DNA of 64,000 nt from Cycloclasticus sp. 46_120_T64 (GTDB lineage Bacteria; Pseudomonadota; Gammaproteobacteria; Methylococcales; Cycloclasticaceae). Numbering within the stretch: position 1 is the first letter of the stretch; each line of letters begins with the position of its first letter. The position numbers and the translations under genes were made by a program. This document shows, one piece after another, positions 1 through 64,000 of this stretch. The notes beneath the pieces were generated by a model. The model was not told the origin of the DNA and did no database searches. It saw only the letters and a list, made by a program, of their open reading frames with translations. The stretch spans positions 1-64,000 of the forward strand of contig MAAM01000004.1 in the NCBI GenBank assembly GCA_002162695.1. The letters are read 5' to 3'.

Positions 1-1176
1 GTACCAAATATTCTGCGTTGGTGCGCCTTTTTCAAAAAACAGCACCACGGTTTTAACGCCTGCCCCTAGGAAGGTGCCACTGGGGCAATCTAATACGCTA
101 TGCAAATTACAACTTTCTAACAGTTCCTGACGTAGTGCTTTTGATGCATTATCAGAGTTTGAGAGGAAGGTGTTTTTAATAACCACCGCACCTCTGCCGC
201 CAGCTTTTAGGTATTTGATAAAATGCTGTAAAAACAAAAAGGCGGTTTCGCCGGTTTTGATCGGGAAGTTCTGCTGAATTTCTTTGCGTTCTTTACCGCC
301 AAAAGGAGGATTAGCTAAAATAATATCGTAACGATCCTTCTCTTGAACATCGGCTAGGTTGTCCGCCAGTGTGTTGCTATGCAGGATATTCGGTGTATCG
401 ATACCGTGCAGAATAAGGTTCATGATGGCAATAACATACGCCAAGCTCTTCTTTTCTTTGCCGTAAAAAGTGGATGTTTGCAGAGTGTTTAGTTGATCGG
501 TGGTGAGTTTTTTATTCGCTCTTAGGTAGTCGTGCGATTCACATAAGAAACCGGCTGAGCCACACGCGGCATCGTAAATGGTTTCACCGATGGTCGGTTT
601 TATCACTTCGATCATCGCTCTAATCAACGGCCTTGGGGTGTAATATTCGCCGCCATTACGCCCAGCATTACCCATGTTTTTGATTTTAGTTTCGTAAAGA
701 TGGGATAGCTCGTGTTTTTCTTTTTGTGACCTAAAGTGCAGCCGGTCCATTAGTTCTAGCGCATCTCTTAAGGAATAGCCGCTTTGAAATTTATTCTTAA
801 TTTCGCTGAAGATCTCGCCAATTTTATATTCGATGGTATCGGATGAGGTGGCTCGTTGTTTAAAACCTTTTAAGTACGGGAACAGCTCATTATCCACATA
901 CTCAATAAGGTCTTCACCGGTCAGCGCCGTATCGTGATCAAAACTTCCATCGGAGCGTTTTGGCGCTGCCCATTTTGACCAGTGATGTGCTTGATCAATA
1001 ATGAAGTTATATTGCTTGCCCATTAACTCAGACTCAATCGCCCTTTCGCCTTCTAGGTCATCAAGGTATTTGAGAAATAACATCCATGAGGTTTGTTCGG
1101 TGTAATCAAGTTCTGAAGAACAGCCCGCTTCTTTCCAAAGTACGTCATCGATATTTTTAAAGGTTTGTTCAAACAT
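1..1176 (-). CDS. hsdM: Type I restriction-modification system methylase subunit HsdM (C-terminus cut by window edge)
   Basis: Reverse-strand frame of 392 codons running off the left edge, so the C-terminus is missing. It encodes the N6-adenine methyltransferase subunit of a type I restriction-modification complex, which methylates the recognition site with SAM and partners with HsdS and HsdR. Visible features are an N-terminal helical HsdM_N region, GEYYTPR at about 176-182, the SAM-binding motif I DAACGSAGF at about 202-210, and the catalytic motif IV NPPF at 289-292. The start is the ATG at 1174-1176 (MFEQTFKNID). hsdS and hsdR would lie beyond the left edge. The gene ends about 450 bp from gyrB and on the same strand. 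The family call is secure; whether the system is complete cannot be seen. Confidence 0.93.
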   Translation of the reverse strand, partial: MFEQTFKNIDDVLWKEAGCSSELDYTEQTSWMLFLKYLDDLEGERAIESELMGKQYNFIIDQAHHWSKWAAPKRSDGSFDHDTALTGEDLIEYVDNELFPYLKGFKQRATSSDTIEYKIGEIFSEIKNKFQSGYSLRDALELMDRLHFRSQKEKHELSHLYETKIKNMGNAGRNGGEYYTPRPLIRAMIEVIKPTIGETIYDAACGSAGFLCESHDYLRANKKLTTDQLNTLQTSTFYGKEKKSLAYVIAIMNLILHGIDTPNILHSNTLADNLADVQEKDRYDIILANPPFGGKERKEIQQNFPIKTGETAFLFLQHFIKYLKAGGRGAVVIKNTFLSNSDNASKALRQELLESCNLHSVLDCPSGTFLGAGVKTVVLFFEKGAPTQNIWY

Positions 1177-1504
1177 ACAGCTTCCCTGTTTATAACTTAG
1201 ATTTTAATATTGAGGGGCAGAGTATATTGCAATTCGTTAAATAAATAAGTGATTTAAATGAGCTTGCCGCAAACTTCAATAATCTCCTTGGCGATCTTTC
1301 AGCGATGGATTCGAAATAATCTCGACAGCCTAACGACAAGGCATGACATTTACTGATTGAGCATTGCCAGCGCTTCATCATCAAACCAACCTCGTTACGT
1401 CGCTGGTAGAAAAATCAGCAGCATAAAGCCGCAAAAACGACTTCATGAAACGCGGCATAAGCGACTTTATCAACAAAAGCCTGGCTCTGGGCTTCAGTTA
1501 TAAA
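1177..1504. other. Intergenic region between gyrB terminator and hsdM; no gene supported
   Basis: This stretch holds the upstream region of hsdM (reverse strand). It contains a 64-codon reverse reading frame (1190..1384) with no recognisable motif, rich in Cys and Ser, which I regard as chance. No tRNA, repeat or clear promoter could be picked out by eye. Confidence 0.5.
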
Positions 1505-1537
1505 AAAACCGCCTACAAAGTACTTGTAGGCGGTTTT
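1505..1537 (-). terminator. Intrinsic terminator after gyrB (bidirectional)
   Basis: A near-perfect inverted repeat with arms AAAACCGCCTACAA and TTGTAGGCGGTTTT, flanked by A and T runs on both sides. It lies about 100 bp after the gyrB stop. Read on the reverse strand it has a GC-rich stem followed by a T tract, the form of a Rho-independent terminator for the dnaA-dnaN-recF-gyrB group. Confidence 0.85.
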
Positions 1538-1633
1538 AAGTTTTTATTCGCCTAGCTTAGGCGATCGTATTGCTTGTTTACAGAAATTTAGCTAAAAACT
1601 CTGCAAATAAAAGTAGAAACCAACAAAACGTTC

Positions 1634-4048
<2,415 letters not shown>

Positions 4049-5128
4049 TTAGTGTTCCTCTGTTTCTATCCTGCCATGTTTCACGTGAAACACTTTAGAT
4101 TTATTTGCTTCAATATATTCTAGAAACAATTGTTTATTGGTCGTGGTGATAAAGACTTGAACAGATAATTTTTCCAAGAAAATCATAACCTTATGAAAAC
4201 TATACTGATCTAATTCTGCGGCTAGGTCATCAATTAACACACAAGCCGATTTTTCTACAACACCACTCATTAATTTTATTTGTGCCAAATACATGGCAAT
4301 AACCATCAACTTCATTTGTCCTCGGGATAGGAAGTCTTGGGCTAATTTATCATTCACCAACACTTTGATATCCGATTTATGCGAACCCACCGTTGAGTGC
4401 CCGCAATACGTATCTCTAGCTTCGGCTTTATTAAGCGCCTCCTCCAGAGACAGGGATTTATCCCAACCTTTTATAAATTCAACTTTAACATCTACATCTC
4501 CCAGCAACTGTCTGGCGATCAAATATAACTCTTGCTCAAACCTAGACACATACGCTTGCCGATCAATACACACCATTGTACCGTATTCAACAAATTTATT
4601 ATTCCATACCGATAAGGTATCAAGCTGCTTCGTTTTTAATAACTTATTTCGTTGTTTTAGTAACTGGTTATGTTTTTTTGATATATCCAAAAAATCATGT
4701 TTTTGATGAAACACTCCCCAATCAATAAATGAACGGCGAACGCTAGAGCCATTTTCCAACAAGGTCTGCGATTCTGGTCGAATTAAATGACTGTGCAAAT
4801 AACGCGATAATTCAGATGATTTTTTTTCCGTTTGACCATTAATCCGAATAACCGTATCCGACTGGCTTTTATTAATGGCTATTTTATGCTGTCGATTATC
4901 ACCCTGTAGTTCCGCAAAAACAGTTAAGTTATCTTGTTGAAATGAAACAACTTTTTTAATATTATGGGTGCGAAAAGAACGTGCTCTGCTTAACAAATAG
5001 AGCGATTCTAGGACACTCGTTTTACCGCTACCATTCGGCCCCACGATAACATTGAGTTTTTCACAGGGGTTCATCCCAATAACAGCAATATTCCTAACAT
5101 TGTTTATTTGTATTTTTGATAAATACAT
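4049..5128 (-). CDS. recF: DNA replication and repair protein RecF
   Basis: SMC-like ATPase that loads RecA at single-strand gaps together with RecO and RecR. 359 residues, typical length. Walker A GPNGSGKT is at residues 30-37, the ABC-type signature LSRGQ is in the C-terminal third, and the Walker B segment with LIDDLAAELD follows. The gene sits between dnaN and gyrB, 10 bp after the dnaN stop, and abuts gyrB. Near the C-terminus the codons for VFHVKH contain a perfect parS palindrome (separate entry), so this part of the gene has a second role as a ParB-binding site. Confidence 0.98.
   Translation of the reverse strand: MYLSKIQINNVRNIAVIGMNPCEKLNVIVGPNGSGKTSVLESLYLLSRARSFRTHNIKKVVSFQQDNLTVFAELQGDNRQHKIAINKSQSDTVIRINGQTEKKSSELSRYLHSHLIRPESQTLLENGSSVRRSFIDWGVFHQKHDFLDISKKHNQLLKQRNKLLKTKQLDTLSVWNNKFVEYGTMVCIDRQAYVSRFEQELYLIARQLLGDVDVKVEFIKGWDKSLSLEEALNKAEARDTYCGHSTVGSHKSDIKVLVNDKLAQDFLSRGQMKLMVIAMYLAQIKLMSGVVEKSACVLIDDLAAELDQYSFHKVMIFLEKLSVQVFITTTNKQLFLEYIEANKSKVFHVKHGRIETEEH
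4077..4092. promoter_or_regulatory. parS: parS centromere site inside recF
   Basis: Sixteen bases TGTTTCACGTGAAACA, a perfect palindrome identical to the universal bacterial parS consensus. It lies within the 3' end of recF. It is the expected loading site for the ParB encoded at 21563..22417. No second perfect copy was noticed in the window. Confidence 0.93.
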
Positions 5129-5138
5129 TTAGCCAGTG

Positions 5139-6239
5139 TTAGATTCGCATCGGCATAATAACAAAACGACTGCTGAGGTCTTCTGGATTTTCTAATAAGC
5201 AACTGCTGTTGGTATCGGTAAAAGACACACGCACCACCTCCGATTCAATAACATTTAACGCATCCATCAAGTAGCTGGAGTTGAACCCCATGCTCATTTC
5301 AGTCCCTTCGTAATCTATTGAGACCTCTTCTTCGGCCTCATCTTGTTCAGGGTTATTCGCATTAATGGTCATTAATCGATCAGAAAGGTCTAAACGAATG
5401 CCCTTATATTTCTCATTCGAGAGAATAGAGACACGTGATAAAGCCGACTTGAATAACTGTTTATCAACCACAAAACTGTGTTCTGCCTCATCGGGCACGA
5501 CATTTTTGAAGTCTGGAAAACGACCGTCAATTAACTTTGCATTGAGCTGAATATCATCAAACGAAAAATTGATATTATTTTTAGCGACTTGAATATTAAC
5601 CAGGCCGTTAAATTTTTCAACTAAACGCAGGATCTCTTGTGCGGCTTTGCGTGGAATAATGACTTGCGAAATAGAACGAGAATCACCGTCCATTTGATTC
5701 GCCGATAATGCCAATCGATGTCCATCGGATGCGACAGTTTGTAATTCGCCATCAATCACATCCATCATTAAACCGTTCAAATAATAACGAACATCTTGTT
5801 GGGCCATACAAAAAATTGTTTTGCTGAAGGCTTTAACCAAAAGATCTCGCTCTAGTTGAATGTTATCCACATAATTCAATTCATCAAATAAGGGATATTC
5901 GTCGGCGGATAAGGTCCGCAGGGTGAATCGGCTCTTGCCTGACTTGATGAGCACGGAACCCGGTTGAAAATTTAAATTAATGATCGAGTCATCCGGCAGT
6001 GATCGACAAATATCTAATAATTTTCGTCCTGGAATGGTGATGGTGAAATCAGCATCCGTATCAAGGGTTGTCTGCGCACTCACCTGAACCTCTAAATCGG
6101 TGCCGGTGAGCTTTAATTCTCCATTACTGATGGATAAATAAACGTTAGACAAAATAGGCAGTGTTTGTCTACGTTCAATTACACCAAAAACCTTCTGTAA
6201 GGGTTCTAATAAAGAAGCTTTAATAATATTTAAATTCAT
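5139..6239 (-). CDS. dnaN: DNA polymerase III beta subunit (sliding clamp)
   Basis: Ring-shaped processivity clamp for DNA polymerase III. 366 residues, the standard length, with three repeated clamp domains and the typical C-terminal ending FVIMPMRI. The N-terminus MNLNIIKASLLEPLQKVFGVIERRQ contains the conserved early stretch of the family. It lies between dnaA and recF in the classical origin order. The 170-bp gap to dnaA holds two DnaA boxes, so transcription may be affected by DnaA binding. Confidence 0.99.
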   Translation of the reverse strand: MNLNIIKASLLEPLQKVFGVIERRQTLPILSNVYLSISNGELKLTGTDLEVQVSAQTTLDTDADFTITIPGRKLLDICRSLPDDSIINLNFQPGSVLIKSGKSRFTLRTLSADEYPLFDELNYVDNIQLERDLLVKAFSKTIFCMAQQDVRYYLNGLMMDVIDGELQTVASDGHRLALSANQMDGDSRSISQVIIPRKAAQEILRLVEKFNGLVNIQVAKNNINFSFDDIQLNAKLIDGRFPDFKNVVPDEAEHSFVVDKQLFKSALSRVSILSNEKYKGIRLDLSDRLMTINANNPEQDEAEEEVSIDYEGTEMSMGFNSSYLMDALNVIESEVVRVSFTDTNSSCLLENPEDLSSRFVIMPMRI

Positions 6240-6355
6240 ATCTTAATACTTATTATAGTTATAAAGGGCGTCAAAATCGGTTAATAACCGCTTATTCTTA
6301 TTTAAATTCAAAAACTTACAGCAATAGTTCTTTATTTATAAAGCATCCTATTGGC

Positions 6356-6398
6356 TGTGGATAAATTGTTTGTAAAGCACTACCTACACTTATCCACA
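6356..6398. promoter_or_regulatory. DnaA box pair between dnaA and dnaN
   Basis: Two perfect 9-mer DnaA boxes in opposite orientation: TGTGGATAA at 6356-6364 and TTATCCACA at 6390-6398. They lie in the 170-bp gap between dnaN and dnaA. Together with the boxes upstream of dnaA they make a DnaA-binding cluster on each side of the gene, either as part of a bipartite origin or as a regulator of dnaN. Confidence 0.8.
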
Positions 6399-6409
6399 AC
6401 TTACTCCTG

Positions 6410-7744
6410 TTAATGAGATAAGGTTCTCAACAGGTTTTTATAGTCTTCATCAATCTTCTGGTCAGATTCACACAGTTCCTTCACTTTACGTGTCGCGTGT
6501 AGAACCGTGGTGTGGTCTCTTCCGCCAAATTGACTGCCTATTTCTGGCAAACTGTAACTGGTTAACTCTTTCGCTAGTGCCATCGCTACTTGCCTAGGCC
6601 GTGCAATCGACCGAGTACGTTTAGATGATAGCAGGTCGGCCATTCTAATTTTGTAGTATTCAGCAACGGTTTTTTGGATGTTATCGATGCCTATTCGCTT
6701 ATTTTGTAAGGCAATTAAATCACGCAGTGCTTCTTTGGTGAAGTCGAGGGTAATCGGCTGGCCAGTAAAATTAGCATTGGCGATAACACGACGTAACGCC
6801 CCTTCAAGTTCACGCACATTGGATTTAATTCGATTGCCCATAAAAAATGCTACTTCATCGGCTAAATCGATACCACTTAACGCGGCCTTGCTTTTTAAGA
6901 TCGCGACCCGTGTTTCCAAATCCGGCGGTTCAATGGCAATCGGTAAACCCCAACCAAAACGTGATTTGAGTCTTTCTTCTAGGCCGTTAATTTCTTTTGG
7001 ATAACAGTCACAGGTTAAAACAATTTGTTTGTTGTTCTCAATCAAGGTGTTGAAGGTATGAAAAAATTCTTCTTGAGACCGTTCTTTTTTAGCAAAAAAC
7101 TGGATATCGTCAATTAATAGCAAATCCAATGAACGGTAATAATTTTTAAACTCATTGATGGTGTTTTTTTGCAGCGATTTCACCATATCAGAGACAAAAC
7201 GCTCGGAAGAAAGAAAACTAACCTTCGCATTTTTGTTTTGTTTGAGGATGTTATTACCAATCGAGTGCATCAAATGGGTTTTGCCCAAACCTACCCCACC
7301 GTAAATGAATAAGGGGTTATAGGCACTACCTGGATTTTCCGATACTTGAATAGAGGCAGCTTTAGCCAGTTCATTCGATTTACCCACAACAAATGAGTCA
7401 AACACGAACGAGGTATTCAAGTTATGTGAAATAAGCGGCGCAGCATTACCTTGTTGTTTCACTACTTTGCTGGGAATTTTTTTAAGAATTGGCGTAGTCG
7501 ATACTTTCGAGCTACCGATTTTTAATGACACACGAGTCGGTTCAGCTTCTAGCTCATTAACAATACTTTCGATTTTGGATAAATAATTGTCGGAGACCCA
7601 ATCCAAAACAAATTTATTCGGCGCAAATAAACACAGCTCGCCATTTGTCGTGCTGGCCTGTAAAGGCCTGATCCATGTGTTTATTTGTTGTGGAGGAAAC
7701 TCCCCTTCTAGTTGCTGGAGACATTTTTCCCAGAGTTGCGACAC
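6410..7744 (-). CDS. dnaA: Chromosomal replication initiator protein DnaA
   Basis: AAA+ initiator that binds DnaA boxes and melts oriC. 444 residues. Domain I is at the N-terminus ([21 protein letters not shown]), followed by a short linker. The AAA+ core has Walker A GGVGLGKT at 149-156 and Walker [11 protein letters not shown] near 210. Domain IV carries the DnaA-box-binding signature [11 protein letters not shown] close to the C-terminus. The gene is first in the dnaA-dnaN-recF-gyrB group and is divergent from rpmH. DnaA boxes lie upstream (7799-7888), consistent with autoregulation. Confidence 0.99.
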
Positions 7745-8090
7745 AGTGATCCTTAATTAGCATTTAGTAATCCGCTCAATATTACATTAATTAGCGAGTT
7801 ACCCACAGAAGTAAATGATAAAAAGGCCTAAATATTGGTATAAGCTGTGGATAAAAAAGGTGGTTAGCTCATTAACAACTTATCCACAATGAAAAAATAG
7901 TTTTATAAACGAGTTGAATTTAAGATAGATTATTGATTTTATTAATAATATATGGGATATCAACAGAAAAACATTTGCTAATAGTAATAATAAGTCTTTA
8001 AAAAGAAATAAATTAATATTTATTAACTTGATTCACTAACGGCAGGATAAAATTAACCCGTTTAAAAACACCGCTAGTTCGCCATAAGCG
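7745..8090. other. oriC: Probable chromosomal replication origin (oriC)
   Basis: AT-rich gap between the divergent dnaA and rpmH genes. It holds a one-mismatch DnaA box TTACCCACA at 7799-7807, a perfect inverted box TGTGGATAA at 7846-7854 and a perfect box TTATCCACA at 7880-7888. Next comes about 120 bp of nearly pure A/T (7889-8030) suited to be the unwinding element. Gene context (dnaA-rpmH) is the commonest origin position in Pseudomonas-like gammaproteobacteria. Origin activity is inferred; only the boxes and AT-richness are seen. Confidence 0.78.
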
Positions 8091-8119
8091 TTGACTTTTA
8101 AAGAAAAAAAAAGTAATCT
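8091..8119 (+). promoter_or_regulatory. Candidate sigma-70 promoter for rpmH-rnpA-yidD-yidC-mnmE
   Basis: TTGACT (8091-8096), a 17-bp spacer that is mostly A, and TAATCT (8114-8119). The predicted start is about 80 bp before rpmH. A highly expressed ribosomal protein gene follows. Motif match by eye only. Confidence 0.55.
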
Positions 8120-8208
8120 GCGCAGTCTTTTTCTCGAAAGAAAAACCGGCAAAGGCCATATTTCTTCCTGAAAAAATTATTTTTAATAGCATTAATAGGA
8201 CAGTCATC

Positions 8209-8343
8209 ATGAAAAGAACATTTCAACCAAGTAACTTAAAAAGAGCTAGAACTCACGGTTTTAGAGCAAGAATGGCTACAAAATCAGGCCGTAAAATCAT
8301 TAATGCTCGACGTGCAAAAGGAAGAGTTCGTTTATCAGCTTAA
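8209..8343 (+). CDS. rpmH: 50S ribosomal protein L34
   Basis: A 44-residue, very basic protein starting [20 protein letters not shown] and ending [10 protein letters not shown], the full L34 sequence. It is a component of the large ribosomal subunit. The ATG at 8209 is preceded by an AGGA Shine-Dalgarno sequence about 10 bases upstream. It is the first gene of the rpmH-rnpA-yidD-yidC-mnmE cluster, and its stop codon overlaps the apparent start of rnpA. Confidence 0.98.
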
Positions 8344-8702
8344 TTGCTAAAAAAACAAACCCTTACGCATTTACAAAATCAGATCGGCTAAATACAGCCG
8401 TTGAATACTCGAATGTATTCAAGGGCGCAAAAAAAAGCAGTGATTCAATTTTTACGGTTTTAGCGAAAAAAAATGACCATAGCGGAGCACGACTCGGCTT
8501 GGCGATTGCTAAAAAGAGCGTAAAAAAGGCGAATCAACGTAATTGTATTAAGCGAATTGTTAGAGAGACTTTCCGGCGTGAAAAAGAAAGCCTCTCTGAC
8601 TATGATTTTGTCGTGTTATGCCGGCATAAGGCAGCACAAGCCAACAAAGAAGAACTGGCTCGTGCAATAAAAAGGCATTGGAAAAAGTTAATTGATGAAT
8701 AA
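8343..8702 (+). CDS. rnpA: Ribonuclease P protein component
   Basis: Basic protein subunit of RNase P, which matures tRNA 5' ends with the RNA subunit. The frame is open from 8304, and conserved residues begin well before any ATG, GTG or TTG: NPYAFTKSDRL, then FKGAKKSSDSIFTVLAKKN, then ARLGLAIAKK and the RNR-type signature KKANQRNCIKRIVRETFR. The only reasonable start is ATT at 8343, which shares the last A of the rpmH stop. It gives 119 residues, the same length as E. coli RnpA. The next usual start, TTG at 8499, would delete the first half of the protein. The 3' end overlaps yidD by 8 bp. Confidence 0.85.
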   Translation: MAKKTNPYAFTKSDRLNTAVEYSNVFKGAKKSSDSIFTVLAKKNDHSGARLGLAIAKKSVKKANQRNCIKRIVRETFRREKESLSDYDFVVLCRHKAAQANKEELARAIKRHWKKLIDE

Positions 8703-8925
8703 ATTATTTATTTATTCGATTAAGTTTTATAGAGGATTTATTAGCCCTTTGATGGCTAACCGGTGCCGTTTTTATCCAAGTTGTTCGGAATATGCCCTGC
8801 AAGCCTTTGAAGAATATAGCTTTTTCAAAGCGTTTTATTTGACGTGTTATCGTTTAATTCGTTGTCAGCCACTTTGTAAAGCTGGTGTCGACCCCCTACC
8901 TAGATCACAAAAAAATAATGGATAA
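8695..8925 (+). CDS. yidD: Membrane protein insertion efficiency factor YidD
   Basis: Small membrane-associated protein of 76 residues that assists YidC-dependent insertion. It has the family core YSIKFYRGFISPL, the CRFYPSCSEYA cysteine motif and LTCYRLIRCQPLCKAGVDPLP. The start is taken as the ATG at 8695 inside the end of rnpA, and its last codons overlap yidC. These overlaps suggest translational coupling along rnpA-yidD-yidC. Confidence 0.96.
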   Translation: MNKLFIYSIKFYRGFISPLMANRCRFYPSCSEYALQAFEEYSFFKAFYLTCYRLIRCQPLCKAGVDPLPRSQKNNG

Positions 8926-10552
8926 TCAAAGAACCCTACTTATTGTCGCGCTCGCATTTGTGTCAATTCTTATTTGGCAGGCTTGGCAAACAGATTATGT
9001 GTTGCCACAAGCAACGGCTGAAGCGGTTAGTCAAAATGGTCAAGGTAACTTAGCGCAGGATGTGCCTAGTGCAGGGAACGATGAATTACGCGTAACCGAG
9101 GGTGGAAAATCTACCTTAAAAGCCGCGCTTGGTGAGGTTGTTTCGGTAACAACCGATGTTTATAAGTTACAAATCAACACCTTAGGTGGTGGCATTGATC
9201 AGCTTCAACTCAGCGAATACCCTGAAGAAAAAGGCATTGATGTGCCTGTTCAACTGTTGAACGATAATGGCTCTAAAATATTTGTCGTTGAATCCGGTTT
9301 AATTGCGACGGAGGGTGATAGTCCGAACCACCACGCTTTATGGCAAGCAGAACGAACCAGTTATGTGCTGAGTGATGAGCAGTTGCGGGTACCGCTCACT
9401 TGGACAAATTCGCAGGGTATTACCGTGCGTAAAACCTATGTTTTCAGTAAAGGAAGCTACCGGGTTGATGTTGAAACACAAATTGTAAATAACAGCACTG
9501 CGGATTGGTCGGTGAGAGAATATTTACAAATTAAACGTAATAATTACACCGAAAAACAAGCTAACTCATTTATCTATACCTATACCGGCGGGATCTTATA
9601 CACCGAGGAAGATAAGTATCAAAAAATTGATTTTGATGATATGCAGGATGAGAACCTAAGCCAGAAATCAATTGGCGGTTGGGCGGCGATGATCCAGCAC
9701 TACTTCGGGGTTGCCTGGGTTCCTAATAAAGACAATCAATATAACTACTACACCAAGTCTTTAGACGGTGGTTTATATGTGATTGGTACTTATTCTGCGA
9801 ATAAAACGGTCAGTGCCGGTGATAGTAAAACAATCAATGCGGTGTTATTTGCTGGACCCAAATTACATGAGCAGCTAAAAACAACCGCTACCGGCCTTGA
9901 GCTGATGGTTGATTATGGCCAACTGACCATTATCGCCGAACCTATTTTTTGGTTGCTAAGTTTCTTTTATGACCTAGTGGGTAACTGGGGCGTCGCGATT
10001 ATCATGGTAACTTTTTCTATTAAGGCGCTGTTCTACAAGTTGTCAGAAAAAAGTTATAAATCGATGGCGAATATGAAGTTGGTTCAGCCAAGAATCGTTG
10101 CCTTAAAAGAACGTTTTGGTGATGATAAGCAGAAACTAAACCAAGCGATGATGGAGTTATACAAAACGGAAAAAATTAACCCATTAGGTGGTTGTTTCCC
10201 GATGTTAATCCAAATTCCGGTGTTTATTTCGTTATATTGGACCTTGTTAGAAAGTGTTGAGTTAAGACAAGCGCCGTTTATGTTGTGGATGGATAACTTA
10301 TCGTCGGCGGATCCTTACTTTATTCTGCCAGTTATTTACGGTATTACGATGTTCTTCCAACAACGTTTGAACCCTGCACCGGTTGACCCTATGCAGAAGA
10401 AAATGATGCAATTATTGCCTATTATGTTTACCGGCTTCTTTGCGTTTTTCCCATCTGGCCTTGTGTTGTACTGGATTGTGAATAATATTCTAACCATTGC
10501 TCAACAAACTTTTATCATGAAGAGACTTGAGTCTGGGGAAGATAAAAAGTAA
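8918..10552 (+). CDS. yidC: Membrane protein insertase YidC
   Basis: Inner-membrane insertase (Oxa1 family) acting alone or with SecYEG. 544 residues from the ATG at 8918 (MDNQRTLLIVALAFVSIL), the gammaproteobacterial long form. It has an N-terminal transmembrane anchor, a large periplasmic beta domain (about 50-330), then the conserved hydrophobic core with FFYDLVGNWGVAIIMVT, NPLGGCFPMLIQIPVF and FPSGLVLYWIVNN. A longer reading from GTG 8885 adds residues absent from the family. It overlaps yidD by 8 bp, and mnmE follows 5 bp later. Confidence 0.98.
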   Translation: MDNQRTLLIVALAFVSILIWQAWQTDYVLPQATAEAVSQNGQGNLAQDVPSAGNDELRVTEGGKSTLKAALGEVVSVTTDVYKLQINTLGGGIDQLQLSEYPEEKGIDVPVQLLNDNGSKIFVVESGLIATEGDSPNHHALWQAERTSYVLSDEQLRVPLTWTNSQGITVRKTYVFSKGSYRVDVETQIVNNSTADWSVREYLQIKRNNYTEKQANSFIYTYTGGILYTEEDKYQKIDFDDMQDENLSQKSIGGWAAMIQHYFGVAWVPNKDNQYNYYTKSLDGGLYVIGTYSANKTVSAGDSKTINAVLFAGPKLHEQLKTTATGLELMVDYGQLTIIAEPIFWLLSFFYDLVGNWGVAIIMVTFSIKALFYKLSEKSYKSMANMKLVQPRIVALKERFGDDKQKLNQAMMELYKTEKINPLGGCFPMLIQIPVFISLYWTLLESVELRQAPFMLWMDNLSSADPYFILPVIYGITMFFQQRLNPAPVDPMQKKMMQLLPIMFTGFFAFFPSGLVLYWIVNNILTIAQQTFIMKRLESGEDKK

Positions 10553-10557
10553 GTCTT

Positions 10558-11910
10558 ATGCTGAAAAATACAGACACCATAGCCGCCATAGCAACCGCAA
10601 GCGGCCGTGGTGGGATCGGCATTATTCGTATTAGTGGTACGCAAACAAAAACAATTTGTGAGCAAATTTTAGGTAGTCAAATACCGGCTCGACAAGCCTG
10701 TTTAAAAAACTTCAAGCAGCACGACGATAGCCATATTGACAGTGGTTTAGCGCTGTTTTTCCAAGGCCCCGCCTCGTACACCGGCGAAGATACTCTAGAA
10801 CTACAAGGCCACGGCGGCCCTGTTGTACTAGACATGTTATTAAAACGGGTGCTTGAACTGGGCGCGCGCTTAGCTGAACCAGGTGAATTTACCCAACGTG
10901 CTTTCCTCAATAATAAACTCGATTTAGCGCAAGCTGAAGCCGTGGCCGATATCATCGATGCCGGAACCAGTGCCGCAGCGATCTCTGCGCAGCGTTCCTT
11001 GCAAGGTGCTTTTTCAGCACATATCAACGATTTACAGAAACAATTAACCCATTTACGCTTATACGTAGAATCGGCGATTGATTTTAGTGACGAAGAAATC
11101 GATTTTTTAGCCGGTGATGAATTAAAAGCGCTGATCGATACCTTGAAACAAGCCTTTGCACAACTCGCGAATACCGCAAAACAAGGCAGTTTATTACGTG
11201 ATGGGATGACGGTGGTGTTAGCGGGTAAACCGAATGCCGGTAAATCCAGTTTATTGAATGCCTTAGCGCAGCGTGATACGGCGATCGTGACTGAAATTGC
11301 CGGCACCACACGGGACGTGCTCAGAGAACAGATCCAACTAGACGGTATGCCGGTACATATTATCGATACCGCGGGTTTACGTGAAACCGATGATTTGATT
11401 GAGCAAGAAGGGGTGAAACGCGCCAAAAATGCGATCTCTAACGCTGATCAGGTGTTATTGGTGGTGGATGACCGGGAGTCTGCGGGGCAGGATTATTTAA
11501 GTTTATTAGAGGATATTCCCGCCAGTATTCCGGTAACGGTTATTTATAATAAAATTGACCTGACGGGACTGCAGCCGAGTGTGCATACGGTGGAGGAACG
11601 TACCACCATTAAGCTATCGGCGAAGCAAAATCAGGGGCTTGATTTATTAACGGATCACTTGAAAAAGCAGGTGGGTTATAACCCCGATGAAAAGAATATC
11701 TTTCTCGCACGTCGCCGTCATTTAGATGCTTTAGCGCGCTCGAATCAGTTTTTAAACGATGGTATAGAGCAGTTAATGCATTATCAAGCGGGGGAATTGT
11801 TTGCCGAAGACTTACGCTTGGCACAACAATCGCTCTCAGAAATAACCGGAAAAATGACCCCAGATGATCTATTAGGCGAAATATTCTCGTCATTTTGCAT
11901 CGGTAAATAA
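10558..11910 (+). CDS. mnmE: tRNA uridine-5-carboxymethylaminomethyl modification GTPase MnmE
   Basis: GTPase that, with MnmG (18221..20110), modifies the wobble uridine U34 of certain tRNAs. 450 residues. The N-terminal formyl-THF-binding domain starts DTIAAIATASGRGGIGIIRISG. The middle G domain has G1 GKPNAGKSSLLN near 222-233, the DTAGLRETDD G3 region and NKID as G4. The C-terminus ends in the invariant CIGK, whose Cys is needed for modification. It is the last gene of the yidC cluster and converges on the TgpA-like gene. Confidence 0.99.
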   Translation: MLKNTDTIAAIATASGRGGIGIIRISGTQTKTICEQILGSQIPARQACLKNFKQHDDSHIDSGLALFFQGPASYTGEDTLELQGHGGPVVLDMLLKRVLELGARLAEPGEFTQRAFLNNKLDLAQAEAVADIIDAGTSAAAISAQRSLQGAFSAHINDLQKQLTHLRLYVESAIDFSDEEIDFLAGDELKALIDTLKQAFAQLANTAKQGSLLRDGMTVVLAGKPNAGKSSLLNALAQRDTAIVTEIAGTTRDVLREQIQLDGMPVHIIDTAGLRETDDLIEQEGVKRAKNAISNADQVLLVVDDRESAGQDYLSLLEDIPASIPVTVIYNKIDLTGLQPSVHTVEERTTIKLSAKQNQGLDLLTDHLKKQVGYNPDEKNIFLARRRHLDALARSNQFLNDGIEQLMHYQAGELFAEDLRLAQQSLSEITGKMTPDDLLGEIFSSFCIGK

Positions 11911-11948
11911 AGCGACGTGATCACTTTTCTGGCTACTTCGCCAATAGC

Positions 11949-13898
11949 TTAGAGTTTTAGCTTAGCCACGGCCTCGATAAACTCCGCTGCCGCCGTTGTG
12001 CCGTAACGGCTTGCCAAGTAAAGCCGGTTAAGTGTTGTCAGTTGAGGTTCTTTTTCGGGGTAGTATGGCTGAATACGAGAAAAATAATCGCTGCTGGTTT
12101 CATATGAGAATCGCCGGCTGGATTTTTTCGCTAATTTTTTACACAGTTTTAAGTAGCTTTGTTGTACCGGGTCGATGCTGGGGCGTTGCAGGATGAAAAA
12201 GACGGCCATGCTGAGGCCAATCAAGGTTGCGCTGAGAATAGATAACCACGTGATCATATCGCGCCAATCGATGATGCCAAACCCTGCGAGAAATTCGTGT
12301 TGTTTTTCTGGGCCATAGGCGAGCACCGCATTTTGCCAATAATAATCGACACTGTGTAATACCCAATTCAGTTGCTGCGCCCATCGACGAATCCCATCGG
12401 GTGGGTTTAAGATAAAATTAATCTCACCATTTAAGCGCTGCAAACTGGCATCAATGCTGTGTTCGATACGATTGGGGGCGATTGCTGCGGTGGGGTCTAC
12501 CCGTACCCAGCCCTCCTCGTCTAACCAAACTTCTACCCAGACATGTGCGTCGGCTTGGCGAATGGTGTAAAAATCACCGAGTTGGTTATACACCCCCCCT
12601 TGGTAACCGCCGATTAAACGGGCGGGAATACCGGCGGCGCGCATCAGGGTGGCGAAGCTGGTGGCAAAGTGCCCGCAAAACCCGCGTTTAGTTTCAAATA
12701 AAAATTCTGCGATGGGGTCTGAACCCAGGGATGGCGGGGTTAAGGTGTAATAAAATTCACGGTTGTAGTATTGCAGCGCTTGGCGAACAATATGTCTCGG
12801 TTTAGCTGAGATGGAGCGCCATTTTTCTGCGAGTACTAGCACTTTAGGGTTGGTGTTCTGAGGGATTTTCAAACCGCGCTGCCTATCCTCTTCGTTAAGC
12901 TGGGTTAAATGGTTGGAGAGGGATGAGCGTAATTCGAAGGATAAATTACGGCTGAGTTTTGCAGTCAGCAATAATTGTCGGTCAGCACTCAGGCGTACCT
13001 TATCGGGTGCGCTGCTGGGGCTATCAAGAGCGTATAACCAAAACTGTTTATGCGGTTCCATCATCAAGGTGTACTGGTAATCACTGGTTTTTTTCGGCCA
13101 ATTAATCGCGCGTTGAAAGGACGCTTTACGTGGCGGGCGTAATACCCAGCGTTGACCGTCTGTTTCCCAAAATACGGGGCCCCGCCAATACAGTTCTTTT
13201 TGTGTGGGAGCTGAGCTGCGGAAACGTACACGAAAAGCGGTTTCAGCTGATAAAGCTAAGTTTGACACCGACCCCGGGTTTATTTGATCACTTAAACCAC
13301 TCACCGCCGATTGCTCATCTGGCATGCTCCACAGTGGGCCGATCATCCTGGGGAATAATAAGAAGAAAACCAGCATTAATGGAATGGCTTGCAGTAATAC
13401 CGAGCCACAAATACGCAGTAAGGCGATATTTTTTAGCGAATCGGATTGGCTATTATTGATAATCAGGGCAAATAATAAGGCGAAAAAAACCAGCAGGCCA
13501 TACAGCGCTAATTCAATACGTTGGTCAAATAAGAAGGGGGTGATTAAGACAAAAAAGCACATATAAATAACGGCTTGCACATCACGTTGGTTACGACTTT
13601 CTAACAGTTTTAACCCCATTAAGATGATTAATAAGCTGCTGCTAGCGTCACGGCCGAAAGCCATGCCAAAATTTTTCATCACGATAAAACCAAGTAACAA
13701 CGCCAAGGGTAATAATATCCATTTATTGGGCAGCAACTTGGGCCGGTATATGGATAGTCCACGCCAACCAATAAGCGCGAAGGCGAGGCCAATAAATAGC
13801 GGTTTTAGTTGGCCTATATGCGGAATGACTAATAAACCGGCGATCGCCAGCAGTAGTTTTATCAGGCTGGGCTGGATATTGGCGCTATTAGCATTCAT
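11949..13898 (-). CDS. tgpA: TgpA-like membrane transglutaminase (DUF3488 / transglutaminase core)
   Basis: 649 residues. The N-terminal third is a block of five to seven hydrophobic helices (DUF3488). A periplasmic transglutaminase-like domain follows, with the catalytic Cys in GFCGHFATSFATLMRAAGIPAR near residue 405, the His in DAHVWVEVW and the Asp in VRVDPTAA. A further transmembrane helix and a DUF4129-like tail close the protein. The family protein TgpA is essential in Pseudomonas aeruginosa, but its substrate is not known. It overlaps the upstream DUF58 gene by 11 bp. The third usual member, moxR, lies apart at 17178..18104. Confidence 0.9.
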   Translation of the reverse strand: MNANSANIQPSLIKLLLAIAGLLVIPHIGQLKPLFIGLAFALIGWRGLSIYRPKLLPNKWILLPLALLLGFIVMKNFGMAFGRDASSSLLIILMGLKLLESRNQRDVQAVIYMCFFVLITPFLFDQRIELALYGLLVFFALLFALIINNSQSDSLKNIALLRICGSVLLQAIPLMLVFFLLFPRMIGPLWSMPDEQSAVSGLSDQINPGSVSNLALSAETAFRVRFRSSAPTQKELYWRGPVFWETDGQRWVLRPPRKASFQRAINWPKKTSDYQYTLMMEPHKQFWLYALDSPSSAPDKVRLSADRQLLLTAKLSRNLSFELRSSLSNHLTQLNEEDRQRGLKIPQNTNPKVLVLAEKWRSISAKPRHIVRQALQYYNREFYYTLTPPSLGSDPIAEFLFETKRGFCGHFATSFATLMRAAGIPARLIGGYQGGVYNQLGDFYTIRQADAHVWVEVWLDEEGWVRVDPTAAIAPNRIEHSIDASLQRLNGEINFILNPPDGIRRWAQQLNWVLHSVDYYWQNAVLAYGPEKQHEFLAGFGIIDWRDMITWLSILSATLIGLSMAVFFILQRPSIDPVQQSYLKLCKKLAKKSSRRFSYETSSDYFSRIQPYYPEKEPQLTTLNRLYLASRYGTTAAAEFIEAVAKLKL

Positions 13899-14841
13899 AT
13901 AGGGCCAAGCGTTCTAAGCAGTCGGCCTGATGTTTACGGCCCTTGTTCGGCGCTAATTCCACCCCCGGTAAACGTAAACCATATGACTGGCCCTTTTCCT
14001 CACAGCTTAAAACCCAAAAACATAGCTGAGAAATTTTGTTTTCCACGGTTAAATCACTGCAGGACTGCCAGTCTAAGTGAATATCGCTGGATTGTTCGCT
14101 GCTAAACACATTACTGTAAAGCCCTTTTTCTGCGGCCAGTGCTTTCCAGTTGATATGCCGATAACTTTGTCCAGCTTGATAGGGTTTTAGGCCAGCAAAG
14201 TCATCAGTCCCGCTGGCGCTAGCGCTTTGACCCTTGCCAACACGGTCGTCGGCAGCAGCTTGGATGGTTAAACCACTATCAATAGGCTGTGGATAAACCA
14301 AAATAGCGTGCTGGAAGCGTAAGGGCGACCAGACTCGGAAAATACCAAACGGAAAAGAGCAGCTAAAGGTGATAGTTTCTGGCTGGTACCAACCACGGGT
14401 TTTAACTGGGGTCGTTAAACATAATATGGCCTGTTCGGCGGCCGCTAGATTGAATGACTGCTGCTGTTTTAAGTGTTTTGCGGAAATTTGCCAACGTGTA
14501 CGCTGGTTTTTTTCGCTGACATTAATATTGATGCTGGCTTGCTCACCGGCAAAACAAGGGACCGATTTAGCCAATGAAATATGTAGCCCAGATAGGTTTT
14601 TATAACTATAAAAGGTCGATGCCTGTGCGGCGGCGGCCAATAGGAAGGTGAAGACAAAACCTAGGCTGTTATTGTAGTTAATGGAGGCAATCAGCATCAG
14701 CAGAATAACCAGCGCGAGTGATAAACCGGCCTTATTTGGCAGAATAAAAATTCGCCGATGATTGAGGGCTACGTGTTGCTTGACGATTTCACCGCGGGTG
14801 AAACGTCGGAAAGATAGCCGTTGTGCAAGGGTTAAGGCCAC
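13888..14841 (-). CDS. DUF58 domain-containing membrane protein
   Basis: 317 residues with two adjacent transmembrane helices near residues 38-80, then a beta-rich region and a DUF58 section with the signature DFAGLKPYQAGQSYRHINWKA near residues 205-225. Members resemble von Willebrand A-type proteins and are linked to MoxR ATPases and transglutaminases, probably acting together at the envelope. It overlaps the TgpA-like gene by 11 bp, so it is co-translated with it. Its usual moxR partner lies 2.3 kb upstream with three unrelated genes in between. Confidence 0.9.
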   Translation of the reverse strand: MALTLAQRLSFRRFTRGEIVKQHVALNHRRIFILPNKAGLSLALVILLMLIASINYNNSLGFVFTFLLAAAAQASTFYSYKNLSGLHISLAKSVPCFAGEQASININVSEKNQRTRWQISAKHLKQQQSFNLAAAEQAILCLTTPVKTRGWYQPETITFSCSFPFGIFRVWSPLRFQHAILVYPQPIDSGLTIQAAADDRVGKGQSASASGTDDFAGLKPYQAGQSYRHINWKALAAEKGLYSNVFSSEQSSDIHLDWQSCSDLTVENKISQLCFWVLSCEEKGQSYGLRLPGVELAPNKGRKHQADCLERLALYEC

Positions 14842-15008
14842 GTGATTAACCTAGCTTTAAAGTTGAGGAACCTTTGATCAAGTCATGGTTTTTAATCTTG
14901 AGAAAAAATTCGAGCAGACTTAATCAGCGTTTCCTTAAAACTGTAACACGTGTGTTGATGATTAAAAACAGCTAGTTGAGGGCTGGCCCTTCGCTAATAA
15001 CGGCAGGG

Positions 15009-15695
15009 TTAATAATTTAATTCGAGCGCGTTACACAGGTAATCCATAAAGTCAGCACTGCTCTCATAAGCTTGGTTGATTGTTTGGATCAGCGATTCAC
15101 TTAATATCTGTTCGGTGGACAACGGGTGAATGGCGATAAAGTCTTTGCGCCTAAGGTCATTAATCATCGGGTGGTTTTTGTCGTAACCGCGTGGGTAGGT
15201 TTTTAAGCGATCACCGGAGAGGCTGAAGTAGCGTTGGAACTCGACAGCCGTGGTTATGTTTTCCCACGATCTTGGGTTATCGCTAATCATCTGACGAATA
15301 TTAGCTAGCGCTGGCCCGCTCGGCCGCCAAATTCCGGCTCCTAGAAAACACTCCTCATTGGCGATATGCAGGTAAAACGCGGGGGCGTGTACATCTTTTG
15401 CGCAACGGTGCTTAAATTGAATGCCGATATTGATCTTATACGGTGTTTTATCCTTGGAAAAACGCGTATCACGATAGACCCGCATTAATGAACCACCGGT
15501 TTTTTTCGCCACGGCGTTGAAATGGGGGGAGAGCGCTTGAATATTGCTTTGCATTGCCTCAATCAGGGTTAAGGCGGGGCCGCGTATGGTTTCTTCGTAC
15601 TGTGTTTTATGTTCATTAAACCACGCACGGTTATTATTTTTGGCGAGTTGTTGTAAAAAATCAAAACTCTGTTGATTAAAAATAGGTTCAGGCAT
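15009..15695 (-). CDS. DUF2461 (TIGR02453) family protein
   Basis: 228 residues from the ATG at 15693-15695 (MPEPIFNQQSFDFLQQLAKNNNRAWFNEHK). It matches the DUF2461 family, with RVYRDTRFSKDKTPYKINIGIQ, the FYLHI strand, an AGIWRPSG loop and the C-terminal RGYDKNHPM...LRRKDF region. The biochemical role of the family is unknown. Starting at the earlier ATG (15821) would add 42 residues overlapping the divergent reductase gene and unlike the family, so I reject it. It is a single gene on this strand. Confidence 0.9.
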   Translation of the reverse strand: MPEPIFNQQSFDFLQQLAKNNNRAWFNEHKTQYEETIRGPALTLIEAMQSNIQALSPHFNAVAKKTGGSLMRVYRDTRFSKDKTPYKINIGIQFKHRCAKDVHAPAFYLHIANEECFLGAGIWRPSGPALANIRQMISDNPRSWENITTAVEFQRYFSLSGDRLKTYPRGYDKNHPMINDLRRKDFIAIHPLSTEQILSESLIQTINQAYESSADFMDYLCNALELNY

Positions 15696-15788
15696 CGTAA
15701 TATTATTCTGCTTAATTATTTGTATGCTGGGACTGCGGCATTTTAAGGATATAATATATATGAGTATTTTGTTGGTGTGGATAAGTTT

Positions 15789-16811
15789 ATGGCGAGTCAT
15801 ACAATAAGCCTGAGCGGGCAAACGGTAACGTTCACCTGCGAAGAAGGCGACACTTTGTTACGAGCAGCGCTAAGAGCAGGCTTGGGATTTCCCTATGAGT
15901 GTAATTCAGGGGGCTGCGGTAGCTGTAAGTTTGAGCTAATCGATGGTGAGGTGGAGAATATTTGGCCTGAAGCACCGGGGCTGTCAGATCGAGATATTAA
16001 AAAGTCTCGTCAACTGAGTTGCCAGTGTATACCGCGTTCAGATTGTGAATTGAAGGTGCGCTTAAACGCTAAATTTTCACCGTTACACTCCCCGCTTAAA
16101 ACCACCGCTCGTTTATATGACATTCGGCCGATTACCGAGAATATGAGTGAGTTTTGTTTTCAAACAGAGCAGCCAGCGCAGTTTTCTGCTGGGCAATTCG
16201 CGCTGTTTGAGATGCCAGGGGTCGAGGGTTCGCGTGCGTATTCGATGAGCAATGTAGAAAATGACGACAAACGCTGGCATTTCATCATCAAAAAGATGCC
16301 GGCTGGTCAAGGCAGTACTCGTTTATTCGAGCATTATCAGGTGGGCGATACGCTGACCCTAGACGGGCCTTATGGTTTATCTTTTTTACAGGCGGATATT
16401 CAACGAGATATTGTTTGTCTCGCGGGTGGTTCAGGTTTATCACCCGAAATGTCTATTCTGCGGGCGGCGGTTGCGGCACCCAGTTTAGCGCAACAAAATA
16501 TCTATTTATTTTACGGTGGACGTAGCCCAGACGATATTTGCTCAGCAGATTTGATCGAACAAGACGCCGAGTTAAGCCAGCGAGTTCAGCACTATAATGT
16601 GGTTTCTGACCTCGAAGCAGCAAAACAGGCGGGCTGGAACGGTGATGTTGGTTATGTGCATGAAATATTGACGACGAAACTGAGTAAATCACTCGATAAA
16701 TACGAATATTACGTCTGTGGCCCGGCGCCGATGATTGATGCCGTGCTAAAAACATTGATTGTGGAGCATAAGGTTCCACTGGAACAAATCCATTACGACC
16801 GCTTTTATTAG
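15789..16811 (+). CDS. NAD(P)H-ferredoxin reductase with N-terminal 2Fe-2S domain (ring-hydroxylating dioxygenase type)
   Basis: 340 residues. The N-terminal plant-type 2Fe-2S ferredoxin domain has C38, C43 and C46 (ECNSGGCGSC), with the fourth Cys at 78 or 80. Next is an FAD domain with RAYSMSN near residue 144, and an NAD domain with GGSGLSPE and the C-terminal CGPAPMIDAVL. The layout matches reductases of multicomponent aromatic-ring dioxygenases such as NdoR and PhnA4, which pass electrons from NADH to a Rieske ferredoxin. The next gene (46 bp downstream) encodes such a ferredoxin. No oxygenase subunits are in the window. A GTG four codons upstream (15777) is an alternative start. Confidence 0.9.
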   Translation: MASHTISLSGQTVTFTCEEGDTLLRAALRAGLGFPYECNSGGCGSCKFELIDGEVENIWPEAPGLSDRDIKKSRQLSCQCIPRSDCELKVRLNAKFSPLHSPLKTTARLYDIRPITENMSEFCFQTEQPAQFSAGQFALFEMPGVEGSRAYSMSNVENDDKRWHFIIKKMPAGQGSTRLFEHYQVGDTLTLDGPYGLSFLQADIQRDIVCLAGGSGLSPEMSILRAAVAAPSLAQQNIYLFYGGRSPDDICSADLIEQDAELSQRVQHYNVVSDLEAAKQAGWNGDVGYVHEILTTKLSKSLDKYEYYVCGPAPMIDAVLKTLIVEHKVPLEQIHYDRFY

Positions 16812-16856
16812 GCAAGCCCTGATTAAAAGCCTTGAAATATTAACCAAGAGAGATAA

Positions 16857-17171
16857 ATGAGTGAGCTGATAGTTTTATGTAAAACCAACGAAGTGGAAGA
16901 AGATACCCCCTTATCGGTATCCCCTGAAAACTTCCCCATGTTGGCGGTGTACGAGCATGAAGGTGAATACTTTGTAACGGATAATTTATGTACCCACGGC
17001 ATGGCGGTATTAACCGATGGTTACCAAGATGGTGAAGAAATTGAGTGCCCATTCCATGGTGGCGCATTTTCCATTAAAACCGGTGAAGGCACCTCGCCCC
17101 CGTGTTTTACGCCGATTAAAACTTACTCAGTGACGGTGGTGGATGGCGATGTTTGTATTGCCGCTGGCTAG
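16857..17171 (+). CDS. Rieske-type 2Fe-2S ferredoxin (dioxygenase electron carrier)
   Basis: 104 residues, the usual size of dioxygenase Rieske ferredoxins (NdoA, BphF, PhnA3 class). The cluster ligands are C45 and H47 (CTHG) and C64 and H67 (CPFHGG). It carries electrons from the reductase to a terminal oxygenase. An AGAGAG purine-rich sequence precedes the ATG. It follows the reductase gene in the same direction and converges on moxR with only 6 bp between. A nitrite-reductase small subunit is a less likely reading, because the spacing and partner fit the dioxygenase carriers. Confidence 0.92.
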   Translation: MSELIVLCKTNEVEEDTPLSVSPENFPMLAVYEHEGEYFVTDNLCTHGMAVLTDGYQDGEEIECPFHGGAFSIKTGEGTSPPCFTPIKTYSVTVVDGDVCIAAG

Positions 17172-17177
17172 TTGTTA

Positions 17178-18104
17178 CTAGGGAATAACGACTTCTTGAA
17201 GTAATAAGCTGGACGCGCTTTGCGCCGCTCCAGCCGTATTTTGTTGTAAGCGGTGTTCGCTGACAGCAGTGAATACCGCTTGTATATCTTCGGGGTATAC
17301 CGCTTGCCGATTATCAATTAATGCCCACGCTTTAGCTGCTTGAATTAAGCCGATGCCGGCCCGTGGTGATAAACCTTGCACAAATAAGGGCGAATTCCTG
17401 GAGCACTGCAGTAGCGCTTGCACATAGTTAACCAGTGGTTCGGCAACGTTGACTAGGGTTACTTGCCTTTGCAGGTCTAGCAGTTGTTCGGCGGAGATGG
17501 CCGATTGTAGATTGGCGAGTTTGTTACGGGTATTTGTTCCTTGCAAGAGTTGTTTTTCAGACGATACATCGGGATAGCCGATTGATAGACGCATGAGAAA
17601 ACGATCTAATTGTGATTCAGGCAGTGGAAAGGTACCGACTTGAAAACCGGGGTTTTGAGTGGCGATGACGATAAAGGGTTTGCTCATCGGGTAGGTGACT
17701 TTTTCGATGCTAACCTGCCGTTCTTCCATGGCTTCGAGTAAGGCGCTTTGTGTTTTGGGTGTCGCGCGGTTGATTTCATCGGCCAAGATGAAACTAGAAA
17801 ATACCGGCCCGGGGTGAAATTCAAAATTATTATTATTGCGATCGAAGACGCTAGAGCCGAGGATATCGGCGGGTAATAAGTCGCTGGTAAATTGAATGCG
17901 TTGGAAATCGAGACCGAATAGTTTTGCAAAACTATGCGCTAAGGTGGTTTTACCAACCCCAGGTATATCCTCAATCAGTAAGTGGCCGTCGGCTAATATG
18001 CAACTCAGGGCGAGTTTAATGAGCTCAGGTTTGCCTAAAATAATGTTATTGGCTTGCTGCAAAAAGTGGGTAATGGGTTGTCTCATAAGCAAATAATTCG
18101 TCAT
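17178..18104 (-). CDS. MoxR family AAA+ ATPase
   Basis: 308 residues. Walker A GVGKTT is at 49-54, Walker B FILADEINRATPKTQSALLEAMEERQ near 106-131, sensor 1 ATQNP near 150, and the lid domain with LSPRAGIGLIQAAKAWAL near 250. MoxR proteins act as chaperone-like ATPases for metal insertion or complex assembly and usually form one operon with DUF58 and TgpA genes. Here those partners are on the same strand but separated by about 2.3 kb. ATG 18086 (MRQPITHFL) is an alternative start. Confidence 0.93.
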   Translation of the reverse strand: MTNYLLMRQPITHFLQQANNIILGKPELIKLALSCILADGHLLIEDIPGVGKTTLAHSFAKLFGLDFQRIQFTSDLLPADILGSSVFDRNNNNFEFHPGPVFSSFILADEINRATPKTQSALLEAMEERQVSIEKVTYPMSKPFIVIATQNPGFQVGTFPLPESQLDRFLMRLSIGYPDVSSEKQLLQGTNTRNKLANLQSAISAEQLLDLQRQVTLVNVAEPLVNYVQALLQCSRNSPLFVQGLSPRAGIGLIQAAKAWALIDNRQAVYPEDIQAVFTAVSEHRLQQNTAGAAQSASSLLLQEVVIP

Positions 18105-18220
18105 CCATGCGTGGCCAGTGTTCTTATTCTAGCAAATAGATTTAAATGCGGATTTAATGCGGCTAACTAATGTCGGATAAAAATGATAAAATCAACAACT
18201 TATGCAGAACAAATATCCTT

Positions 18221-20110
18221 ATGGAACACCCTAAAAAATTTGATGTAATTGTTGTTGGTGGCGGACACGCTGGAACCGAGGCGGCGCTAGCGGCGGCGCG
18301 CACTGGCGCAAGCACCTTATTGTTAACGCAGAATATCGAAACCCTTGGGCAAATGAGCTGTAACCCCGCGATTGGTGGTATCGGTAAGGGCCACTTAGTG
18401 AAGGAAGTGGACGCGATGGGTGGCTTGATGGCGAAAGCGACCGATGTGTCTGGTATTCAGTTCCGCACACTTAATTCAAGTAAGGGGCCGGCGGTTCGTG
18501 CCACGCGGGCTCAAGCCGACCGTTTATTGTATAAACACGCGGTACGCGAGGTGTTAGAAAATCAGCCGAATCTCAGCTTATTCCAGCAAACCGTATCGGA
18601 TTTGATTGTTGAGCAAGACCGAGTGGCTGGGGTCGTGACCCAAATGGGGCTGAAGTTTGTTGCACCGACTGTAGTACTGACCGTGGGTACGTTTTTAGGC
18701 GGTAGAATTCATATTGGTTTAGAAAATTATGAAGGGGGTCGTGCCGGTGATGCGCCATCGAATGCTTTATCGGAGCGTTTACGTGCCCTACCCTTTAATG
18801 TAGATCGCCTAAAAACAGGCACGCCACCGCGGATAGATGGGCGAACCATCGACTTTAGTGTGATGGAAGAACAACCGGGTGATACACCGATGCCGGTTTT
18901 TTCATTTAGCGGTTCGGTTGCCGACCACCCGCGACAAATTAGCTGTTATATCACCCGTACCAGTGAACAAGGCCACGATATTATTCGTTCCGGTTTAGAT
19001 CGTTCACCGATGTATACCGGGGTGATTGAAGGGGTTGGGCCACGGTATTGTCCATCGATTGAAGATAAGGTGATGCGTTTTGCGGATAAAAACTCCCATC
19101 AGATTTTTGTTGAGCCAGAAGGTTTAACGACGACTGAGGTCTACCCGAATGGTATTTCAACCAGTTTGCCGTTTGATATTCAGTACGCGTTTATTCAGAG
19201 CATCAAGGGTTTTGAGAATGCGCATATCATGCGGCCGGGTTATGCCATTGAATACGACTTTTTCGACCCTCGTGGCTTGAAATCGTCATTGGAAACGAAA
19301 CATATGTCGGGTTTGTTTTTTGCTGGGCAAATTAATGGCACCACCGGTTATGAAGAAGCAGCAGCGCAGGGTTTGATTGCTGGGTTAAACGCGGCGCGAC
19401 AAGTTAAGGGTTTAAATTCATGGTGTCCTCGACGCGATGAGGCCTATATTGGGGTGATGATCGATGACTTGGTGACCAATGGCACCTTGGAGCCATACCG
19501 GATGTTTACCAGTCGGGCGGAATATCGTTTATTACTGCGTGAAGATAATGCCGATTTACGCTTGACTGAAAAAGCTTATGAAATGGGCTTGGTCGGTGAG
19601 CAGCAGTGGCAAGCGTTTAGTATTAAAAGAGACGCGATTGAGTTAGAACAGGCGCGTTTGAAGTCGTCTTGGTTGCAGCCAAAAACATTGGCGACCCGTC
19701 AGGCCGATGAGTTTTTGAAAAAACCGTTGCAGCGAGAAGCGAGTTTATTGGATTTATTACGTCGGCCCGAAGTGAGTTATGACAATATTGCCGAATTGGA
19801 TGGTTTACAGAGCAGCGTAGAGGACCCTCTAGTACGGCAACAGGTAGAAATTCAGGCAAAATACGCCGGTTATATCGAGCGTCAGCAAACAGAAATTGCC
19901 CGCGCACAGCGTTACGAGACGTTTAACCTACCCATAGCGTTTGATTATCAAACGGTTCCAGGGCTTTCTTCTGAGGTGATTGAAAAATTGAATCGGCATA
20001 AACCCGAAACCTTGGGGCAGGCTGGTCGTATTCAAGGCGTCACACCGGCGGCGATATCGCTGCTGTTAGTGCACTTGAAGAAGCATGCGCCCTCCTCCGA
20101 GCAAGCGTGA
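18221..20110 (+). CDS. mnmG: tRNA uridine-5-carboxymethylaminomethyl modification enzyme MnmG (GidA)
   Basis: FAD- and NADH-dependent partner of MnmE in wobble U34 modification. 629 residues from the ATG at 18221 ([22 protein letters not shown]), exactly the E. coli length. The N-terminus has the dinucleotide-binding [10 protein letters not shown]. The GidA signatures [11 protein letters not shown] and [20 protein letters not shown] follow, with the C-terminal helical MnmE-binding domain after them. An in-frame ATG at 18170 would add 17 residues lacking family similarity. It is the first gene of the mnmG-rsmG-parA-parB group. Confidence 0.98.
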
Positions 20111-20123
20111 AACGAGTTAAGTG

Positions 20124-20759
20124 ATGAAAAAAACGAGAGAGATTGAGTTTGATCGGGCAGCGTTAGACGCTGGTTTAGAGCAAATGGATATAACATTGCC
20201 CAGCGCGAGTGTTGATAAGCTGATTGCTTTTTTGCATATGTTGGTGAAATGGAACCGTGTGTATAATTTATCCGCGATTAGAGAGCCCGCCGATATGTTG
20301 AGTTTGCATTTGCTTGATAGTTTATCGGTGTTGCCACATTTGCATGGAGAAAGCTGCATCGATGTAGGAACTGGCGCAGGTTTACCGGGGATACCGTTGG
20401 CGATAGCCCGACCGGATATGCGTTTTGGCTTACTGGACAGTAATTCAAAAAAAACACGGTTTGTGCAGCAGGCATGTATCGAACTGGGTTTGAAAAATGT
20501 GAGTTGCATACATGATCGTATTGAACGCTATCAGCCCGTGCAAAAGTTTGACACGGTAACGGCTAGAGCGTTTACTTCCTTACCAGAATTGTTAACATTG
20601 ACCCGCCATTTACTAATGGATGATGGCCAATTATTAGCGATGAAGTCAAAGGAAGTTGACGTTTTAGAGCGAGATGATTTCAAATTTAATCGTGTAGAAT
20701 CGTTGCGGGTACCGACCCTAGAGGCGGAACGCAATCTGGTCATTTATAGTGCTACTTAG
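20124..20759 (+). CDS. rsmG: 16S rRNA (guanine527-N7)-methyltransferase RsmG (GidB)
   Basis: SAM-dependent methyltransferase for G527 of 16S rRNA. 211 residues from the ATG at 20124. It has WNRVYNLSAIREP near residue 40, then SAM motif I IDVGTGAGLPGIPLAIARPD near 80-99, LLDSNSKKTRFVQ, and VTARAFTSLPELL. It lies 13 bp after mnmG and before parA, the standard origin-proximal order. Loss of this enzyme is known to give low-level streptomycin resistance in other bacteria. Confidence 0.97.
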   Translation: MKKTREIEFDRAALDAGLEQMDITLPSASVDKLIAFLHMLVKWNRVYNLSAIREPADMLSLHLLDSLSVLPHLHGESCIDVGTGAGLPGIPLAIARPDMRFGLLDSNSKKTRFVQQACIELGLKNVSCIHDRIERYQPVQKFDTVTARAFTSLPELLTLTRHLLMDDGQLLAMKSKEVDVLERDDFKFNRVESLRVPTLEAERNLVIYSAT

Positions 20760-20792
20760 TGGGCCGATAACAATAATTAAGGGTGATGGATC

Positions 20793-21566
20793 TTGGCAAA
20801 AATAATAGCGGTTGCTAATCAGAAAGGTGGGGTGGGGAAAACCACGACCAGTATTAATTTAGCAGCTTCAATGGCAGAGTTGGGTCGAAGGGTTTTATTG
20901 ATTGATATGGACCCGCAAGGTAATGCAACGATGGGCTGCGGTGTTGATAAAAAAAACGTAGAGCTATCTTGTTACGATGTGTTGCTGGATGATTGTGATC
21001 CAGTGAGTGCTGTAGTAAGCCCAGATAAGCTAAAAAATGATGTATTGCCGAGTAATATGGATCTTGCTGGGGCTGAAGTTCATTTATTGGAAGCGGATCA
21101 TCGTGAAACGCGTTTGAAGACGGCATTGGCAAAGCTGGTTGATGATTATGATTATATGTTTATTGACTGCCCTCCTTCGATGAACATGTTGACGATTAAT
21201 GCCTTGGTCGCGTCGGATAGTGTGTTGGTGCCGATGCAGTGTGAGTACTTTTCTTTGGAAGGTTTATCCTCTTTGATGGATACACTTAAACAAGTTCGAG
21301 CATCGGTGAATAAACAATTGAGCCTAGAAGGCTTGCTGAGAACTATGTTTGATGGGCGTAGTCGGCTTACCCGAGACGTCAGTGAGCAGTTGACGACGCA
21401 TTTTTCGGATCGTCTATTCACCACGGTGATCCCAAGAAATATCCGTTTGGCCGAGGCTCCTAGTTTTGGTTTGCCGGCAATTATTTATGATAAAAGTTCA
21501 CGCGGGGCGATTGCCTATATGGAGTTGGCGCGTGAATTAGATAAAAAATATAATCAGGAATCATGA
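20793..21566 (+). CDS. parA: Chromosome partitioning ATPase ParA (Soj)
   Basis: Walker-type ATPase that moves ParB-parS complexes on the nucleoid. 257 residues. Deviant Walker A KGGVGKTT is at 11-18, with DMDPQGNATMG near 40 and Walker B MFIDCPPS near 120. The start is TTG at 20793 after a purine-rich AAGGGTGATG stretch; the nearby ATG at 20784 is out of frame. It overlaps parB by 4 bp, so the two are translationally coupled. Confidence 0.97.
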   Translation: MAKIIAVANQKGGVGKTTTSINLAASMAELGRRVLLIDMDPQGNATMGCGVDKKNVELSCYDVLLDDCDPVSAVVSPDKLKNDVLPSNMDLAGAEVHLLEADHRETRLKTALAKLVDDYDYMFIDCPPSMNMLTINALVASDSVLVPMQCEYFSLEGLSSLMDTLKQVRASVNKQLSLEGLLRTMFDGRSRLTRDVSEQLTTHFSDRLFTTVIPRNIRLAEAPSFGLPAIIYDKSSRGAIAYMELARELDKKYNQES

Positions 21567-22417
21567 TGGCGATTAAGAAAAGAGGCTTGGGCCGTGGCCT
21601 CGATGCATTATTGAGCCAGTCGTCTGCTACGGAAGAAGTGAAGGCCGATGTTAATACGTTGCCGATTGACCTGCTGCAACGAGGGAAGTATCAGCCACGA
21701 ACAGAGTTTGATCCGGTTCAATTACAAGAGCTCGCGGACTCAATTAGTGCGCAGGGGATAATTCAGCCCATTGTGGTGCGTCCAATGGCGGGTAATAATT
21801 ATGAAATATTAGCCGGTGAACGCCGCTGGCGTGCGGCACAAATAGCCGGTTTACAAGAAGTTTCGGTGTTGATTAATGATGTTGATGACCGTTCGGCGAT
21901 TGCGATCGCGTTAATTGAAAACATTCAACGCGAAGACCTCAATACCTTGGATGAATCTGCCGCCTTACAACGTTTGATTGAAGAGTTTGAACTAACCCAT
22001 CAACAAGCCGCCGATGCGGTGGGACGCTCACGCGTTGCGATTAGTAATTTGCTGCGCTTGCTGGAGCTTGAGGCAGGAGTGAAAGAGCTGATGCGTGCCG
22101 GATCCCTTGATATGGGGCATGGTCGAGCATTATTGGCCTTGCCGCTGGAAAAACAAATGGCGGCGGCAAATAAGGTCGTTGATAAAGGTTATTCGGTACG
22201 AGCAACGGAGGCCTTGGTTAAGCAAATACTTAAAAAATCCACTACGCCGAAACAGCGTAAAGAACGGAATCCAGATATCGAAAGCCTGCAGCAGAGTGTT
22301 GCAGAAAAATTAGGGGCTCGGGTCGATATGAAGCACCAAAGTGATGGGGCTGGGAAAATAATTGTGCATTATTCATCGTTAGATGAGTTAGATAGTGTGC
22401 TGAGTCATTTCAAATAG
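21563..22417 (+). CDS. parB: Chromosome partitioning protein ParB (Spo0J)
   Basis: Binds parS and spreads along DNA as a CTP-dependent clamp. 284 residues. The N-terminus KKRGLGRGLDALLSQ is typical of the ParA-interacting tail. The ParB/Srx CTPase region has GERRWRAAQIAGL near 94-106 and ENIQREDLNTLDES. The helix-turn-helix DAVGRSRVAISNLLRLLEL lies near 150. A perfect parS site for it is at 4077-4092. Start ATG 21563 overlaps the parA stop; ATG 21566 is equally possible. Confidence 0.97.
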   Translation: MMAIKKRGLGRGLDALLSQSSATEEVKADVNTLPIDLLQRGKYQPRTEFDPVQLQELADSISAQGIIQPIVVRPMAGNNYEILAGERRWRAAQIAGLQEVSVLINDVDDRSAIAIALIENIQREDLNTLDESAALQRLIEEFELTHQQAADAVGRSRVAISNLLRLLELEAGVKELMRAGSLDMGHGRALLALPLEKQMAAANKVVDKGYSVRATEALVKQILKKSTTPKQRKERNPDIESLQQSVAEKLGARVDMKHQSDGAGKIIVHYSSLDELDSVLSHFK

Positions 22418-22419
22418 GC

Positions 22420-22836
22420 TTGACCTATGTTGGTGCCGAAGATAAAATAGTGAGATCGCTAGATAGATTTAAAAAAATGAGGGCTGAGATAAGGATTATC
22501 TTGCATCAGTTACTCGTTATTATGTTAGCGGTGGCTGTTGCTAAGTATTTATATGCTTCATTAGCGGCAATGGGGGTTTTGTATGGCGGCCTTATTTCGG
22601 TGTCTACATCGGCAATAATGGCTTATAGGATGGCTCAAGCCGCTCGTAAAGCGGCAGAGGGCAGTCTAAAAGGTAATTTATACGTTTATTTGGGTGCAAT
22701 AGAGCGAATATGTATCGCGATTGTGCTTTTTGCTTTGGGTTTTAGTTGGCTGAATTTCAGCCCCTTACCCATGGTAATAGGATTAATGGCTGGCCAAATT
22801 GGATTTATGATTGGCGCGTTTAAAGTTAAAGACTAA
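22420..22836 (+). CDS. atpI: ATP synthase protein I (AtpI)
   Basis: Small hydrophobic protein with four predicted membrane helices, found as the first gene of F1Fo operons. It helps c-ring assembly or Mg2+ supply; its exact role is debated. The region HQLLVIMLAVAVAKYLYAS, then YGGLISVSTSAIMAYRM, is typical. The start is uncertain: TTG 22420 gives 138 residues, GTG 22450 gives 128 and ATG 22477 gives 119, the last two being closest to the family. It lies directly after parB and 13 bp before atpB. Confidence 0.85.
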   Translation: MTYVGAEDKIVRSLDRFKKMRAEIRIILHQLLVIMLAVAVAKYLYASLAAMGVLYGGLISVSTSAIMAYRMAQAARKAAEGSLKGNLYVYLGAIERICIAIVLFALGFSWLNFSPLPMVIGLMAGQIGFMIGAFKVKD

Positions 22837-22840
22837 TTAG

Positions 22841-23674
<834 letters not shown>

Positions 23675-23708
23675 GATTTTTTTAAATAATTTTTAGTAAA
23701 CTCAATAG

Positions 23709-23954
<246 letters not shown>

Positions 23955-23989
23955 TTAAACGAAGATTAACCCTAACTTAAGGTTTAATA

Positions 23990-24469
23990 ATGAATATTAA
24001 TGCAACCCTGATAGGCCAAACAATCGCATTTTTTATGTTTGTTTGGTTCTGCATGAAGTATGTATGGCCGCCGTTAACGGCAGCTATGGAAGAGCGTAAA
24101 GCTAAAATTGCTGAAGGCTTAGCCGCTGGGGAACGTGGTAAAAAAGAACATGAATTAGCCGAAAAACGCGCTAAAGAAGTGTTAGTTGATGCCCGTACTG
24201 AAGCATCTGATATCATTAATCTAGCTAATGTACGTGCTGGTGAAATGGTTGAAGAAGCAAAAGGCAAAGCGCTTGAAGAAGCTGCAAAAGTTAAGAAAGG
24301 TGCTGAAGCTGAAATTGAACAAGAAGTTGCCAGTGCTCGTGAAGCATTGCGTGAGCAAGTATCAGTTTTAGCGATAGCAGCTGCCGAACAGATTATCAAA
24401 AGTGAAATTGATGCAACTAAGCATAAATCACTGGTTGATAATGTTAGCAGTCAGTTGGGCTCAGCCTAA
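23990..24469 (+). CDS. atpF: ATP synthase Fo subunit b
   Basis: Peripheral stalk subunit of 159 residues. It has one N-terminal transmembrane helix ([22 protein letters not shown]) and then a long charged helix rich in Ala, Glu and Lys that dimerises and reaches F1. Length and order match E. coli AtpF. Its stop overlaps the atpH start by one base. Confidence 0.97.
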
Positions 24470-25002
24470 TGGCAGAGCTAGCGGCACTGGCAAGACCTTA
24501 CGCAGAAGCTGTTTTTTTAATGGCAGATGAGAAAGGTCGGATTGACCAATGGTCGGACATGCTTGAGTTTCTCAAACAAGTAACATCAGATGAGCTTTTT
24601 AAGAAAATTTCAAATAATCCTAAGGTATCAAGCAGCGCGCTAGAAGGTGTGGTGCTAGATATTTGTGAAGGACAGATGGATGAAGAGGGCTTGAATTTAA
24701 TTAAGCTACTCATTAAAAACAACCGTTTGCAGCTAGCAAGTGAAATTGCTGAGCAGTATGAAGTTAAAAAATCTGAAAAATGTGGCTTGTTAGATGTAAC
24801 TGTTACATCGGCATTTCCAATGTCTGATAGCGATAAAGAAACATTAGGAAAATCGCTATCTGAATCATTTGGCAAGAAAGTCAAAATAAGCGTTGAAGAG
24901 GATTCAAGCTTAATTGGTGGCATCGTGATACGTGCTGGCGATAAAGTGATTGATGGCTCTTTAAGTGGACAGATACAACAATTAGCTAAACAGCTAAAAT
25001 AG
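24469..25002 (+). CDS. atpH: ATP synthase F1 subunit delta
   Basis: 177-residue stator subunit that joins the b dimer to the top of the alpha-beta ring. It begins [18 protein letters not shown] and ends with the conserved [30 protein letters not shown]. The ATG shares a base with the atpF stop (TAATG), so the two are translationally coupled. Confidence 0.97.
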
Positions 25003-25016
25003 CAAAGGTAAAAACC

Positions 25017-26558
25017 ATGCAATTAAATCCATCCGAGATAAGTGATCTTATCAAGAAAAAAATCGAAAATTTCGATGCGGACGTAGAAGCTAAAACAGAA
25101 GGAACAATTGTTTCTTTAACAGACGGTATTGCTCGAGTACACGGACTATCCGACGCGATGCAGGGCGAAATGCTTGAGTTCCCAGGCGGAACCTATGGTA
25201 TGGCGCTTAACTTGGAAAGAGATTCCGTTGGTGTTGTTATTATGGGTGCTTACACGCACCTTTCTGAAGGTGACACGGTAAAGTGTACGGGTAGAATTCT
25301 TGAAGTTCCAACGGGTGAAGCAATGCTTGGCCGTGTTGTTGACGCTTTGGGTTCTCCTATTGATGGCAAAGGCGCGATTGATGCTGAATCATCATCTCCA
25401 GTAGAACGTATTGCACCGGGTGTTATTGCTCGCCAATCAGTTGATGAACCTGTGCAAACAGGTCTTAAGTCAATTGATGCGATGATTCCACTAGGTCGTG
25501 GGCAACGCGAATTGATTATTGGCGATCGTCAAACAGGTAAAACTGCGATTGCGATTGATGCGATTATCAACCAAAAAGGTACAGGCGTTAAGTGTATCTA
25601 CGTTGCGATTGGTCAAAAACAATCTTCGATTGCTAACGTTGTTAGAAAGCTTGAAGAACATGACGCGATGGCGCATACAATTGTTGTTGTTGCGGGTGCG
25701 GCTGATTCTCCAGCGCTACAATTTATTGCTCCTTATGCCGGTTGTTCAATGGGTGAGTATTTCCGCGATAAAGGCGAAGATGCATTAATCATCTATGATG
25801 ATTTAACCAAGCAAGCCTGGGCTTACCGTCAAATCTCACTATTATTACGTCGTCCTCCTGGACGTGAAGCGTATCCTGGTGACGTTTTCTATCTTCACTC
25901 TAGATTATTAGAACGTGCTGCACGTATTAATGCGGCTGAAGTTGAAAAGTTAACGAATGGTGCTGTTAAAGGTAAAACGGGTTCATTAACCGCCTTACCA
26001 ATTATTGAAACACAAGCCGGTGACGTATCTGCATTCGTTCCTACTAACGTAATTTCAATTACCGATGGTCAGATCTTCTTAGAAACTGACTTATTTAACG
26101 CGGGTATTCGCCCAGCCGTTAATGCTGGTTTGTCTGTGTCACGTGTTGGTGGTGCTGCGCAAACTAAAGCGGTTAAGAAACTTGGTGGTGGTACACGTCT
26201 TGATTTGGCTCAATATCGTGAACTTGCAGCGTTTGCTCAGTTCGCATCAGATTTAGATGCAGCGACTAAAGCACAAATTGATCGTGGTATTCGGGTAACA
26301 GAGTTAATGAAGCAAAACCAATATGCTCCATTAAGCGTTCCACAAATGTCTATGTCATTATTTGCTGCCAACGAAGGCTTCTTAGATGACCTTGCGGTAG
26401 ATAAAGTTCTGCCTTTCGAAGCAGCTTTACACAGCTATATGGCTCGTGAAAAAGCAGATTTAGTGGCATCGATTGGTGATGAAGGCAATTATAACGCTGA
26501 CATCATTGCTGACTTAAAGTCTTCAATAGCAGAGTTTAAAAACACTCAAACCTGGTAA
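25017..26558 (+). CDS. atpA: ATP synthase F1 subunit alpha
   Basis: Non-catalytic nucleotide-binding subunit, 513 residues. It begins [20 protein letters not shown], with P-loop GDRQTGKTA near 169-177 and the family signature [17 protein letters not shown] near 365. No truncation is seen. The base composition is A/T-leaning with T-ending codons, as expected for a highly expressed operon in this genome. Confidence 0.99.
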
Positions 26559-26570
26559 GCGGAAAACGTT

Positions 26571-27434
26571 ATGGCAGTCGGAAAAGAGATCAAGACTAAG
26601 ATCACGAGTGTTAAAAGTACACAGAAAATAACACGCGCGATGGAAATGGTAGCGGCGAGTAAAATGCGCAAAACACAAGAACGTGTTTTAGCAGCTCGTC
26701 CCTACGCTAAAAAGATGGGGCAGGTTATTCGCCACTTGGCGCAAGCTAACTCTGAATATAAACACCCATATTTATCAGAACGTAAAAATGAACGTGTCGG
26801 TGTTATTTTAATTAGTAGTGACCGTGGTTTATGTGGTGGCCTAAATTCAAACTTGTTCCGCAAGTTTGTAGCTCAGCTGAAGCAATGGCATGAAGCAGAT
26901 ACAGAAATTGTAATGGCTTCTATTGGTTCTAAGGGTGAAGGGTTTTTAGGGCGTCTAGGTGGTAATGTTGTCGGTTCGGTGACGCACCTTGGCGAAACAC
27001 CTGCACTAGAAGACCTGATTGGTATCGTTAAGACCATGCTTGATCTTTATGACGAGGGTAAGATTGATCGTTTTTACATAGCTCATAATGACTATGTAAA
27101 CACGATGACTCAAAAGCCACAGGTTGTTCAAGTGCTACCGGTTTACACTGAAGAGTTGGAAGAGCAGCTAACACACCATTGGGATTATATTTATGAGCCC
27201 GATGCTAAAGAAGTTTTGGACCAACTATTAACTCGTTACATCGAGTCTCTCGTTTACCAAGGCGTGTTAGAAAACAATGCGTGCGAACAAGCTGCACGTA
27301 TGGTTGCTATGAAAAGCGCATCAGACAATGCAGGTGAATTGATTGATGAATTGCAGTTGGTTTATAACAAAGCAAGGCAAGCATCTATTACGCAGGAACT
27401 ATCGGAGATCGTTGCTGGTGCAGCAGCGGTTTAA
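26571..27434 (+). CDS. atpG: ATP synthase F1 subunit gamma
   Basis: Central rotating shaft of F1, 287 residues. The N-terminal coiled coil is [28 protein letters not shown], the middle Rossmann-like part has [12 protein letters not shown], and the C-terminal helix ends [19 protein letters not shown]. It is 12 bp downstream of atpA. The 91-bp gap to atpD holds two small hairpins. Confidence 0.99.
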
Positions 27435-27441
27435 GGCTGAA

Positions 27442-27489
27442 TTAAACGGTTAAGCCGTTTTAATGAAACTTATGGCGATAAGCCATAAG
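27442..27489 (+). repeat. Two tandem small hairpins between atpG and atpD
   Basis: The first inverted repeat is AAACGG (27444-27449) with CCGTTT (27455-27460). The second is CTTATGGC (27469-27476) with GCCATAAG (27482-27489), a perfect 8-bp stem. Neither has a T tract, so they are not ordinary terminators. They could be mRNA processing or stability elements that set the amount of the beta subunit relative to its neighbours. Confidence 0.6.
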
Positions 27490-27516
27490 GAAAAGAATTT
27501 AAATTAAGAATATTGA

Positions 27517-28908
<1,392 letters not shown>

Positions 28909-28922
28909 TTAAGGGTACTGAA

Positions 28923-29339
28923 ATGAGCATGACAATACACGTAGATATAGTAAGTGCAGAAGAAGAAATTTATTCTGGGCTTGCTGAAATGGTATTCGCA
29001 CCCGGTATTTTAGGTGAGTTGGGCATTGCGCCACGCCATGCTCCATTAGTGTCACAACTAAAGGCGGGTGAAGTTCGAGTAAAAACGGATAAAGAAGAGT
29101 TAGATTTCTTTATTTCGGGTGGTATTCTTGAAGTTCAGCCTCATTTAGTAACTGTTCTTAGTGATACAGCGATTAGAGCAGCAGACTTAGACGAAGCTAA
29201 AGCATTAGAAGCAAAAAAGCGTGCAGAAGAAGCACTGGCCGATAAAGCCTCTGATATCGATTATGCAAAAGCCCAAGCAGAACTTGCTGAGGCCGCAGCA
29301 CAATTAAATGCTATCAGCCGTTTAAGAAAGCTACGTTAA
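28923..29339 (+). CDS. atpC: ATP synthase F1 subunit epsilon
   Basis: 138-residue rotor subunit that also inhibits ATP hydrolysis. The N-terminal beta sandwich has the conserved [29 protein letters not shown], and two C-terminal helices are rich in Ala. It is the last gene of the ATP synthase operon and is followed at once by an intrinsic terminator. Confidence 0.98.
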
Positions 29340-29363
29340 GCGCGAACCTTAGTAAAAAAGAAA

Positions 29364-29389
29364 GCCCGCCTTTAGGTGGGTTTTTTTTT
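29364..29389 (+). terminator. Intrinsic terminator of the ATP synthase operon
   Basis: Stem CCCGCC (29365-29370) with GGTGGG (29375-29380), a TTTA loop and a run of nine T (29381-29389). It lies 25 bp after the atpC stop and before glmU, so it should separate the two transcription units. Confidence 0.9.
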
Positions 29390-29431
29390 AGCTGTTAAAA
29401 TACACAACGCCTAAATAAATAAGGATATTTG

Positions 29432-30790
29432 ATGACTATAAAAACAATTATACTTGCGGCCGGTAAGGGCTCGCGAATGAAGTCTAAGGTACCTAAGGTT
29501 TTGCATAAATTAGCCGGAAAACCAATGTTGCAATGGGTGGTTGAGGCTGCGAAAGGTTTAGGCAGTGAGACCATCGTTGTTTATGGTCACGGCGGTGAGC
29601 AGGTTAAGGAGTCCTTACCGAGTTTTGAAATTTCTTGGGTTGAACAAGTTGAGCAACTAGGAACCGGCCACGCGGTACAACAAGCATCTGGCGATATAAC
29701 GGCCGATGATACGGTATTAATCCTCTATGGAGACGTGCCGCTAATTAATCAAACAACTCTACAGCAGATGCTCTCGGCCTGTGACGATAAAACCATGTCC
29801 TTACTCACGGTCGAGTTGAATGATCCTACGGGCTACGGGCGTATTGTTCGACAATCTACTGAAGTTGAAAAAATTGTTGAGCAAAAAGATGCCTGTGCTG
29901 AAGAATTATTAATCAGCGAAGTTAATACGGGCATCTTAGCGTTGAAGGGCGCTTTATTAACGACTTGTCTAGCTGCCTTGAAAAATGATAATGCACAGCA
30001 GGAGTATTATTTAACCGACATTATCGAAATGGCGGTGAACGCAGGTGTTCGCATTGATACCATTCAGCCAGCGAATGAATTCGAGGTGCAAGGGGTTAAC
30101 TCAACGTCGCAACTGAACCAATTAGAACGTTATCAGCAAGGCCTGTATGCTGAGTTTTTGATGCAACAAGGGGTTACCCTAGCGGATGCGGCTCGATTCG
30201 ATCTTCGTGGAGAGGTGACGGAGCTAGGGACCGATATCTTTATCGACTGTAATGTTATTTTGGCAGGGAAAATCAGCTTGGGTTCAAATGTGAGGATTGC
30301 TTCAAACTGCGTGATTACTAACGCGGTTATCGAAGATAATGTCAGCATCAAGGCCCATAGTGTACTGGATGATTGTCATATTGGTGCCGGCAGTGATGTA
30401 GGGCCATTTGCTAGAATACGCCCTGGTACTAAGTTGGGCTGTGATACGAAAGTTGGAAACTTCGTTGAAATGAAGAAAACAAACCTTGGGGATGGTTCAA
30501 AAGTCAGTCATTTAAGTTATATCGGCGACGCTGACATAGGCAAAGAGGTCAATATAGGTGCGGGCACGATTACCTGTAACTATGATGGGGTGAATAAGTA
30601 TAAAACAACCATTGCAGACGGTGCCTTTATCGGTTCAGATACACAGTTAGTCGCGCCGGTTAGCGTCGGAGAAAACGCAACCATTGCCGCGGGTACAACA
30701 TTAACTAAAGATGCTCCTGATGGTGTGTTAACCCTATCACGAGCAAAACAAATGACGTTAAAAAATTGGAAGAGATCAAACAAGGAATGA
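29432..30790 (+). CDS. glmU: Bifunctional N-acetylglucosamine-1-phosphate uridyltransferase / glucosamine-1-phosphate acetyltransferase
   Basis: Makes UDP-GlcNAc for peptidoglycan and LPS. 452 residues from the ATG at 29432. The N-terminal pyrophosphorylase domain has LAAGKGSRMKSKVPKVLHKLAGKPM near residues 8-32. The C-terminal left-handed beta helix (about 250-440) carries hexapeptide repeats and the acetyltransferase segment with GAGTITCNYDGVNKYKT. A TTG one codon earlier is a weaker start. It is separated from glmS by one base. Confidence 0.98.
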   Translation: MTIKTIILAAGKGSRMKSKVPKVLHKLAGKPMLQWVVEAAKGLGSETIVVYGHGGEQVKESLPSFEISWVEQVEQLGTGHAVQQASGDITADDTVLILYGDVPLINQTTLQQMLSACDDKTMSLLTVELNDPTGYGRIVRQSTEVEKIVEQKDACAEELLISEVNTGILALKGALLTTCLAALKNDNAQQEYYLTDIIEMAVNAGVRIDTIQPANEFEVQGVNSTSQLNQLERYQQGLYAEFLMQQGVTLADAARFDLRGEVTELGTDIFIDCNVILAGKISLGSNVRIASNCVITNAVIEDNVSIKAHSVLDDCHIGAGSDVGPFARIRPGTKLGCDTKVGNFVEMKKTNLGDGSKVSHLSYIGDADIGKEVNIGAGTITCNYDGVNKYKTTIADGAFIGSDTQLVAPVSVGENATIAAGTTLTKDAPDGVLTLSRAKQMTLKNWKRSNKE

Positions 30791-30791
30791 T

Positions 30792-32624
30792 ATGTGTGGG
30801 ATAGTAGGAGCTTTAGCTAGAAGAGATATTACGGCGGTATTAATTCAAGGTTTACAACGTCTTGAATACCGAGGTTACGATTCAGCTGGGGTTGCTGTCA
30901 TTGATAACAAGGGTGATATCCAGTCTAGAAAAACACAAGGCAAGGTTAAAAACCTAGAGTTATTGATTGGGGCAGAACCCTTATCTGGTAGCTGTGGTAT
31001 TTCACATACGCGTTGGGCAACCCATGGCGTTCCTTCAGAAGAAAATGCTCATCCACACGTGTGTAATGATGAAATTGCCTTAGTGCATAATGGCATTATC
31101 GAAAATCATGAAGTGCTGCGCAAACAACAGCTAGCCGCTGGGCACACGTTTGATTCTGAAACTGATACGGAAGTGATCGTTCACGCGGTACACGATTATT
31201 GGAAGGATTCTAATAACCTACTTGAGGCAGTACAAAAAACCATCCAAAACCTAGAAGGTGCGTATGCCTTAGGGGTCGTCGAAACAGCCAATAATAAACG
31301 CATTATTGCCGCGCGCAAGGGCAGCCCCTTAGTCATTGGTATTGCCGAGGGCGAATACTTTATTGCCTCCGACGTGTTTGCCTTACTGGGTGAAGCCACG
31401 CAGTTTATCTATTTGGAAGACGGTGATATCGCCGATATTAGCCTTGATGGTTTGGTTATTTATGATGAAACCGGCAGGCAAGTGACCCGTGCCATCAACG
31501 AAACTGAATTAAAAGCCGATAATATTGGTTTGGGTCGTTATCAGCACTATATGCAAAAAGAAATTTTTGAACAGGCTGCGGTGATCAGAAATACCTTTCA
31601 GGGCCGAATTGGCGGTGGCCGTTTATTAGACAGTTGCTTTGGTGAGGAAGCTAATGAAGCCTTTAAAACCATCGAAGAGGTGCAAATTGTCGCCTGTGGC
31701 ACGAGTTTTCACGCCGGCCTAGTGGCCAAGTATTGGTTTGAGTCGATAGCGGGTATTCCCTGTCATATCGAAGTGGCGAGTGAATTCAGGTATCGCCCAC
31801 ATATTGTTAATCAAAAAACACTCTTTGTAACTATTTCACAATCTGGTGAAACCGCCGATACATTGGCTGCGCTACAAGCGTCGGCAGAGTTGGGTTATGC
31901 GCATACCCTATCAATATGTAATGTGCCAGAAAGCTCCTTAGTACGCTTATCCGAATGGCACTTGATGACCAATGCAGGGCCTGAAATCGGTGTCGCGTCA
32001 ACGAAGGCCTTTACCACGCAGTTAGTGGCTTTATTGTTATTGGTGGTAGCGATAGGCCGGCAGCATAAAATTAATCAACAAGCTGAAACTGATATTATTC
32101 GCCAGTTAGAAAGCTTGCCGGAGAAAGTCGCGGAAGTGCTGCGTCTAGATAAAGAAATTCTCAACGTTGCAAAGGCATTTGATAACAAACACAATGCTTT
32201 ATTTTTAGGTCGTGGTGAGCAGTATCCAGTGGCAATGGAAGGTGCACTGAAATTAAAAGAGGTATCCTATATACACGCAGAAGCTTACCCTGCCGGTGAG
32301 CTAAAACATGGTCCATTGGCTTTGGTTGATGAGAATATGCCGATTGTTGCAGTTGCGCCGAATAATGACTTATTAGAAAAACTAAAATCTAATCTGCAGG
32401 AAATACAAGCCCGTGGTGGTCAACTCTATGTGTTTGCCGATAAACGAGCATCTTTTGAACAAGCCGAAGGTTTGACCATCATTAGGGTCTCTGAAATTGA
32501 TGATGTGATTGCACCTATTATCTACACGATTCCATTGCAGTTGCTGGCTTATCATGTGGCGGTTATTAAGGGCACCGATGTAGATCAACCGCGAAATTTA
32601 GCCAAATCGGTTACGGTCGAATAA
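30792..32624 (+). CDS. glmS: Glutamine--fructose-6-phosphate aminotransferase (isomerizing)
   Basis: First enzyme of the hexosamine pathway, 610 residues. The catalytic N-terminal Cys2 (MCGIVGALARRD) begins the glutaminase domain, and two SIS domains follow (TISQSGETADTLAAL and GRGEQYPVAMEGALKLKEVSYIHAEAYPAGELKHGP). The C-terminus ends DQPRNLAKSVTVE. The codons for this tail form the target read by TnsD-type proteins in Tn7 systems, and the region just after the stop is a known insertion hotspot. Here an unusual cassette lies exactly there. Confidence 0.99.
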   Translation: MCGIVGALARRDITAVLIQGLQRLEYRGYDSAGVAVIDNKGDIQSRKTQGKVKNLELLIGAEPLSGSCGISHTRWATHGVPSEENAHPHVCNDEIALVHNGIIENHEVLRKQQLAAGHTFDSETDTEVIVHAVHDYWKDSNNLLEAVQKTIQNLEGAYALGVVETANNKRIIAARKGSPLVIGIAEGEYFIASDVFALLGEATQFIYLEDGDIADISLDGLVIYDETGRQVTRAINETELKADNIGLGRYQHYMQKEIFEQAAVIRNTFQGRIGGGRLLDSCFGEEANEAFKTIEEVQIVACGTSFHAGLVAKYWFESIAGIPCHIEVASEFRYRPHIVNQKTLFVTISQSGETADTLAALQASAELGYAHTLSICNVPESSLVRLSEWHLMTNAGPEIGVASTKAFTTQLVALLLLVVAIGRQHKINQQAETDIIRQLESLPEKVAEVLRLDKEILNVAKAFDNKHNALFLGRGEQYPVAMEGALKLKEVSYIHAEAYPAGELKHGPLALVDENMPIVAVAPNNDLLEKLKSNLQEIQARGGQLYVFADKRASFEQAEGLTIIRVSEIDDVIAPIIYTIPLQLLAYHVAVIKGTDVDQPRNLAKSVTVE

Positions 32625-32643
32625 TTAAAGCAGCGAGTAATAA

Positions 32644-32677
32644 TTTTCGATGCTACACCCTGTTTAGGCTGCGCGAT
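32644..32677. repeat. Left copy of imperfect direct repeat bounding the glmS-ilvD cassette
   Basis: Starts TTTTCGATGC and contains the 13-mer CCTGTTTAGGCTG (32659-32671), then CGCG. It begins about 20 bases after the glmS stop, where Tn7 relatives insert. The right copy is at 34942-34978. The GCC-TGTTTA-GGC core can fold, so this may also be the original glmS terminator region. The repeat is seen; its role as a boundary is inferred. Confidence 0.7.
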
Positions 32678-32796
32678 CTAGGAAAGAGGGGCTTATATAT
32701 TTTCATACATATAGTTTAGTATGCAATCTATAGAGTAAAAGTGTTTAACGAAATATATTTCAAATAAGCACTTAAATGTAGAATATGAGTGTTAAT

Positions 32797-33771
32797 TTAA
32801 AGGGGCCTTCCTGTTCGAAGGTAATGGTCAAAACTAAATAGGTGTTCTCGAGGCGAGTTCTCGCAGTGACCAATTAAACGCCCTGAATTCGTAAGCCTGC
32901 CTTTTTTGATAATGATTCGTCCTTTGCAGTTAGGGCATTCGCTGGTGAACCTTTTTCGCTCAACAGTATTGGCTGACTGAGGTTTGTTACGGTTAAAAAT
33001 AAGTAAGTAATCACTATGAATTCCAGGTTGAAGCCACCATGGAGCGACCTCAGCACGACTTTCAACCACGTGGTAAATTGGGCTGAAACTGTACCAAATT
33101 AGGCCCAGTAGTATAAATATACTACTTAAAAAGTGGATGGTTTCGCCGGCGGTCTCTTGCTGCGTTAAACCAACTGGGACAAGTAGTAGCAATGAAATGA
33201 TTAGCAACCCGATAAACACCGTCGAAGATAAAAATACTCCCTTTCCCCAGCCTGATAAAACTAACTTATTAGATAAAATGCTAGCTAGACCAGACGGTTT
33301 AATGACATCTTCTGTGAAATATCTAATTTCCCCTTGATTTAAAGGACTCTTTTCATAGCTTTTGTCTAGTTTTGGATCAAATGCTTCGTAAGCAAAGCTA
33401 TAGCGGGAAGGGTTACCCCCGCCACCACCGGTACGCTTTTTTAATTTAATGAAGCCGGTTAAATTACTAGCAAGTGCTCTTTGGTGTAGACCTTCTTCTT
33501 TTTTACCCCACAAGCTTTCAAGTTTTTTCCATTCGGTATTTACTCGTTTTGTTGCGCCATCTGTAGGTTTGGGCCAAGGGTTTCGTGGGTTTAGTTTGTT
33601 AACAGCTTCATTTAACTCGATATTAATAAAGCCTTCTTCTGCTTTCTTAGGAGACTGAAGCGATAGGTCAATCAATGCATTTAAAAGATCCCTGTGACGC
33701 CCTTGTATGTCGTCCCAAGTTTTGATGTTTTCCTTAACAAGTTCTAAGCAGCTATAAAAATTTTTATCCAT
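32797..33771 (-). CDS. Uncharacterised membrane protein with putative N-terminal DNA-binding region and C-terminal zinc ribbon
   Basis: 324 residues, not recognised as a named family. Residues 20-125 look like a compact winged-helix region ending in a TGGGGGNPSRYSF wing-like segment; this style occurs in proteins of mobile elements. Two hydrophobic helices follow at about 177-201 and 212-232. The C-terminus has a CPNC pair (C279, C282) with C303 and H310 as possible further zinc ligands, in a short ribbon ending near LFSFDHYLRTG. The gene is divergent from the CoiA-like nuclease gene, with a 119-bp shared control region. It is AT-rich compared with glmS and ilvD and carries many A/T-ending codons, suggesting transfer. 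Function unknown. Confidence 0.75.
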   Translation of the reverse strand: MDKNFYSCLELVKENIKTWDDIQGRHRDLLNALIDLSLQSPKKAEEGFINIELNEAVNKLNPRNPWPKPTDGATKRVNTEWKKLESLWGKKEEGLHQRALASNLTGFIKLKKRTGGGGGNPSRYSFAYEAFDPKLDKSYEKSPLNQGEIRYFTEDVIKPSGLASILSNKLVLSGWGKGVFLSSTVFIGLLIISLLLLVPVGLTQQETAGETIHFLSSIFILLGLIWYSFSPIYHVVESRAEVAPWWLQPGIHSDYLLIFNRNKPQSANTVERKRFTSECPNCKGRIIIKKGRLTNSGRLIGHCENSPREHLFSFDHYLRTGRPL

Positions 33772-33805
33772 AATTTCACGTTTTATTCTTCCATTAGCAG
33801 GTGAC

Positions 33806-33824
33806 TGACCGGTAAGTGACCGGT
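33806..33824. promoter_or_regulatory. Operator-like direct repeat in the divergent control region
   Basis: Two copies of TGACCGGT, at 33806-33813 and 33817-33824, start 11 bp apart, about one helical turn. Each contains the palindrome ACCGGT. They lie between two divergent cassette genes, a typical place for a repressor site controlling both. The binding protein is unknown. Confidence 0.5.
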
Positions 33825-33890
33825 CTTGTGCTTAAATTTTAATTGAAAATAAGTGATGCTGTACTTTAGTTTTTACTTAAGGGGAATTAA

Positions 33891-34733
33891 ATGAACTATA
33901 CAAATACGCTTCAATCTTTTGCTCATAACCAACATGGGCAGTTAACTTCAATTAGAGAGGCCGAGAGAGGGCAAAGCTGCCTTTGCACATGTCCAGTTTG
34001 CGGTGAGAAGTTAATAGCAAAACAGGGGGGTATCAGAGCTTGGCATTTTGCTCATACCAGTGGTAACGAATGTGAGAATGCAGGTGAAAGTTCACTTCAC
34101 CTGGCTTGTAAAGAGGTCGTAGCGCGAGCATCTATGATAGTAAAGCCTTGTATAGGTGATGATCTGCAATATTTAAAGATACATAAAGCGGACATGGAAA
34201 TCCCTGTCAAAACAGAGGATGGATTAACAGTAGTTCCCGATGTAACCATTTGTTCTTCTAATAACGAATTAACTTTTATTGAGATTGCTGTCACACATAA
34301 AATTGATTTGGAGAAAAAGGAAAAAATCGATAGCCTAAAAATCCCGACAATGGAAATAGTTATTGACTCATCAATGATGGAAGAGTGGGATTGGAAAACA
34401 ATAGAAGAGCTCGTTCTACACGATAATCTTAGGCGTTATTGGGTTTATGAACCGCAGAGCGAGGTGATTGAAAAAACTGATTTTGTTGTTAATAAAGGAA
34501 GCAATTCGTCAGCTTATACAAATGAGTTTCAAACAAAGATTAATGATGTTCCGGTACGTGTCCGACAATTTGATTGGGGTGTTTCAGTTTGGTCTGGGTT
34601 TGATACGGAAGTAAACCTTAAAATAAAAAAAATAATGCGAGGTTTTGGAGGAAGGTGGAATCCGCGCTATAAAAACTGGACTGTGACCGGTTCTATGTTG
34701 TTTGAACCAATGGTTGCAGCTTTAGAGAACTAA
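33891..34733 (+). CDS. CoiA-like putative nuclease with HARP-like C-terminal segment
   Basis: 280 residues. The N-terminal third resembles the CoiA-type zinc module: C34 and C37 (CPVCGEKLIAKQG), then WHFAHTSG with H52 and H55, C61 and a later H70. The middle part looks like the PD-(D/E)xK-type domain of CoiA and related proteins, with PDVT (D117) and TFIEIAVTHKID (E131), and KKEKIDSLKIPTMEI after it. The last 60 residues contain GFGGRWNPRYKNWTV, similar in pattern to HARP-type annealing or DNA-binding motifs. CoiA is linked to competence in Firmicutes, but many relatives lie in mobile regions. An AAGGGG sequence precedes the ATG. The nuclease call is inference from motifs. Confidence 0.7.
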   Translation: MNYTNTLQSFAHNQHGQLTSIREAERGQSCLCTCPVCGEKLIAKQGGIRAWHFAHTSGNECENAGESSLHLACKEVVARASMIVKPCIGDDLQYLKIHKADMEIPVKTEDGLTVVPDVTICSSNNELTFIEIAVTHKIDLEKKEKIDSLKIPTMEIVIDSSMMEEWDWKTIEELVLHDNLRRYWVYEPQSEVIEKTDFVVNKGSNSSAYTNEFQTKINDVPVRVRQFDWGVSVWSGFDTEVNLKIKKIMRGFGGRWNPRYKNWTVTGSMLFEPMVAALEN

Positions 34734-34842
34734 GGTGCAAAGTTAAAATTAAAGCTATGATCTCTCAGTAGTCTTAAGTCAGTCATTTTTTAGACGGTGG
34801 TATCGTTTATTACGAGTTTATTCTTAATATATAGTGCTTAAT

Positions 34843-34968
34843 ATGGAAATCTACGACTTTATTTTGCCTATGATTAAGAAAATAGGATTTAAAGCTAGTG
34901 ATACCAAGGTTGTTGATTACGACTTTATTATTACGAAATATTTTTCCGATGCCGCACAGCCTGTTTAG
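34843..34968 (+). CDS. Possible small protein of 41 residues (or remnant)
   Basis: ATG-initiated frame MEIYDFILPMIKKIGF... ending KYFSDAAQPV, running into the right copy of the direct repeat (34942-34978). No clear ribosome binding site was seen and no family recognised. Because it ends inside the repeat it may be the cut-off start of a gene that was interrupted when the cassette formed. Low confidence. Confidence 0.3.
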   Translation: MEIYDFILPMIKKIGFKASDTKVVDYDFIITKYFSDAAQPV

Positions 34969-34978
34969 GCTGTGCGTT
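34942..34978. repeat. Right copy of imperfect direct repeat bounding the glmS-ilvD cassette
   Basis: Starts TTTTCCGATGC and contains the same 13-mer CCTGTTTAGGCTG (34960-34972) as the left copy at 32644-32677. This copy forms a perfect hairpin, GCACAGCC with GGCTGTGC around TGTTTA. It lies about 40 bp upstream of the ilvD start. Confidence 0.7.
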
Positions 34979-35015
34979 ATAATTCCTGCTAATAATATAT
35001 TTAGTGAGAAAAGCC

Positions 35016-36857
35016 ATGCCTGATTACCGTTCTAAAACCTCTACTTTTGGCCGCAATATGGCGGGTGCTCGTTCTTTATGGCGTGCAACCGGGATGACAG
35101 ATGACGATTTCGGTAAGCCGATTATCGCGGTAGTTAACTCATTTACCCAATTTGTTCCTGGCCACGTTCATTTAAAAGACCTGGGGCAAATGGTCGCTAG
35201 AGAAATTGAACAAGCGGGCGGGGTTGCTAAAGAATTTAATACCATCGCGATTGACGATGGTATTGCGATGGGCCACGACGGCATGCTGTATAGCTTGCCG
35301 AGCCGTGACATTATTGCCGATTCGGTTGAATACATGGTCAATGCACATTGCGCTGATGCGATGGTGTGTATTTCAAACTGTGACAAAATCACCCCAGGCA
35401 TGTTGATGGCGGCGATGCGATTAAATATCCCGGTTGTGTTTGTCTCCGGTGGGCCGATGGAAGCCGGTAAAACTAAGTTGTCTGAACATAAGCTCGACTT
35501 GGTTGACGCGATGGTGATTGCGGTTGATGAGAATGCCAGTGATGAGAAGGTCGCCGAATATGAACGTTCGGCTTGTCCAACGTGTGGCTCTTGCTCAGGC
35601 ATGTTTACCGCCAATTCAATGAATTGCTTAACCGAAGCATTGGGTTTGTCATTGCCGGGTAATGGCTCTATGTTGGCGACCCACGCTGATCGGAAGGAAT
35701 TGTTTCTTGAAGCAGGGCGTACGATTGTAGATATCACCAAGCGTTATTACGAGCAGGATGACGACAGTGTTTTACCGCGTAAAGTCGCCTGTTTTAAAGC
35801 CTTTGAAAATGCGATGACTCTCGATATCTCAATGGGCGGTTCAACCAACACCATTTTACATTTGTTGGCGATTGCGCAAGAGGGTGAAATTGATTTCGAT
35901 ATGCGTGATATTGATCGTTTATCACGCGAAGTTCCGCAGCTGTGTAAAGTGGCACCGAATACCCCCTTGTACCATATGGAAGACGTACATCGTGCGGGCG
36001 GCATTATGGCTATTTTGGGCGAGTTAAATCGAGCGGGGAAAATACACGCCGATTTACCGACGGTACATAGCGCCACCATGCAACAAGCCCTCGATAAATG
36101 GGACATTATGCAAACGAGCAGTGATGCGGTGAAAGACTTCTACATGGCGGGCCCTGCGGGTATTCCAACCCAGCAAGCATTCAGCCAAGACTGCCGTTGG
36201 GATAGTTTAGATGACGACCGTGAAGGGGGTTGTATACGATCGCTAGAGCACGCCTTTTCATTGGAAGGTGGTTTGGCGGTGTTATACGGTAATATTGCCC
36301 TTGATGGCTGCGTGGTTAAAACCTCGGGTGTTGATGAGTCTATTCTGGTATTTGAAGGACCGGCGCATATTTGTGAATCACAGGATGACGCGGTGTACGA
36401 TATTTTGAATAATAAGGTGAAATCCGGCGACGTGGTTATTGTGCGTTATGAAGGCCCGCGTGGTGGCCCGGGCATGCAAGAGATGTTGTATCCGACCAGT
36501 TATATTAAATCGAAGGGCTTGGGTAAGGCTTGTGCTTTATTAACCGATGGTCGCTTTTCAGGCGGCACCAGTGGCTTGTCTATTGGCCACGTTAGCCCAG
36601 AAGCTGCGGCTGGTGGAGCCATTGGCCTCGTTGAAAAAGGTGATTTGATTAAAATTGATATCCCTAACCGTAGCATGGATGTATTGCTGTCGGATGAGGT
36701 GTTAGCCGAACGTCGTACTAACATGGATGCTAAAGGCAAGGCCGCTTGGCAGCCCGTTAAAGAGCGCCCACGTAAAGTCTCTGCGGCGTTGAAAGCCTAT
36801 GCCAAAATGGTGACCAGCGCGGATACCGGTGCGGTGCGTAATCTTGATCTATTGTAG
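35016..36857 (+). CDS. ilvD: Dihydroxy-acid dehydratase
   Basis: Fe-S enzyme of isoleucine and valine synthesis, converting dihydroxy acids to 2-keto acids. 613 residues from the ATG at 35016 ([27 protein letters not shown]), nearly identical in layout to E. coli IlvD. Cluster-binding cysteines are in [12 protein letters not shown] and [20 protein letters not shown], and the C-terminal active-site segment is [25 protein letters not shown] at 35004 would add four residues. No other ilv gene is nearby. Confidence 0.98.
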
Positions 36858-37004
36858 TTGTTAAAGCCGCGTTGAGCCCTTGCCGTTATCAACAAGCCAG
36901 AGTGTGTTTAGGGATGGGCTGTTGATGGGGGTAATCATGGGCTTATTGCTGGTTAATGAGACCGATTAACGCTATCCAGTTAATGCCTGAAGGCTAACAT
37001 ATCG

Positions 37005-37039
37005 CTTAGCGGTACTTAGCGGTAAACCAACGATGGTTT
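37005..37039. repeat. Tandem 10-bp repeat followed by small hairpin downstream of ilvD
   Basis: CTTAGCGGTA occurs twice head to tail (37005-37014 and 37015-37024). It is followed directly by the hairpin AAACCA-ACGA-TGGTTT (37024-37039). It lies in the 294-bp gap between ilvD and the next gene. Its function is unknown. Confidence 0.6.
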
Positions 37040-37051
37040 CATTCGTATCAA

Positions 37052-37082
37052 AAAGCCTTTGCCTTTGCAAAGGCTTTTTTTT
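37052..37082 (+). terminator. Intrinsic terminator downstream of ilvD
   Basis: Perfect stem AAAGCCTTTG with CAAAGGCTTT around a CCTTTG loop, followed by eight T. It is correctly oriented for ilvD, although about 195 bp after its stop. Confidence 0.85.
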
Positions 37083-37151
37083 GCCTAGGCGTATGGCCGA
37101 AGCTTAGGTGTGTTGTAATGTGCTGGCGATAAAAAAAGAGTTATAAGGTTT

Positions 37152-37610
37152 ATGCTTGAATTAAAAATCCCCCCACCGGTGGCTGCGTTGGTTATGGCGG
37201 GGCTTATGTATGTGTCTAAGGGCCTGTATCAAGATGTTTTTGGCTTCGAGCTGGAATATAAATTGCTGATGGCGGCGATGATTTCGGTACTGGCATTATT
37301 ATTGGATTTTGCTGCACTATGGGTGTTTGTACGCGCTAAAACCACCGTTAACCCGATTAAAGCGAGCAATGTCTCGGCCTTGGTGACTAGCGGGATTTAT
37401 CGTTATAGTCGCAATCCGATGTATGTTGGCAATTTTCTGTTTTTGTTTGCTTGGTTAATTTTTTTAAGCAGCGCACTGAACGCGATTTTCTTGGTATTTT
37501 ATGTGTTGTATACCAATAAATTTCAAATTAGCCCTGAAGAACGCATTCTTCGCGAGCGCTTTGGCGATGATTACCGAGCTTTTTGCCTGCGGGTAAGGCG
37601 CTGGGTTTAG
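37152..37610 (+). CDS. Isoprenylcysteine carboxyl methyltransferase (ICMT)-like membrane methyltransferase
   Basis: 152 residues with about four hydrophobic helices. The C-terminal half has the PEMT/ICMT pattern: [24 protein letters not shown], then a hydrophobic stretch and [26 protein letters not shown], where the RNPMY and EER residues bind SAM and substrate in the family. Bacterial members methylate unknown small or lipid substrates. The stop overlaps that of the convergent phhB-like gene by 4 bp. Confidence 0.88.
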
Positions 37611-37900
37611 CGCTTTGCGGCGAGGCGTTCCATTTGTGTCGCTAGCTTGAAATCTCGTTCGCTGATCCCTGATACCTCGTGGGTTGTCAGTTCTATACGC
37701 ACCGTTTTGTAGACATTAAACCACTCGGGATGGTGGTTGGCTTTCTCGGCATATAGCGCCACTTCCGTCATAAAGGCGAAGGCTTCGATGAAATTGTTAA
37801 ATAGGTAGTTTCTATAGAGTTTGCCATCACGTAACTGCCATTCAGGCTGCTGCTGTAGAAATTGTTCAATATCGGCTTGTGTGGCTTGCTGGAGAGACAT
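37607..37900 (-). CDS. phhB: Pterin-4a-carbinolamine dehydratase
   Basis: 97 residues from the ATG at 37900 ([21 protein letters not shown]). It has the family pattern [48 protein letters not shown], where the HHPEW histidines are catalytic. It recycles the pterin cofactor of aromatic amino acid hydroxylases or acts in molybdopterin-related chemistry; no hydroxylase gene is nearby. An earlier TTG would add four residues. A GGGA ribosome binding site supports the chosen start. Confidence 0.93.
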
Positions 37901-37982
37901 ACGCATTCCCAAAGGTCTGTTTTTTCAGTTTTTCGACTGCTTAAATCGCTGAAGGTTCCGTTACTGCTTGATTGACGATAGT

Positions 37983-39281
37983 TTAAGCAAAAAATTGGCT
38001 AAATACGCGGGTAATATAGAGGTGGTCGAGTACCCCAGCGCTTTCTCGAATACTATGCATCGCCCACATCGGGTTCCCCACATCCACCGCATTAATACCT
38101 AAACGCGCCGAGGTCATCGGCCCAATCGTGCTGCCACAGCCTAGGTCGGTACGGTGAGAGTATTGCTGATAAGGCACCCCCGCCTGTTCACATAGATTAA
38201 TAAAATATGCTTGTGAGGCGCTATTTGAAGCATAACGAATATTCGCATTGACCTTAATCACCGGGCCTTTATTGACCAACACCTTATGTTCAGGTTCGTA
38301 AGCACTAGGGAAGTTGGGTTGATAGGCATGGGCCATATCGGCGCTAATCATAAAGCTATTAGACAAAGCGCGTTTATAGTCTTCTGATGATAGCTGTAGA
38401 CCATCGGCGATGCGTTCTAATACATCGGGTAAGAAACTACCATCGGCACCCTTATGGCTATTGCTGCCGATTTCTTCGTGGTCAAAAAATGCACAAACAT
38501 TAGTCTGTTCTGACTGCAGAGAGCTATCCGATAATAAGGCACTCAGAGCCGAATGACAGGAGGCGAGGTTATCGAGCTGGCTATTGGCATAAAACTCCTC
38601 ATTTTCGCCATATAAAACACCGGCTTGGGTATCACAAACGTGTAATTCCCAGGCAGCGATGGATGAAGCTTCGGTTTCTAGCTCTTTAGCGAGTAAGTTT
38701 AGCAAACTGCTAGATTGGTTAAGTGTGCCCTCAACCACCGATAACAGTAATGGCAGCTCTGTTTGTTTGTGTAGTTTTAAGCCATCGCTATTAACCTTAG
38801 GGTTCATATGAATGGCTAGGTTAGGCAGGCGTAACAGGGGCTTTTTAAAGTGCACCAGCTTCGAGTACGGTTGGCTGCCCTGTTTCAGGTGTACCCGCCC
38901 AGCTAGGCTCAAGTCACGGTCACTAAAGGTGGCTAAAATGGGGCCACCGTAAACCTCTACGCCGATGCGGCGATAACCGCCTTGTTGCTGATCGGGTTTA
39001 GGTTTAACCCGTAAGCCCGGTGAATCGGTATGTGCACCAATCAGTCTGAAACCATGCTCGGAGATGGCTTTTGAACCGAGGCTGAAGGCAATAATTGATG
39101 AATCATCACGCACCACATAATAGCGCCCATGTGCTTGCAGTGACCAGGCCTCGGACTCTAGCAGCTCGACAAAACCTTTGTTTTGTAGGGCTTGCACGCT
39201 AGTCGCAACCGCGTGCCAAGGGCTGGGGCTGGCATCAATGAAATTTAGCAGGTCTTGGGCGTGGTGTTGTGCGGTAGACAT
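37983..39281 (-). CDS. apeB: M18 family aminopeptidase (aspartyl aminopeptidase)
   Basis: 432 residues, a cytosolic zinc aminopeptidase. Metal-binding motifs are visible: GAHTDSPGLRVKP near 81-93 with the His and Asp ligands, FFDHEEIGSNS near 262-272 with the catalytic Glu pair, and SADMAHA near 313. It ends with the conserved RTDLGCGSTIGPMTSARLGINAVDVGNPMWAMHSIRE segment holding the last His. It follows msrB at a one-base distance and is probably in one transcript with it. Confidence 0.96.
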   Translation of the reverse strand: MSTAQHHAQDLLNFIDASPSPWHAVATSVQALQNKGFVELLESEAWSLQAHGRYYVVRDDSSIIAFSLGSKAISEHGFRLIGAHTDSPGLRVKPKPDQQQGGYRRIGVEVYGGPILATFSDRDLSLAGRVHLKQGSQPYSKLVHFKKPLLRLPNLAIHMNPKVNSDGLKLHKQTELPLLLSVVEGTLNQSSSLLNLLAKELETEASSIAAWELHVCDTQAGVLYGENEEFYANSQLDNLASCHSALSALLSDSSLQSEQTNVCAFFDHEEIGSNSHKGADGSFLPDVLERIADGLQLSSEDYKRALSNSFMISADMAHAYQPNFPSAYEPEHKVLVNKGPVIKVNANIRYASNSASQAYFINLCEQAGVPYQQYSHRTDLGCGSTIGPMTSARLGINAVDVGNPMWAMHSIRESAGVLDHLYITRVFSQFFA

Positions 39282-39282
39282 A

Positions 39283-39672
39283 TTATTCCTTGCTGTTTAA
39301 CGTGAGAGAGGCTGAGTTAATGCAGTAGCGTAAGCCTGTGGGTTGCGGCCCATCTTCGAATAAGTGGCCTAAATGGCAATCGCAGTGAGCGCAGACAACC
39401 TCGACCCGTAACATGCCGTGGCTATTATCGTGAATTTGTTTAATGTGCTGTTCATTAATCGCTGCCCAAAAACTGGGCCAGCCACTGCCCGAATCGTATT
39501 TTGTCGACGATTCAAATAAGGCTTTGTTACAGCACTTACAATGGTATATTCCACTCGTTTTGCAGGACTCGTAAATACCAGAGAACGCGGGCTCCGTGCC
39601 TTTAAGCCGGCAAATTCGGTAATCATCGGCGCTGAGTTCTGCCTGCCACTGCTGTTCGGTTTTTGTTGCCAT
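39283..39672 (-). CDS. msrB: Peptide-methionine (R)-S-oxide reductase MsrB
   Basis: 129-residue repair enzyme reducing methionine-R-sulfoxide. It has zinc pairs CKCC near 45-48 and CAHCDC near 94-99, SGSGWPSFW near 63-71 and the catalytic Cys in LRYCINSASL near 117. It sits between a secreted metallo-hydrolase gene and apeB, all on the reverse strand with short gaps. Confidence 0.97.
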   Translation of the reverse strand: MATKTEQQWQAELSADDYRICRLKGTEPAFSGIYESCKTSGIYHCKCCNKALFESSTKYDSGSGWPSFWAAINEQHIKQIHDNSHGMLRVEVVCAHCDCHLGHLFEDGPQPTGLRYCINSASLTLNSKE

Positions 39673-39681
39673 CTCTTGCTC

Positions 39682-40590
39682 CTATTTAGCCAAACTTTGG
39701 TAAATGGCTTTTATCCACAGCTTTTCGGTAACAAAGCCGCCGCCCCATGCAGCCCATTGACTGGGCAAGCCGGCGAGTTGAATGTCTGCTAAAGACTTAC
39801 CCGCAGTGGCTTGTTGCTGTACGAAGCTTATGGTGTTACTAAGCATATCGTCATAGGCCATTAAGCCCTTCATATCGGTGAGTTCGCCATGGCCGGGAAT
39901 AACCAAGATGTCGTTGGGTAGACGCTCAATTATTTTCTTTATATTACGGCTTAGGCTCAAGGCGTTGCCGCCCGTGTCCAAGTCAACAAAGGGAAATACA
40001 CCGTTGAAAAAATGATCACCTAAATGAGCGACCTTGCTATTGGGGAAATAAATAACGCCGTCGCCATCGGTATGCCCGTTGGGGTAATGAATGAATTGAA
40101 TATCATCGCCGTTGAAGTGAATATTCATTGCCTGGTCGAAGGTAATTAATGGCCATGCGGCTTCGGCACTGGCGGGGGATTTACCGAAGAAATTATTCTG
40201 TTCGGCCATCAGGCGTTTTCTAACATTACTATGCGAGATGATGGTGGCCTGCTTAGATAACTCGGCATTACTGCCGGTGTGGTCGCCATGCCAGTGGGTA
40301 TTGAGGATAAAACGTAGCTTGCCGGGGTTTATTTCGGCGAGTGCGTGATTGATCTTTTCAGACATTGGGCTGAGTTGGTCATCGATCAATAAAATGCCAT
40401 CTTTACCCGCAGAAACACCAATATTGCCGCCAGAAAAACCACCAACGCCTTCTAACATATAAATATTGCCGCGTACGTGGGTTGTTTTTAAGGATATTTT
40501 AGAAAAGTCTTGTTCGAGAAAACCCGCAAAGGATGTTGATAAACAGCTTATATAACTGAATAAAATAAGTGCTTTGATCGTGTTTTTCAT
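39682..40590 (-). CDS. Secreted metallo-beta-lactamase-fold hydrolase
   Basis: 302 residues from the ATG at 40590 with a signal peptide (KNTIKALILFSYISCLSTSFAG). The core has the HWHGDHTGSN zinc motif, a later HTDGDGVIYF, LGDHFFNGVFPFVD and VIPGHGELT, all typical of the MBL fold. It probably acts in the periplasm; the substrate is unknown. It resembles quinoprotein-relay and class B-like hydrolases rather than true beta-lactamases. An AGAGG ribosome binding site supports this start over the ATG six codons earlier. Confidence 0.9.
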   Translation of the reverse strand: MKNTIKALILFSYISCLSTSFAGFLEQDFSKISLKTTHVRGNIYMLEGVGGFSGGNIGVSAGKDGILLIDDQLSPMSEKINHALAEINPGKLRFILNTHWHGDHTGSNAELSKQATIISHSNVRKRLMAEQNNFFGKSPASAEAAWPLITFDQAMNIHFNGDDIQFIHYPNGHTDGDGVIYFPNSKVAHLGDHFFNGVFPFVDLDTGGNALSLSRNIKKIIERLPNDILVIPGHGELTDMKGLMAYDDMLSNTISFVQQQATAGKSLADIQLAGLPSQWAAWGGGFVTEKLWIKAIYQSLAK

Positions 40591-40782
40591 AAGAGCCTCT
40601 ATTGTCATGTTATTTAAAGTTTTAACCGAGTCAGAATAAAAACGGTGCTAATAAAAATTATCGGTTGGAAGAGTGAATCTTAACGCTAAAGTGGCTAAAG
40701 TTTCCATCCTTCAGCGTTTGCTGCCTTAATTATGCTCAACTTGAGAAAACAGGGTTATGGTCTCTGCTGAGAGAGCCTATCA

Positions 40783-41811
40783 CTACAGCCAATCACTCAG
40801 TTGTACGCCAAAACCAATGCTATTGGTATGGTTGTTGTAGTCTAACAAGCTTTCACCATAGCCATTAAACCACTGTACATAACCACGAATATTTTTATGT
40901 ACAGGGAAGCTCCAAGCGAGCTCCAGTGCGCCGCGATTATGGCCGGTTTTCAAGTTATTTCTAAACATCAGGTCAACGGTATGTTGTTGATGCTTATAAA
41001 GGGCTCTAAATTCGTAGTGACCCATAAAGTGGTTGATATCGGCGTTGTCGTCACTGCTGGAGCTTTCAGGGATTCGGTACCAAGGCTTGAATGAAAGATA
41101 AAGGTCTTCTTTTTCAAGTATAAACTCACTATAAAGGCGGTTCCAACTCCGCGATAAACTACCCGAGCGTCCATTTGATTGGTGGCTAAAGCCTGCTCGA
41201 ATAATAGAGCCTTGAAAGCCTGCAAGGGAGTAATCAGTATCAAAAGATAACCAGGTTTCTGCTTCGTGGTTGGTTTCTCTAAATGGTGAGGAGTGAGTTT
41301 TGTTGAATTGTTGCCAAAATGAGCGGTTGGTGTAGGCGGCATATAAATCGCCGTAGCCGTAAATAACATTTTGTAACACCGGGAATTTTACGCTCAGTTG
41401 AAACTTAGTTTCTACGTGCTGCAAGTCGGCCTTATGGTTTGGGAAAGCGTTGTCTAGTGGCTCTGAATTTGGCTCGCTATTGTTGTAGCTTAAAATAAGG
41501 TAGTTTGGCTTGTGTGGCATTAAAGAAAAGGCATTCCAGCCGGTTTGTTTTTCAGATTGCTGGCGTCGGCTAATAGCGGATTGTTGGCTAATTGTTTGCT
41601 CGGCATTAGCGGAGGTTTGGCGACAAGATTGTTTAAGCTCACCGATGGTTAGGCTGTCATCAGCGCTTTGCAGGGCAAGGGTTAAGCACTGTTGATAATT
41701 CTCAGAGGCATGAGCCAGAATAGGCAAGCTGGCGATGCAGAGTAGGAGTATCAATTTTCTCATGCTGGCTTGGCGTGTCGTTGCGTGATTTGAAATTAGT
41801 AGCGAGTTCAT
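40783..41811 (-). CDS. pldA: Outer membrane phospholipase A (OMPLA)
   Basis: Outer-membrane beta barrel that hydrolyses mislocalised phospholipids, active as a Ca2+-dependent dimer. 342 residues. A signal peptide (MRKLILLLCIASLPILAHA from residue 17), a spacer, then the barrel follow. The active-site stretch GFSHQSNGRSGSLSRSWNRLY contains the catalytic His210, Ser212 and Asn224, with the same spacing as E. coli His142, Ser144 and Asn156. ATG 41811 overlaps the upstream lipoprotein stop as ATGA and has an AGG upstream; ATG 41763 is an alternative giving a shorter signal peptide. Confidence 0.93.
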   Translation of the reverse strand: MNSLLISNHATTRQASMRKLILLLCIASLPILAHASENYQQCLTLALQSADDSLTIGELKQSCRQTSANAEQTISQQSAISRRQQSEKQTGWNAFSLMPHKPNYLILSYNNSEPNSEPLDNAFPNHKADLQHVETKFQLSVKFPVLQNVIYGYGDLYAAYTNRSFWQQFNKTHSSPFRETNHEAETWLSFDTDYSLAGFQGSIIRAGFSHQSNGRSGSLSRSWNRLYSEFILEKEDLYLSFKPWYRIPESSSSDDNADINHFMGHYEFRALYKHQQHTVDLMFRNNLKTGHNRGALELAWSFPVHKNIRGYVQWFNGYGESLLDYNNHTNSIGFGVQLSDWL

Positions 41812-42056
41812 TCACAGGTGCCTAATGTATAACTGCGAGTGCCTTCCGCGGAGCAGGCTGCACAGGCTGAGCTATAACTGCGTTCGGTGGTGTTCTTTAG
41901 CGTTGCACAAACGGGTTCATATTGCATCGCGCACAACTGTGGCCTATCGTGTGTGCAGCTTAAGTGCGGAGTGTTTCCCTTGTTCACTAAGGGCGTCGAG
42001 CAACCGTGGATACTCATTAAGGCTAGCAGTATCAATAAAGGGACGGTGTTACGCAT
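41808..42056 (-). CDS. Small lipoprotein with Kazal-like domain
   Basis: 82 residues from the ATG at 42056, chosen for its AGGATA ribosome binding site. A lipobox (LMSIHGC, Cys19) marks it as a lipoprotein. The mature part has six cysteines (34, 42, 50, 65, 68, 81) with the pattern QYEPVCA, YSSACAAC and YTLGTC, the outline of a Kazal-type protease inhibitor domain. Bacterial Kazal-like lipoproteins are poorly known; the role could be protease inhibition at the envelope. The stop overlaps the start of pldA by 4 bp, so the two are probably co-expressed. Confidence 0.82.
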   Translation of the reverse strand: MRNTVPLLILLALMSIHGCSTPLVNKGNTPHLSCTHDRPQLCAMQYEPVCATLKNTTERSYSSACAACSAEGTRSYTLGTCE

Positions 42057-42087
42057 AAGTTTTATCCTAATCAAGCGGGGTTAAAGG

Positions 42088-42474
42088 CTATTTTTTACTG
42101 GGAATAAACAGTCCAAGCAACACCATTAGGCCGGTAATAAGGTGGGTAAAGATTAATACAGGCCTGCTGTAGGCTAGATCTTCTTGTTGTAGATAAACCG
42201 CTAATTGGCTCTGTTCTGCGCCTAAGCTGTTGAGGTCACTGACAATCGCGGCGACCTGGTTTAGCAAGTTAATACTAACCGCTAAATTAATCCCGGCAAA
42301 GAGGCCGTAGAATAATAAGAAACTGATTTTGAAGCCGGTTTTAATATTAAGATCAAAGGCAAATAAACCACCGAGTAAGGCGAGGTGTAAGCTGATGAAA
42401 ACGGCCCAGTGTTCATACAGTTGGGTGTGTAGCTGGGTCGATAGGCTAATTAATTCAAAAAGAGACAGGTCCAT
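42088..42474 (-). CDS. Small hypothetical membrane protein
   Basis: 128 residues with about four hydrophobic stretches: WAVFISLHLALLGGLFAF, ISFLLFYGLFAGINLAVSI and VLIFTHLITGLMVLLGLFI, plus a weaker first one. Not recognised as a named family. It lies 9 bp after the K+ channel-like gene and is likely in the same transcript. Confidence 0.75.
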   Translation of the reverse strand: MDLSLFELISLSTQLHTQLYEHWAVFISLHLALLGGLFAFDLNIKTGFKISFLLFYGLFAGINLAVSINLLNQVAAIVSDLNSLGAEQSQLAVYLQQEDLAYSRPVLIFTHLITGLMVLLGLFIPSKK

Positions 42475-42483
42475 AGGCTTGGT

Positions 42484-42837
42484 TTATTTAAGTTTGTGTT
42501 GCATGCGTTCAATACGCAATGGGTCAATGTGCTTATCGAAGGCAATGCCGGTCGACTTCAGCGTGATGGCAATAATAATGCCGCTTAGCATCATGCCAAC
42601 AATGGCGATGAAAACAGAGAAGGTTTTAGATATTTTCTTGATCGGGCGCATATCACCATAACCCACCGTGCTTGCGGTAATAAACGACCAATAAAGTGCA
42701 TCAAATCGGCTCCAGTTTTCCACCTTAGCGACAATTTGCCCCAGTAGGATGATGATAAAGAACAGTAGTCCAATTAGGGGCAGCAGCAGGTACAGTGCGC
42801 CGCTGAATAGCTGAATAAATGTCAGTAGAAAATCCAT
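42484..42837 (-). CDS. Two-helix potassium channel-like protein
   Basis: 117 residues. The first transmembrane helix (SGALYLLLPLIGLLFFIIILLG) is followed by a pore helix and the K+ selectivity filter TVGYGD at residues 57-62, then a second transmembrane helix (FSVFIAIVGMMLSGIIIAITL). This is the minimal Ion_trans_2 (KcsA/MthK-like) pore with no regulatory domain. It probably forms tetramers in the inner membrane. It is followed by a small membrane protein. Confidence 0.93.
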   Translation of the reverse strand: MDFLLTFIQLFSGALYLLLPLIGLLFFIIILLGQIVAKVENWSRFDALYWSFITASTVGYGDMRPIKKISKTFSVFIAIVGMMLSGIIIAITLKSTGIAFDKHIDPLRIERMQHKLK

Positions 42838-42857
42838 CTTGTCGCTGTGCGGCCGGT

Positions 42858-44231
42858 TTACCAGTTACCGCCGAGTGCGAGATAGAAGTTCAGGCGCTGC
42901 TCAAGCTGGGCACGCTTAATAAATAACAAGTTACTTTCGGCGGATATCGCTTGTTGTTGAAAACTTAAGGTGTCGAGCAAGGAGGACTCACCCTCTTGGT
43001 ACCTGAGCTGGGCGATATGGTAGGCTTTTTGACTTTGTTTTAATGCTTCAGCTAACACCGCTTCTCGTTGGCTCAGCAGCTGTGCTTGATCTAAATTATG
43101 TTCGACTTCTGCAAAAGCGTTTAATGCGCTACCGGCATAATCATCTAAGGCTTGTTGTTGTTCAAGGGTGCTAATTTCTACATCAATGCGTCGTTTACCC
43201 GCATCAAATAAAGGGCTGAGTAAATTAGCTCCCAGCTGCCAAGCAACATTAGCGGGGCTGAGAATATCGCTCAGCGACGGTGAGGCACCACTCAGCGTAC
43301 CGGTCAGCGAAAAACTCGGTAACTGGGCAGCTTTGGCTTGTGCGTTGGCATTAAATGCCGAGGCCACACGTCGCTCGGCAGCAATAATATCGGGGCGTCG
43401 CTCTAGTACGCTGGAGGGTATGCCAGCGGGTGGGTTGTTTGGCAGGGTGGGTAATACGTTGGCGATCTCGATACTGCTACTTGGATAGCGACCCAACAGC
43501 ACTTCAATGGCCCTTAATGCCTCACGGGTAGAGGCATTAAGGTTTAACAGTTGGTCTTTAGCCAATGCCACATTCGCTTTATTGAGTGCGGCATCTTGTT
43601 CTGAAGCGCTGCCTAGCTCTAGTTTTAGCAGGGTGATGCGCAGGTTTTTTTGGCTGATTTTAAGGTTATTTTGCGCGAGCTGAGCTTGTTGTTTTGCCTC
43701 GATGATTTTGAGGTAGGTTTTAGCAATATTGTTACTTAATGAATGTTTGGCAAATAGATAGTCGGCGGTACTGGCTTGGGCGCTACTGCTGGCTGCATCA
43801 ACACCGGCTTGAATGCGGCCCCAAAGGTCTAATTCCCACGAGGCGGTTACGCCAACATTGATTGCCTGGGTTGAACTGCCGCCATCGGCACTGCCAGACT
43901 GGGTTCGAGCTAACGATAGATCCACCGTTGGTTTTAATCGAGCGCCGGCTTGTTTAGCCAGTAACCAGGCTTTATCCATATTGGCTGCCGCTAAGCGTAG
44001 ATCGGTGTTATTTGCCTGCCCCTCTTTGATGAGCGCGAGCATTAATGGGTCGTTAAATTGTTGTAACCAATCGCTATCTGCGCTGGCTGGAATAGCCTGG
44101 TTCTGCGCCCAGTTAGCAGGGACTAACTGTTTATCAATTGCTTGTTGAGCATCGTGTTGCGGGTGATACAAAGCACATGAGCTGAGGCTCAGTAATAAAA
44201 GACTTGAGCTAATGAATCTTTTATAAGGCAT
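42858..44231 (-). CDS. RND efflux outer-membrane lipoprotein (NodT family)
   Basis: 457 residues from the ATG at 44231, with a lipobox signal (LLLSLSSC). It is a TolC-like channel with two repeated helical and beta halves: LRLAAANMDKAWLLAKQAGARLKP near 75, then GIPSSVLERRPDIIAAERRVASAFNANAQAKAAQLPSFSLTG near 275-316, the family signature. It is the third gene after the adaptor and permease on the same strand and overlaps the permease end by 11 bp, giving a complete tripartite pump. Confidence 0.95.
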   Translation of the reverse strand: MPYKRFISSSLLLLSLSSCALYHPQHDAQQAIDKQLVPANWAQNQAIPASADSDWLQQFNDPLMLALIKEGQANNTDLRLAAANMDKAWLLAKQAGARLKPTVDLSLARTQSGSADGGSSTQAINVGVTASWELDLWGRIQAGVDAASSSAQASTADYLFAKHSLSNNIAKTYLKIIEAKQQAQLAQNNLKISQKNLRITLLKLELGSASEQDAALNKANVALAKDQLLNLNASTREALRAIEVLLGRYPSSSIEIANVLPTLPNNPPAGIPSSVLERRPDIIAAERRVASAFNANAQAKAAQLPSFSLTGTLSGASPSLSDILSPANVAWQLGANLLSPLFDAGKRRIDVEISTLEQQQALDDYAGSALNAFAEVEHNLDQAQLLSQREAVLAEALKQSQKAYHIAQLRYQEGESSLLDTLSFQQQAISAESNLLFIKRAQLEQRLNFYLALGGNW

Positions 44232-47200
44232 GGGCACTTTCCTTGGCATTAATATTCATAAAAACGGCGTATAACACCGGCACGATCAGCAGCGTTAATA
44301 AGGTGGCAAAGGTTAAGCCAAAAACCATCACCACGGCCATCGATTGAAAAAAGGCATCAAAAAACAAGGGGATAACACCCAGAGCGGTGGTGAATGAGCC
44401 GAGTACAACCGGGCGAACACGGCTGGCTGCCGAGTCAACAATGGCATCAAAACGTGGTTTACCTTCGGCTATTTCAAAGTCCATTCTATCGACCAGAATA
44501 ATGCCGTTTTGGATCAGTAAGCCAGATAATGACAGGAGACCGAGCAGGCCCATAAACTCAAGAGGAATACCGGTGACGACCAGGCCAAAAACCACCCCAA
44601 TAGCGGCTAGAGGTACGACCAACCAAATAATCAATGGTTGGCGGATTTTGCCAAATAAAACTACCACCACCAACACCATTGCCATAAAACCGATTGGGAT
44701 GGCGGATAAGAGGTTACTGTTAGCATCGCCGGAAGCGCCGGCTTCGCCGCCCCATTCAAGGGTATAACCATCGGCTAAGGGAATTGCTTCAATACGCGCT
44801 TGAATACGCTGCAGTAATTGACTGGTTAATTCGGAGGGAATTGGATCAGCTTGTGCTTTTATCCGATAAATACGGTTTTCACTGCGGAGTTGAGCATCAC
44901 GCCAGGTGGTTTTAAAGCCATCGGTGACTTGGTTAATAGGCACCATTTTGCCGCTGCCACTGCTCAATACCTGGATCGCTGTTATGTTTTCAATGGCGGC
45001 ATTTTCAGTCTCCGGTAGGCGAGAAATAATCGGTATTAGCTCATCTTTTTCGCGATATTCTCCTACCTTCTTGCCAGCATAATAATGCATTAGGGCATCG
45101 GCGAGATCTTCTCTAGAGACACCGGCACGACGACCTTTCACAGCGGAATATAGCGGTTCAACCACGGCAACCGGTTCACGCCAATCATCTCTGATCGATA
45201 AGGCACCGCCATCGGCCTGCATTATTTGTTTTGCTTGATTGGCCAATTTTCTTAGCACTTGTGGGTCTGGGCCGCTAAATTCAGCCTCAATTTTAGAGCC
45301 GCCTCCGGGGCCTAAAACAAAACGCCAAATCTTTGCTTGTGCATTGGGGAAACCGTTGTCAATAAAGGTTTGAATAGTTGGCATCATGCCGTCTAACTGG
45401 TGGTAGTCGTCGACTTTAATCAGGAGCTGGCCATAAGCACTGTTAGTGGATTCAGAACGATAGGTCAGCATATAGCGCACCCCTCCGCCACCAATTAAGG
45501 TTTGCACGGCATTCACCCCATCCATGTTGCTTATAAAGGCTTCAATTTTTTGCATATCTTGTTCAGTACGCTCAATTCTTGTCCCTTCAGGTAGCCAATA
45601 GTCCACCACCAGTTGCGGTGAGGTGGATTGAGGGAAGAAGCCACTCGTGATGAATTTTGCCCCCCAAATGGATAGACTAAATAAGCATAAGACTAAGAAA
45701 ATAACCCACAAAGGTGAACGCAAAGCCAAGCGCATGAGCTTTTTGTAAGCCACCAGGAATGGGCTTTGGGCCGTATTGTTGGCCTTTGTTTGAAGTTTAT
45801 CGGGAAATAACCAGTAACACACCAGCGGAGTGGTGGTCATCGCAAAGAACCAGCTGGCAAAGAGGGCAATCATCACCACCCAAAATAAATCACCGGTATA
45901 TTCTGCCGTTTCCCCAGGCGCTAAGCCAATGGGCGCAAAGGCAATAACCCCAACCAAGGTGCCTGCTAATAACGGCCATTTTGTTTGAGCCACAATTTCT
46001 TTAGCGACGGTAAGTTTTTTCTTGCCCTGTTGAACACCGACCAGTATCGCTTCGGTAATAACCACCGCATTATCAACCATCATGCCGAGTGAGATAATTA
46101 AGGCGCCTAAGGAAATACGGTGAATGGGAATCGCCAGCAGTTGCATACAAGCGAGGGTAGCTGCCACGGTGAGCAACAGAATAAAGGCCATCACGATAGC
46201 GGAATGACGGCCCATAAATATTAATAAGGAGGCAATCACGATCACTAAGGCGGCGATCACATTCATCACAAAATCATCGACCGATGCGGCGACTATTTTA
46301 CCTTGGTGATAGTATTCATCCACGGCGATGCCGAGAGGGCGACGGCTAATGGCTTCTTTAAGTTTTGCATCAACTGCTTTGCCGACCACCACAACATTGC
46401 CACCGGCCACATTGGCGATGGCGAGTGAAATAGCACGCTTGCCGTTATAACGAATAATTTTTTCAGCGGGTGATTGATAACCACGATAAACCTTGGCGAG
46501 GTCTTTTAGATAAATCAATTTGCCATCGTTGCTGGTAGACACGAGCAAGTTTTCTATCGCTGCAACCGAGTCAATGGTACCTGAGGGGGCGATACTGATA
46601 CGTTGATCGCCAATATTGACACTACCGGCGGCAACAATAGCGTTTTGTTGCCCAAGAATATCGTATAAACGCTGGATTGAGACCCCGAGTAGGGCGCTAT
46701 TTTCCTGTGATATTTCAATAAAAATAGCTTCCTTTTGAGCTCCAGTGAGTTTTACTTTGCCGACACCGGTAACTTGTAAAAGTTCTTTTTGCAACTGCTT
46801 GGCGTAGGCTTTGAGTTCGGCATAGCTGTAATCATCGCCGCTAATGAAATAGGACAGCCCATAAACATCGCCAAAATCATCATTAACGACCGGTTGTTGA
46901 GCCGCTTGCGGTAAGGAGCGTTTAGCGTCGTTAACTTTATTGCGCAGCTTGGTCCAAATGATTTGCAGGTCGTCTTTGGAGGGGGATAATTTGAATTTAA
47001 TATCAACACTAATTTCGGATCGTCCCGTCGATGACTTACTATGAATAGCCTCAACTTCTTGTAGTTGTTGTAAAGCAGTTTCGAGTGGCTCGCTGACCTC
47101 TTCGGCCACCTGTTTAGGGCTAGCACCAGGGTAATTGGTGTAAATTTTGGCGGTGCGAATGGTGAACTCAGGATCTTCAAAACGCGGCATGGTGTTATAG

Positions 47201-47283
47201 GCATCCCAGCCGCCCCAAAAGGCTAATAAAATAACAATAATGCTTAAAAGCGGCTTCTTTATGGAAAATTCAGCAAGGTTCAT
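44221..47283 (-). CDS. RND family multidrug-type efflux permease (inner membrane)
   Basis: 1020 residues, 12 predicted transmembrane helices with two large periplasmic loops. It starts MNLAEFSIKKPLLSIIVILLAFWGGWDAYNTMPRFEDPEF and has the RND signatures GALIISLGMMVDNAVVITEAI with the proton-relay Asp region, and GLLGLLSLSGLLIQNGIILVDRMDFEI. Its closest layout is the HAE1/TriC-like branch. The substrate cannot be read from sequence. It lies 15 bp after the adaptor gene. Confidence 0.95.
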   Translation of the reverse strand: MNLAEFSIKKPLLSIIVILLAFWGGWDAYNTMPRFEDPEFTIRTAKIYTNYPGASPKQVAEEVSEPLETALQQLQEVEAIHSKSSTGRSEISVDIKFKLSPSKDDLQIIWTKLRNKVNDAKRSLPQAAQQPVVNDDFGDVYGLSYFISGDDYSYAELKAYAKQLQKELLQVTGVGKVKLTGAQKEAIFIEISQENSALLGVSIQRLYDILGQQNAIVAAGSVNIGDQRISIAPSGTIDSVAAIENLLVSTSNDGKLIYLKDLAKVYRGYQSPAEKIIRYNGKRAISLAIANVAGGNVVVVGKAVDAKLKEAISRRPLGIAVDEYYHQGKIVAASVDDFVMNVIAALVIVIASLLIFMGRHSAIVMAFILLLTVAATLACMQLLAIPIHRISLGALIISLGMMVDNAVVITEAILVGVQQGKKKLTVAKEIVAQTKWPLLAGTLVGVIAFAPIGLAPGETAEYTGDLFWVVMIALFASWFFAMTTTPLVCYWLFPDKLQTKANNTAQSPFLVAYKKLMRLALRSPLWVIFLVLCLFSLSIWGAKFITSGFFPQSTSPQLVVDYWLPEGTRIERTEQDMQKIEAFISNMDGVNAVQTLIGGGGVRYMLTYRSESTNSAYGQLLIKVDDYHQLDGMMPTIQTFIDNGFPNAQAKIWRFVLGPGGGSKIEAEFSGPDPQVLRKLANQAKQIMQADGGALSIRDDWREPVAVVEPLYSAVKGRRAGVSREDLADALMHYYAGKKVGEYREKDELIPIISRLPETENAAIENITAIQVLSSGSGKMVPINQVTDGFKTTWRDAQLRSENRIYRIKAQADPIPSELTSQLLQRIQARIEAIPLADGYTLEWGGEAGASGDANSNLLSAIPIGFMAMVLVVVVLFGKIRQPLIIWLVVPLAAIGVVFGLVVTGIPLEFMGLLGLLSLSGLLIQNGIILVDRMDFEIAEGKPRFDAIVDSAASRVRPVVLGSFTTALGVIPLFFDAFFQSMAVVMVFGLTFATLLTLLIVPVLYAVFMNINAKESAHAL

Positions 47284-47298
47284 AACGACGGGCCTCCG

Positions 47299-48393
47299 CT
47301 AGTGAGGGGTAGAGTTAATAGACCAAGCACGGACTTTCATCCCTGCTGAAAGGTACGATACGCCGCTAATAACGATGCTGTCTCCTACCGAAAGCCCCGA
47401 TAAAATCGTGAGTTGGGCGCCAACCGCCGGTGCAATTTTTATCGGCTGCTTAACGACACTCATATCATCTTTATTTAGCAACCAAACATAGTGTGTTTCA
47501 GCCTCCTTGAAAATAGCGCTGAGTGGGATTTTGATGGTTTGTGAGTCGCTGTTTATCTTATTATCTTTCAGCCAAAGTGTGGCCGCCATACCGGGCAGTA
47601 CGATGAGCTCCGCAGGGGCTTCAAAAGAAAAGCGCACTTCATAGGTTTGTGACAGGGTATCGGCTTCTAAGGAGATTTCTTTGAAATGTATAGGAATCTG
47701 GGTGGTCGGTGAGGCAGCCAAGGTGAGGTAATTTCCCCTGTTCTGAACTTTTTTGTTTTTAGCTCGAGCAATAATGTGGGCTGGTACGTTAATTTTAGCT
47801 TGCAAGCCGCCTTGCCCAAGTAGGCTGATAACGGTGTTGCCTGCTTGTACACTTTGGTGTTTTTTAAGTGAAACGGTCGCGATATGGCCGTTATAGGGGG
47901 CAATAAGGGTGGTGTCTTTCAGTGCTTTCTCAGCACTACTGAGTTGAGCCCGGCTAATGTCCCGCTGAGACTTGCGTTGTTTGAGTTCACTGCGTGATAT
48001 AGCCCCTTCACTGATGAGTCGTTGAGCGCGCTTATAGTTGTCATCAAGATTGTTAAACTCTGCACGAGCAGAACGTAGTTTATCGTTGATATTATGCTGG
48101 TCTAGTTGTGCCAGAATATCACCTTGCTTAACACGTTGGCCCTCTACAACCAGTAAATTCTCGATAACACCACTTTGTTCAAAACTCAACTCTCTCAGTT
48201 GTTCGGAATGAATTAATGCGGGGTGGGCTAAAAAACCGATTTTATTGGCATATTTAAGCTCAAGTAATTTGACCGGGCGTGGAGTGGAGTTTTTATCCGC
48301 CTTTTCCGCTGGGGGTGAGTCACAGGCGATTAAGCAAAGTAACAGGCTTAGGCTGGTGAAAAGCCGACGATAGAAAGAAGTTGTGAGGTGCAT
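47299..48393 (-). CDS. RND efflux periplasmic adaptor lipoprotein (HlyD/MFP family)
   Basis: 364 residues with a lipoprotein signal (SLLLCLIACDSPP). It has the biotinyl-lipoyl half motif SGVIENLLVVEGQRVKQGDILAQLD near 73-97, the helical hairpin, the second lipoyl half TLIAPYNGHIATVSLKKHQSVQAGNTVISLLG and a beta barrel. It bridges the RND permease and the outer-membrane channel encoded downstream. It is the first gene of the pump operon; a small inverted repeat GCCTTC/GAAGGC at 48476-48492 upstream could be a regulator site. Confidence 0.94.
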   Translation of the reverse strand: MHLTTSFYRRLFTSLSLLLCLIACDSPPAEKADKNSTPRPVKLLELKYANKIGFLAHPALIHSEQLRELSFEQSGVIENLLVVEGQRVKQGDILAQLDQHNINDKLRSARAEFNNLDDNYKRAQRLISEGAISRSELKQRKSQRDISRAQLSSAEKALKDTTLIAPYNGHIATVSLKKHQSVQAGNTVISLLGQGGLQAKINVPAHIIARAKNKKVQNRGNYLTLAASPTTQIPIHFKEISLEADTLSQTYEVRFSFEAPAELIVLPGMAATLWLKDNKINSDSQTIKIPLSAIFKEAETHYVWLLNKDDMSVVKQPIKIAPAVGAQLTILSGLSVGDSIVISGVSYLSAGMKVRAWSINSTPH

Positions 48394-48562
48394 ATTAGCG
48401 TCCCTTGCTAAAATTTATTGACTGAGCGACGTTGAAACCTGAGTCATTATTGTTGTCAGGATTGTACCCTTGAAGGCCTTCTTAAAGAAGGCTGTTTATA
48501 TGTCAGCGGTGTTTGTTGATATGAATATTAGGTGGATTTTTTGTATGTCAGTTGCATCAGTG

Positions 48563-48609
48563 CAGACTAAAATGTGTACGAAGGAACACATTTTAGTCTG
48601 GGTTTTTTT
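48563..48609 (+). terminator. Strong 15-bp perfect hairpin with T tract on the forward strand
   Basis: Arms CAGACTAAAATGTGT (48563-48577) and ACACATTTTAGTCTG (48586-48600) with an 8-base loop, then GG and seven T (48603-48609). The T tract follows on the forward strand, yet both flanking genes run on the reverse strand. It sits directly after the DUF4202 stop, so it may still stop that transcript, or it may end an unseen forward transcript. Confidence 0.7.
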
Positions 48610-49189
48610 AGCTTAGAGCTTTCTCAACAAGAGTTTGCAATTTAGCCTCTAAGCTTAGCTTCAGCGCGGCTTGGTGGCCGTTATCTGACATTTTTGCCCA
48701 TGTTTTTTGCACAATATCGATGATTTTTTCATCAGAGTGTTTTGAGGCGAAAGGGCCGAAGTAGTAGTTTAAGAAAACGAGGCAGGTCACGTCTTCTAAG
48801 GTTTGTACCTCTAGGTCTGTTTTAAGCTTTCGTTTTTGAATAATAAGTTTGGCGCGTTTGATCTCTTCAACGCTATAGCCGGTTGTTTGCATAGCCTCAG
48901 CTAAGGTGCTGGCATGAAGTTTCGCTAAATCGGTTCGCCACTTCAGGTAGCCTTCTAGTCCTTCTGGGTAGTCTTGGCGTGATGATTTCCAACGGCAGAC
49001 GTGCTGCGCGTAACAGGCGAGAGTTAGTGGTTCCGAGGCGTCTTCTATAAAGCCCTGCAGGGTGCTGAGCATGCGCTGTGAATACAGTACCTCGTTGTTG
49101 ATTGATACACCATCGACCATCGTTTGTTTAGGGTCATCTTGATTTGCTTGGTCAATTAAGGCGATACAGGTGGATAGTTTATTTGGCAT
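48608..49189 (-). CDS. DUF4202 family protein
   Basis: 193 residues, all-helical, matching DUF4202: VLYSQRMLSTLQGF, LACYAQHVCRWKSSRQDYPEGLEGYLKWRTDLAKLHA, TLEDVTCLVFLNYYFGPFASKHSDEKIIDIVQKTWAKMSDNGHQAAL. The paired His and Glu residues look like an HD-domain-like metal site, but the function is not known. It is a single gene with a strong hairpin directly after its stop. Confidence 0.88.
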   Translation of the reverse strand: MPNKLSTCIALIDQANQDDPKQTMVDGVSINNEVLYSQRMLSTLQGFIEDASEPLTLACYAQHVCRWKSSRQDYPEGLEGYLKWRTDLAKLHASTLAEAMQTTGYSVEEIKRAKLIIQKRKLKTDLEVQTLEDVTCLVFLNYYFGPFASKHSDEKIIDIVQKTWAKMSDNGHQAALKLSLEAKLQTLVEKALS

Positions 49190-49536
49190 AGCGGGCTGTG
49201 TTTTGTGGGTTGTGAGGCTATATCTTAATCAATCTACCGTTGGTAAATCGAATTTATACGTAATAATTTAAATCGCTAGTCGAGGCTTGCCTTAGAAAAT
49301 AGGGTTAGTGTAAATTTCTGGGCTGTTTCTCAGCAAGTGGGAATATTGTTGTTTTCTGTTAACAGGTGTTATTTGTGGGGCAATTGTTTCGATCATCGGC
49401 TAAATGTTAGGTGTATGGGGGTTACAGGCTGAATGTCATTGGTATATCACAATGTTGACCCTGAGTTTTTTGGCTTGTTTTTAATCGCTTTATGCCTGTA
49501 GGATCAATGCCTTAATTTTTCACAAGCGGGTGTATT
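49190..49536. other. Intergenic region (divergent promoters expected); no gene seen
   Basis: 347 bp between the divergent DUF4202 gene and the MddA/NnrU-like gene. It contains no coding frame with codon support, no tRNA and no clear repeat. A TTGACC near 49452 could be a -35 element for the downstream gene, but no convincing -10 element follows at 16-18 bp. Confidence 0.4.
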
Positions 49537-50256
49537 ATGCGGTTATTGGTATTGTTGTATGCGGTTGTTAGTTATTTCATTTTTTTTGCTATCTTTGTGT
49601 ATTTTGGGGCGTTTGTCGCCGATGTTTTTGTTCCAAAGTCGATTTCCGTACCGGCGAAGTATTCAGAGAATGCCTTGCTGATTAATATCGGTCTCTTATT
49701 GATGTGGGGTGTGCAGCACAGCGTGATGGCTCGTGGTTGGTTTAAAGAAATGATTTCCAGTGTGGTTCCGCACCAGGTTGAGCGTGCGACTTATGTGCTG
49801 GTGTCTTCGCTTACCTTGGCGGTACTTATGCTGTTTTGGCAGCCAATGGAAGGGATTATTTGGCAAGTAGAGAATGAGTTGGCCCAGCAGGTCATTTGGG
49901 TCTTATTTGGTTTCGGTTGGGTATTGGTATTACTGGCTACCTTTTTAACCGACCACTTCGATTTATTTGGTTTACGCCAAGGTTGGTTATACTTCGTCAA
50001 AAAAACCTATACCCCAGTTGTTTTCACTAAAAGTTTTTTTTACCACTGGATTCGACACCCGATGATGCTCGGTATTTTGATTGCTTTTTGGTCAGTTCCT
50101 ATGATGACGCTGGGGCATTTGGTGTTTTCACTCGGCATGACGCTGTATGTAGTGATTGGTATGTACTTTGAAGAAAAAGGCTTGGCCCGTGAGTTAGGCG
50201 AGACCTATACCAGCTACCAACAAGAAACCAAGAAAATCATTCCCAAAGTCTATTAG
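49537..50256 (+). CDS. MddA/NnrU-like integral membrane methyltransferase
   Basis: 239 residues with about five or six hydrophobic helices. The sequence pattern (LLLMWGVQHSVMARGWFK, VERATYVLVSSLTLAVLMLFWQPM, LFGLRQGW, then KSFFYHWIRHPMMLGILIAFW and EEKGLARELGETY) matches the family that includes methanethiol S-methyltransferase MddA and NnrU/ICMT-like proteins. MddA methylates methanethiol to dimethyl sulfide using SAM. It lies directly upstream of the SAH-riboswitch leader and the metK-ahcY-metF genes that make and recycle SAM. The family is confident; the DMS function is inference. Confidence 0.75.
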   Translation: MRLLVLLYAVVSYFIFFAIFVYFGAFVADVFVPKSISVPAKYSENALLINIGLLLMWGVQHSVMARGWFKEMISSVVPHQVERATYVLVSSLTLAVLMLFWQPMEGIIWQVENELAQQVIWVLFGFGWVLVLLATFLTDHFDLFGLRQGWLYFVKKTYTPVVFTKSFFYHWIRHPMMLGILIAFWSVPMMTLGHLVFSLGMTLYVVIGMYFEEKGLARELGETYTSYQQETKKIIPKVY

Positions 50257-50265
50257 GTGTTTGTC

Positions 50266-50293
50266 TTGTTTTTTTGAAAACATCCACTAAAAT
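50266..50293 (+). promoter_or_regulatory. Candidate promoter of the metK leader
   Basis: TTGTTT (50266-50271), a 16-bp spacer and TAAAAT (50288-50293), with transcription predicted to begin close to the first pairing arm of the riboswitch at 50301. Weak -35 and good -10; assigned by eye. Confidence 0.45.
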
Positions 50294-50300
50294 GCAAACA

Positions 50301-50370
50301 CTTGTTTAAGGAACGCTGCGCCAGGATCTTCCTGCTAGGCTTATTCAAGAATTAATATTTAACGGCGTTC
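50301..50370 (+). ncRNA. S-adenosylhomocysteine (SAH) riboswitch aptamer
   Basis: The conserved core GGAACGCTGC (50310-50319) corresponds to the SAH aptamer GGAGCGCTGC core, CTAGGCTT (50335-50342) to CCAGGCTC, and AACGGCGTTC (50361-50370) to AACGGCGCTC. Pairing also fits: P1 50301-50310 with 50340-50349 (8 of 10 pairs), a hairpin CAGGA (50322-50326) with TCCTG (50330-50334), and the long-range pairing GAACGC (50311-50316) with GCGTTC (50365-50370), where the change from GC to AT is compensated on both sides. Known SAH riboswitches activate ahcY, metH or metF when SAH is high. This one precedes metK-ahcY-metF. Confidence 0.85.
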
Positions 50371-50408
50371 ATTATTAACAGGTCACTGGAATAATGAACG
50401 TTGTGTCT

Positions 50409-50434
50409 AAGATTTAAGCTCTTAAATCTTTTTT
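50409..50434 (+). terminator. Intrinsic terminator in the metK leader
   Basis: Perfect stem AAGATTTAAG (50409-50418) with CTTAAATCTT (50421-50430), then T residues to 50434. It lies 64 bp before metK and after the SAH aptamer, so it could be the expression platform. Upstream, GTTCATTATT (50367-50376) can pair with AATAATGAAC (50390-50399). That hairpin shares bases 50367-50370 with the SAH pseudoknot. Confidence 0.75.
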
Positions 50435-50497
50435 GCCATATCAGGCATCGCCACGTGCTCATGTTTCAGTACCGTTGACAATAATGGGACATTTATT

Positions 50498-51664
50498 ATG
50501 AGTAATGATTTTATATTTACCTCTGAATCGGTATCAGAAGGGCACCCCGATAAAATAGCCGATCAAATTTCTGATGCGATGCTCGATGCTTTATTAGAAC
50601 AAGATCCTACATCACGCGTTGCCTGTGAAACGATGGTTAAAACGGGGATGGTTATTCTGGCCGGTGAAGTCACCACCAGTGCATGGGTGGATACCGAAGA
50701 ACTGGTGCGTAACGTGGTTAAAGACATCGGTTATGACAAACCAGAAATTGGTTTTGATTGGCAGAGCTGTGCGGTGCTCAATGCGATTGGTAAACAGTCA
50801 CACGATATTGCTATCGGCGTGGATGATTCTGAGGACCATGAGCAGGGCGCTGGTGACCAAGGTCTGATGTTTGGTTATGCTTGTGATGAAACCGATGTAT
50901 TGATGCCGGCACCGATTACCTATTCACACCGTTTAGTCGAAAGACAAGCAAAGCTGCGTAAAAATGGTACTTTGCCGTGGTTACGTCCGGATGCGAAAAG
51001 CCAATTAACCCTGCGTTATGAAAACGATAAGCCGGTGGCGGTTGAGGCCGTGGTGTTATCAACCCAGCATTCCCCAGATATTAATGAAGCAACATTAAGA
51101 GAAGCGGTGATTGAGGAAATTCTTAAACCCGTTTTACCGAAAGCTTGGTTTGATAGCTGTTTAGCAGAAAATATCCATATTAACCCAACGGGGCAATTTA
51201 TTATTGGTGGCCCAGTGGGTGACTGCGGTTTAACCGGGCGTAAAATCATCGTAGATACTTACGGCGGTATGGCGCGTCACGGTGGGGGAGCATTTTCAGG
51301 CAAAGATCCGAGTAAAGTGGATCGATCTGCGGCTTATATGTGTCGATATGTTGCTAAAAATATTGTTGCTGCGGGTTTGGCCAAACGCTGTGAAATTCAA
51401 GTCTCATACGCCATTGGGGTAGCAAAACCGACCTCCATCAGCGTAGAAACCTTTGGTACGGGTGCCATCGACAATGACCTTATTGCTCGCTTAGTGAGTG
51501 AGCATTTTGATTTACGCCCCAAAGCACTGATCGCAGAACTTGATTTAAAACGCCCCATTTATCAGCAAACAGCCGCCTACGGGCATTTTGGTCGTGAAAT
51601 TGCTGATTTTACCTGGGAAAAAACAGATAAAGCCGAGCTGCTACGTGATGCGGCGGGCATTTAA
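50498..51664 (+). CDS. metK: S-adenosylmethionine synthetase
   Basis: Makes SAM from methionine and ATP. 388 residues, standard length. It begins [27 protein letters not shown] and has the hexapeptide GAGDQG and the phosphate loop [19 protein letters not shown]. It is the first gene of metK-ahcY-metF, with a 26-bp gap to ahcY. The leader contains an SAH riboswitch and terminator, so expression should depend on the SAH level. Confidence 0.99.
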
Positions 51665-51690
51665 TATTTAACGAATTAAAGGACTATAAA

Positions 51691-53097
51691 ATGACTACAT
51701 TTACAGATTTTAAAGTGGCCGACTTATCCCTTGCTGAATGGGGACATAAAGAAATAGCCATTGCCGAGAGTGAAATGCCGGGCCTAATGGCATTATGTGA
51801 TGAACTGGGTGACAGTAAACCATTAACAGGCGCGCGCGTAGCGGGTAGCTTGCACATGACGATTCAAACTGCGGTATTGATTAAGACCTTGGTTGCATTA
51901 GGTGCCGAGGTGCGTTGGTGTTCTTGTAATATTTTTTCAACACAAGACCACGCGGCGGCAGCGATGGCTGATTTGGGTATTCCTGTGTTTGCTTGGAAAG
52001 GCGAAACCATTGAAGAATACTGGTGGTGTACTGAAAAAATGATGACCTGGCCAGCAGGGCAAGAAGCCAATATGATTCTTGACGATGGTGGTGATGCGAC
52101 CTTGTTATTACATAAGGGTGCTGAATTTGAAAAAGCGGGTGCGGTGCCCGATGCGAAAGCAGGTGATAACGAAGAGTGGGTCGCTATTCTTGAGGTATTA
52201 CGTCGCAACTTGCCTATTTCCCCAACACGTTGGGGTGATATGGCGGCTAGCGTTAAAGGGGTAACCGAAGAAACGACTACCGGTGTACACCGTTTGTATC
52301 AAATGCAAGAAGCGGGCGAACTATTATTCCCTGCGATGAATGTAAATGACTCGGTGACGAAGAGTAAGTTCGATAACCTATACGGTTGTCGTGAATCCTT
52401 ACTTGATGGTATCAAACGCGCAACGGATGTGATGATTGCCGGTAAAATTGCCATCGTTATTGGTTACGGTGATGTAGGCAAAGGCTGTGCGCAAGCCTTT
52501 AAAGGTATGGGCGCAACCGTTTGGGTAACCGAGGTTGATCCTATTTGTGCCCTACAAGCCGCGATGGAAGGTTATCGTGTAGTGCGTATGGATGAAGTGG
52601 CGGACCAAGGTAATATCTTTGTGACCACCACCGGTAACTTGGGTGTTATTACCCACGACCATATGGCGGCGATGAAAAATGAAGCGATTGTTTGTAATAT
52701 CGGCCATTTTGATTCAGAAATTGATATTGCCTCATTAGAGCAATACGAATGGGAAGAGGTTAAGCCGCAAGTAGATCACATTATTTTCCCCGATGGAAAG
52801 CGTATTACCCTATTGGCTAAAGGCCGCTTAGTAAACCTGGGTTGTGCCACGGGTCACCCTAGTTTTGTGATGTCGGCTTCATTTACCAACCAAGTGATGG
52901 CGCAAATTGAGTTTTTCACCAATGGCGATGCCTATAAAAATGAAGTGTACGTGCTGCCTAAAACACTGGATGAAAAAGTCGCGCGTTTGCACTTAGATAA
53001 AGTGGGTGCAAACCTAACCGTGTTGTCAAAAGAACAAGCAGATTACATTAATGTATCCGTTGACGGCCCTTACAAACCTGAGCACTACCGTTATTAA
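51691..53097 (+). CDS. ahcY: Adenosylhomocysteinase (SAH hydrolase)
   Basis: NAD-dependent enzyme splitting SAH into homocysteine and adenosine, relieving inhibition of methyltransferases. 468 residues. The N-terminal substrate domain has [25 protein letters not shown], the middle NAD fold has [29 protein letters not shown], and the C-terminus ends [36 protein letters not shown] with the essential Lys and Tyr tail. It is the expected direct target of an SAH riboswitch. Confidence 0.99.
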
Positions 53098-53098
53098 T

Positions 53099-53947
53099 AT
53101 GGCATTAGAAAGTAACCAACCGATTAGTTTTGAGTTCTTTCCGCCGAAAACGGCGGAAGGGCGGGACAAGCTTTTAGCGGTCACTAGTAAGCTGGGTAAA
53201 GTAAACCCAGCTTATTTTTCGGTGACCTTTGGTGCGGGCGGCAGTACCCAGCAAGGTACCATTGATACCGTATTAGATATTCAGCAGCAGGGCTTTTCGG
53301 CAGCACCGCATTTATCTTGTGTAGGCTCAACAAAAGAGAATATTCGTCAAATTCTGGCTAACTACCAAAGCCAAGGTATCGATAGAATTGTTGCCCTACG
53401 CGGTGATATTCCATCCGGCACCTTGGATGCCGGTGAATTTCGTTATGCGAATGAATTAGTCGGCTTCATTCGTGAAGAAACCGGTGATCACTTTCACTTA
53501 GAAGTGGCGGCGTATCCAGAGATTCATCCGCAGGCAAACAATGCGCAAACGGATTTAGCTAACTTTAAACAAAAGGTAGAAGCGGGTGCAAATAGCGCCA
53601 TTACTCAATACTTTTTTAACTTTGAAGCCTACGTTCGGTTTGTGGAAGATTGTGACAAAATGGGATTAACGGTGCCGATCGTGCCGGGTATTATGCCGAT
53701 CACCAACTATTCGCAGCTGGCTAGGTTCTCTGATATGTGTGGTTCAGAAATTCCCCGTTGGATCGCGAAGCGTTTAGAAGGTTTTGCCGATGATCGTGAA
53801 TCAATTAAAGCGTTTGGAACGGATGTGGTGAGTGAACTGTGCCAATCCTTATTGGACTATGGTTGCCCTGGTTTGCACTTTTACAGCATGAATCAGGCGG
53901 AATCGAGCTTGGCAATCTGCCGTAACTTAGGAGTAGAAGGCGCATGA
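53099..53947 (+). CDS. metF: Methylenetetrahydrofolate reductase
   Basis: FAD enzyme producing 5-methyl-THF for methionine synthesis. 282 residues from the ATG at 53099 (MALESNQPISFEFFPPKT), one base after the ahcY stop. The SFEFFPPKT motif and FSVTFGAGGSTQQGTIDTV, VALRGDIP and PGIMPITNYSQLARF are typical of MetF. A GTG at 53051 inside ahcY gives a longer frame but is rejected. Overlaps the next gene by 4 bp. Confidence 0.97.
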   Translation: MALESNQPISFEFFPPKTAEGRDKLLAVTSKLGKVNPAYFSVTFGAGGSTQQGTIDTVLDIQQQGFSAAPHLSCVGSTKENIRQILANYQSQGIDRIVALRGDIPSGTLDAGEFRYANELVGFIREETGDHFHLEVAAYPEIHPQANNAQTDLANFKQKVEAGANSAITQYFFNFEAYVRFVEDCDKMGLTVPIVPGIMPITNYSQLARFSDMCGSEIPRWIAKRLEGFADDRESIKAFGTDVVSELCQSLLDYGCPGLHFYSMNQAESSLAICRNLGVEGA

Positions 53948-54240
53948 GTGAGAAAAAAGAACAATCTTGCGCGATTTACAAGACTAAAAAACGTGATGGC
54001 CTGTACTTATACGTGACAGAACAGGATAACTTTGAAGACGTGCCGGAAGCAGTGATGAAGCAGTTTCCAGCGCCAGAGCACGTGTTTGACTTAGAGTTAT
54101 CGACAGAGCGACCGTTAGCACGAGAAGATGTGTTGCTGGTGATTGAAAACTTGCAAACACAGGGTTTTCATCTGCAGATGCCGCCTAAAATGGAAGATCC
54201 GATTGATACGATTACGCTGCCAGATAGTCTTCACGGCTAG
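53944..54240 (+). CDS. YcgL domain-containing protein
   Basis: 98 residues matching the YcgL family (DUF709): CAIYKTKKRDGLYLYVTEQDNFEDVPEAVMKQFPAPEHVFDLEL, and LVIENLQTQGFHLQMPP near the end. The function is not established. It is coupled to metF by an ATGA overlap and followed by rsmE after 2 bp. Confidence 0.92.
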   Translation: MSEKKEQSCAIYKTKKRDGLYLYVTEQDNFEDVPEAVMKQFPAPEHVFDLELSTERPLAREDVLLVIENLQTQGFHLQMPPKMEDPIDTITLPDSLHG

Positions 54241-54242
54241 CG

Positions 54243-54974
54243 ATGCGTATTTCTCGTTTATTTGTTGACCAGCCCTTAGTCGATAATGGGCTGATTAGCC
54301 TTGAAACTGACGCAGCGCATTATTTGCGTAATGTGCTGCGTTTAAAGAAAGGCTTCCAACTGACTCTTTTCAACGGGCGAGGTGGTGAGTTTGCCGCCAC
54401 CGTTGAGTTGGTCAGCCGTAAGGAAGTGAGGTTGAATATTGGTCAATATCGTGAGCTGAATTTGGAGTCAGCTCTCAGCATCGAGCTGGGTTTAAGCGTG
54501 TCTCGTGGGGAGCGGATGGACGTGGCCATTCAAAAAGCGACTGAGCTAGGGGCGAGCATTATTAGCCCCGTATTAACCCAGCATTGTGTGGTCAAGCTAA
54601 ATGACGAGCGACGCTTGCAACGCCATCAGCACTGGCAAAATATTATCTACCGTGCTTGTGAGCAGTGTGGGCGAAATATACCACCGCAACTCAATGTGGC
54701 GGTGGATTTAGCTGAGTGGTTGCAAGGTGACTTGGCTGATAGCCGGATCATTTTTGAACCGGGCAAAGCCGCAAGCTTAAAAAGCTTCCCGCAACCAGCG
54801 CAACAAGTGGCGGTGCTGATTGGGCCTGAAGGTGGCTTTTCCGAACAAGAAGTTATTGACGCACAGCAAGCCGGTTTTAGTGCCTTAGGGTTTGGCCCGA
54901 GGGTGATACGTAATGAAACCGCTGCCATTGCCTCGATAGCAGCGATGCAGGTGCTTTGGGGCGATATGGGGTAG
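54243..54974 (+). CDS. rsmE: 16S rRNA (uracil1498-N3)-methyltransferase RsmE
   Basis: SPOUT-class SAM methyltransferase acting on U1498 of 16S rRNA. 243 residues. The N-terminal PUA-like domain has HYLRNVLRLKKGFQLTLFNGRGGEF, then QKATELGASIISPVLTQHCVVK and the C-terminal knot GPEGGFSEQEVIDAQQAGFSALGFGPRVIRNETAAI. In related gammaproteobacteria this gene is normally next to gshB; here the Mks-like operon separates them. Confidence 0.97.
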   Translation: MRISRLFVDQPLVDNGLISLETDAAHYLRNVLRLKKGFQLTLFNGRGGEFAATVELVSRKEVRLNIGQYRELNLESALSIELGLSVSRGERMDVAIQKATELGASIISPVLTQHCVVKLNDERRLQRHQHWQNIIYRACEQCGRNIPPQLNVAVDLAEWLQGDLADSRIIFEPGKAASLKSFPQPAQQVAVLIGPEGGFSEQEVIDAQQAGFSALGFGPRVIRNETAAIASIAAMQVLWGDMG

Positions 54975-55064
54975 AGCTTCATGGCTTGTGCTGGGCTCGA
55001 TCACGCTTGTTTTTAGGGTTAATAATCGTCATGATCATTTATTTACAAACCCTCAGGCCAAGTC

Positions 55065-55874
55065 GTGCGCATTGCTTCCTACCTTCAAAAAATAGCATTA
55101 GGCCAAACAGTTAATTTTGATGTGCTGCGTCAGCAGCTAGAAGCGCGCGGGTATGACCCAAAGACTATTTTGAATAGTTTTAACGTTGAGAAGCTGGGGC
55201 GCTCAAAAAACTACCGGGTGACGGTGCTAGAGCCGGCATTTTTTGCCGAATTAAGCGCTAGCTTCCCCGATATAAAGGTTATTGATCGAGAAACGGCCTC
55301 GCAGGAGGGCGATAGCCATCGTTGCTCGGTTAGCCGTTCTATTATTGTGATGTATCCAAGTCAGCAATCGCACCCTATCGTCGTGTTAAATGACCGGCAT
55401 GGGTTTCATACACCAGTCAAGCTAGCGAAGCGATTGTTGATTATCGAAAACCAAGAAAATTTTGTAAGAAAACAAGAGTGCATCGCTTTTTTACAGCAAC
55501 AGTTTGTTGATTTTTCTGAGCAAGATTTGGATATAGCGTTGGGTTTTGGCAACAGTGTCAGCAATAAGCTTAATGAAGGGTTTCTCAATCATTATCATGA
55601 GCTTAATTGCCTGTTTGACTTAGACCTGGGTGGGCTGCAAACATTTGCCAATTTAGCTGAGCTAACGAATCACCCCAACTTATCTTTTTTACTACCGCCT
55701 TGTGCTAAATCGTTAATGAAATCAGCCGACGGTGAGCGTAAAATCCGCTGGCAATTACGTGAGGAGCAGTTAGCGCCTTTGGGTGAATTATTGAGGCGTA
55801 CGCCTCAGTTAAGACCGGTTATTAATTTGATAGTGGAACAAAAAATGATGTTAGAGCAAGAGCTGTATTTATAG
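55065..55874 (+). CDS. Compact TOPRIM nuclease subunit of a Mks/Wadjet-like system (MksG/JetD-like)
   Basis: 269 residues, start GTG 55065. The N-terminal 60 residues look like a winged helix. The C-terminal half has a TOPRIM-like fold in the DUF2220/JetD style: LLIIENQENF (128-133) with the catalytic Glu128, GFGNSVS (160-166), and FDLDLGGLQ (184-192) with Asp185 and Asp187. In Wadjet systems this subunit cuts closed circular plasmid DNA after the SMC complex has extruded it. It is shorter than most JetD proteins (about 380-400). It is the first gene of the operon and is 2 bp upstream of the SMC gene. Motif-based call; no search was run. Confidence 0.75.
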   Translation: MRIASYLQKIALGQTVNFDVLRQQLEARGYDPKTILNSFNVEKLGRSKNYRVTVLEPAFFAELSASFPDIKVIDRETASQEGDSHRCSVSRSIIVMYPSQQSHPIVVLNDRHGFHTPVKLAKRLLIIENQENFVRKQECIAFLQQQFVDFSEQDLDIALGFGNSVSNKLNEGFLNHYHELNCLFDLDLGGLQTFANLAELTNHPNLSFLLPPCAKSLMKSADGERKIRWQLREEQLAPLGELLRRTPQLRPVINLIVEQKMMLEQELYL

Positions 55875-55876
55875 AG

Positions 55877-58792
55877 ATGACGATGGAAAATTTAGATTTA
55901 TTAACAAAGAAACTCAGTTATTCCGTTAAAAAACTGGTGGCGGTTAATTCAATTAGTTTTTGCTATGTTGAGCTACCGATTGACCAACATTGTGCCTTAT
56001 TTGGGCGAAATAACTTGGGTAAAACTTCCTTGTTAAATGTTTTAAAGCTACACCTTTTTCCTGAAATAAGTTTTAACGACTGCCAGAATAAGTTTGCTTT
56101 TAAATCATCAAAGGGAGAGCTTTACGCGGGTGATGATAGTTACCTCTATTATTTCCCCAGTGATAGTAGTTTTCTTATTTTGGAAGCGGAAAATATTCAT
56201 GGGTGTTTTTGTCTGATTTTATTTAAGTCGAATAGCAGCTTTGGTTACCAGCGACTTGCCTTGCCTTGCGCCTATGATGAGATACGCGAGCAGTTCTGGG
56301 ATATAGAGCAGCAGACGGTTAACAATGGTTTGGGCAGCCCAGTGAGTGATCTAGGTTTGGCTAAAATAACCTCACTGTATAAACAATATAAGTCACAAGG
56401 TGCGGTTATTTTAAAAAGTACCAAGGAGATTAAGGATAAACTCTTTAGTCATTACCCCCTGCAGCCGGAAAAGGGGCGGTTCTGCCTAGTTCCACTGAAA
56501 GAAGGTGGGGTTAGCCGTGAATTGAGCGCCTTTCGCCAGTTAATGAATTTTACCTTCGAAATTGCTAAAACTGATACCCGTAGTTTGACCGAAACGTTTG
56601 CGACAATCATCGAAAGTAGCAAAATAAATACGCAAGATCGTTTACACCAAGATTTGCAGCAGATTCTGGATGAGTACGAATCCCTACGGAAGGCGGAAAG
56701 TCGGCTGAAAAATATTAGTCAATATGAAGCGCCGTTTCAGCAGCTAGACAACACTAGCCGGAGCCTCAACAGTCAACAGAGTGACTTTAGCTGTACATAT
56801 CATGCTTATGGCAATTCATTACAGCAGTCATTAGTTCATCTGAATGGAAACATAAAGCAGCAGGACGTGGTGAAAGACGGCTTGCGGACTGAAAAGAGCC
56901 GACTTGAGGTTTCTGATAAAGAGCTGGAAACGACTCTCAGCGAATATAAGGGCCAGTTAATCAGCCTGAATAAGGAGTTTCAAACCGTTGATAAAAAAGC
57001 ACAGCAGTACCGGGTACTACAAAAAGAGTATCCAAACGTAGAGGATGCGGAAATTAAAGAGATCCTCGCTGAGCATGCAGAGCTGCTCGTTGAAAAAGTT
57101 GAAAACCTAAAGAGTGCTGAGCGTGCGACTGAGCAATTACGCTTAGCGCTTCTTCAGCAAAAAACGAAGCGGCAGGAACGGCACAAAAAACAAGTGGCGA
57201 TTGAGCAAAGCGGGGATTATTTGATTCATCAGTTAGGTGAGCACAGCAGCCTAGTTTTAGCAAATTTAAGCCCGCTTTTTGCTGAGGTAACCACGGTGGC
57301 TGATCAGCAGCAGCGGTCGGCTATTGAGAATTTTACGAGCTTGTTTTCAACCGACAATAATCAATTGCACTTTTTGGCGGAGACGTTTGGCACGCAGGCT
57401 TTAAAGTCACCTCAGGAGATCATTAATCAATGGAAAAGGGAGCTTGAGCAATTAGAGGCGGAGCTTTTTGACCTCGATACGAAGGTCAATGAACTGGTCC
57501 AAATCAGTAAAAACTCTGGTGAGCAGCAACAGGCGGAACTTGGCAAGACAGAAGACGAGCTACAAGTCGTTAAAGATGACTTAATCGTTTTACATACTGT
57601 CGAGGAGACGAGTGTGCGCTGGGCCGCTCTAAAAGAGGAGTTGGCAAGGATTGAGCAGGATAGGCAATGTAAAGAGCGGCAACGAGAAGACAATAAAGAA
57701 CAATTAGGCGGCTTTGTTGAGCGGCTCGCAGGCATGAGGGAGGCGCTTGAGGCGGATCAGCACCAGCAGCGGCTGTTGACTCAGTTGCAGCAGCGTTTAT
57801 TGAAACTAAAACCGTTAGAATTAATGGCTGGGGAGCCAGTTAGTGTGCCGTCAGTGAGTGCCAGTGACCTCGATGAACTGGAGGGAGAGTCAGTAAAGCT
57901 CAGCAGTATGAATGAAAAGCTGGTTCAGCAGTTTAATGATTTTATTCAATGCGGTCATTTTGAATTACCGATTGATGTCGCCTGTAATTATTATGACCAG
58001 CAGCAGCAAGGACAACTTTTAGAGGCCTTGCGTACGCTGTTTATTGCGCTTCCCGAGCAGCTTGCCACCTTGGCAAGCCAAGTGATTGAACATAATAAAA
58101 TGACGGGGACTAAAATCAGCGAGTTGGCGGGGAATCGCCAGCACATCCGGGCGTTTGTTAATAAAATTAATAAGCAGTTTAATCATTATTCGATCTCTAA
58201 TTTACAAGAAATACGGGTTGAAATTGAGTTGGATAGTCGTTTTGAAGCATTAGTTGATGAGCTGAATAACACCAATCTGAACACCACCGATATTCATGAT
58301 GATGGGCTTTACCAGCGGTTGAATAGTTTTTGTGAGGATTTCTTTACTGGGCATCACGGTAATCGAATTCTGGAGGTGAGTAAGATTATCAAGAATGTGA
58401 AATACAGTTATATCAAGCAACATCAGGATAAGCGCGAAGATAAAGATCAAAGTACGGGTACCAATGCGTTAATTAACTGTACCCTACTGACGATTCTACT
58501 GAGTGATTTATTGTCACAAGATAGCCAGCTAACCTTGCCGATTATTTTTGACGAGTTTACTGCGCTGGATGAATACAATCAGCGTACTGCTATTAAGGTG
58601 GCCAGCGAACATGGGTTTTCGCTATTTTGTGCATCGCCTACCGATACCGCTGAGGTGGTGTCGGTGGTTGATTATTATATTCACCTCGATGATTTTCACG
58701 TCGATACGCTTTACGATGCAGCGGGTGAGCGAGATATTGTTTTTCATCATTTTCAGGAACGGCTGTATGAGCTGACAGAGCAGGCTGAATAA
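55877..58792 (+). CDS. mksB: SMC-like ATPase, MksB/JetC type
   Basis: 971 residues. The N-terminal ATPase lobe has Walker A GRNNLGKTS at 43-51. A long region rich in Gln, Glu, Lys and Leu (about 260-800) forms coiled coil with a short hinge. The C-terminal lobe carries a signature-like STGTNALINC near 858 and Walker B LPIIFDEFTALDEYN near 886. MksB proteins are short relatives of MukB that compact DNA; with kleisin MksF and MksE they form a condensin, and with MksG they destroy plasmids. It overlaps the MksF-like gene by one base. Confidence 0.88.
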   Translation: MTMENLDLLTKKLSYSVKKLVAVNSISFCYVELPIDQHCALFGRNNLGKTSLLNVLKLHLFPEISFNDCQNKFAFKSSKGELYAGDDSYLYYFPSDSSFLILEAENIHGCFCLILFKSNSSFGYQRLALPCAYDEIREQFWDIEQQTVNNGLGSPVSDLGLAKITSLYKQYKSQGAVILKSTKEIKDKLFSHYPLQPEKGRFCLVPLKEGGVSRELSAFRQLMNFTFEIAKTDTRSLTETFATIIESSKINTQDRLHQDLQQILDEYESLRKAESRLKNISQYEAPFQQLDNTSRSLNSQQSDFSCTYHAYGNSLQQSLVHLNGNIKQQDVVKDGLRTEKSRLEVSDKELETTLSEYKGQLISLNKEFQTVDKKAQQYRVLQKEYPNVEDAEIKEILAEHAELLVEKVENLKSAERATEQLRLALLQQKTKRQERHKKQVAIEQSGDYLIHQLGEHSSLVLANLSPLFAEVTTVADQQQRSAIENFTSLFSTDNNQLHFLAETFGTQALKSPQEIINQWKRELEQLEAELFDLDTKVNELVQISKNSGEQQQAELGKTEDELQVVKDDLIVLHTVEETSVRWAALKEELARIEQDRQCKERQREDNKEQLGGFVERLAGMREALEADQHQQRLLTQLQQRLLKLKPLELMAGEPVSVPSVSASDLDELEGESVKLSSMNEKLVQQFNDFIQCGHFELPIDVACNYYDQQQQGQLLEALRTLFIALPEQLATLASQVIEHNKMTGTKISELAGNRQHIRAFVNKINKQFNHYSISNLQEIRVEIELDSRFEALVDELNNTNLNTTDIHDDGLYQRLNSFCEDFFTGHHGNRILEVSKIIKNVKYSYIKQHQDKREDKDQSTGTNALINCTLLTILLSDLLSQDSQLTLPIIFDEFTALDEYNQRTAIKVASEHGFSLFCASPTDTAEVVSVVDYYIHLDDFHVDTLYDAAGERDIVFHHFQERLYELTEQAE

Positions 58793-60174
58793 TGCATATT
58801 GCGCTGGATCGAACCCTTATTTTGTTGATTAGCCATAAGGACCTGATGTTTCAATTTATTGATTACATGGACCAAAATCACCGGAAAGAGATTCCTAGCC
58901 AGGTTTTTATTCATTGTTTAAAGGCCAAACTTGAGCGAATAACGAAAAAATCAGAGGTGGAGCGCTTAAGTGAAGCCTTCGATCTGCATAACTTAATTAA
59001 AGCGGATATTGTGACGGAATATAATCGTTCACGTGGAACGATTGCCTTTCAACCGTCGGTGATTGAAATCTTTCGCCTTTTCGATAAAGAAAGGGTGCGT
59101 GGTTTGCGTAGTGCGGAGCTGGAAAGTATTCGTTTTCAGTTAGACAGTTGCCTCCAGCAGCATCAGCAATCAACCTTTTCTGTGGATGATCCCGATTTTC
59201 GGGAGCAACGTGAGCAGTTATTTGATTTATTGCGTCAGATTAACAATCAGGTAAAAAATAATACCGCGCACCTTCAGCATGAGGTTGATCGTTTATCTAA
59301 TCGGCTGGATCATGATCATGCGGTGCTCACACTCGATGACTCTCAACAAGTGCAAGAGGCCTTGCTGCAGGTGAGGAAAATCTTTGATCGTGAAATTATT
59401 CCGATTTTGGAGTTCCTCAATAGCCGAGAACAAAGCAAAAACAAGATGCCGCTAACCCTTGTGGATAATATTAGTCAGCTTTATCAAGGTAAGGGTTTCG
59501 AGGACGATTGTTATTATATCGACCAATATAAACTGTCCATTCTTAGTCATTACAAGGCGGTTGAAAAGGTTAAATTAGCCCTGCAGCGCTACCTCCACCA
59601 AGAACGTAGTCATCGTCTCACTTATAATGCATTGGAGCAGTCGTACCTGCATTTGCAACAACTTGCCCAACAGAGTTTTACCGAGAACTTGAAAGATAAA
59701 TATATTTTGAAACCGCTCAGCCAAGAGGCGCTGTATTATTCCGGCTTAAAAACACATAGTGCTGCACAGGATGCAACGACCGAATGGTTTGACAAGAACC
59801 ACAGTGTTTATTTCAATGAGCATCTGATACAGCAAAAAAGCCGGCAGCGGAGTCAGGCGGTAGCAAACATTAGCACCGTACATCGGCGGCACCCACGTGA
59901 ACCGGGAAACCTGTTGAAACGAGAGATTACAAAGCTAGTGGCTAATAGTCGCCTTAAGCCACCGGTGGCAGACCTTTATTTGGCTTTACACGGTCTATTG
60001 GTGGATCATTTGGCTGAGAGTTATCAACTGGCTTACTTACTTTATGCGGTCAGTTGTTTTAAACAAAAGAAACTTGGGGTCTATACTCTCAAGGTGCATT
60101 TTAGTGACCCACAACAGCAAATTAGATATAAAAACAGCGTTTTACAATATAACCGGCGCGAGTTAGTTTTATGA
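58792..60174 (+). CDS. mksF: MksF/JetA-like kleisin subunit
   Basis: 460 residues, mostly helical. The N-terminus resembles the MukF/MksF winged-helix region (HKDLMFQFIDYMDQNHRKEIPSQVF), followed by VERLSEAFDLHNLIKADIV. A long helical linker (about 110-330) and a C-terminal winged-helix-like part follow. The kleisin bridges the SMC heads and binds MksE. The size matches MksF (about 440). It starts within the stop of the MksB gene (TAATG) and overlaps the MksE gene by 4 bp. Called by order, size and sequence style. Confidence 0.8.
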   Translation: MHIALDRTLILLISHKDLMFQFIDYMDQNHRKEIPSQVFIHCLKAKLERITKKSEVERLSEAFDLHNLIKADIVTEYNRSRGTIAFQPSVIEIFRLFDKERVRGLRSAELESIRFQLDSCLQQHQQSTFSVDDPDFREQREQLFDLLRQINNQVKNNTAHLQHEVDRLSNRLDHDHAVLTLDDSQQVQEALLQVRKIFDREIIPILEFLNSREQSKNKMPLTLVDNISQLYQGKGFEDDCYYIDQYKLSILSHYKAVEKVKLALQRYLHQERSHRLTYNALEQSYLHLQQLAQQSFTENLKDKYILKPLSQEALYYSGLKTHSAAQDATTEWFDKNHSVYFNEHLIQQKSRQRSQAVANISTVHRRHPREPGNLLKREITKLVANSRLKPPVADLYLALHGLLVDHLAESYQLAYLLYAVSCFKQKKLGVYTLKVHFSDPQQQIRYKNSVLQYNRRELVL

Positions 60175-60731
60175 TCAATAACACACAGAGCCAAAAACTT
60201 TATAACCTACTGATTAACGGTAAAATGGTTAATCAGCGGCAGTACGATAGTAAGAGTAATCAATTAGAGGAAAACCCTCTTTATAATGAACTTTTTACCC
60301 AGCTTGATGAATATAGTCTGCTTTATCGGCGCATCGGTTATGCCTTGGTGCATAAAGAAAGTAGTTTTTTCTTTATACGTGAACTCGCTGGCGAAGAGTC
60401 GAATGAGGCGGCTATAAAAGTCCAAGCGCTGTTTATTATTATCGGCCGTTATATGACTGAAAAAGGCTATTTATTTGAGGTGCTAAGTGATTACCGTGCG
60501 GGGCTAGCGCCTGAAAACCTCGCGATGATTAGTGCCGAGGAGCGTTACCTTGATATTTTACAGACCTGTAAATTATGCAAATCAAGAACGGTTGAAGAAG
60601 AGCTTGATAATCATTTAGTTAACCGCGGTTTGATGTTTAAAAACAGTCGGGGGAATTATGTCTTGAGCGAAGCGGGGCTAGGTTTCTTTAATGAATTAAC
60701 CGAGGCATATACAGGGTCAATAGAGGCTTGA
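60171..60731 (+). CDS. mksE: MksE/JetB-like accessory subunit
   Basis: 186 residues, winged-helix-like: SQKLYNLLINGKMVNQRQYDSKSNQLEENPLYNELFTQLDEYSLLYRRIGYALVHKESSFFFIRE. This is the usual MksE/MukE-type size and pattern, a dimeric subunit binding the kleisin. It is the last gene, overlapping the kleisin by ATGA. In P. aeruginosa the order is mksF-mksE-mksB, so the order here is different. A gap of 160 bp then separates it from gshB. Confidence 0.8.
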   Translation: MINNTQSQKLYNLLINGKMVNQRQYDSKSNQLEENPLYNELFTQLDEYSLLYRRIGYALVHKESSFFFIRELAGEESNEAAIKVQALFIIIGRYMTEKGYLFEVLSDYRAGLAPENLAMISAEERYLDILQTCKLCKSRTVEEELDNHLVNRGLMFKNSRGNYVLSEAGLGFFNELTEAYTGSIEA

Positions 60732-60891
60732 CTATGCGGGAATTTTTAGTGATTCAACTAACTCGTCTATCGACCGTGTAGAGTGCGATAATACGCTTGG
60801 TTGATCGTTGGCTAAATATATATTGCTGGGTACAGAGCGTGCTGAATAGCCGCCGTACCAGCCTAATACAAACTTAATCTTGGAGTAGCAG

Positions 60892-61833
60892 ATGCGACTA
60901 GGTGTTGTCATGGACCCTATTGGGGCGATCAATATTAAAAAAGATACCAGCTTTTCGATGCTGTTAGAGGCTCAAAGCCGTGGCTGGGAATTGTTTTATA
61001 TGGAACCGCAAGACCTCTATTTATTGGATGGTCAGGCGAAGGCGTTGTGCAAGCCGTTGACGGTTCAGCGTGATGAGGAACATTGGTTCGATTTAGCGGA
61101 TGCTATCGACCAGCCGTTGAGTGAGCTGGATGCGATTTTGATGCGTGTCGACCCACCGTTTGATATGGATTATATCTACACCACCTACCTACTTGAGCGA
61201 GCTGAGGCGGCCGGTGTTTTGGTGGTGAACAAACCGCAATCCTTACGTGATGCGAATGAAAAATTATTCACCGCATGGTTTCCGCAGTGCTGTTCACCCA
61301 CCTTGGTGACCTCACAAACCCAGCGGATTAGGGATTTCTTAACGGAACACGGCGATATCATCGTTAAGCCCTTAGATGGGATGGGTGGCGCGTCTATTTT
61401 CCGTTTAAAAGCACAAGACCATAATTTAGGCGTGGTGCTCGAAACCATGACCGATCACGGTAAGAAGCTGACCATGGCGCAGCGTTATTTGGCTGAAATT
61501 AAACAGGGCGATAAACGTATTCTGATGATTAATGGTAAGCCGGTACCTTACGGTTTAGCACGGATTCCTGCCGCAGGGGAAACCCGAGGCAATCTCGCCG
61601 CTGGTGGCACCGGTGCGGGACGAGAGCTAACAGACCGTGAATATTGGCTGTGTGAGCAGATCGGTCCTGTATTGGTGGAGAAGGGCTTATTATTCGTAGG
61701 CTTGGATGTGATTGGTGATTATGTGACCGAAATTAATGTGACCAGCCCAACGTGTGTACAAGAGTTAGATAATTTGTATGGCTTGAATATCAGTGCTTTA
61801 TTGATGGACTGTATCGAGGAAAAGCTCGCTTAA
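60892..61833 (+). CDS. gshB: Glutathione synthetase
   Basis: ATP-grasp enzyme joining gamma-glutamylcysteine and glycine. 313 residues. The N-terminus MRLGVVMDPIGAINIKKDTSFSMLLEAQ is followed by DAILMRVDPPFDMDYIYTTYLLE, the ATP-grasp segment IIVKPLDGMGGASIFRL and GLLFVGLDVIGDYVTEINVTSPTC. It is the first of gshB-tonB-yqgE-ruvX-pyrR, a conserved gammaproteobacterial set, and probably has its own promoter in the 160-bp gap before it. Confidence 0.98.
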   Translation: MRLGVVMDPIGAINIKKDTSFSMLLEAQSRGWELFYMEPQDLYLLDGQAKALCKPLTVQRDEEHWFDLADAIDQPLSELDAILMRVDPPFDMDYIYTTYLLERAEAAGVLVVNKPQSLRDANEKLFTAWFPQCCSPTLVTSQTQRIRDFLTEHGDIIVKPLDGMGGASIFRLKAQDHNLGVVLETMTDHGKKLTMAQRYLAEIKQGDKRILMINGKPVPYGLARIPAAGETRGNLAAGGTGAGRELTDREYWLCEQIGPVLVEKGLLFVGLDVIGDYVTEINVTSPTCVQELDNLYGLNISALLMDCIEEKLA

Positions 61834-61834
61834 G

Positions 61835-62683
61835 GTGGCTGTTGCAACTGTTTCTTCGGCCGACAAGCTGGGGCTAACCTTATTCATGGCGGGTATCGTG
61901 CACGCGCTGTTTATTTTAGGGATTAGTTTTGAGGTTGATAAGGCTCGTCCGGTGTCGAAAACACTGGAGATTGTGTTGTTGACCACGCCGGATACGCAGC
62001 GACCTGAGAAAGCCGATTTTTTAGCACAAGAAAATCAGCTGGGTAGCGGTGAAGCGGAGGAAAAGGCGCTCAATAAACGTCGTACTGCACCTCAAGCAGC
62101 GGCGAAATCACAACCGTCCAATGCGACTAAAAACCAGCCAGCCAAGGCGCAACCGCAACATGTTTTTGTGCAAGATCAATCGACCGCCTCGATAGCCGCG
62201 GCTGAGAAAGAAATAAAAGACGAGCGAAAACCGATCACCAGTGCCGATTTACTGCGGCAAAGTGAAGAAATCGCGCGTTTACAAGCTGAAATTATTGAGC
62301 AAATGGATAGTTATTCTCGACGCCCAAGGGTGGTGAGAATCAATTCGGTGAATGCGCATAAACACATTGCCGCCAGTTATGAGGCGGGTTGGCAGCGGAA
62401 AGTTGAGCGGGTCGGTAATTTAAACTATCCAGGCGAGGTTCGGCGAAAAAAACTCTCGGGTTCGCTGGTGTTGAGTGTGATATTGAAATCAACGGGAGAA
62501 TTAAGCGAGGTGATTGTTGACCACTCATCAGGGCATAAAATTATTGATGATGCGGCGGTCAATATTGTTAAACTGGCAGCACCTTTTGCGCCATTTCCTC
62601 TAGAGTTACAACACGAGGCTGATCTTTTAGTCATCACTCGGACTTGGCAGTTCCAAAATGAAGGCCTATTGCGCACACGATAA
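61835..62683 (+). CDS. TonB-like energy transducer protein
   Basis: 282 residues, start GTG 61835. One N-terminal transmembrane helix (LTLFMAGIVHALFILGISF) precedes a Lys/Gln/Ala-rich periplasmic linker. The C-terminal TonB domain has YEAGWQRKVERVGNLNYPGEVRRKKLSGSLVLSVILKSTGELSEVIVDHSSGHKIIDDAAVNIVKLAAPFAPFP. It couples the proton-motive force to outer-membrane receptors with ExbB and ExbD, which are not in the window. This location between gshB and yqgE is common. Confidence 0.93.
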   Translation: MAVATVSSADKLGLTLFMAGIVHALFILGISFEVDKARPVSKTLEIVLLTTPDTQRPEKADFLAQENQLGSGEAEEKALNKRRTAPQAAAKSQPSNATKNQPAKAQPQHVFVQDQSTASIAAAEKEIKDERKPITSADLLRQSEEIARLQAEIIEQMDSYSRRPRVVRINSVNAHKHIAASYEAGWQRKVERVGNLNYPGEVRRKKLSGSLVLSVILKSTGELSEVIVDHSSGHKIIDDAAVNIVKLAAPFAPFPLELQHEADLLVITRTWQFQNEGLLRTR

Positions 62684-62708
62684 TAGGCATAATCAACGTA
62701 TAACTTAA

Positions 62709-63272
62709 ATGACTAAAAAAAACTATTTAAATAATAACTTCATCATCGCAATGCCGGGCATGGATGGTTCCGATTTTTCCAAGTCGGTAACCTATTTATG
62801 CCAGCACGATGAAGAGGGTGCACTCGGCTTGGTGATTAATAAGCCGCATAGCATGACCATGGGTGATATCTTCAAACAACTGAACGTGACCCCAGCGACG
62901 CCGGAAGTGGCGAATATTCCATTGTTTCTTGGAGGCCCAGTGCAACAAGAGCGCGGGTTTGTATTACATAGCCCGGCAGGGAACTGGGAATCAAGCATCG
63001 TGATAAACGAACAGATGGCGTTGACTACTTCGAAAGATATTTTAGAAGCCATTGCTCGCGATGAAGGCCCTGAACAATGGATCGTTGCTCTGGGTTATGC
63101 GGGTTGGGCGGCTGGCCAATTAGAACAAGAAATTCAGCGTAATGCATGGTTACACGGGGTTGCTGACGCCGATATTATTTTTGAAGAAGCGGTACCACTG
63201 CGTTGGGAATTGGCTGGGCACCGTATCGGTGTTGATATTAGTCTGATGAGTTCGGAGTCTGGGCACTGTTAA
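62709..63272 (+). CDS. YqgE/AlgH family protein
   Basis: 187 residues matching UPF0301: FIIAMPGMDGSDFSKSVTYLCQHDEEGALGLVINKPHSMTMGDI, then LGGPVQQERGFVLHS and the C-terminal GYAGWAAGQLEQEIQRNAWL. The role is uncertain; AlgH in Pseudomonas affects alginate and virulence genes. Its stop overlaps the ruvX start by one base. Confidence 0.96.
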   Translation: MTKKNYLNNNFIIAMPGMDGSDFSKSVTYLCQHDEEGALGLVINKPHSMTMGDIFKQLNVTPATPEVANIPLFLGGPVQQERGFVLHSPAGNWESSIVINEQMALTTSKDILEAIARDEGPEQWIVALGYAGWAAGQLEQEIQRNAWLHGVADADIIFEEAVPLRWELAGHRIGVDISLMSSESGHC

Positions 63273-63709
63273 TGGCGATCTGTTTGGGTTTTGATTATGG
63301 GGTGAAAAAAATAGGGGTTTCGGTGGGTGATACCGAGACGCATATTGCTAATGCCTTAACCACTGTGAAGGCGGTGAACCAAAAAACCGGCTGGGATGAA
63401 ATCAGTCAATTGATTGAGACCTGGCAACCAACAAAAATGATAGTGGGTATTTCACATCAAGAAGACGGCAGCGATAACGAGGTAACACCTAGAATGCTTC
63501 GTTTTTCTCGCCAGTTAGAAGGGCGTTATCAATGTGCGGTGGAATTATTTGATGAGGCCTTAACCACCTTCGAAGCGAAACAGATATTATTTGATGAGTT
63601 GCAACTGAGTGCCGATAAACTATGGAAACTGCAAGACCAAGTCGCCGCCCAGCTTATTTTACAGAGTTGGCTTAATCACCAACAACAGGAGTCTAAGGCA
63701 TGCAAGTAG
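63272..63709 (+). CDS. ruvX: Holliday junction resolvase-like / pre-16S rRNA nuclease RuvX (YqgF)
   Basis: 145 residues, RNase H-like fold. The N-terminus LGFDYGVKKIGVSVGD carries the first catalytic Asp, and a later FDEALTTFEAK region follows. In E. coli YqgF matures the 5' end of 16S rRNA. It is coupled to yqgE at the start and overlaps pyrR by 10 bp at the end. Confidence 0.96.
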   Translation: MAICLGFDYGVKKIGVSVGDTETHIANALTTVKAVNQKTGWDEISQLIETWQPTKMIVGISHQEDGSDNEVTPRMLRFSRQLEGRYQCAVELFDEALTTFEAKQILFDELQLSADKLWKLQDQVAAQLILQSWLNHQQQESKACK

Positions 63710-64000
63710 AACGAAACGCAGCCGATATTGATGGCATTATTGATGCTATGGCTGAGCAGCTACGGGCCCAAATGGAGGCTAAGTCGATTCAGCAGCCGTT
63801 GATGATCGGCATACATACCGGTGGTTCGTGGGTCGCTGAGCGGCTCCACCAGCGGATGGCTTTGAGCAAACCTCTGGGTGAAATCGATATTTCATTTTAT
63901 CGTGATGACTACACGCGCATCGGTTTAAACCCGCAAGTGAAACCGAGCCAAATTCCCAGTGAGGTGGAGGCGGAAGATATTATCTTGGTGGACGATGTGT
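63700..64000 (+). CDS. pyrR: Bifunctional pyrimidine operon regulator / uracil phosphoribosyltransferase PyrR (cut by window edge)
   Basis: The first 100 codons are visible, from the ATG at 63700 within the end of ruvX. The sequence MQVERNAADIDGIIDAMAEQL..., then MIGIHTGGSWVAERL, GEIDISFYRDDYTRIGL and the PRPP-binding IILVDDV at the edge, matches PyrR. The rest, and probably pyrB, lie beyond the window. Confidence 0.93.
   Translation, partial: MQVERNAADIDGIIDAMAEQLRAQMEAKSIQQPLMIGIHTGGSWVAERLHQRMALSKPLGEIDISFYRDDYTRIGLNPQVKPSQIPSEVEAEDIILVDDV

Follow-up and report, generated by a model that had tools for sequence, protein, structure and literature searches.

An SAH riboswitch with a long anti-aptamer leader ahead of the metK–ahcY–metF operon of Cycloclasticus

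Introduction

In the usual account, SAM represses its own synthesis. The SAH riboswitch is said, in the account of Wang et al. 2008, to stand in front of ahcY or metH. In the sections cited here, the class is reported to discriminate more than 1,000-fold against SAM (PMC10992897), and Leyn et al. (2014), who surveyed about 200 proteobacterial genomes, state, in the part cited, that metK is not controlled by SAH riboswitches (PMC4239095). The SAM/SAH riboswitch of the Rhodobacterales (RF01727) precedes metK and can bind SAH, according to the cited portions of PMC2864571 and PMC7367207.

Here we describe an element in a 64,000-nt stretch of the Cycloclasticus sp. 46_120_T64 genome (contig MAAM01000004.1; hereafter, the window). 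By family it belongs to RF01057; its gene context is new and its platform long. We consider it probable that it is a true SAH riboswitch leading the whole metK–ahcY–metF operon, in which a hairpin would keep the operon low without SAH and expression would rise with SAH.

An SAH aptamer leads metK, ahcY, and metF

The original prediction proposed an SAH riboswitch ahead of metK–ahcY–metF and named a covariance-model search with RF01057 as its check. That search (cmscan) returned a forward-strand match of 40.3 bits at 50302–50377, over the gathering cut-off of 37, with E-values of 5e-4 for the 64 kb and 4.4e-6 for the genome; it is the sole RF01057 match in this genome (2.2 Mb, 15 contigs). The three downstream genes, all above their curated cut-offs, are as predicted, and both the identity of the element and its position are upheld. 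The metK–ahcY and ahcY–metF gaps measure 26 bases and 1 base, respectively, the former being too short to hold a relic of a second switch, an idea that was therefore discarded. The coordinates of the features are collected in Table 1.

Table 1. Features of the leader, the operon, and the neighboring genes in the window
Feature	Coordinates	Strand	Basis
DUF4202 protein	48608–49189	−	PF13875, 233 bits
MddA-like gene (methanethiol S-methyltransferase)	49537–50256	+	NF045656, 258.9 bits
Candidate promoter, TTGTTT (50266–50271), 16-nt spacer, TAAAAT (50288–50293)	50266–50293	+	read by eye
SAH riboswitch aptamer (P1, P2, pseudoknot helix P4)	50302–50377	+	RF01057, 40.3 bits; pairing in 18 leaders
P1	50302–50310/50340–50348	+	aptamer helix
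P2	50322–50326/50330–50334	+	aptamer helix
P4	50311–50316/50365–50370	+	pseudoknot helix, GAACGC/GCGUUC
Anti-aptamer hairpin	50362–50404	+	fold; 50362–50376 with 50390–50404 (15 pairs) plus CAG/CUG, 50379–50381/50386–50388
A+T-rich hairpin and T run, terminator-like	50409–50434	+	fold; stems 50409–50417/50422–50430
Small hairpin, TGCC/GGCA	50434–50447	+	alignment columns 191–194/207–210
Possible ribosome-site hairpin, ACCGTT with AATGGG, over Shine-Dalgarno-like GGGA (50486–50489)	50471–50490	+	model accessibility
metK, methionine adenosyltransferase	50498–51664	+	TIGR01034, 615.6 bits
ahcY, adenosylhomocysteinase	51691–53097	+	TIGR00936, 625.5 bits
metF, methylenetetrahydrofolate reductase (MTHFR)	53099–53947	+	TIGR00676, 339.5 bits

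The P1 helix of the window contains two U-U mismatches, at 50305 and 50306. From the candidate promoter, which is missing from the list of the consensus scan, transcription would start at about the first aptamer base, and similar hexamers at similar spacing are present in most Cycloclasticus leaders. The gene directly upstream of the switch encodes an MddA-like protein that scores just below its cut-off (270 bits), and in 13 of the 18 Cycloclasticus copies such a gene precedes the switch by 49–78 bases; MddA uses SAM, makes SAH, and yields dimethyl sulfide. A DUF4202 protein is also encoded near the operon.

Across the genus, an RF01057 match stands ahead of metK in all 17 genomes that hold metK, among 18 genomes of Cycloclasticus; the remaining genome (G009, 78% complete) has neither metK nor a match. 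All 18 copies from these 17 genomes precede metK. Three fall below the cut-off (G006, 36.3 bits; G011, 34.7 bits; G008, 33.4 bits), and the window copy is the fifth lowest of the 18. In the 18 leaders, the aptamer helices are paired in 97.5% of cells overall (P1, 98.1%; P2, 93.3%; P4, 100%), with 3 of the 20 pairs changed on both sides. The covarying P4 variant that the original prediction had pointed out, GAACGC with GCGTTC, is real: P4 is fully paired in 18/18 leaders, including one in which the last pair is UA for CG. Among 233 leaders with recognizable P4 strands, a set for which the search pattern preselects both strands, the A of GAACG stands opposite U in 41/41, and the other 192 have G at that position.

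The long platform harbors an anti-aptamer hairpin

The distance from the aptamer end to the start codon has a median of 22 nt before ahcY (197 leaders). Before metK the medians are 117 nt in Cycloclasticus (18 leaders) and, in two further families, 92 nt in f10 (30 leaders) and 116 nt in f144 (11 leaders), while the three remaining metK leaders (families f82 and f161) have 20–29 nt; the platform in the window is ∼120 nt. In ahcY leaders such as that of genome G224, the P4 3′ strand and the bases that follow it are, by eye, complementary to the start region. The long metK leaders instead pair the P4 3′ strand with a dedicated downstream partner. Because the 5′ arm of the resulting hairpin contains the P4 3′ strand, the hairpin and the aptamer are mutually exclusive. 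The aptamer, a hairpin predicted to take its P4 3′ strand, the mutual exclusion of the two, and the gene order can all be read from the DNA itself.

The pairing of the anti-aptamer hairpin is preserved in 97.5% of cells in the 18 Cycloclasticus leaders (28 of 500 shuffles were as high) and in 90.8% of cells in 45 leaders of two families (29 of 500), compared with 32–63% when the strands are slid out of register. Since its 5′ arm is held by the aptamer, changes in the hairpin are mostly one-sided, which makes the covariation test itself weak. In the ligand-free model of the window, the P4 3′ strand is paired downstream with a probability of 0.999, a value that none of 200 shuffles reached.

Further hairpins are predicted between this structure and metK. 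The terminator-like hairpin is absent from the list of the consensus scan, and relatives do not conserve its T tail; of 62 metK leaders, only 4 had a T-tailed hairpin flagged, and an intrinsic terminator, which calls for a conserved hairpin and T run, was rejected as the general platform. The small hairpin recurs in most Cycloclasticus leaders (TACC/GGTA, TGCC/GGCA), where pairs have changed on both sides at two positions and are broken in some rows.

Folding models of the metK ribosome site

In folding models of the window, closing P4 raised the accessibility of the Shine-Dalgarno sequence from 0.29 to 0.60, which was reached by 0.5% of 200 shuffles. The mean gain was 0.124 in Cycloclasticus (18 leaders) versus 0.003 in shuffles and 0.089 in f10 (30 leaders) versus −0.006, although the gain exceeded 0.1 in only 5/18 and 10/30 leaders, respectively. 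Over all 62 metK leaders, the change was positive in 47, above 0.1 in 21, and below −0.1 in 3. For the whole site from the Shine-Dalgarno sequence to the AUG, one of the 18 Cycloclasticus leaders gained more than 0.1 and one lost more than 0.1, with the window going from 0.46 to 0.42. The 170 ahcY leaders used as a yardstick showed no mean Shine-Dalgarno gain (0.40 and 0.40), and the accessibility model is therefore a weak instrument.

Complementarity to the ribosome site was not above shuffles in Cycloclasticus, f10, or f144, nor was local occlusion of the site clearly above shuffles. A three-strand model, in which the freed anti-aptamer strand joins the ribosome-site hairpin at its 5′ arm, was convincing by eye in several leaders but was dropped; against dinucleotide shuffles, its mean z was −0.11 in Cycloclasticus and 0.38 in f144, neither above expectation, and a modest −1.03 in f10.

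The metK-leading position is derived

In a class-wide sample of 369 Gammaproteobacteria genomes, 154 contained an RF01057 match, giving 163 matches, 162 of which could be placed. The next gene was ahcY in 147 cases, metK in 10, and metH in 3, with two copies at a contig end. metK is an old neighbor of the switch, as it lies just upstream of it in 117 of the 162 copies, all of them among the 147 that precede ahcY. The 10 metK-preceding copies belong to two Cycloclasticus, three f10, two f144, and two f82 genomes and one f161 genome. Within the same order, the 32 copies examined from other families all stand before ahcY. Of the 80 named loci nearest in MetK, 19 score above the RF01057 cut-off; the match stands after metK in 14 of them and before it in 5 (L024, L026–L029), which all belong to the Cycloclasticus group. 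Because the ahcY position prevails both in the other families of the order and class-wide, the metK-leading position is, on these sequences, derived. The view that metK directly behind an SAH sensor is unusual thus stands; what has to be added is that the arrangement recurs in several gammaproteobacterial lineages and so is not unique.

The survey also turned up other arrangements. G269, G373, and G384 each carry a second SAH riboswitch copy (L180, L212, L225), which precedes a metH-like methionine synthase gene recognized by eye from its translation. G139 gave a weak match of 31.9 bits, under the cut-off, that is not followed by a SAM-cycle gene and was taken as chance. In another gammaproteobacterial clade, a SAM-II aptamer (RF00521, 35.5–38.8 bits, cut-off 36) lies upstream of metK and an SAH riboswitch before ahcY in 6/6 loci (L040, at 3864–3940, L042, L053, L264, L266, and L272, with L053 and L266 identical in sequence), so that one gene appears to sit between sensors for SAM and SAH. 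A tRNA gene lies ∼67–143 bases upstream of metK in 11 named loci that lack an SAH riboswitch (L032, L035, L037, L038, L041, L043, L046, L048, L050, L051, and L065).

Repeated relocation of the switch

In f10, which has 46 matches, all 30 copies examined precede metK. The 32 copies examined in f144 comprise 11 before metK, 20 before ahcY, and one at a contig end, and four genomes (G598, G599, G601, and G602) carry two copies ∼1.4 kb apart. As this spacing is the length of metK, one copy would stand before metK and the other before ahcY. The order switch–metK–switch–ahcY is seen outright in f82 (G224 and G453). Ancestors would have carried the switch between metK and ahcY, from where it would have moved, or been acquired anew, upstream of metK, and tandem copies are a natural intermediate in such a relocation. 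In a quick MetK tree of 189 proteins (74 named and 115 chosen with per-group limits), the metK-only state needs four changes, of which well-supported branches force at least three; the tandem state needs two. On these protein sequences, the metK position must have arisen independently three or more times.

Pairwise alignments of 266 aptamers gave a further result. The nearest aptamer outside the genus is from f10 for 18/18 Cycloclasticus copies, and the nearest outside f10 is from Cycloclasticus for 30/30 f10 copies, whereas the 32 f144 aptamers have their nearest neighbors elsewhere. A single clade of Cycloclasticus and f10 MetK proteins was rejected with a p-AU of 0.006 (84 proteins), a value weakened by the group having been picked after the tree was seen. 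The leader shared by Cycloclasticus and f10 may thus, as judged by these alignments, have been transferred without its gene. Shared descent with later losses, or convergence, would be alternative explanations of the likeness. Tentatively, we propose that a leader which senses SAH and brings along its own long anti-aptamer platform has spread as a regulatory cassette, independent of the genes behind it. It would have rewired SAM synthesis to SAH in three or more lineages, some of which retained a second copy before ahcY.

Discussion

The aptamer and its platform suggest how the operon might be controlled. Without SAH, the anti-aptamer hairpin would form and hold operon expression down. As SAH accumulates, the aptamer would close P4, the anti-aptamer hairpin would open, and expression would rise, with the outcome that SAH is hydrolyzed, homocysteine is remethylated with the help of MetF, and SAM is resynthesized. 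In folding models, a hairpin that captures the P4 strand fits an ON switch. For the last step, the opened hairpin may free the metK ribosome site, which the models slightly favor; as the link from hairpin to expression, we rank this relief first and attenuation second.

By transcription attenuation, the anti-aptamer hairpin would, in the absence of SAH, leave a signal further along the leader exposed, and RNA polymerase would stop before metK, either at the terminator-like hairpin or through Rho loading on a C-rich, G-poor stretch, and SAH would prevent the stop for the whole operon. This would suit a single leader controlling three genes, and the window does have a hairpin with a T run; however, the rarity of T-tailed hairpins among metK leaders means that this feature is not conserved, and an anti-terminator pairing was not found. 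As for Rho, which such a composition would suit, C exceeds G between the hairpin and the ribosome site in 59/59 long metK leaders (18 Cycloclasticus, 30 f10, and 11 f144), and in Cycloclasticus and f10 the excess is on average higher than in ∼94% of windows from the same locus; it is weaker in f144, and in the leader described here it is ordinary, with 33% of windows in the 64 kb as high. On balance, attenuation appears rather unlikely.

Two other readings bear on whether the element regulates metK through SAH at all. Were the leader a relic, the aptamer might still bind SAH while the platform no longer controlled metK and expression was constitutive. The low rank of the window score within the genus, the two P1 mismatches, and the mixed model changes at the AUG all lean this way, yet P4 is kept in every Cycloclasticus copy and the anti-aptamer hairpin in nearly all cells despite a varying 3′ arm, and retention of the two together is not what one would expect of a relic, which leaves this reading improbable. 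A SAM or SAM/SAH sensor acting as an OFF switch for metK, as in the Rhodobacterales, would agree with metK being a usual target of such switches (PMC2864571 and PMC7367207, in the portions cited). In the 361 bases searched, however, the SAM, SAM-SAH (RF01727), and SAM-Chlorobi (RF01724) models gave no match within an E-value of 5, the only other match at E up to 5 being to one plant miRNA model and due to chance. As only RF01057 matches, these identities of the element were rejected, and an OFF switch of this kind is the least credible of the explanations weighed here. The preferred reading is that of an SAH-responsive ON switch for the operon.

A sensor before metK that reads the by-product SAH would, by the ON logic expected of its class, step up SAM production at times of high methylation demand and inhibition. 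If this is true, the by-product of methyl transfer drives the remaking of the methyl donor, with a sign opposite to that of SAM riboswitches on metK. Within one family, f144, the ahcY-only, tandem, and metK-only states all occur, so that each step of the rewiring can be tested, and the comparison of Cycloclasticus with f10 offers a case in which a riboswitch leader seems to have traveled without its gene.

Among open-licence papers, we found no description of an SAH riboswitch ahead of metK, and, given the statement on metK in the cited part of the published survey (PMC4239095), the arrangement appears to be undescribed. In Methylophaga nitratireducenticrescens GP59, an “S-adenosylmethionine riboswitch” is listed beside methionine adenosyltransferase (Table 4 of PMC12530212, the part cited); compared by annotation rather than by sequence, this is probably the same arrangement under another name. 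Several known systems resemble the locus in what they control. SahR regulons likewise place metK, with ahcY and metF, under SAH-responsive control, but through a protein regulator and not an RNA (PMC4239095, in part). The SAM-Chlorobi motif likewise leads operons with metK and ahcY (PMC2864571, in the section cited) and belongs to another RNA family, with no match here. RF01727 differs from the window element in fold and family and, in the cited portions of PMC2864571 and PMC7367207, is thought to respond to SAM; it too has no match here. With the RF01057 riboswitches that precede ahcY or metH, the element shares the aptamer, the P4 pseudoknot, and a SAM-cycle operon with ahcY and metF (PMC4239095, in the part cited). 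It differs from them in having metK as its first gene and a platform several times their median length.

Follow-up and report, generated by a model that had tools for sequence, protein, structure and literature searches.

A probable nuclease-armed, Wadjet-like Mks operon of gene order G-B-F-E in a Cycloclasticus genome with missing Smc-ScpAB

The stretch of 64,000 bp analysed here (the window) belongs to the genome of Cycloclasticus sp. 46_120_T64 (G000), which comprises 2.21 Mb in 15 contigs and is 99.97% complete. Positions 55065-60731 of the window hold four open reading frames on the plus strand, joined as tightly as the sequence-only reading had described them, with a gap of 2 bp at the first junction and overlaps of 1 and 4 bp at the second and third. 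The first, an mksG/jetD-like gene (55065-55874), encodes a TOPRIM nuclease of 269 aa, and its GTG start aligns with the ATG starts of its homologues. The TOPRIM glutamate E128 (motif IENQ, codon at 55446-55448) and the DxD motif of codons 185-187 (D185 and D187, 55617-55625), residues already picked out from the letters, are all in place and, like a C-terminal EQE (codons 264-266, 55854-55862), are invariant in 17/17 homologues. The second gene (mksB/jetC-like, 55877-58792) encodes an SMC ATPase of 971 aa with a Walker A motif GRNNLGKT (residues 43-50, 56003-56026), an ABC signature QSTGT (residues 858-862, 58448-58462) and a Walker B motif IIFDE (residues 889-893, 58541-58555); the first two lie where they had been expected, the last slightly later than the residue 886 first proposed. 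It is followed by an mksF/jetA-like gene for a kleisin of 460 aa (58792-60174), the weakest of the four assignments, and by an mksE/jetB-like gene of 186 aa (60171-60731). The same order, nuclease-SMC-kleisin-MksE (G-B-F-E), recurs in about 20 other loci at protein identities down to 20-30%, and the four-gene operon is therefore not a product of chance.

All four subunits are assigned by independent tests, of which that for the kleisin is the weakest link. The TOPRIM protein gave an AF2 model with a pLDDT of 91, and the best fold match of its TOPRIM part (residues 92-269) is MksG of C. glutamicum (8b7f, Z 14.4, rmsd 2.7 over 147 residues), followed by topoisomerase VI A, Spo11 and JetD (7til, Z 10.6); the TOPRIM part is preceded by about 88 residues, and the fold lists barely reach residues 1-88. 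The likeness to JetD/MksG, named beforehand as the point on which the reading of the first gene would stand or fall, was thus found. The SMC protein aligned with an alignment including a Pseudomonas-type MksB, a sequence that passes the NCBIfam Mks model, over 860 columns (hhalign 100%, E 2e-41), which bears out the SMC ATPase and makes it MksB-like. The third protein, at first described only as kleisin-sized, resembles the kleisin profile of short-SMC Mks operons at a moderate level (hhalign 82%, E 1e-5), and MukF tops the fold list of its model, which is of modest confidence (pLDDT 65, Z 14.4). The small fourth protein scores well above the cut-off of PF21980, a family that matches E. coli too (56.2 bits versus 27, E 7e-15), in agreement with its proposed identity as MksE. 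Against type I proteins, the TOPRIM profile matched JetD weakly (40%, E 3e-4) and the kleisin profile did not match JetA (0.5%); neither phmmer with the TOPRIM and MksE proteins nor profile searches with the TOPRIM and kleisin proteins returned anything meaningful from PDB sequences. Purifying selection acts on the nuclease gene in relatives, with dN 0.09 versus dS 0.62 for L018/L023 and dN 0.12 versus dS 1.12 for L018/L021, figures that hold between relatives, synonymous sites from the window to its relatives being saturated in nearly all comparisons.

The operon resembles MksBEFG of C. glutamicum and Wadjet type I (JetABCD) in its four kinds of subunit, in the fold of the nuclease, in the catalytic acids and in its tight organization. 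The TOPRIM glutamate, the DxD motif and the C-terminal glutamates of type I nucleases all have counterparts in the window nuclease, whose EQE occupies the region in which MksG/JetD carry their conserved glutamate pair (PMC10123090). The differences are equally clear: type I has the order F-E-B-G (jetABCD = mksFEBG, the C. glutamicum-type order; PMC10123090) instead of G-B-F-E, its SMC measures about 1110-1150 aa compared with 971 aa, and its nuclease, of about 370-400 aa, carries a long N-terminal domain (the DUF3322 region) that the 269-aa window nuclease does not have. The lack of this MksG/JetD region may have a bearing on autoinhibition and DNA clamping. The PADLOC JetA-D models gave no call on the window proteins, the best matches being to JetD1 (E 0.0018, spanning only positions 305-385 of the 387 of the profile) and JetC1 (E 0.0088), with none to JetA or JetB, whereas a type I control reached 1e-134 (JetD) and 0 in the same search; the type II and III models did not match any window protein. 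Likewise, the NCBIfam models NF040857-NF040859, all three of which the control L075 passes, were not passed, and only MksE gave a match, at 22 bits versus a cut-off of 400. With its gene order, its nuclease without the long N-terminal domain and the lack of a PADLOC or NCBIfam call, the operon falls outside Wadjet type I on the features tested. The earlier description as Wadjet/MksBEFG-like stands for the kinds of subunit; that the operon represents a separate subtype had not been anticipated. We consider it probable that the operon encodes a nuclease-armed, Wadjet-like Mks complex, a short-armed relative of MksBEFG in the order G-B-F-E, and in all likelihood it would work like Wadjet.

Other condensins are similar in part. 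In a profile comparison the SMC of Pseudomonas MksBEF aligns over nearly its full length (hhalign 100%), and its subunits are of similar size, but that system has a different gene order and no TOPRIM gene, and its equivalog models do not match the window proteins. MukBEF shares a MukF that resembles the model of the window kleisin, but lacks a nuclease, and the window SMC is about 500 aa shorter and far apart in the SMC tree. The operons L011, L012, L014 and L080 likewise combine a short SMC, a small TOPRIM protein ending in LEQE and an MksE, but are ordered kleisin-MksE-SMC-TOPRIM, fall in a separate clade of the SMC tree and match the TOPRIM profile at 75% only. Their TOPRIM proteins are about 290 aa long, PADLOC matches are weak (L011 tested), and genome G238 holds both this type and the G-B-F-E type. 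A further arrangement, SMC (about 1225 aa), MksE-like, kleisin-sized and TOPRIM-like, was seen at L085:5638-12024 and L087:3455-9806, with no more than weak PADLOC matches to JetD3/JetD1 and JetC1 (L087 tested). At L075:4369-9333 two NCBIfam names appear to be swapped: NF040857 ('MksB') matches a kleisin of 462 aa and NF040859 ('MksF') an SMC ATPase of 944 aa. The output of a PADLOC JetC2 search of the genomes was mostly coiled-coil noise and was discarded.

The loci with G-B-F-E order are found in Methylobacter and other Methylococcales, in Cycloclasticus, in Psychrobacter and on a pair of large plasmids (320 and 599 kb) from Photobacterium and Methylophaga; two more whole genomes (L079 and L081) show the order as well. 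One relative, L015, gave weak PADLOC matches to JetD3 (7e-6) and JetC3 (2e-5). In a tree of SMC heads, built without a confirmed type II or III reference, the SMCs of G-B-F-E operons group into a single clade (90/86), whose neighbours are the nuclease-free Pseudomonas-type group and the group ordered kleisin-MksE-SMC-TOPRIM; the deep branches of the tree are long, and how they are arranged is uncertain. The copy on the Photobacterium plasmid has two extra genes, one of them annotated as DUF5406, between SMC and kleisin (L039:14938-15712). No description of the G-B-F-E order, or of a genome with Mks only, was found among open-access papers, and an earlier description is possible.

Some relatives adjoin type I, II and III restriction-modification genes and CRISPR I-F genes, as would be expected of a defence system. 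Such neighbours would also suit a complex directed against phages, which would sense replicating or circularised phage DNA instead of plasmids; this we regard as improbable, given that the known MksG/JetD systems act on plasmids and that a search of viral contigs for relatives found none. The Psychrobacter copies L036, L037 and L038 are decaying, with split SMC genes and, in one of them, a probable insertion sequence inside; as these copies are broken up or interrupted, the system is dispensable there. Both the neighbours and the decay agree with a purely accessory plasmid defence that acts only on invading circular DNA, with the loss of smc-scpAB described below an unrelated event, tolerated by means of ParABS and other nucleoid proteins.

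The window covers the origin region, with gyrB, recF, dnaN and dnaA left of 8 kb, a perfect parS site TGTTTCACGTGAAACA at 4077-4092 (plus strand, 0 mismatches), and further mnmE, mnmG, rsmG, parA (20793-21566) and parB (21563-22417); the last two, on the plus strand and identified by Pfam, were kept despite the missing smc-scpAB, and the genes in this list other than dnaA and parAB were named by eye from the sequence. A type I restriction gene hsdM, cut by the window edge (1-1176, minus strand), adjoins gyrB near the origin, and a CoiA-like competence gene (33891-34733, plus strand) is also located near the replication origin. The operon lies about 47 kb from dnaA among housekeeping genes, between two that Pfam confirms, rsmE (54243-54974) and gshB (60892-61833), and not within a defence island of this genome; directly upstream of it no clear promoter was seen. 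This placement in a housekeeping cluster near the origin, with no clear promoter of its own, argues against a purely accessory role. The genes rsmE and gshB are adjacent in the congeners G008 and G005, and separated by unrelated genes in others. Across L116-L124, the gap between them is empty in some species and filled with unrelated genes in others, like an insertion hotspot. The only congener besides the window genome with an SMC of this type is G016 (G016 and L026, contig LWTM01000068.1), where it is divergent and located at another site, and the SMC-head tree places the nearest relatives in methanotrophs. The variable rsmE-gshB site, the single divergent congener SMC elsewhere and the methanotroph relatives together fit a horizontal acquisition of the operon.

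The wider genome was searched with HMMs and compared by synteny, and the absence of smc and scpAB rests on both approaches. No canonical smc exceeded the model cut-off in the window genome; the weak SMC matches inspected (L091-L093) proved to be chemoreceptor-like, globin-like or other coiled-coil proteins and were rejected. ScpA, present in 84/85 good relatives, is absent, the window genome being the exception, and scpB is missing from its syntenic locus without a remnant. Among the congeners, smc is found in 16/17 (15 over the cut-off and one split over two contigs), the remaining genome being 58% complete. Both expected sites are contiguous: the smc site on contig C1 of the window genome (3534-3902, L112) is bounded by a neighbouring gene that begins at 3534 (minus strand) and by zipA, which starts at 3902, and the scpAB site (C1:73776-74138, L113) by pyk, which ends at position 4776 of L113, and rluB, which starts at 5139. 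Neither site holds remnants of smc, scpA or scpB or any N, and the neighbours are syntenic with those of congeners. That the absence is an assembly artefact, and the operon one condensin of two, is very improbable: in an assembly of 15 contigs something could be missing, but each locus is internal to contig C1 and flanked left and right by syntenic neighbours, and two unlinked losses would be required of a genome of this completeness. A single MksE/MukE-family match was found in the window genome, from which we infer that MukB is absent as well. With smc and scpAB missing, the operon is the only condensin found in this genome. It is also carried by the sole ScpA-less genome among the 85 good ones, an association that speaks against an unrelated, accessory role. 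Canonical smc is kept, on the other hand, in 20/20 other genomes tested with a G-B-F-E operon (in two as fragments at contig ends), and ParABS is kept in the window genome, as a purely accessory defence would have it. Being one case among 18 genomes, the joint occurrence of operon and smc loss is suggestive and not a proof.

The mechanism proposed for the operon is modelled on studies of type I systems (PMC10586767, PMC10123090). MksB SMC motors, bridged by the kleisin MksF and by MksE, would extrude loops of DNA. When the substrate is a small closed circle, for instance a plasmid, the motors would use up the DNA and collide, and the collision would trigger cutting by the bound MksG, the TOPRIM nuclease; a megabase chromosome would be spared as it is never extruded in full. 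Complex formation and DNA cutting by the operon products are predicted from these parallels, and restriction of plasmids by the operon is, in our estimate, quite probable. Wadjet spares circles larger than about 100 kb (PMC10586767); the carrier plasmids of 320 and 599 kb exceed this size, which counts for a Wadjet-like reading.

As the only condensin found in the genome, the same complex may also fold the chromosome and help to segregate it alongside ParABS. Bacteria can survive without any condensin. The absence of other condensins, together with the kept parAB and parS, makes it a serious though somewhat doubtful possibility that the operon has taken over the chromosome role, while an accessory plasmid defence alone, weighing the evidence above, comes close to an even chance. 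A more radical reading, in which the acquired Mks is the chromosomal condensin and its TOPRIM subunit now serves chromosome work, such as decatenation or repair, and not defence, could draw on the loss of smc and scpAB at two separate loci without remnant, on the place of the nuclease in the topoisomerase VI A/Spo11/MksG fold group and on the part that MksBEF of P. aeruginosa takes in chromosome segregation (PMC7485682). We consider it unlikely: in smc-bearing relatives the nuclease is the same and so are its invariant residues, any tyrosine-based strand passage is putative, and the nucleases MksG and JetD have plasmids as their target (PMC10123090, PMC10586767).

The wider interest of the operon as a probable nuclease-armed, Wadjet-like Mks complex lies in the missing Smc-ScpAB of the same genome. 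According to one proposal, the condensins MukBEF and MksBEF arose from Wadjet defence complexes, and it follows from the loop-extrusion model that Wadjet acts on chromosomes too. We tentatively suggest, as a reading that is itself rather doubtful, that a horizontally acquired, nuclease-armed condensin replaced Smc-ScpAB yet kept its plasmid-cutting subunit, and would thus be a living intermediate on the route proposed to lead from Wadjet to the nuclease-free MksBEF/MukBEF. The G-B-F-E operons represent a branch of plasmid-defence-like systems that is missed by the PADLOC models, and in Cycloclasticus sp. 46_120_T64, where the only detectable condensin has an intact nuclease subunit, the ideas of a Wadjet origin of condensins and of Wadjet work on chromosomes become directly testable.
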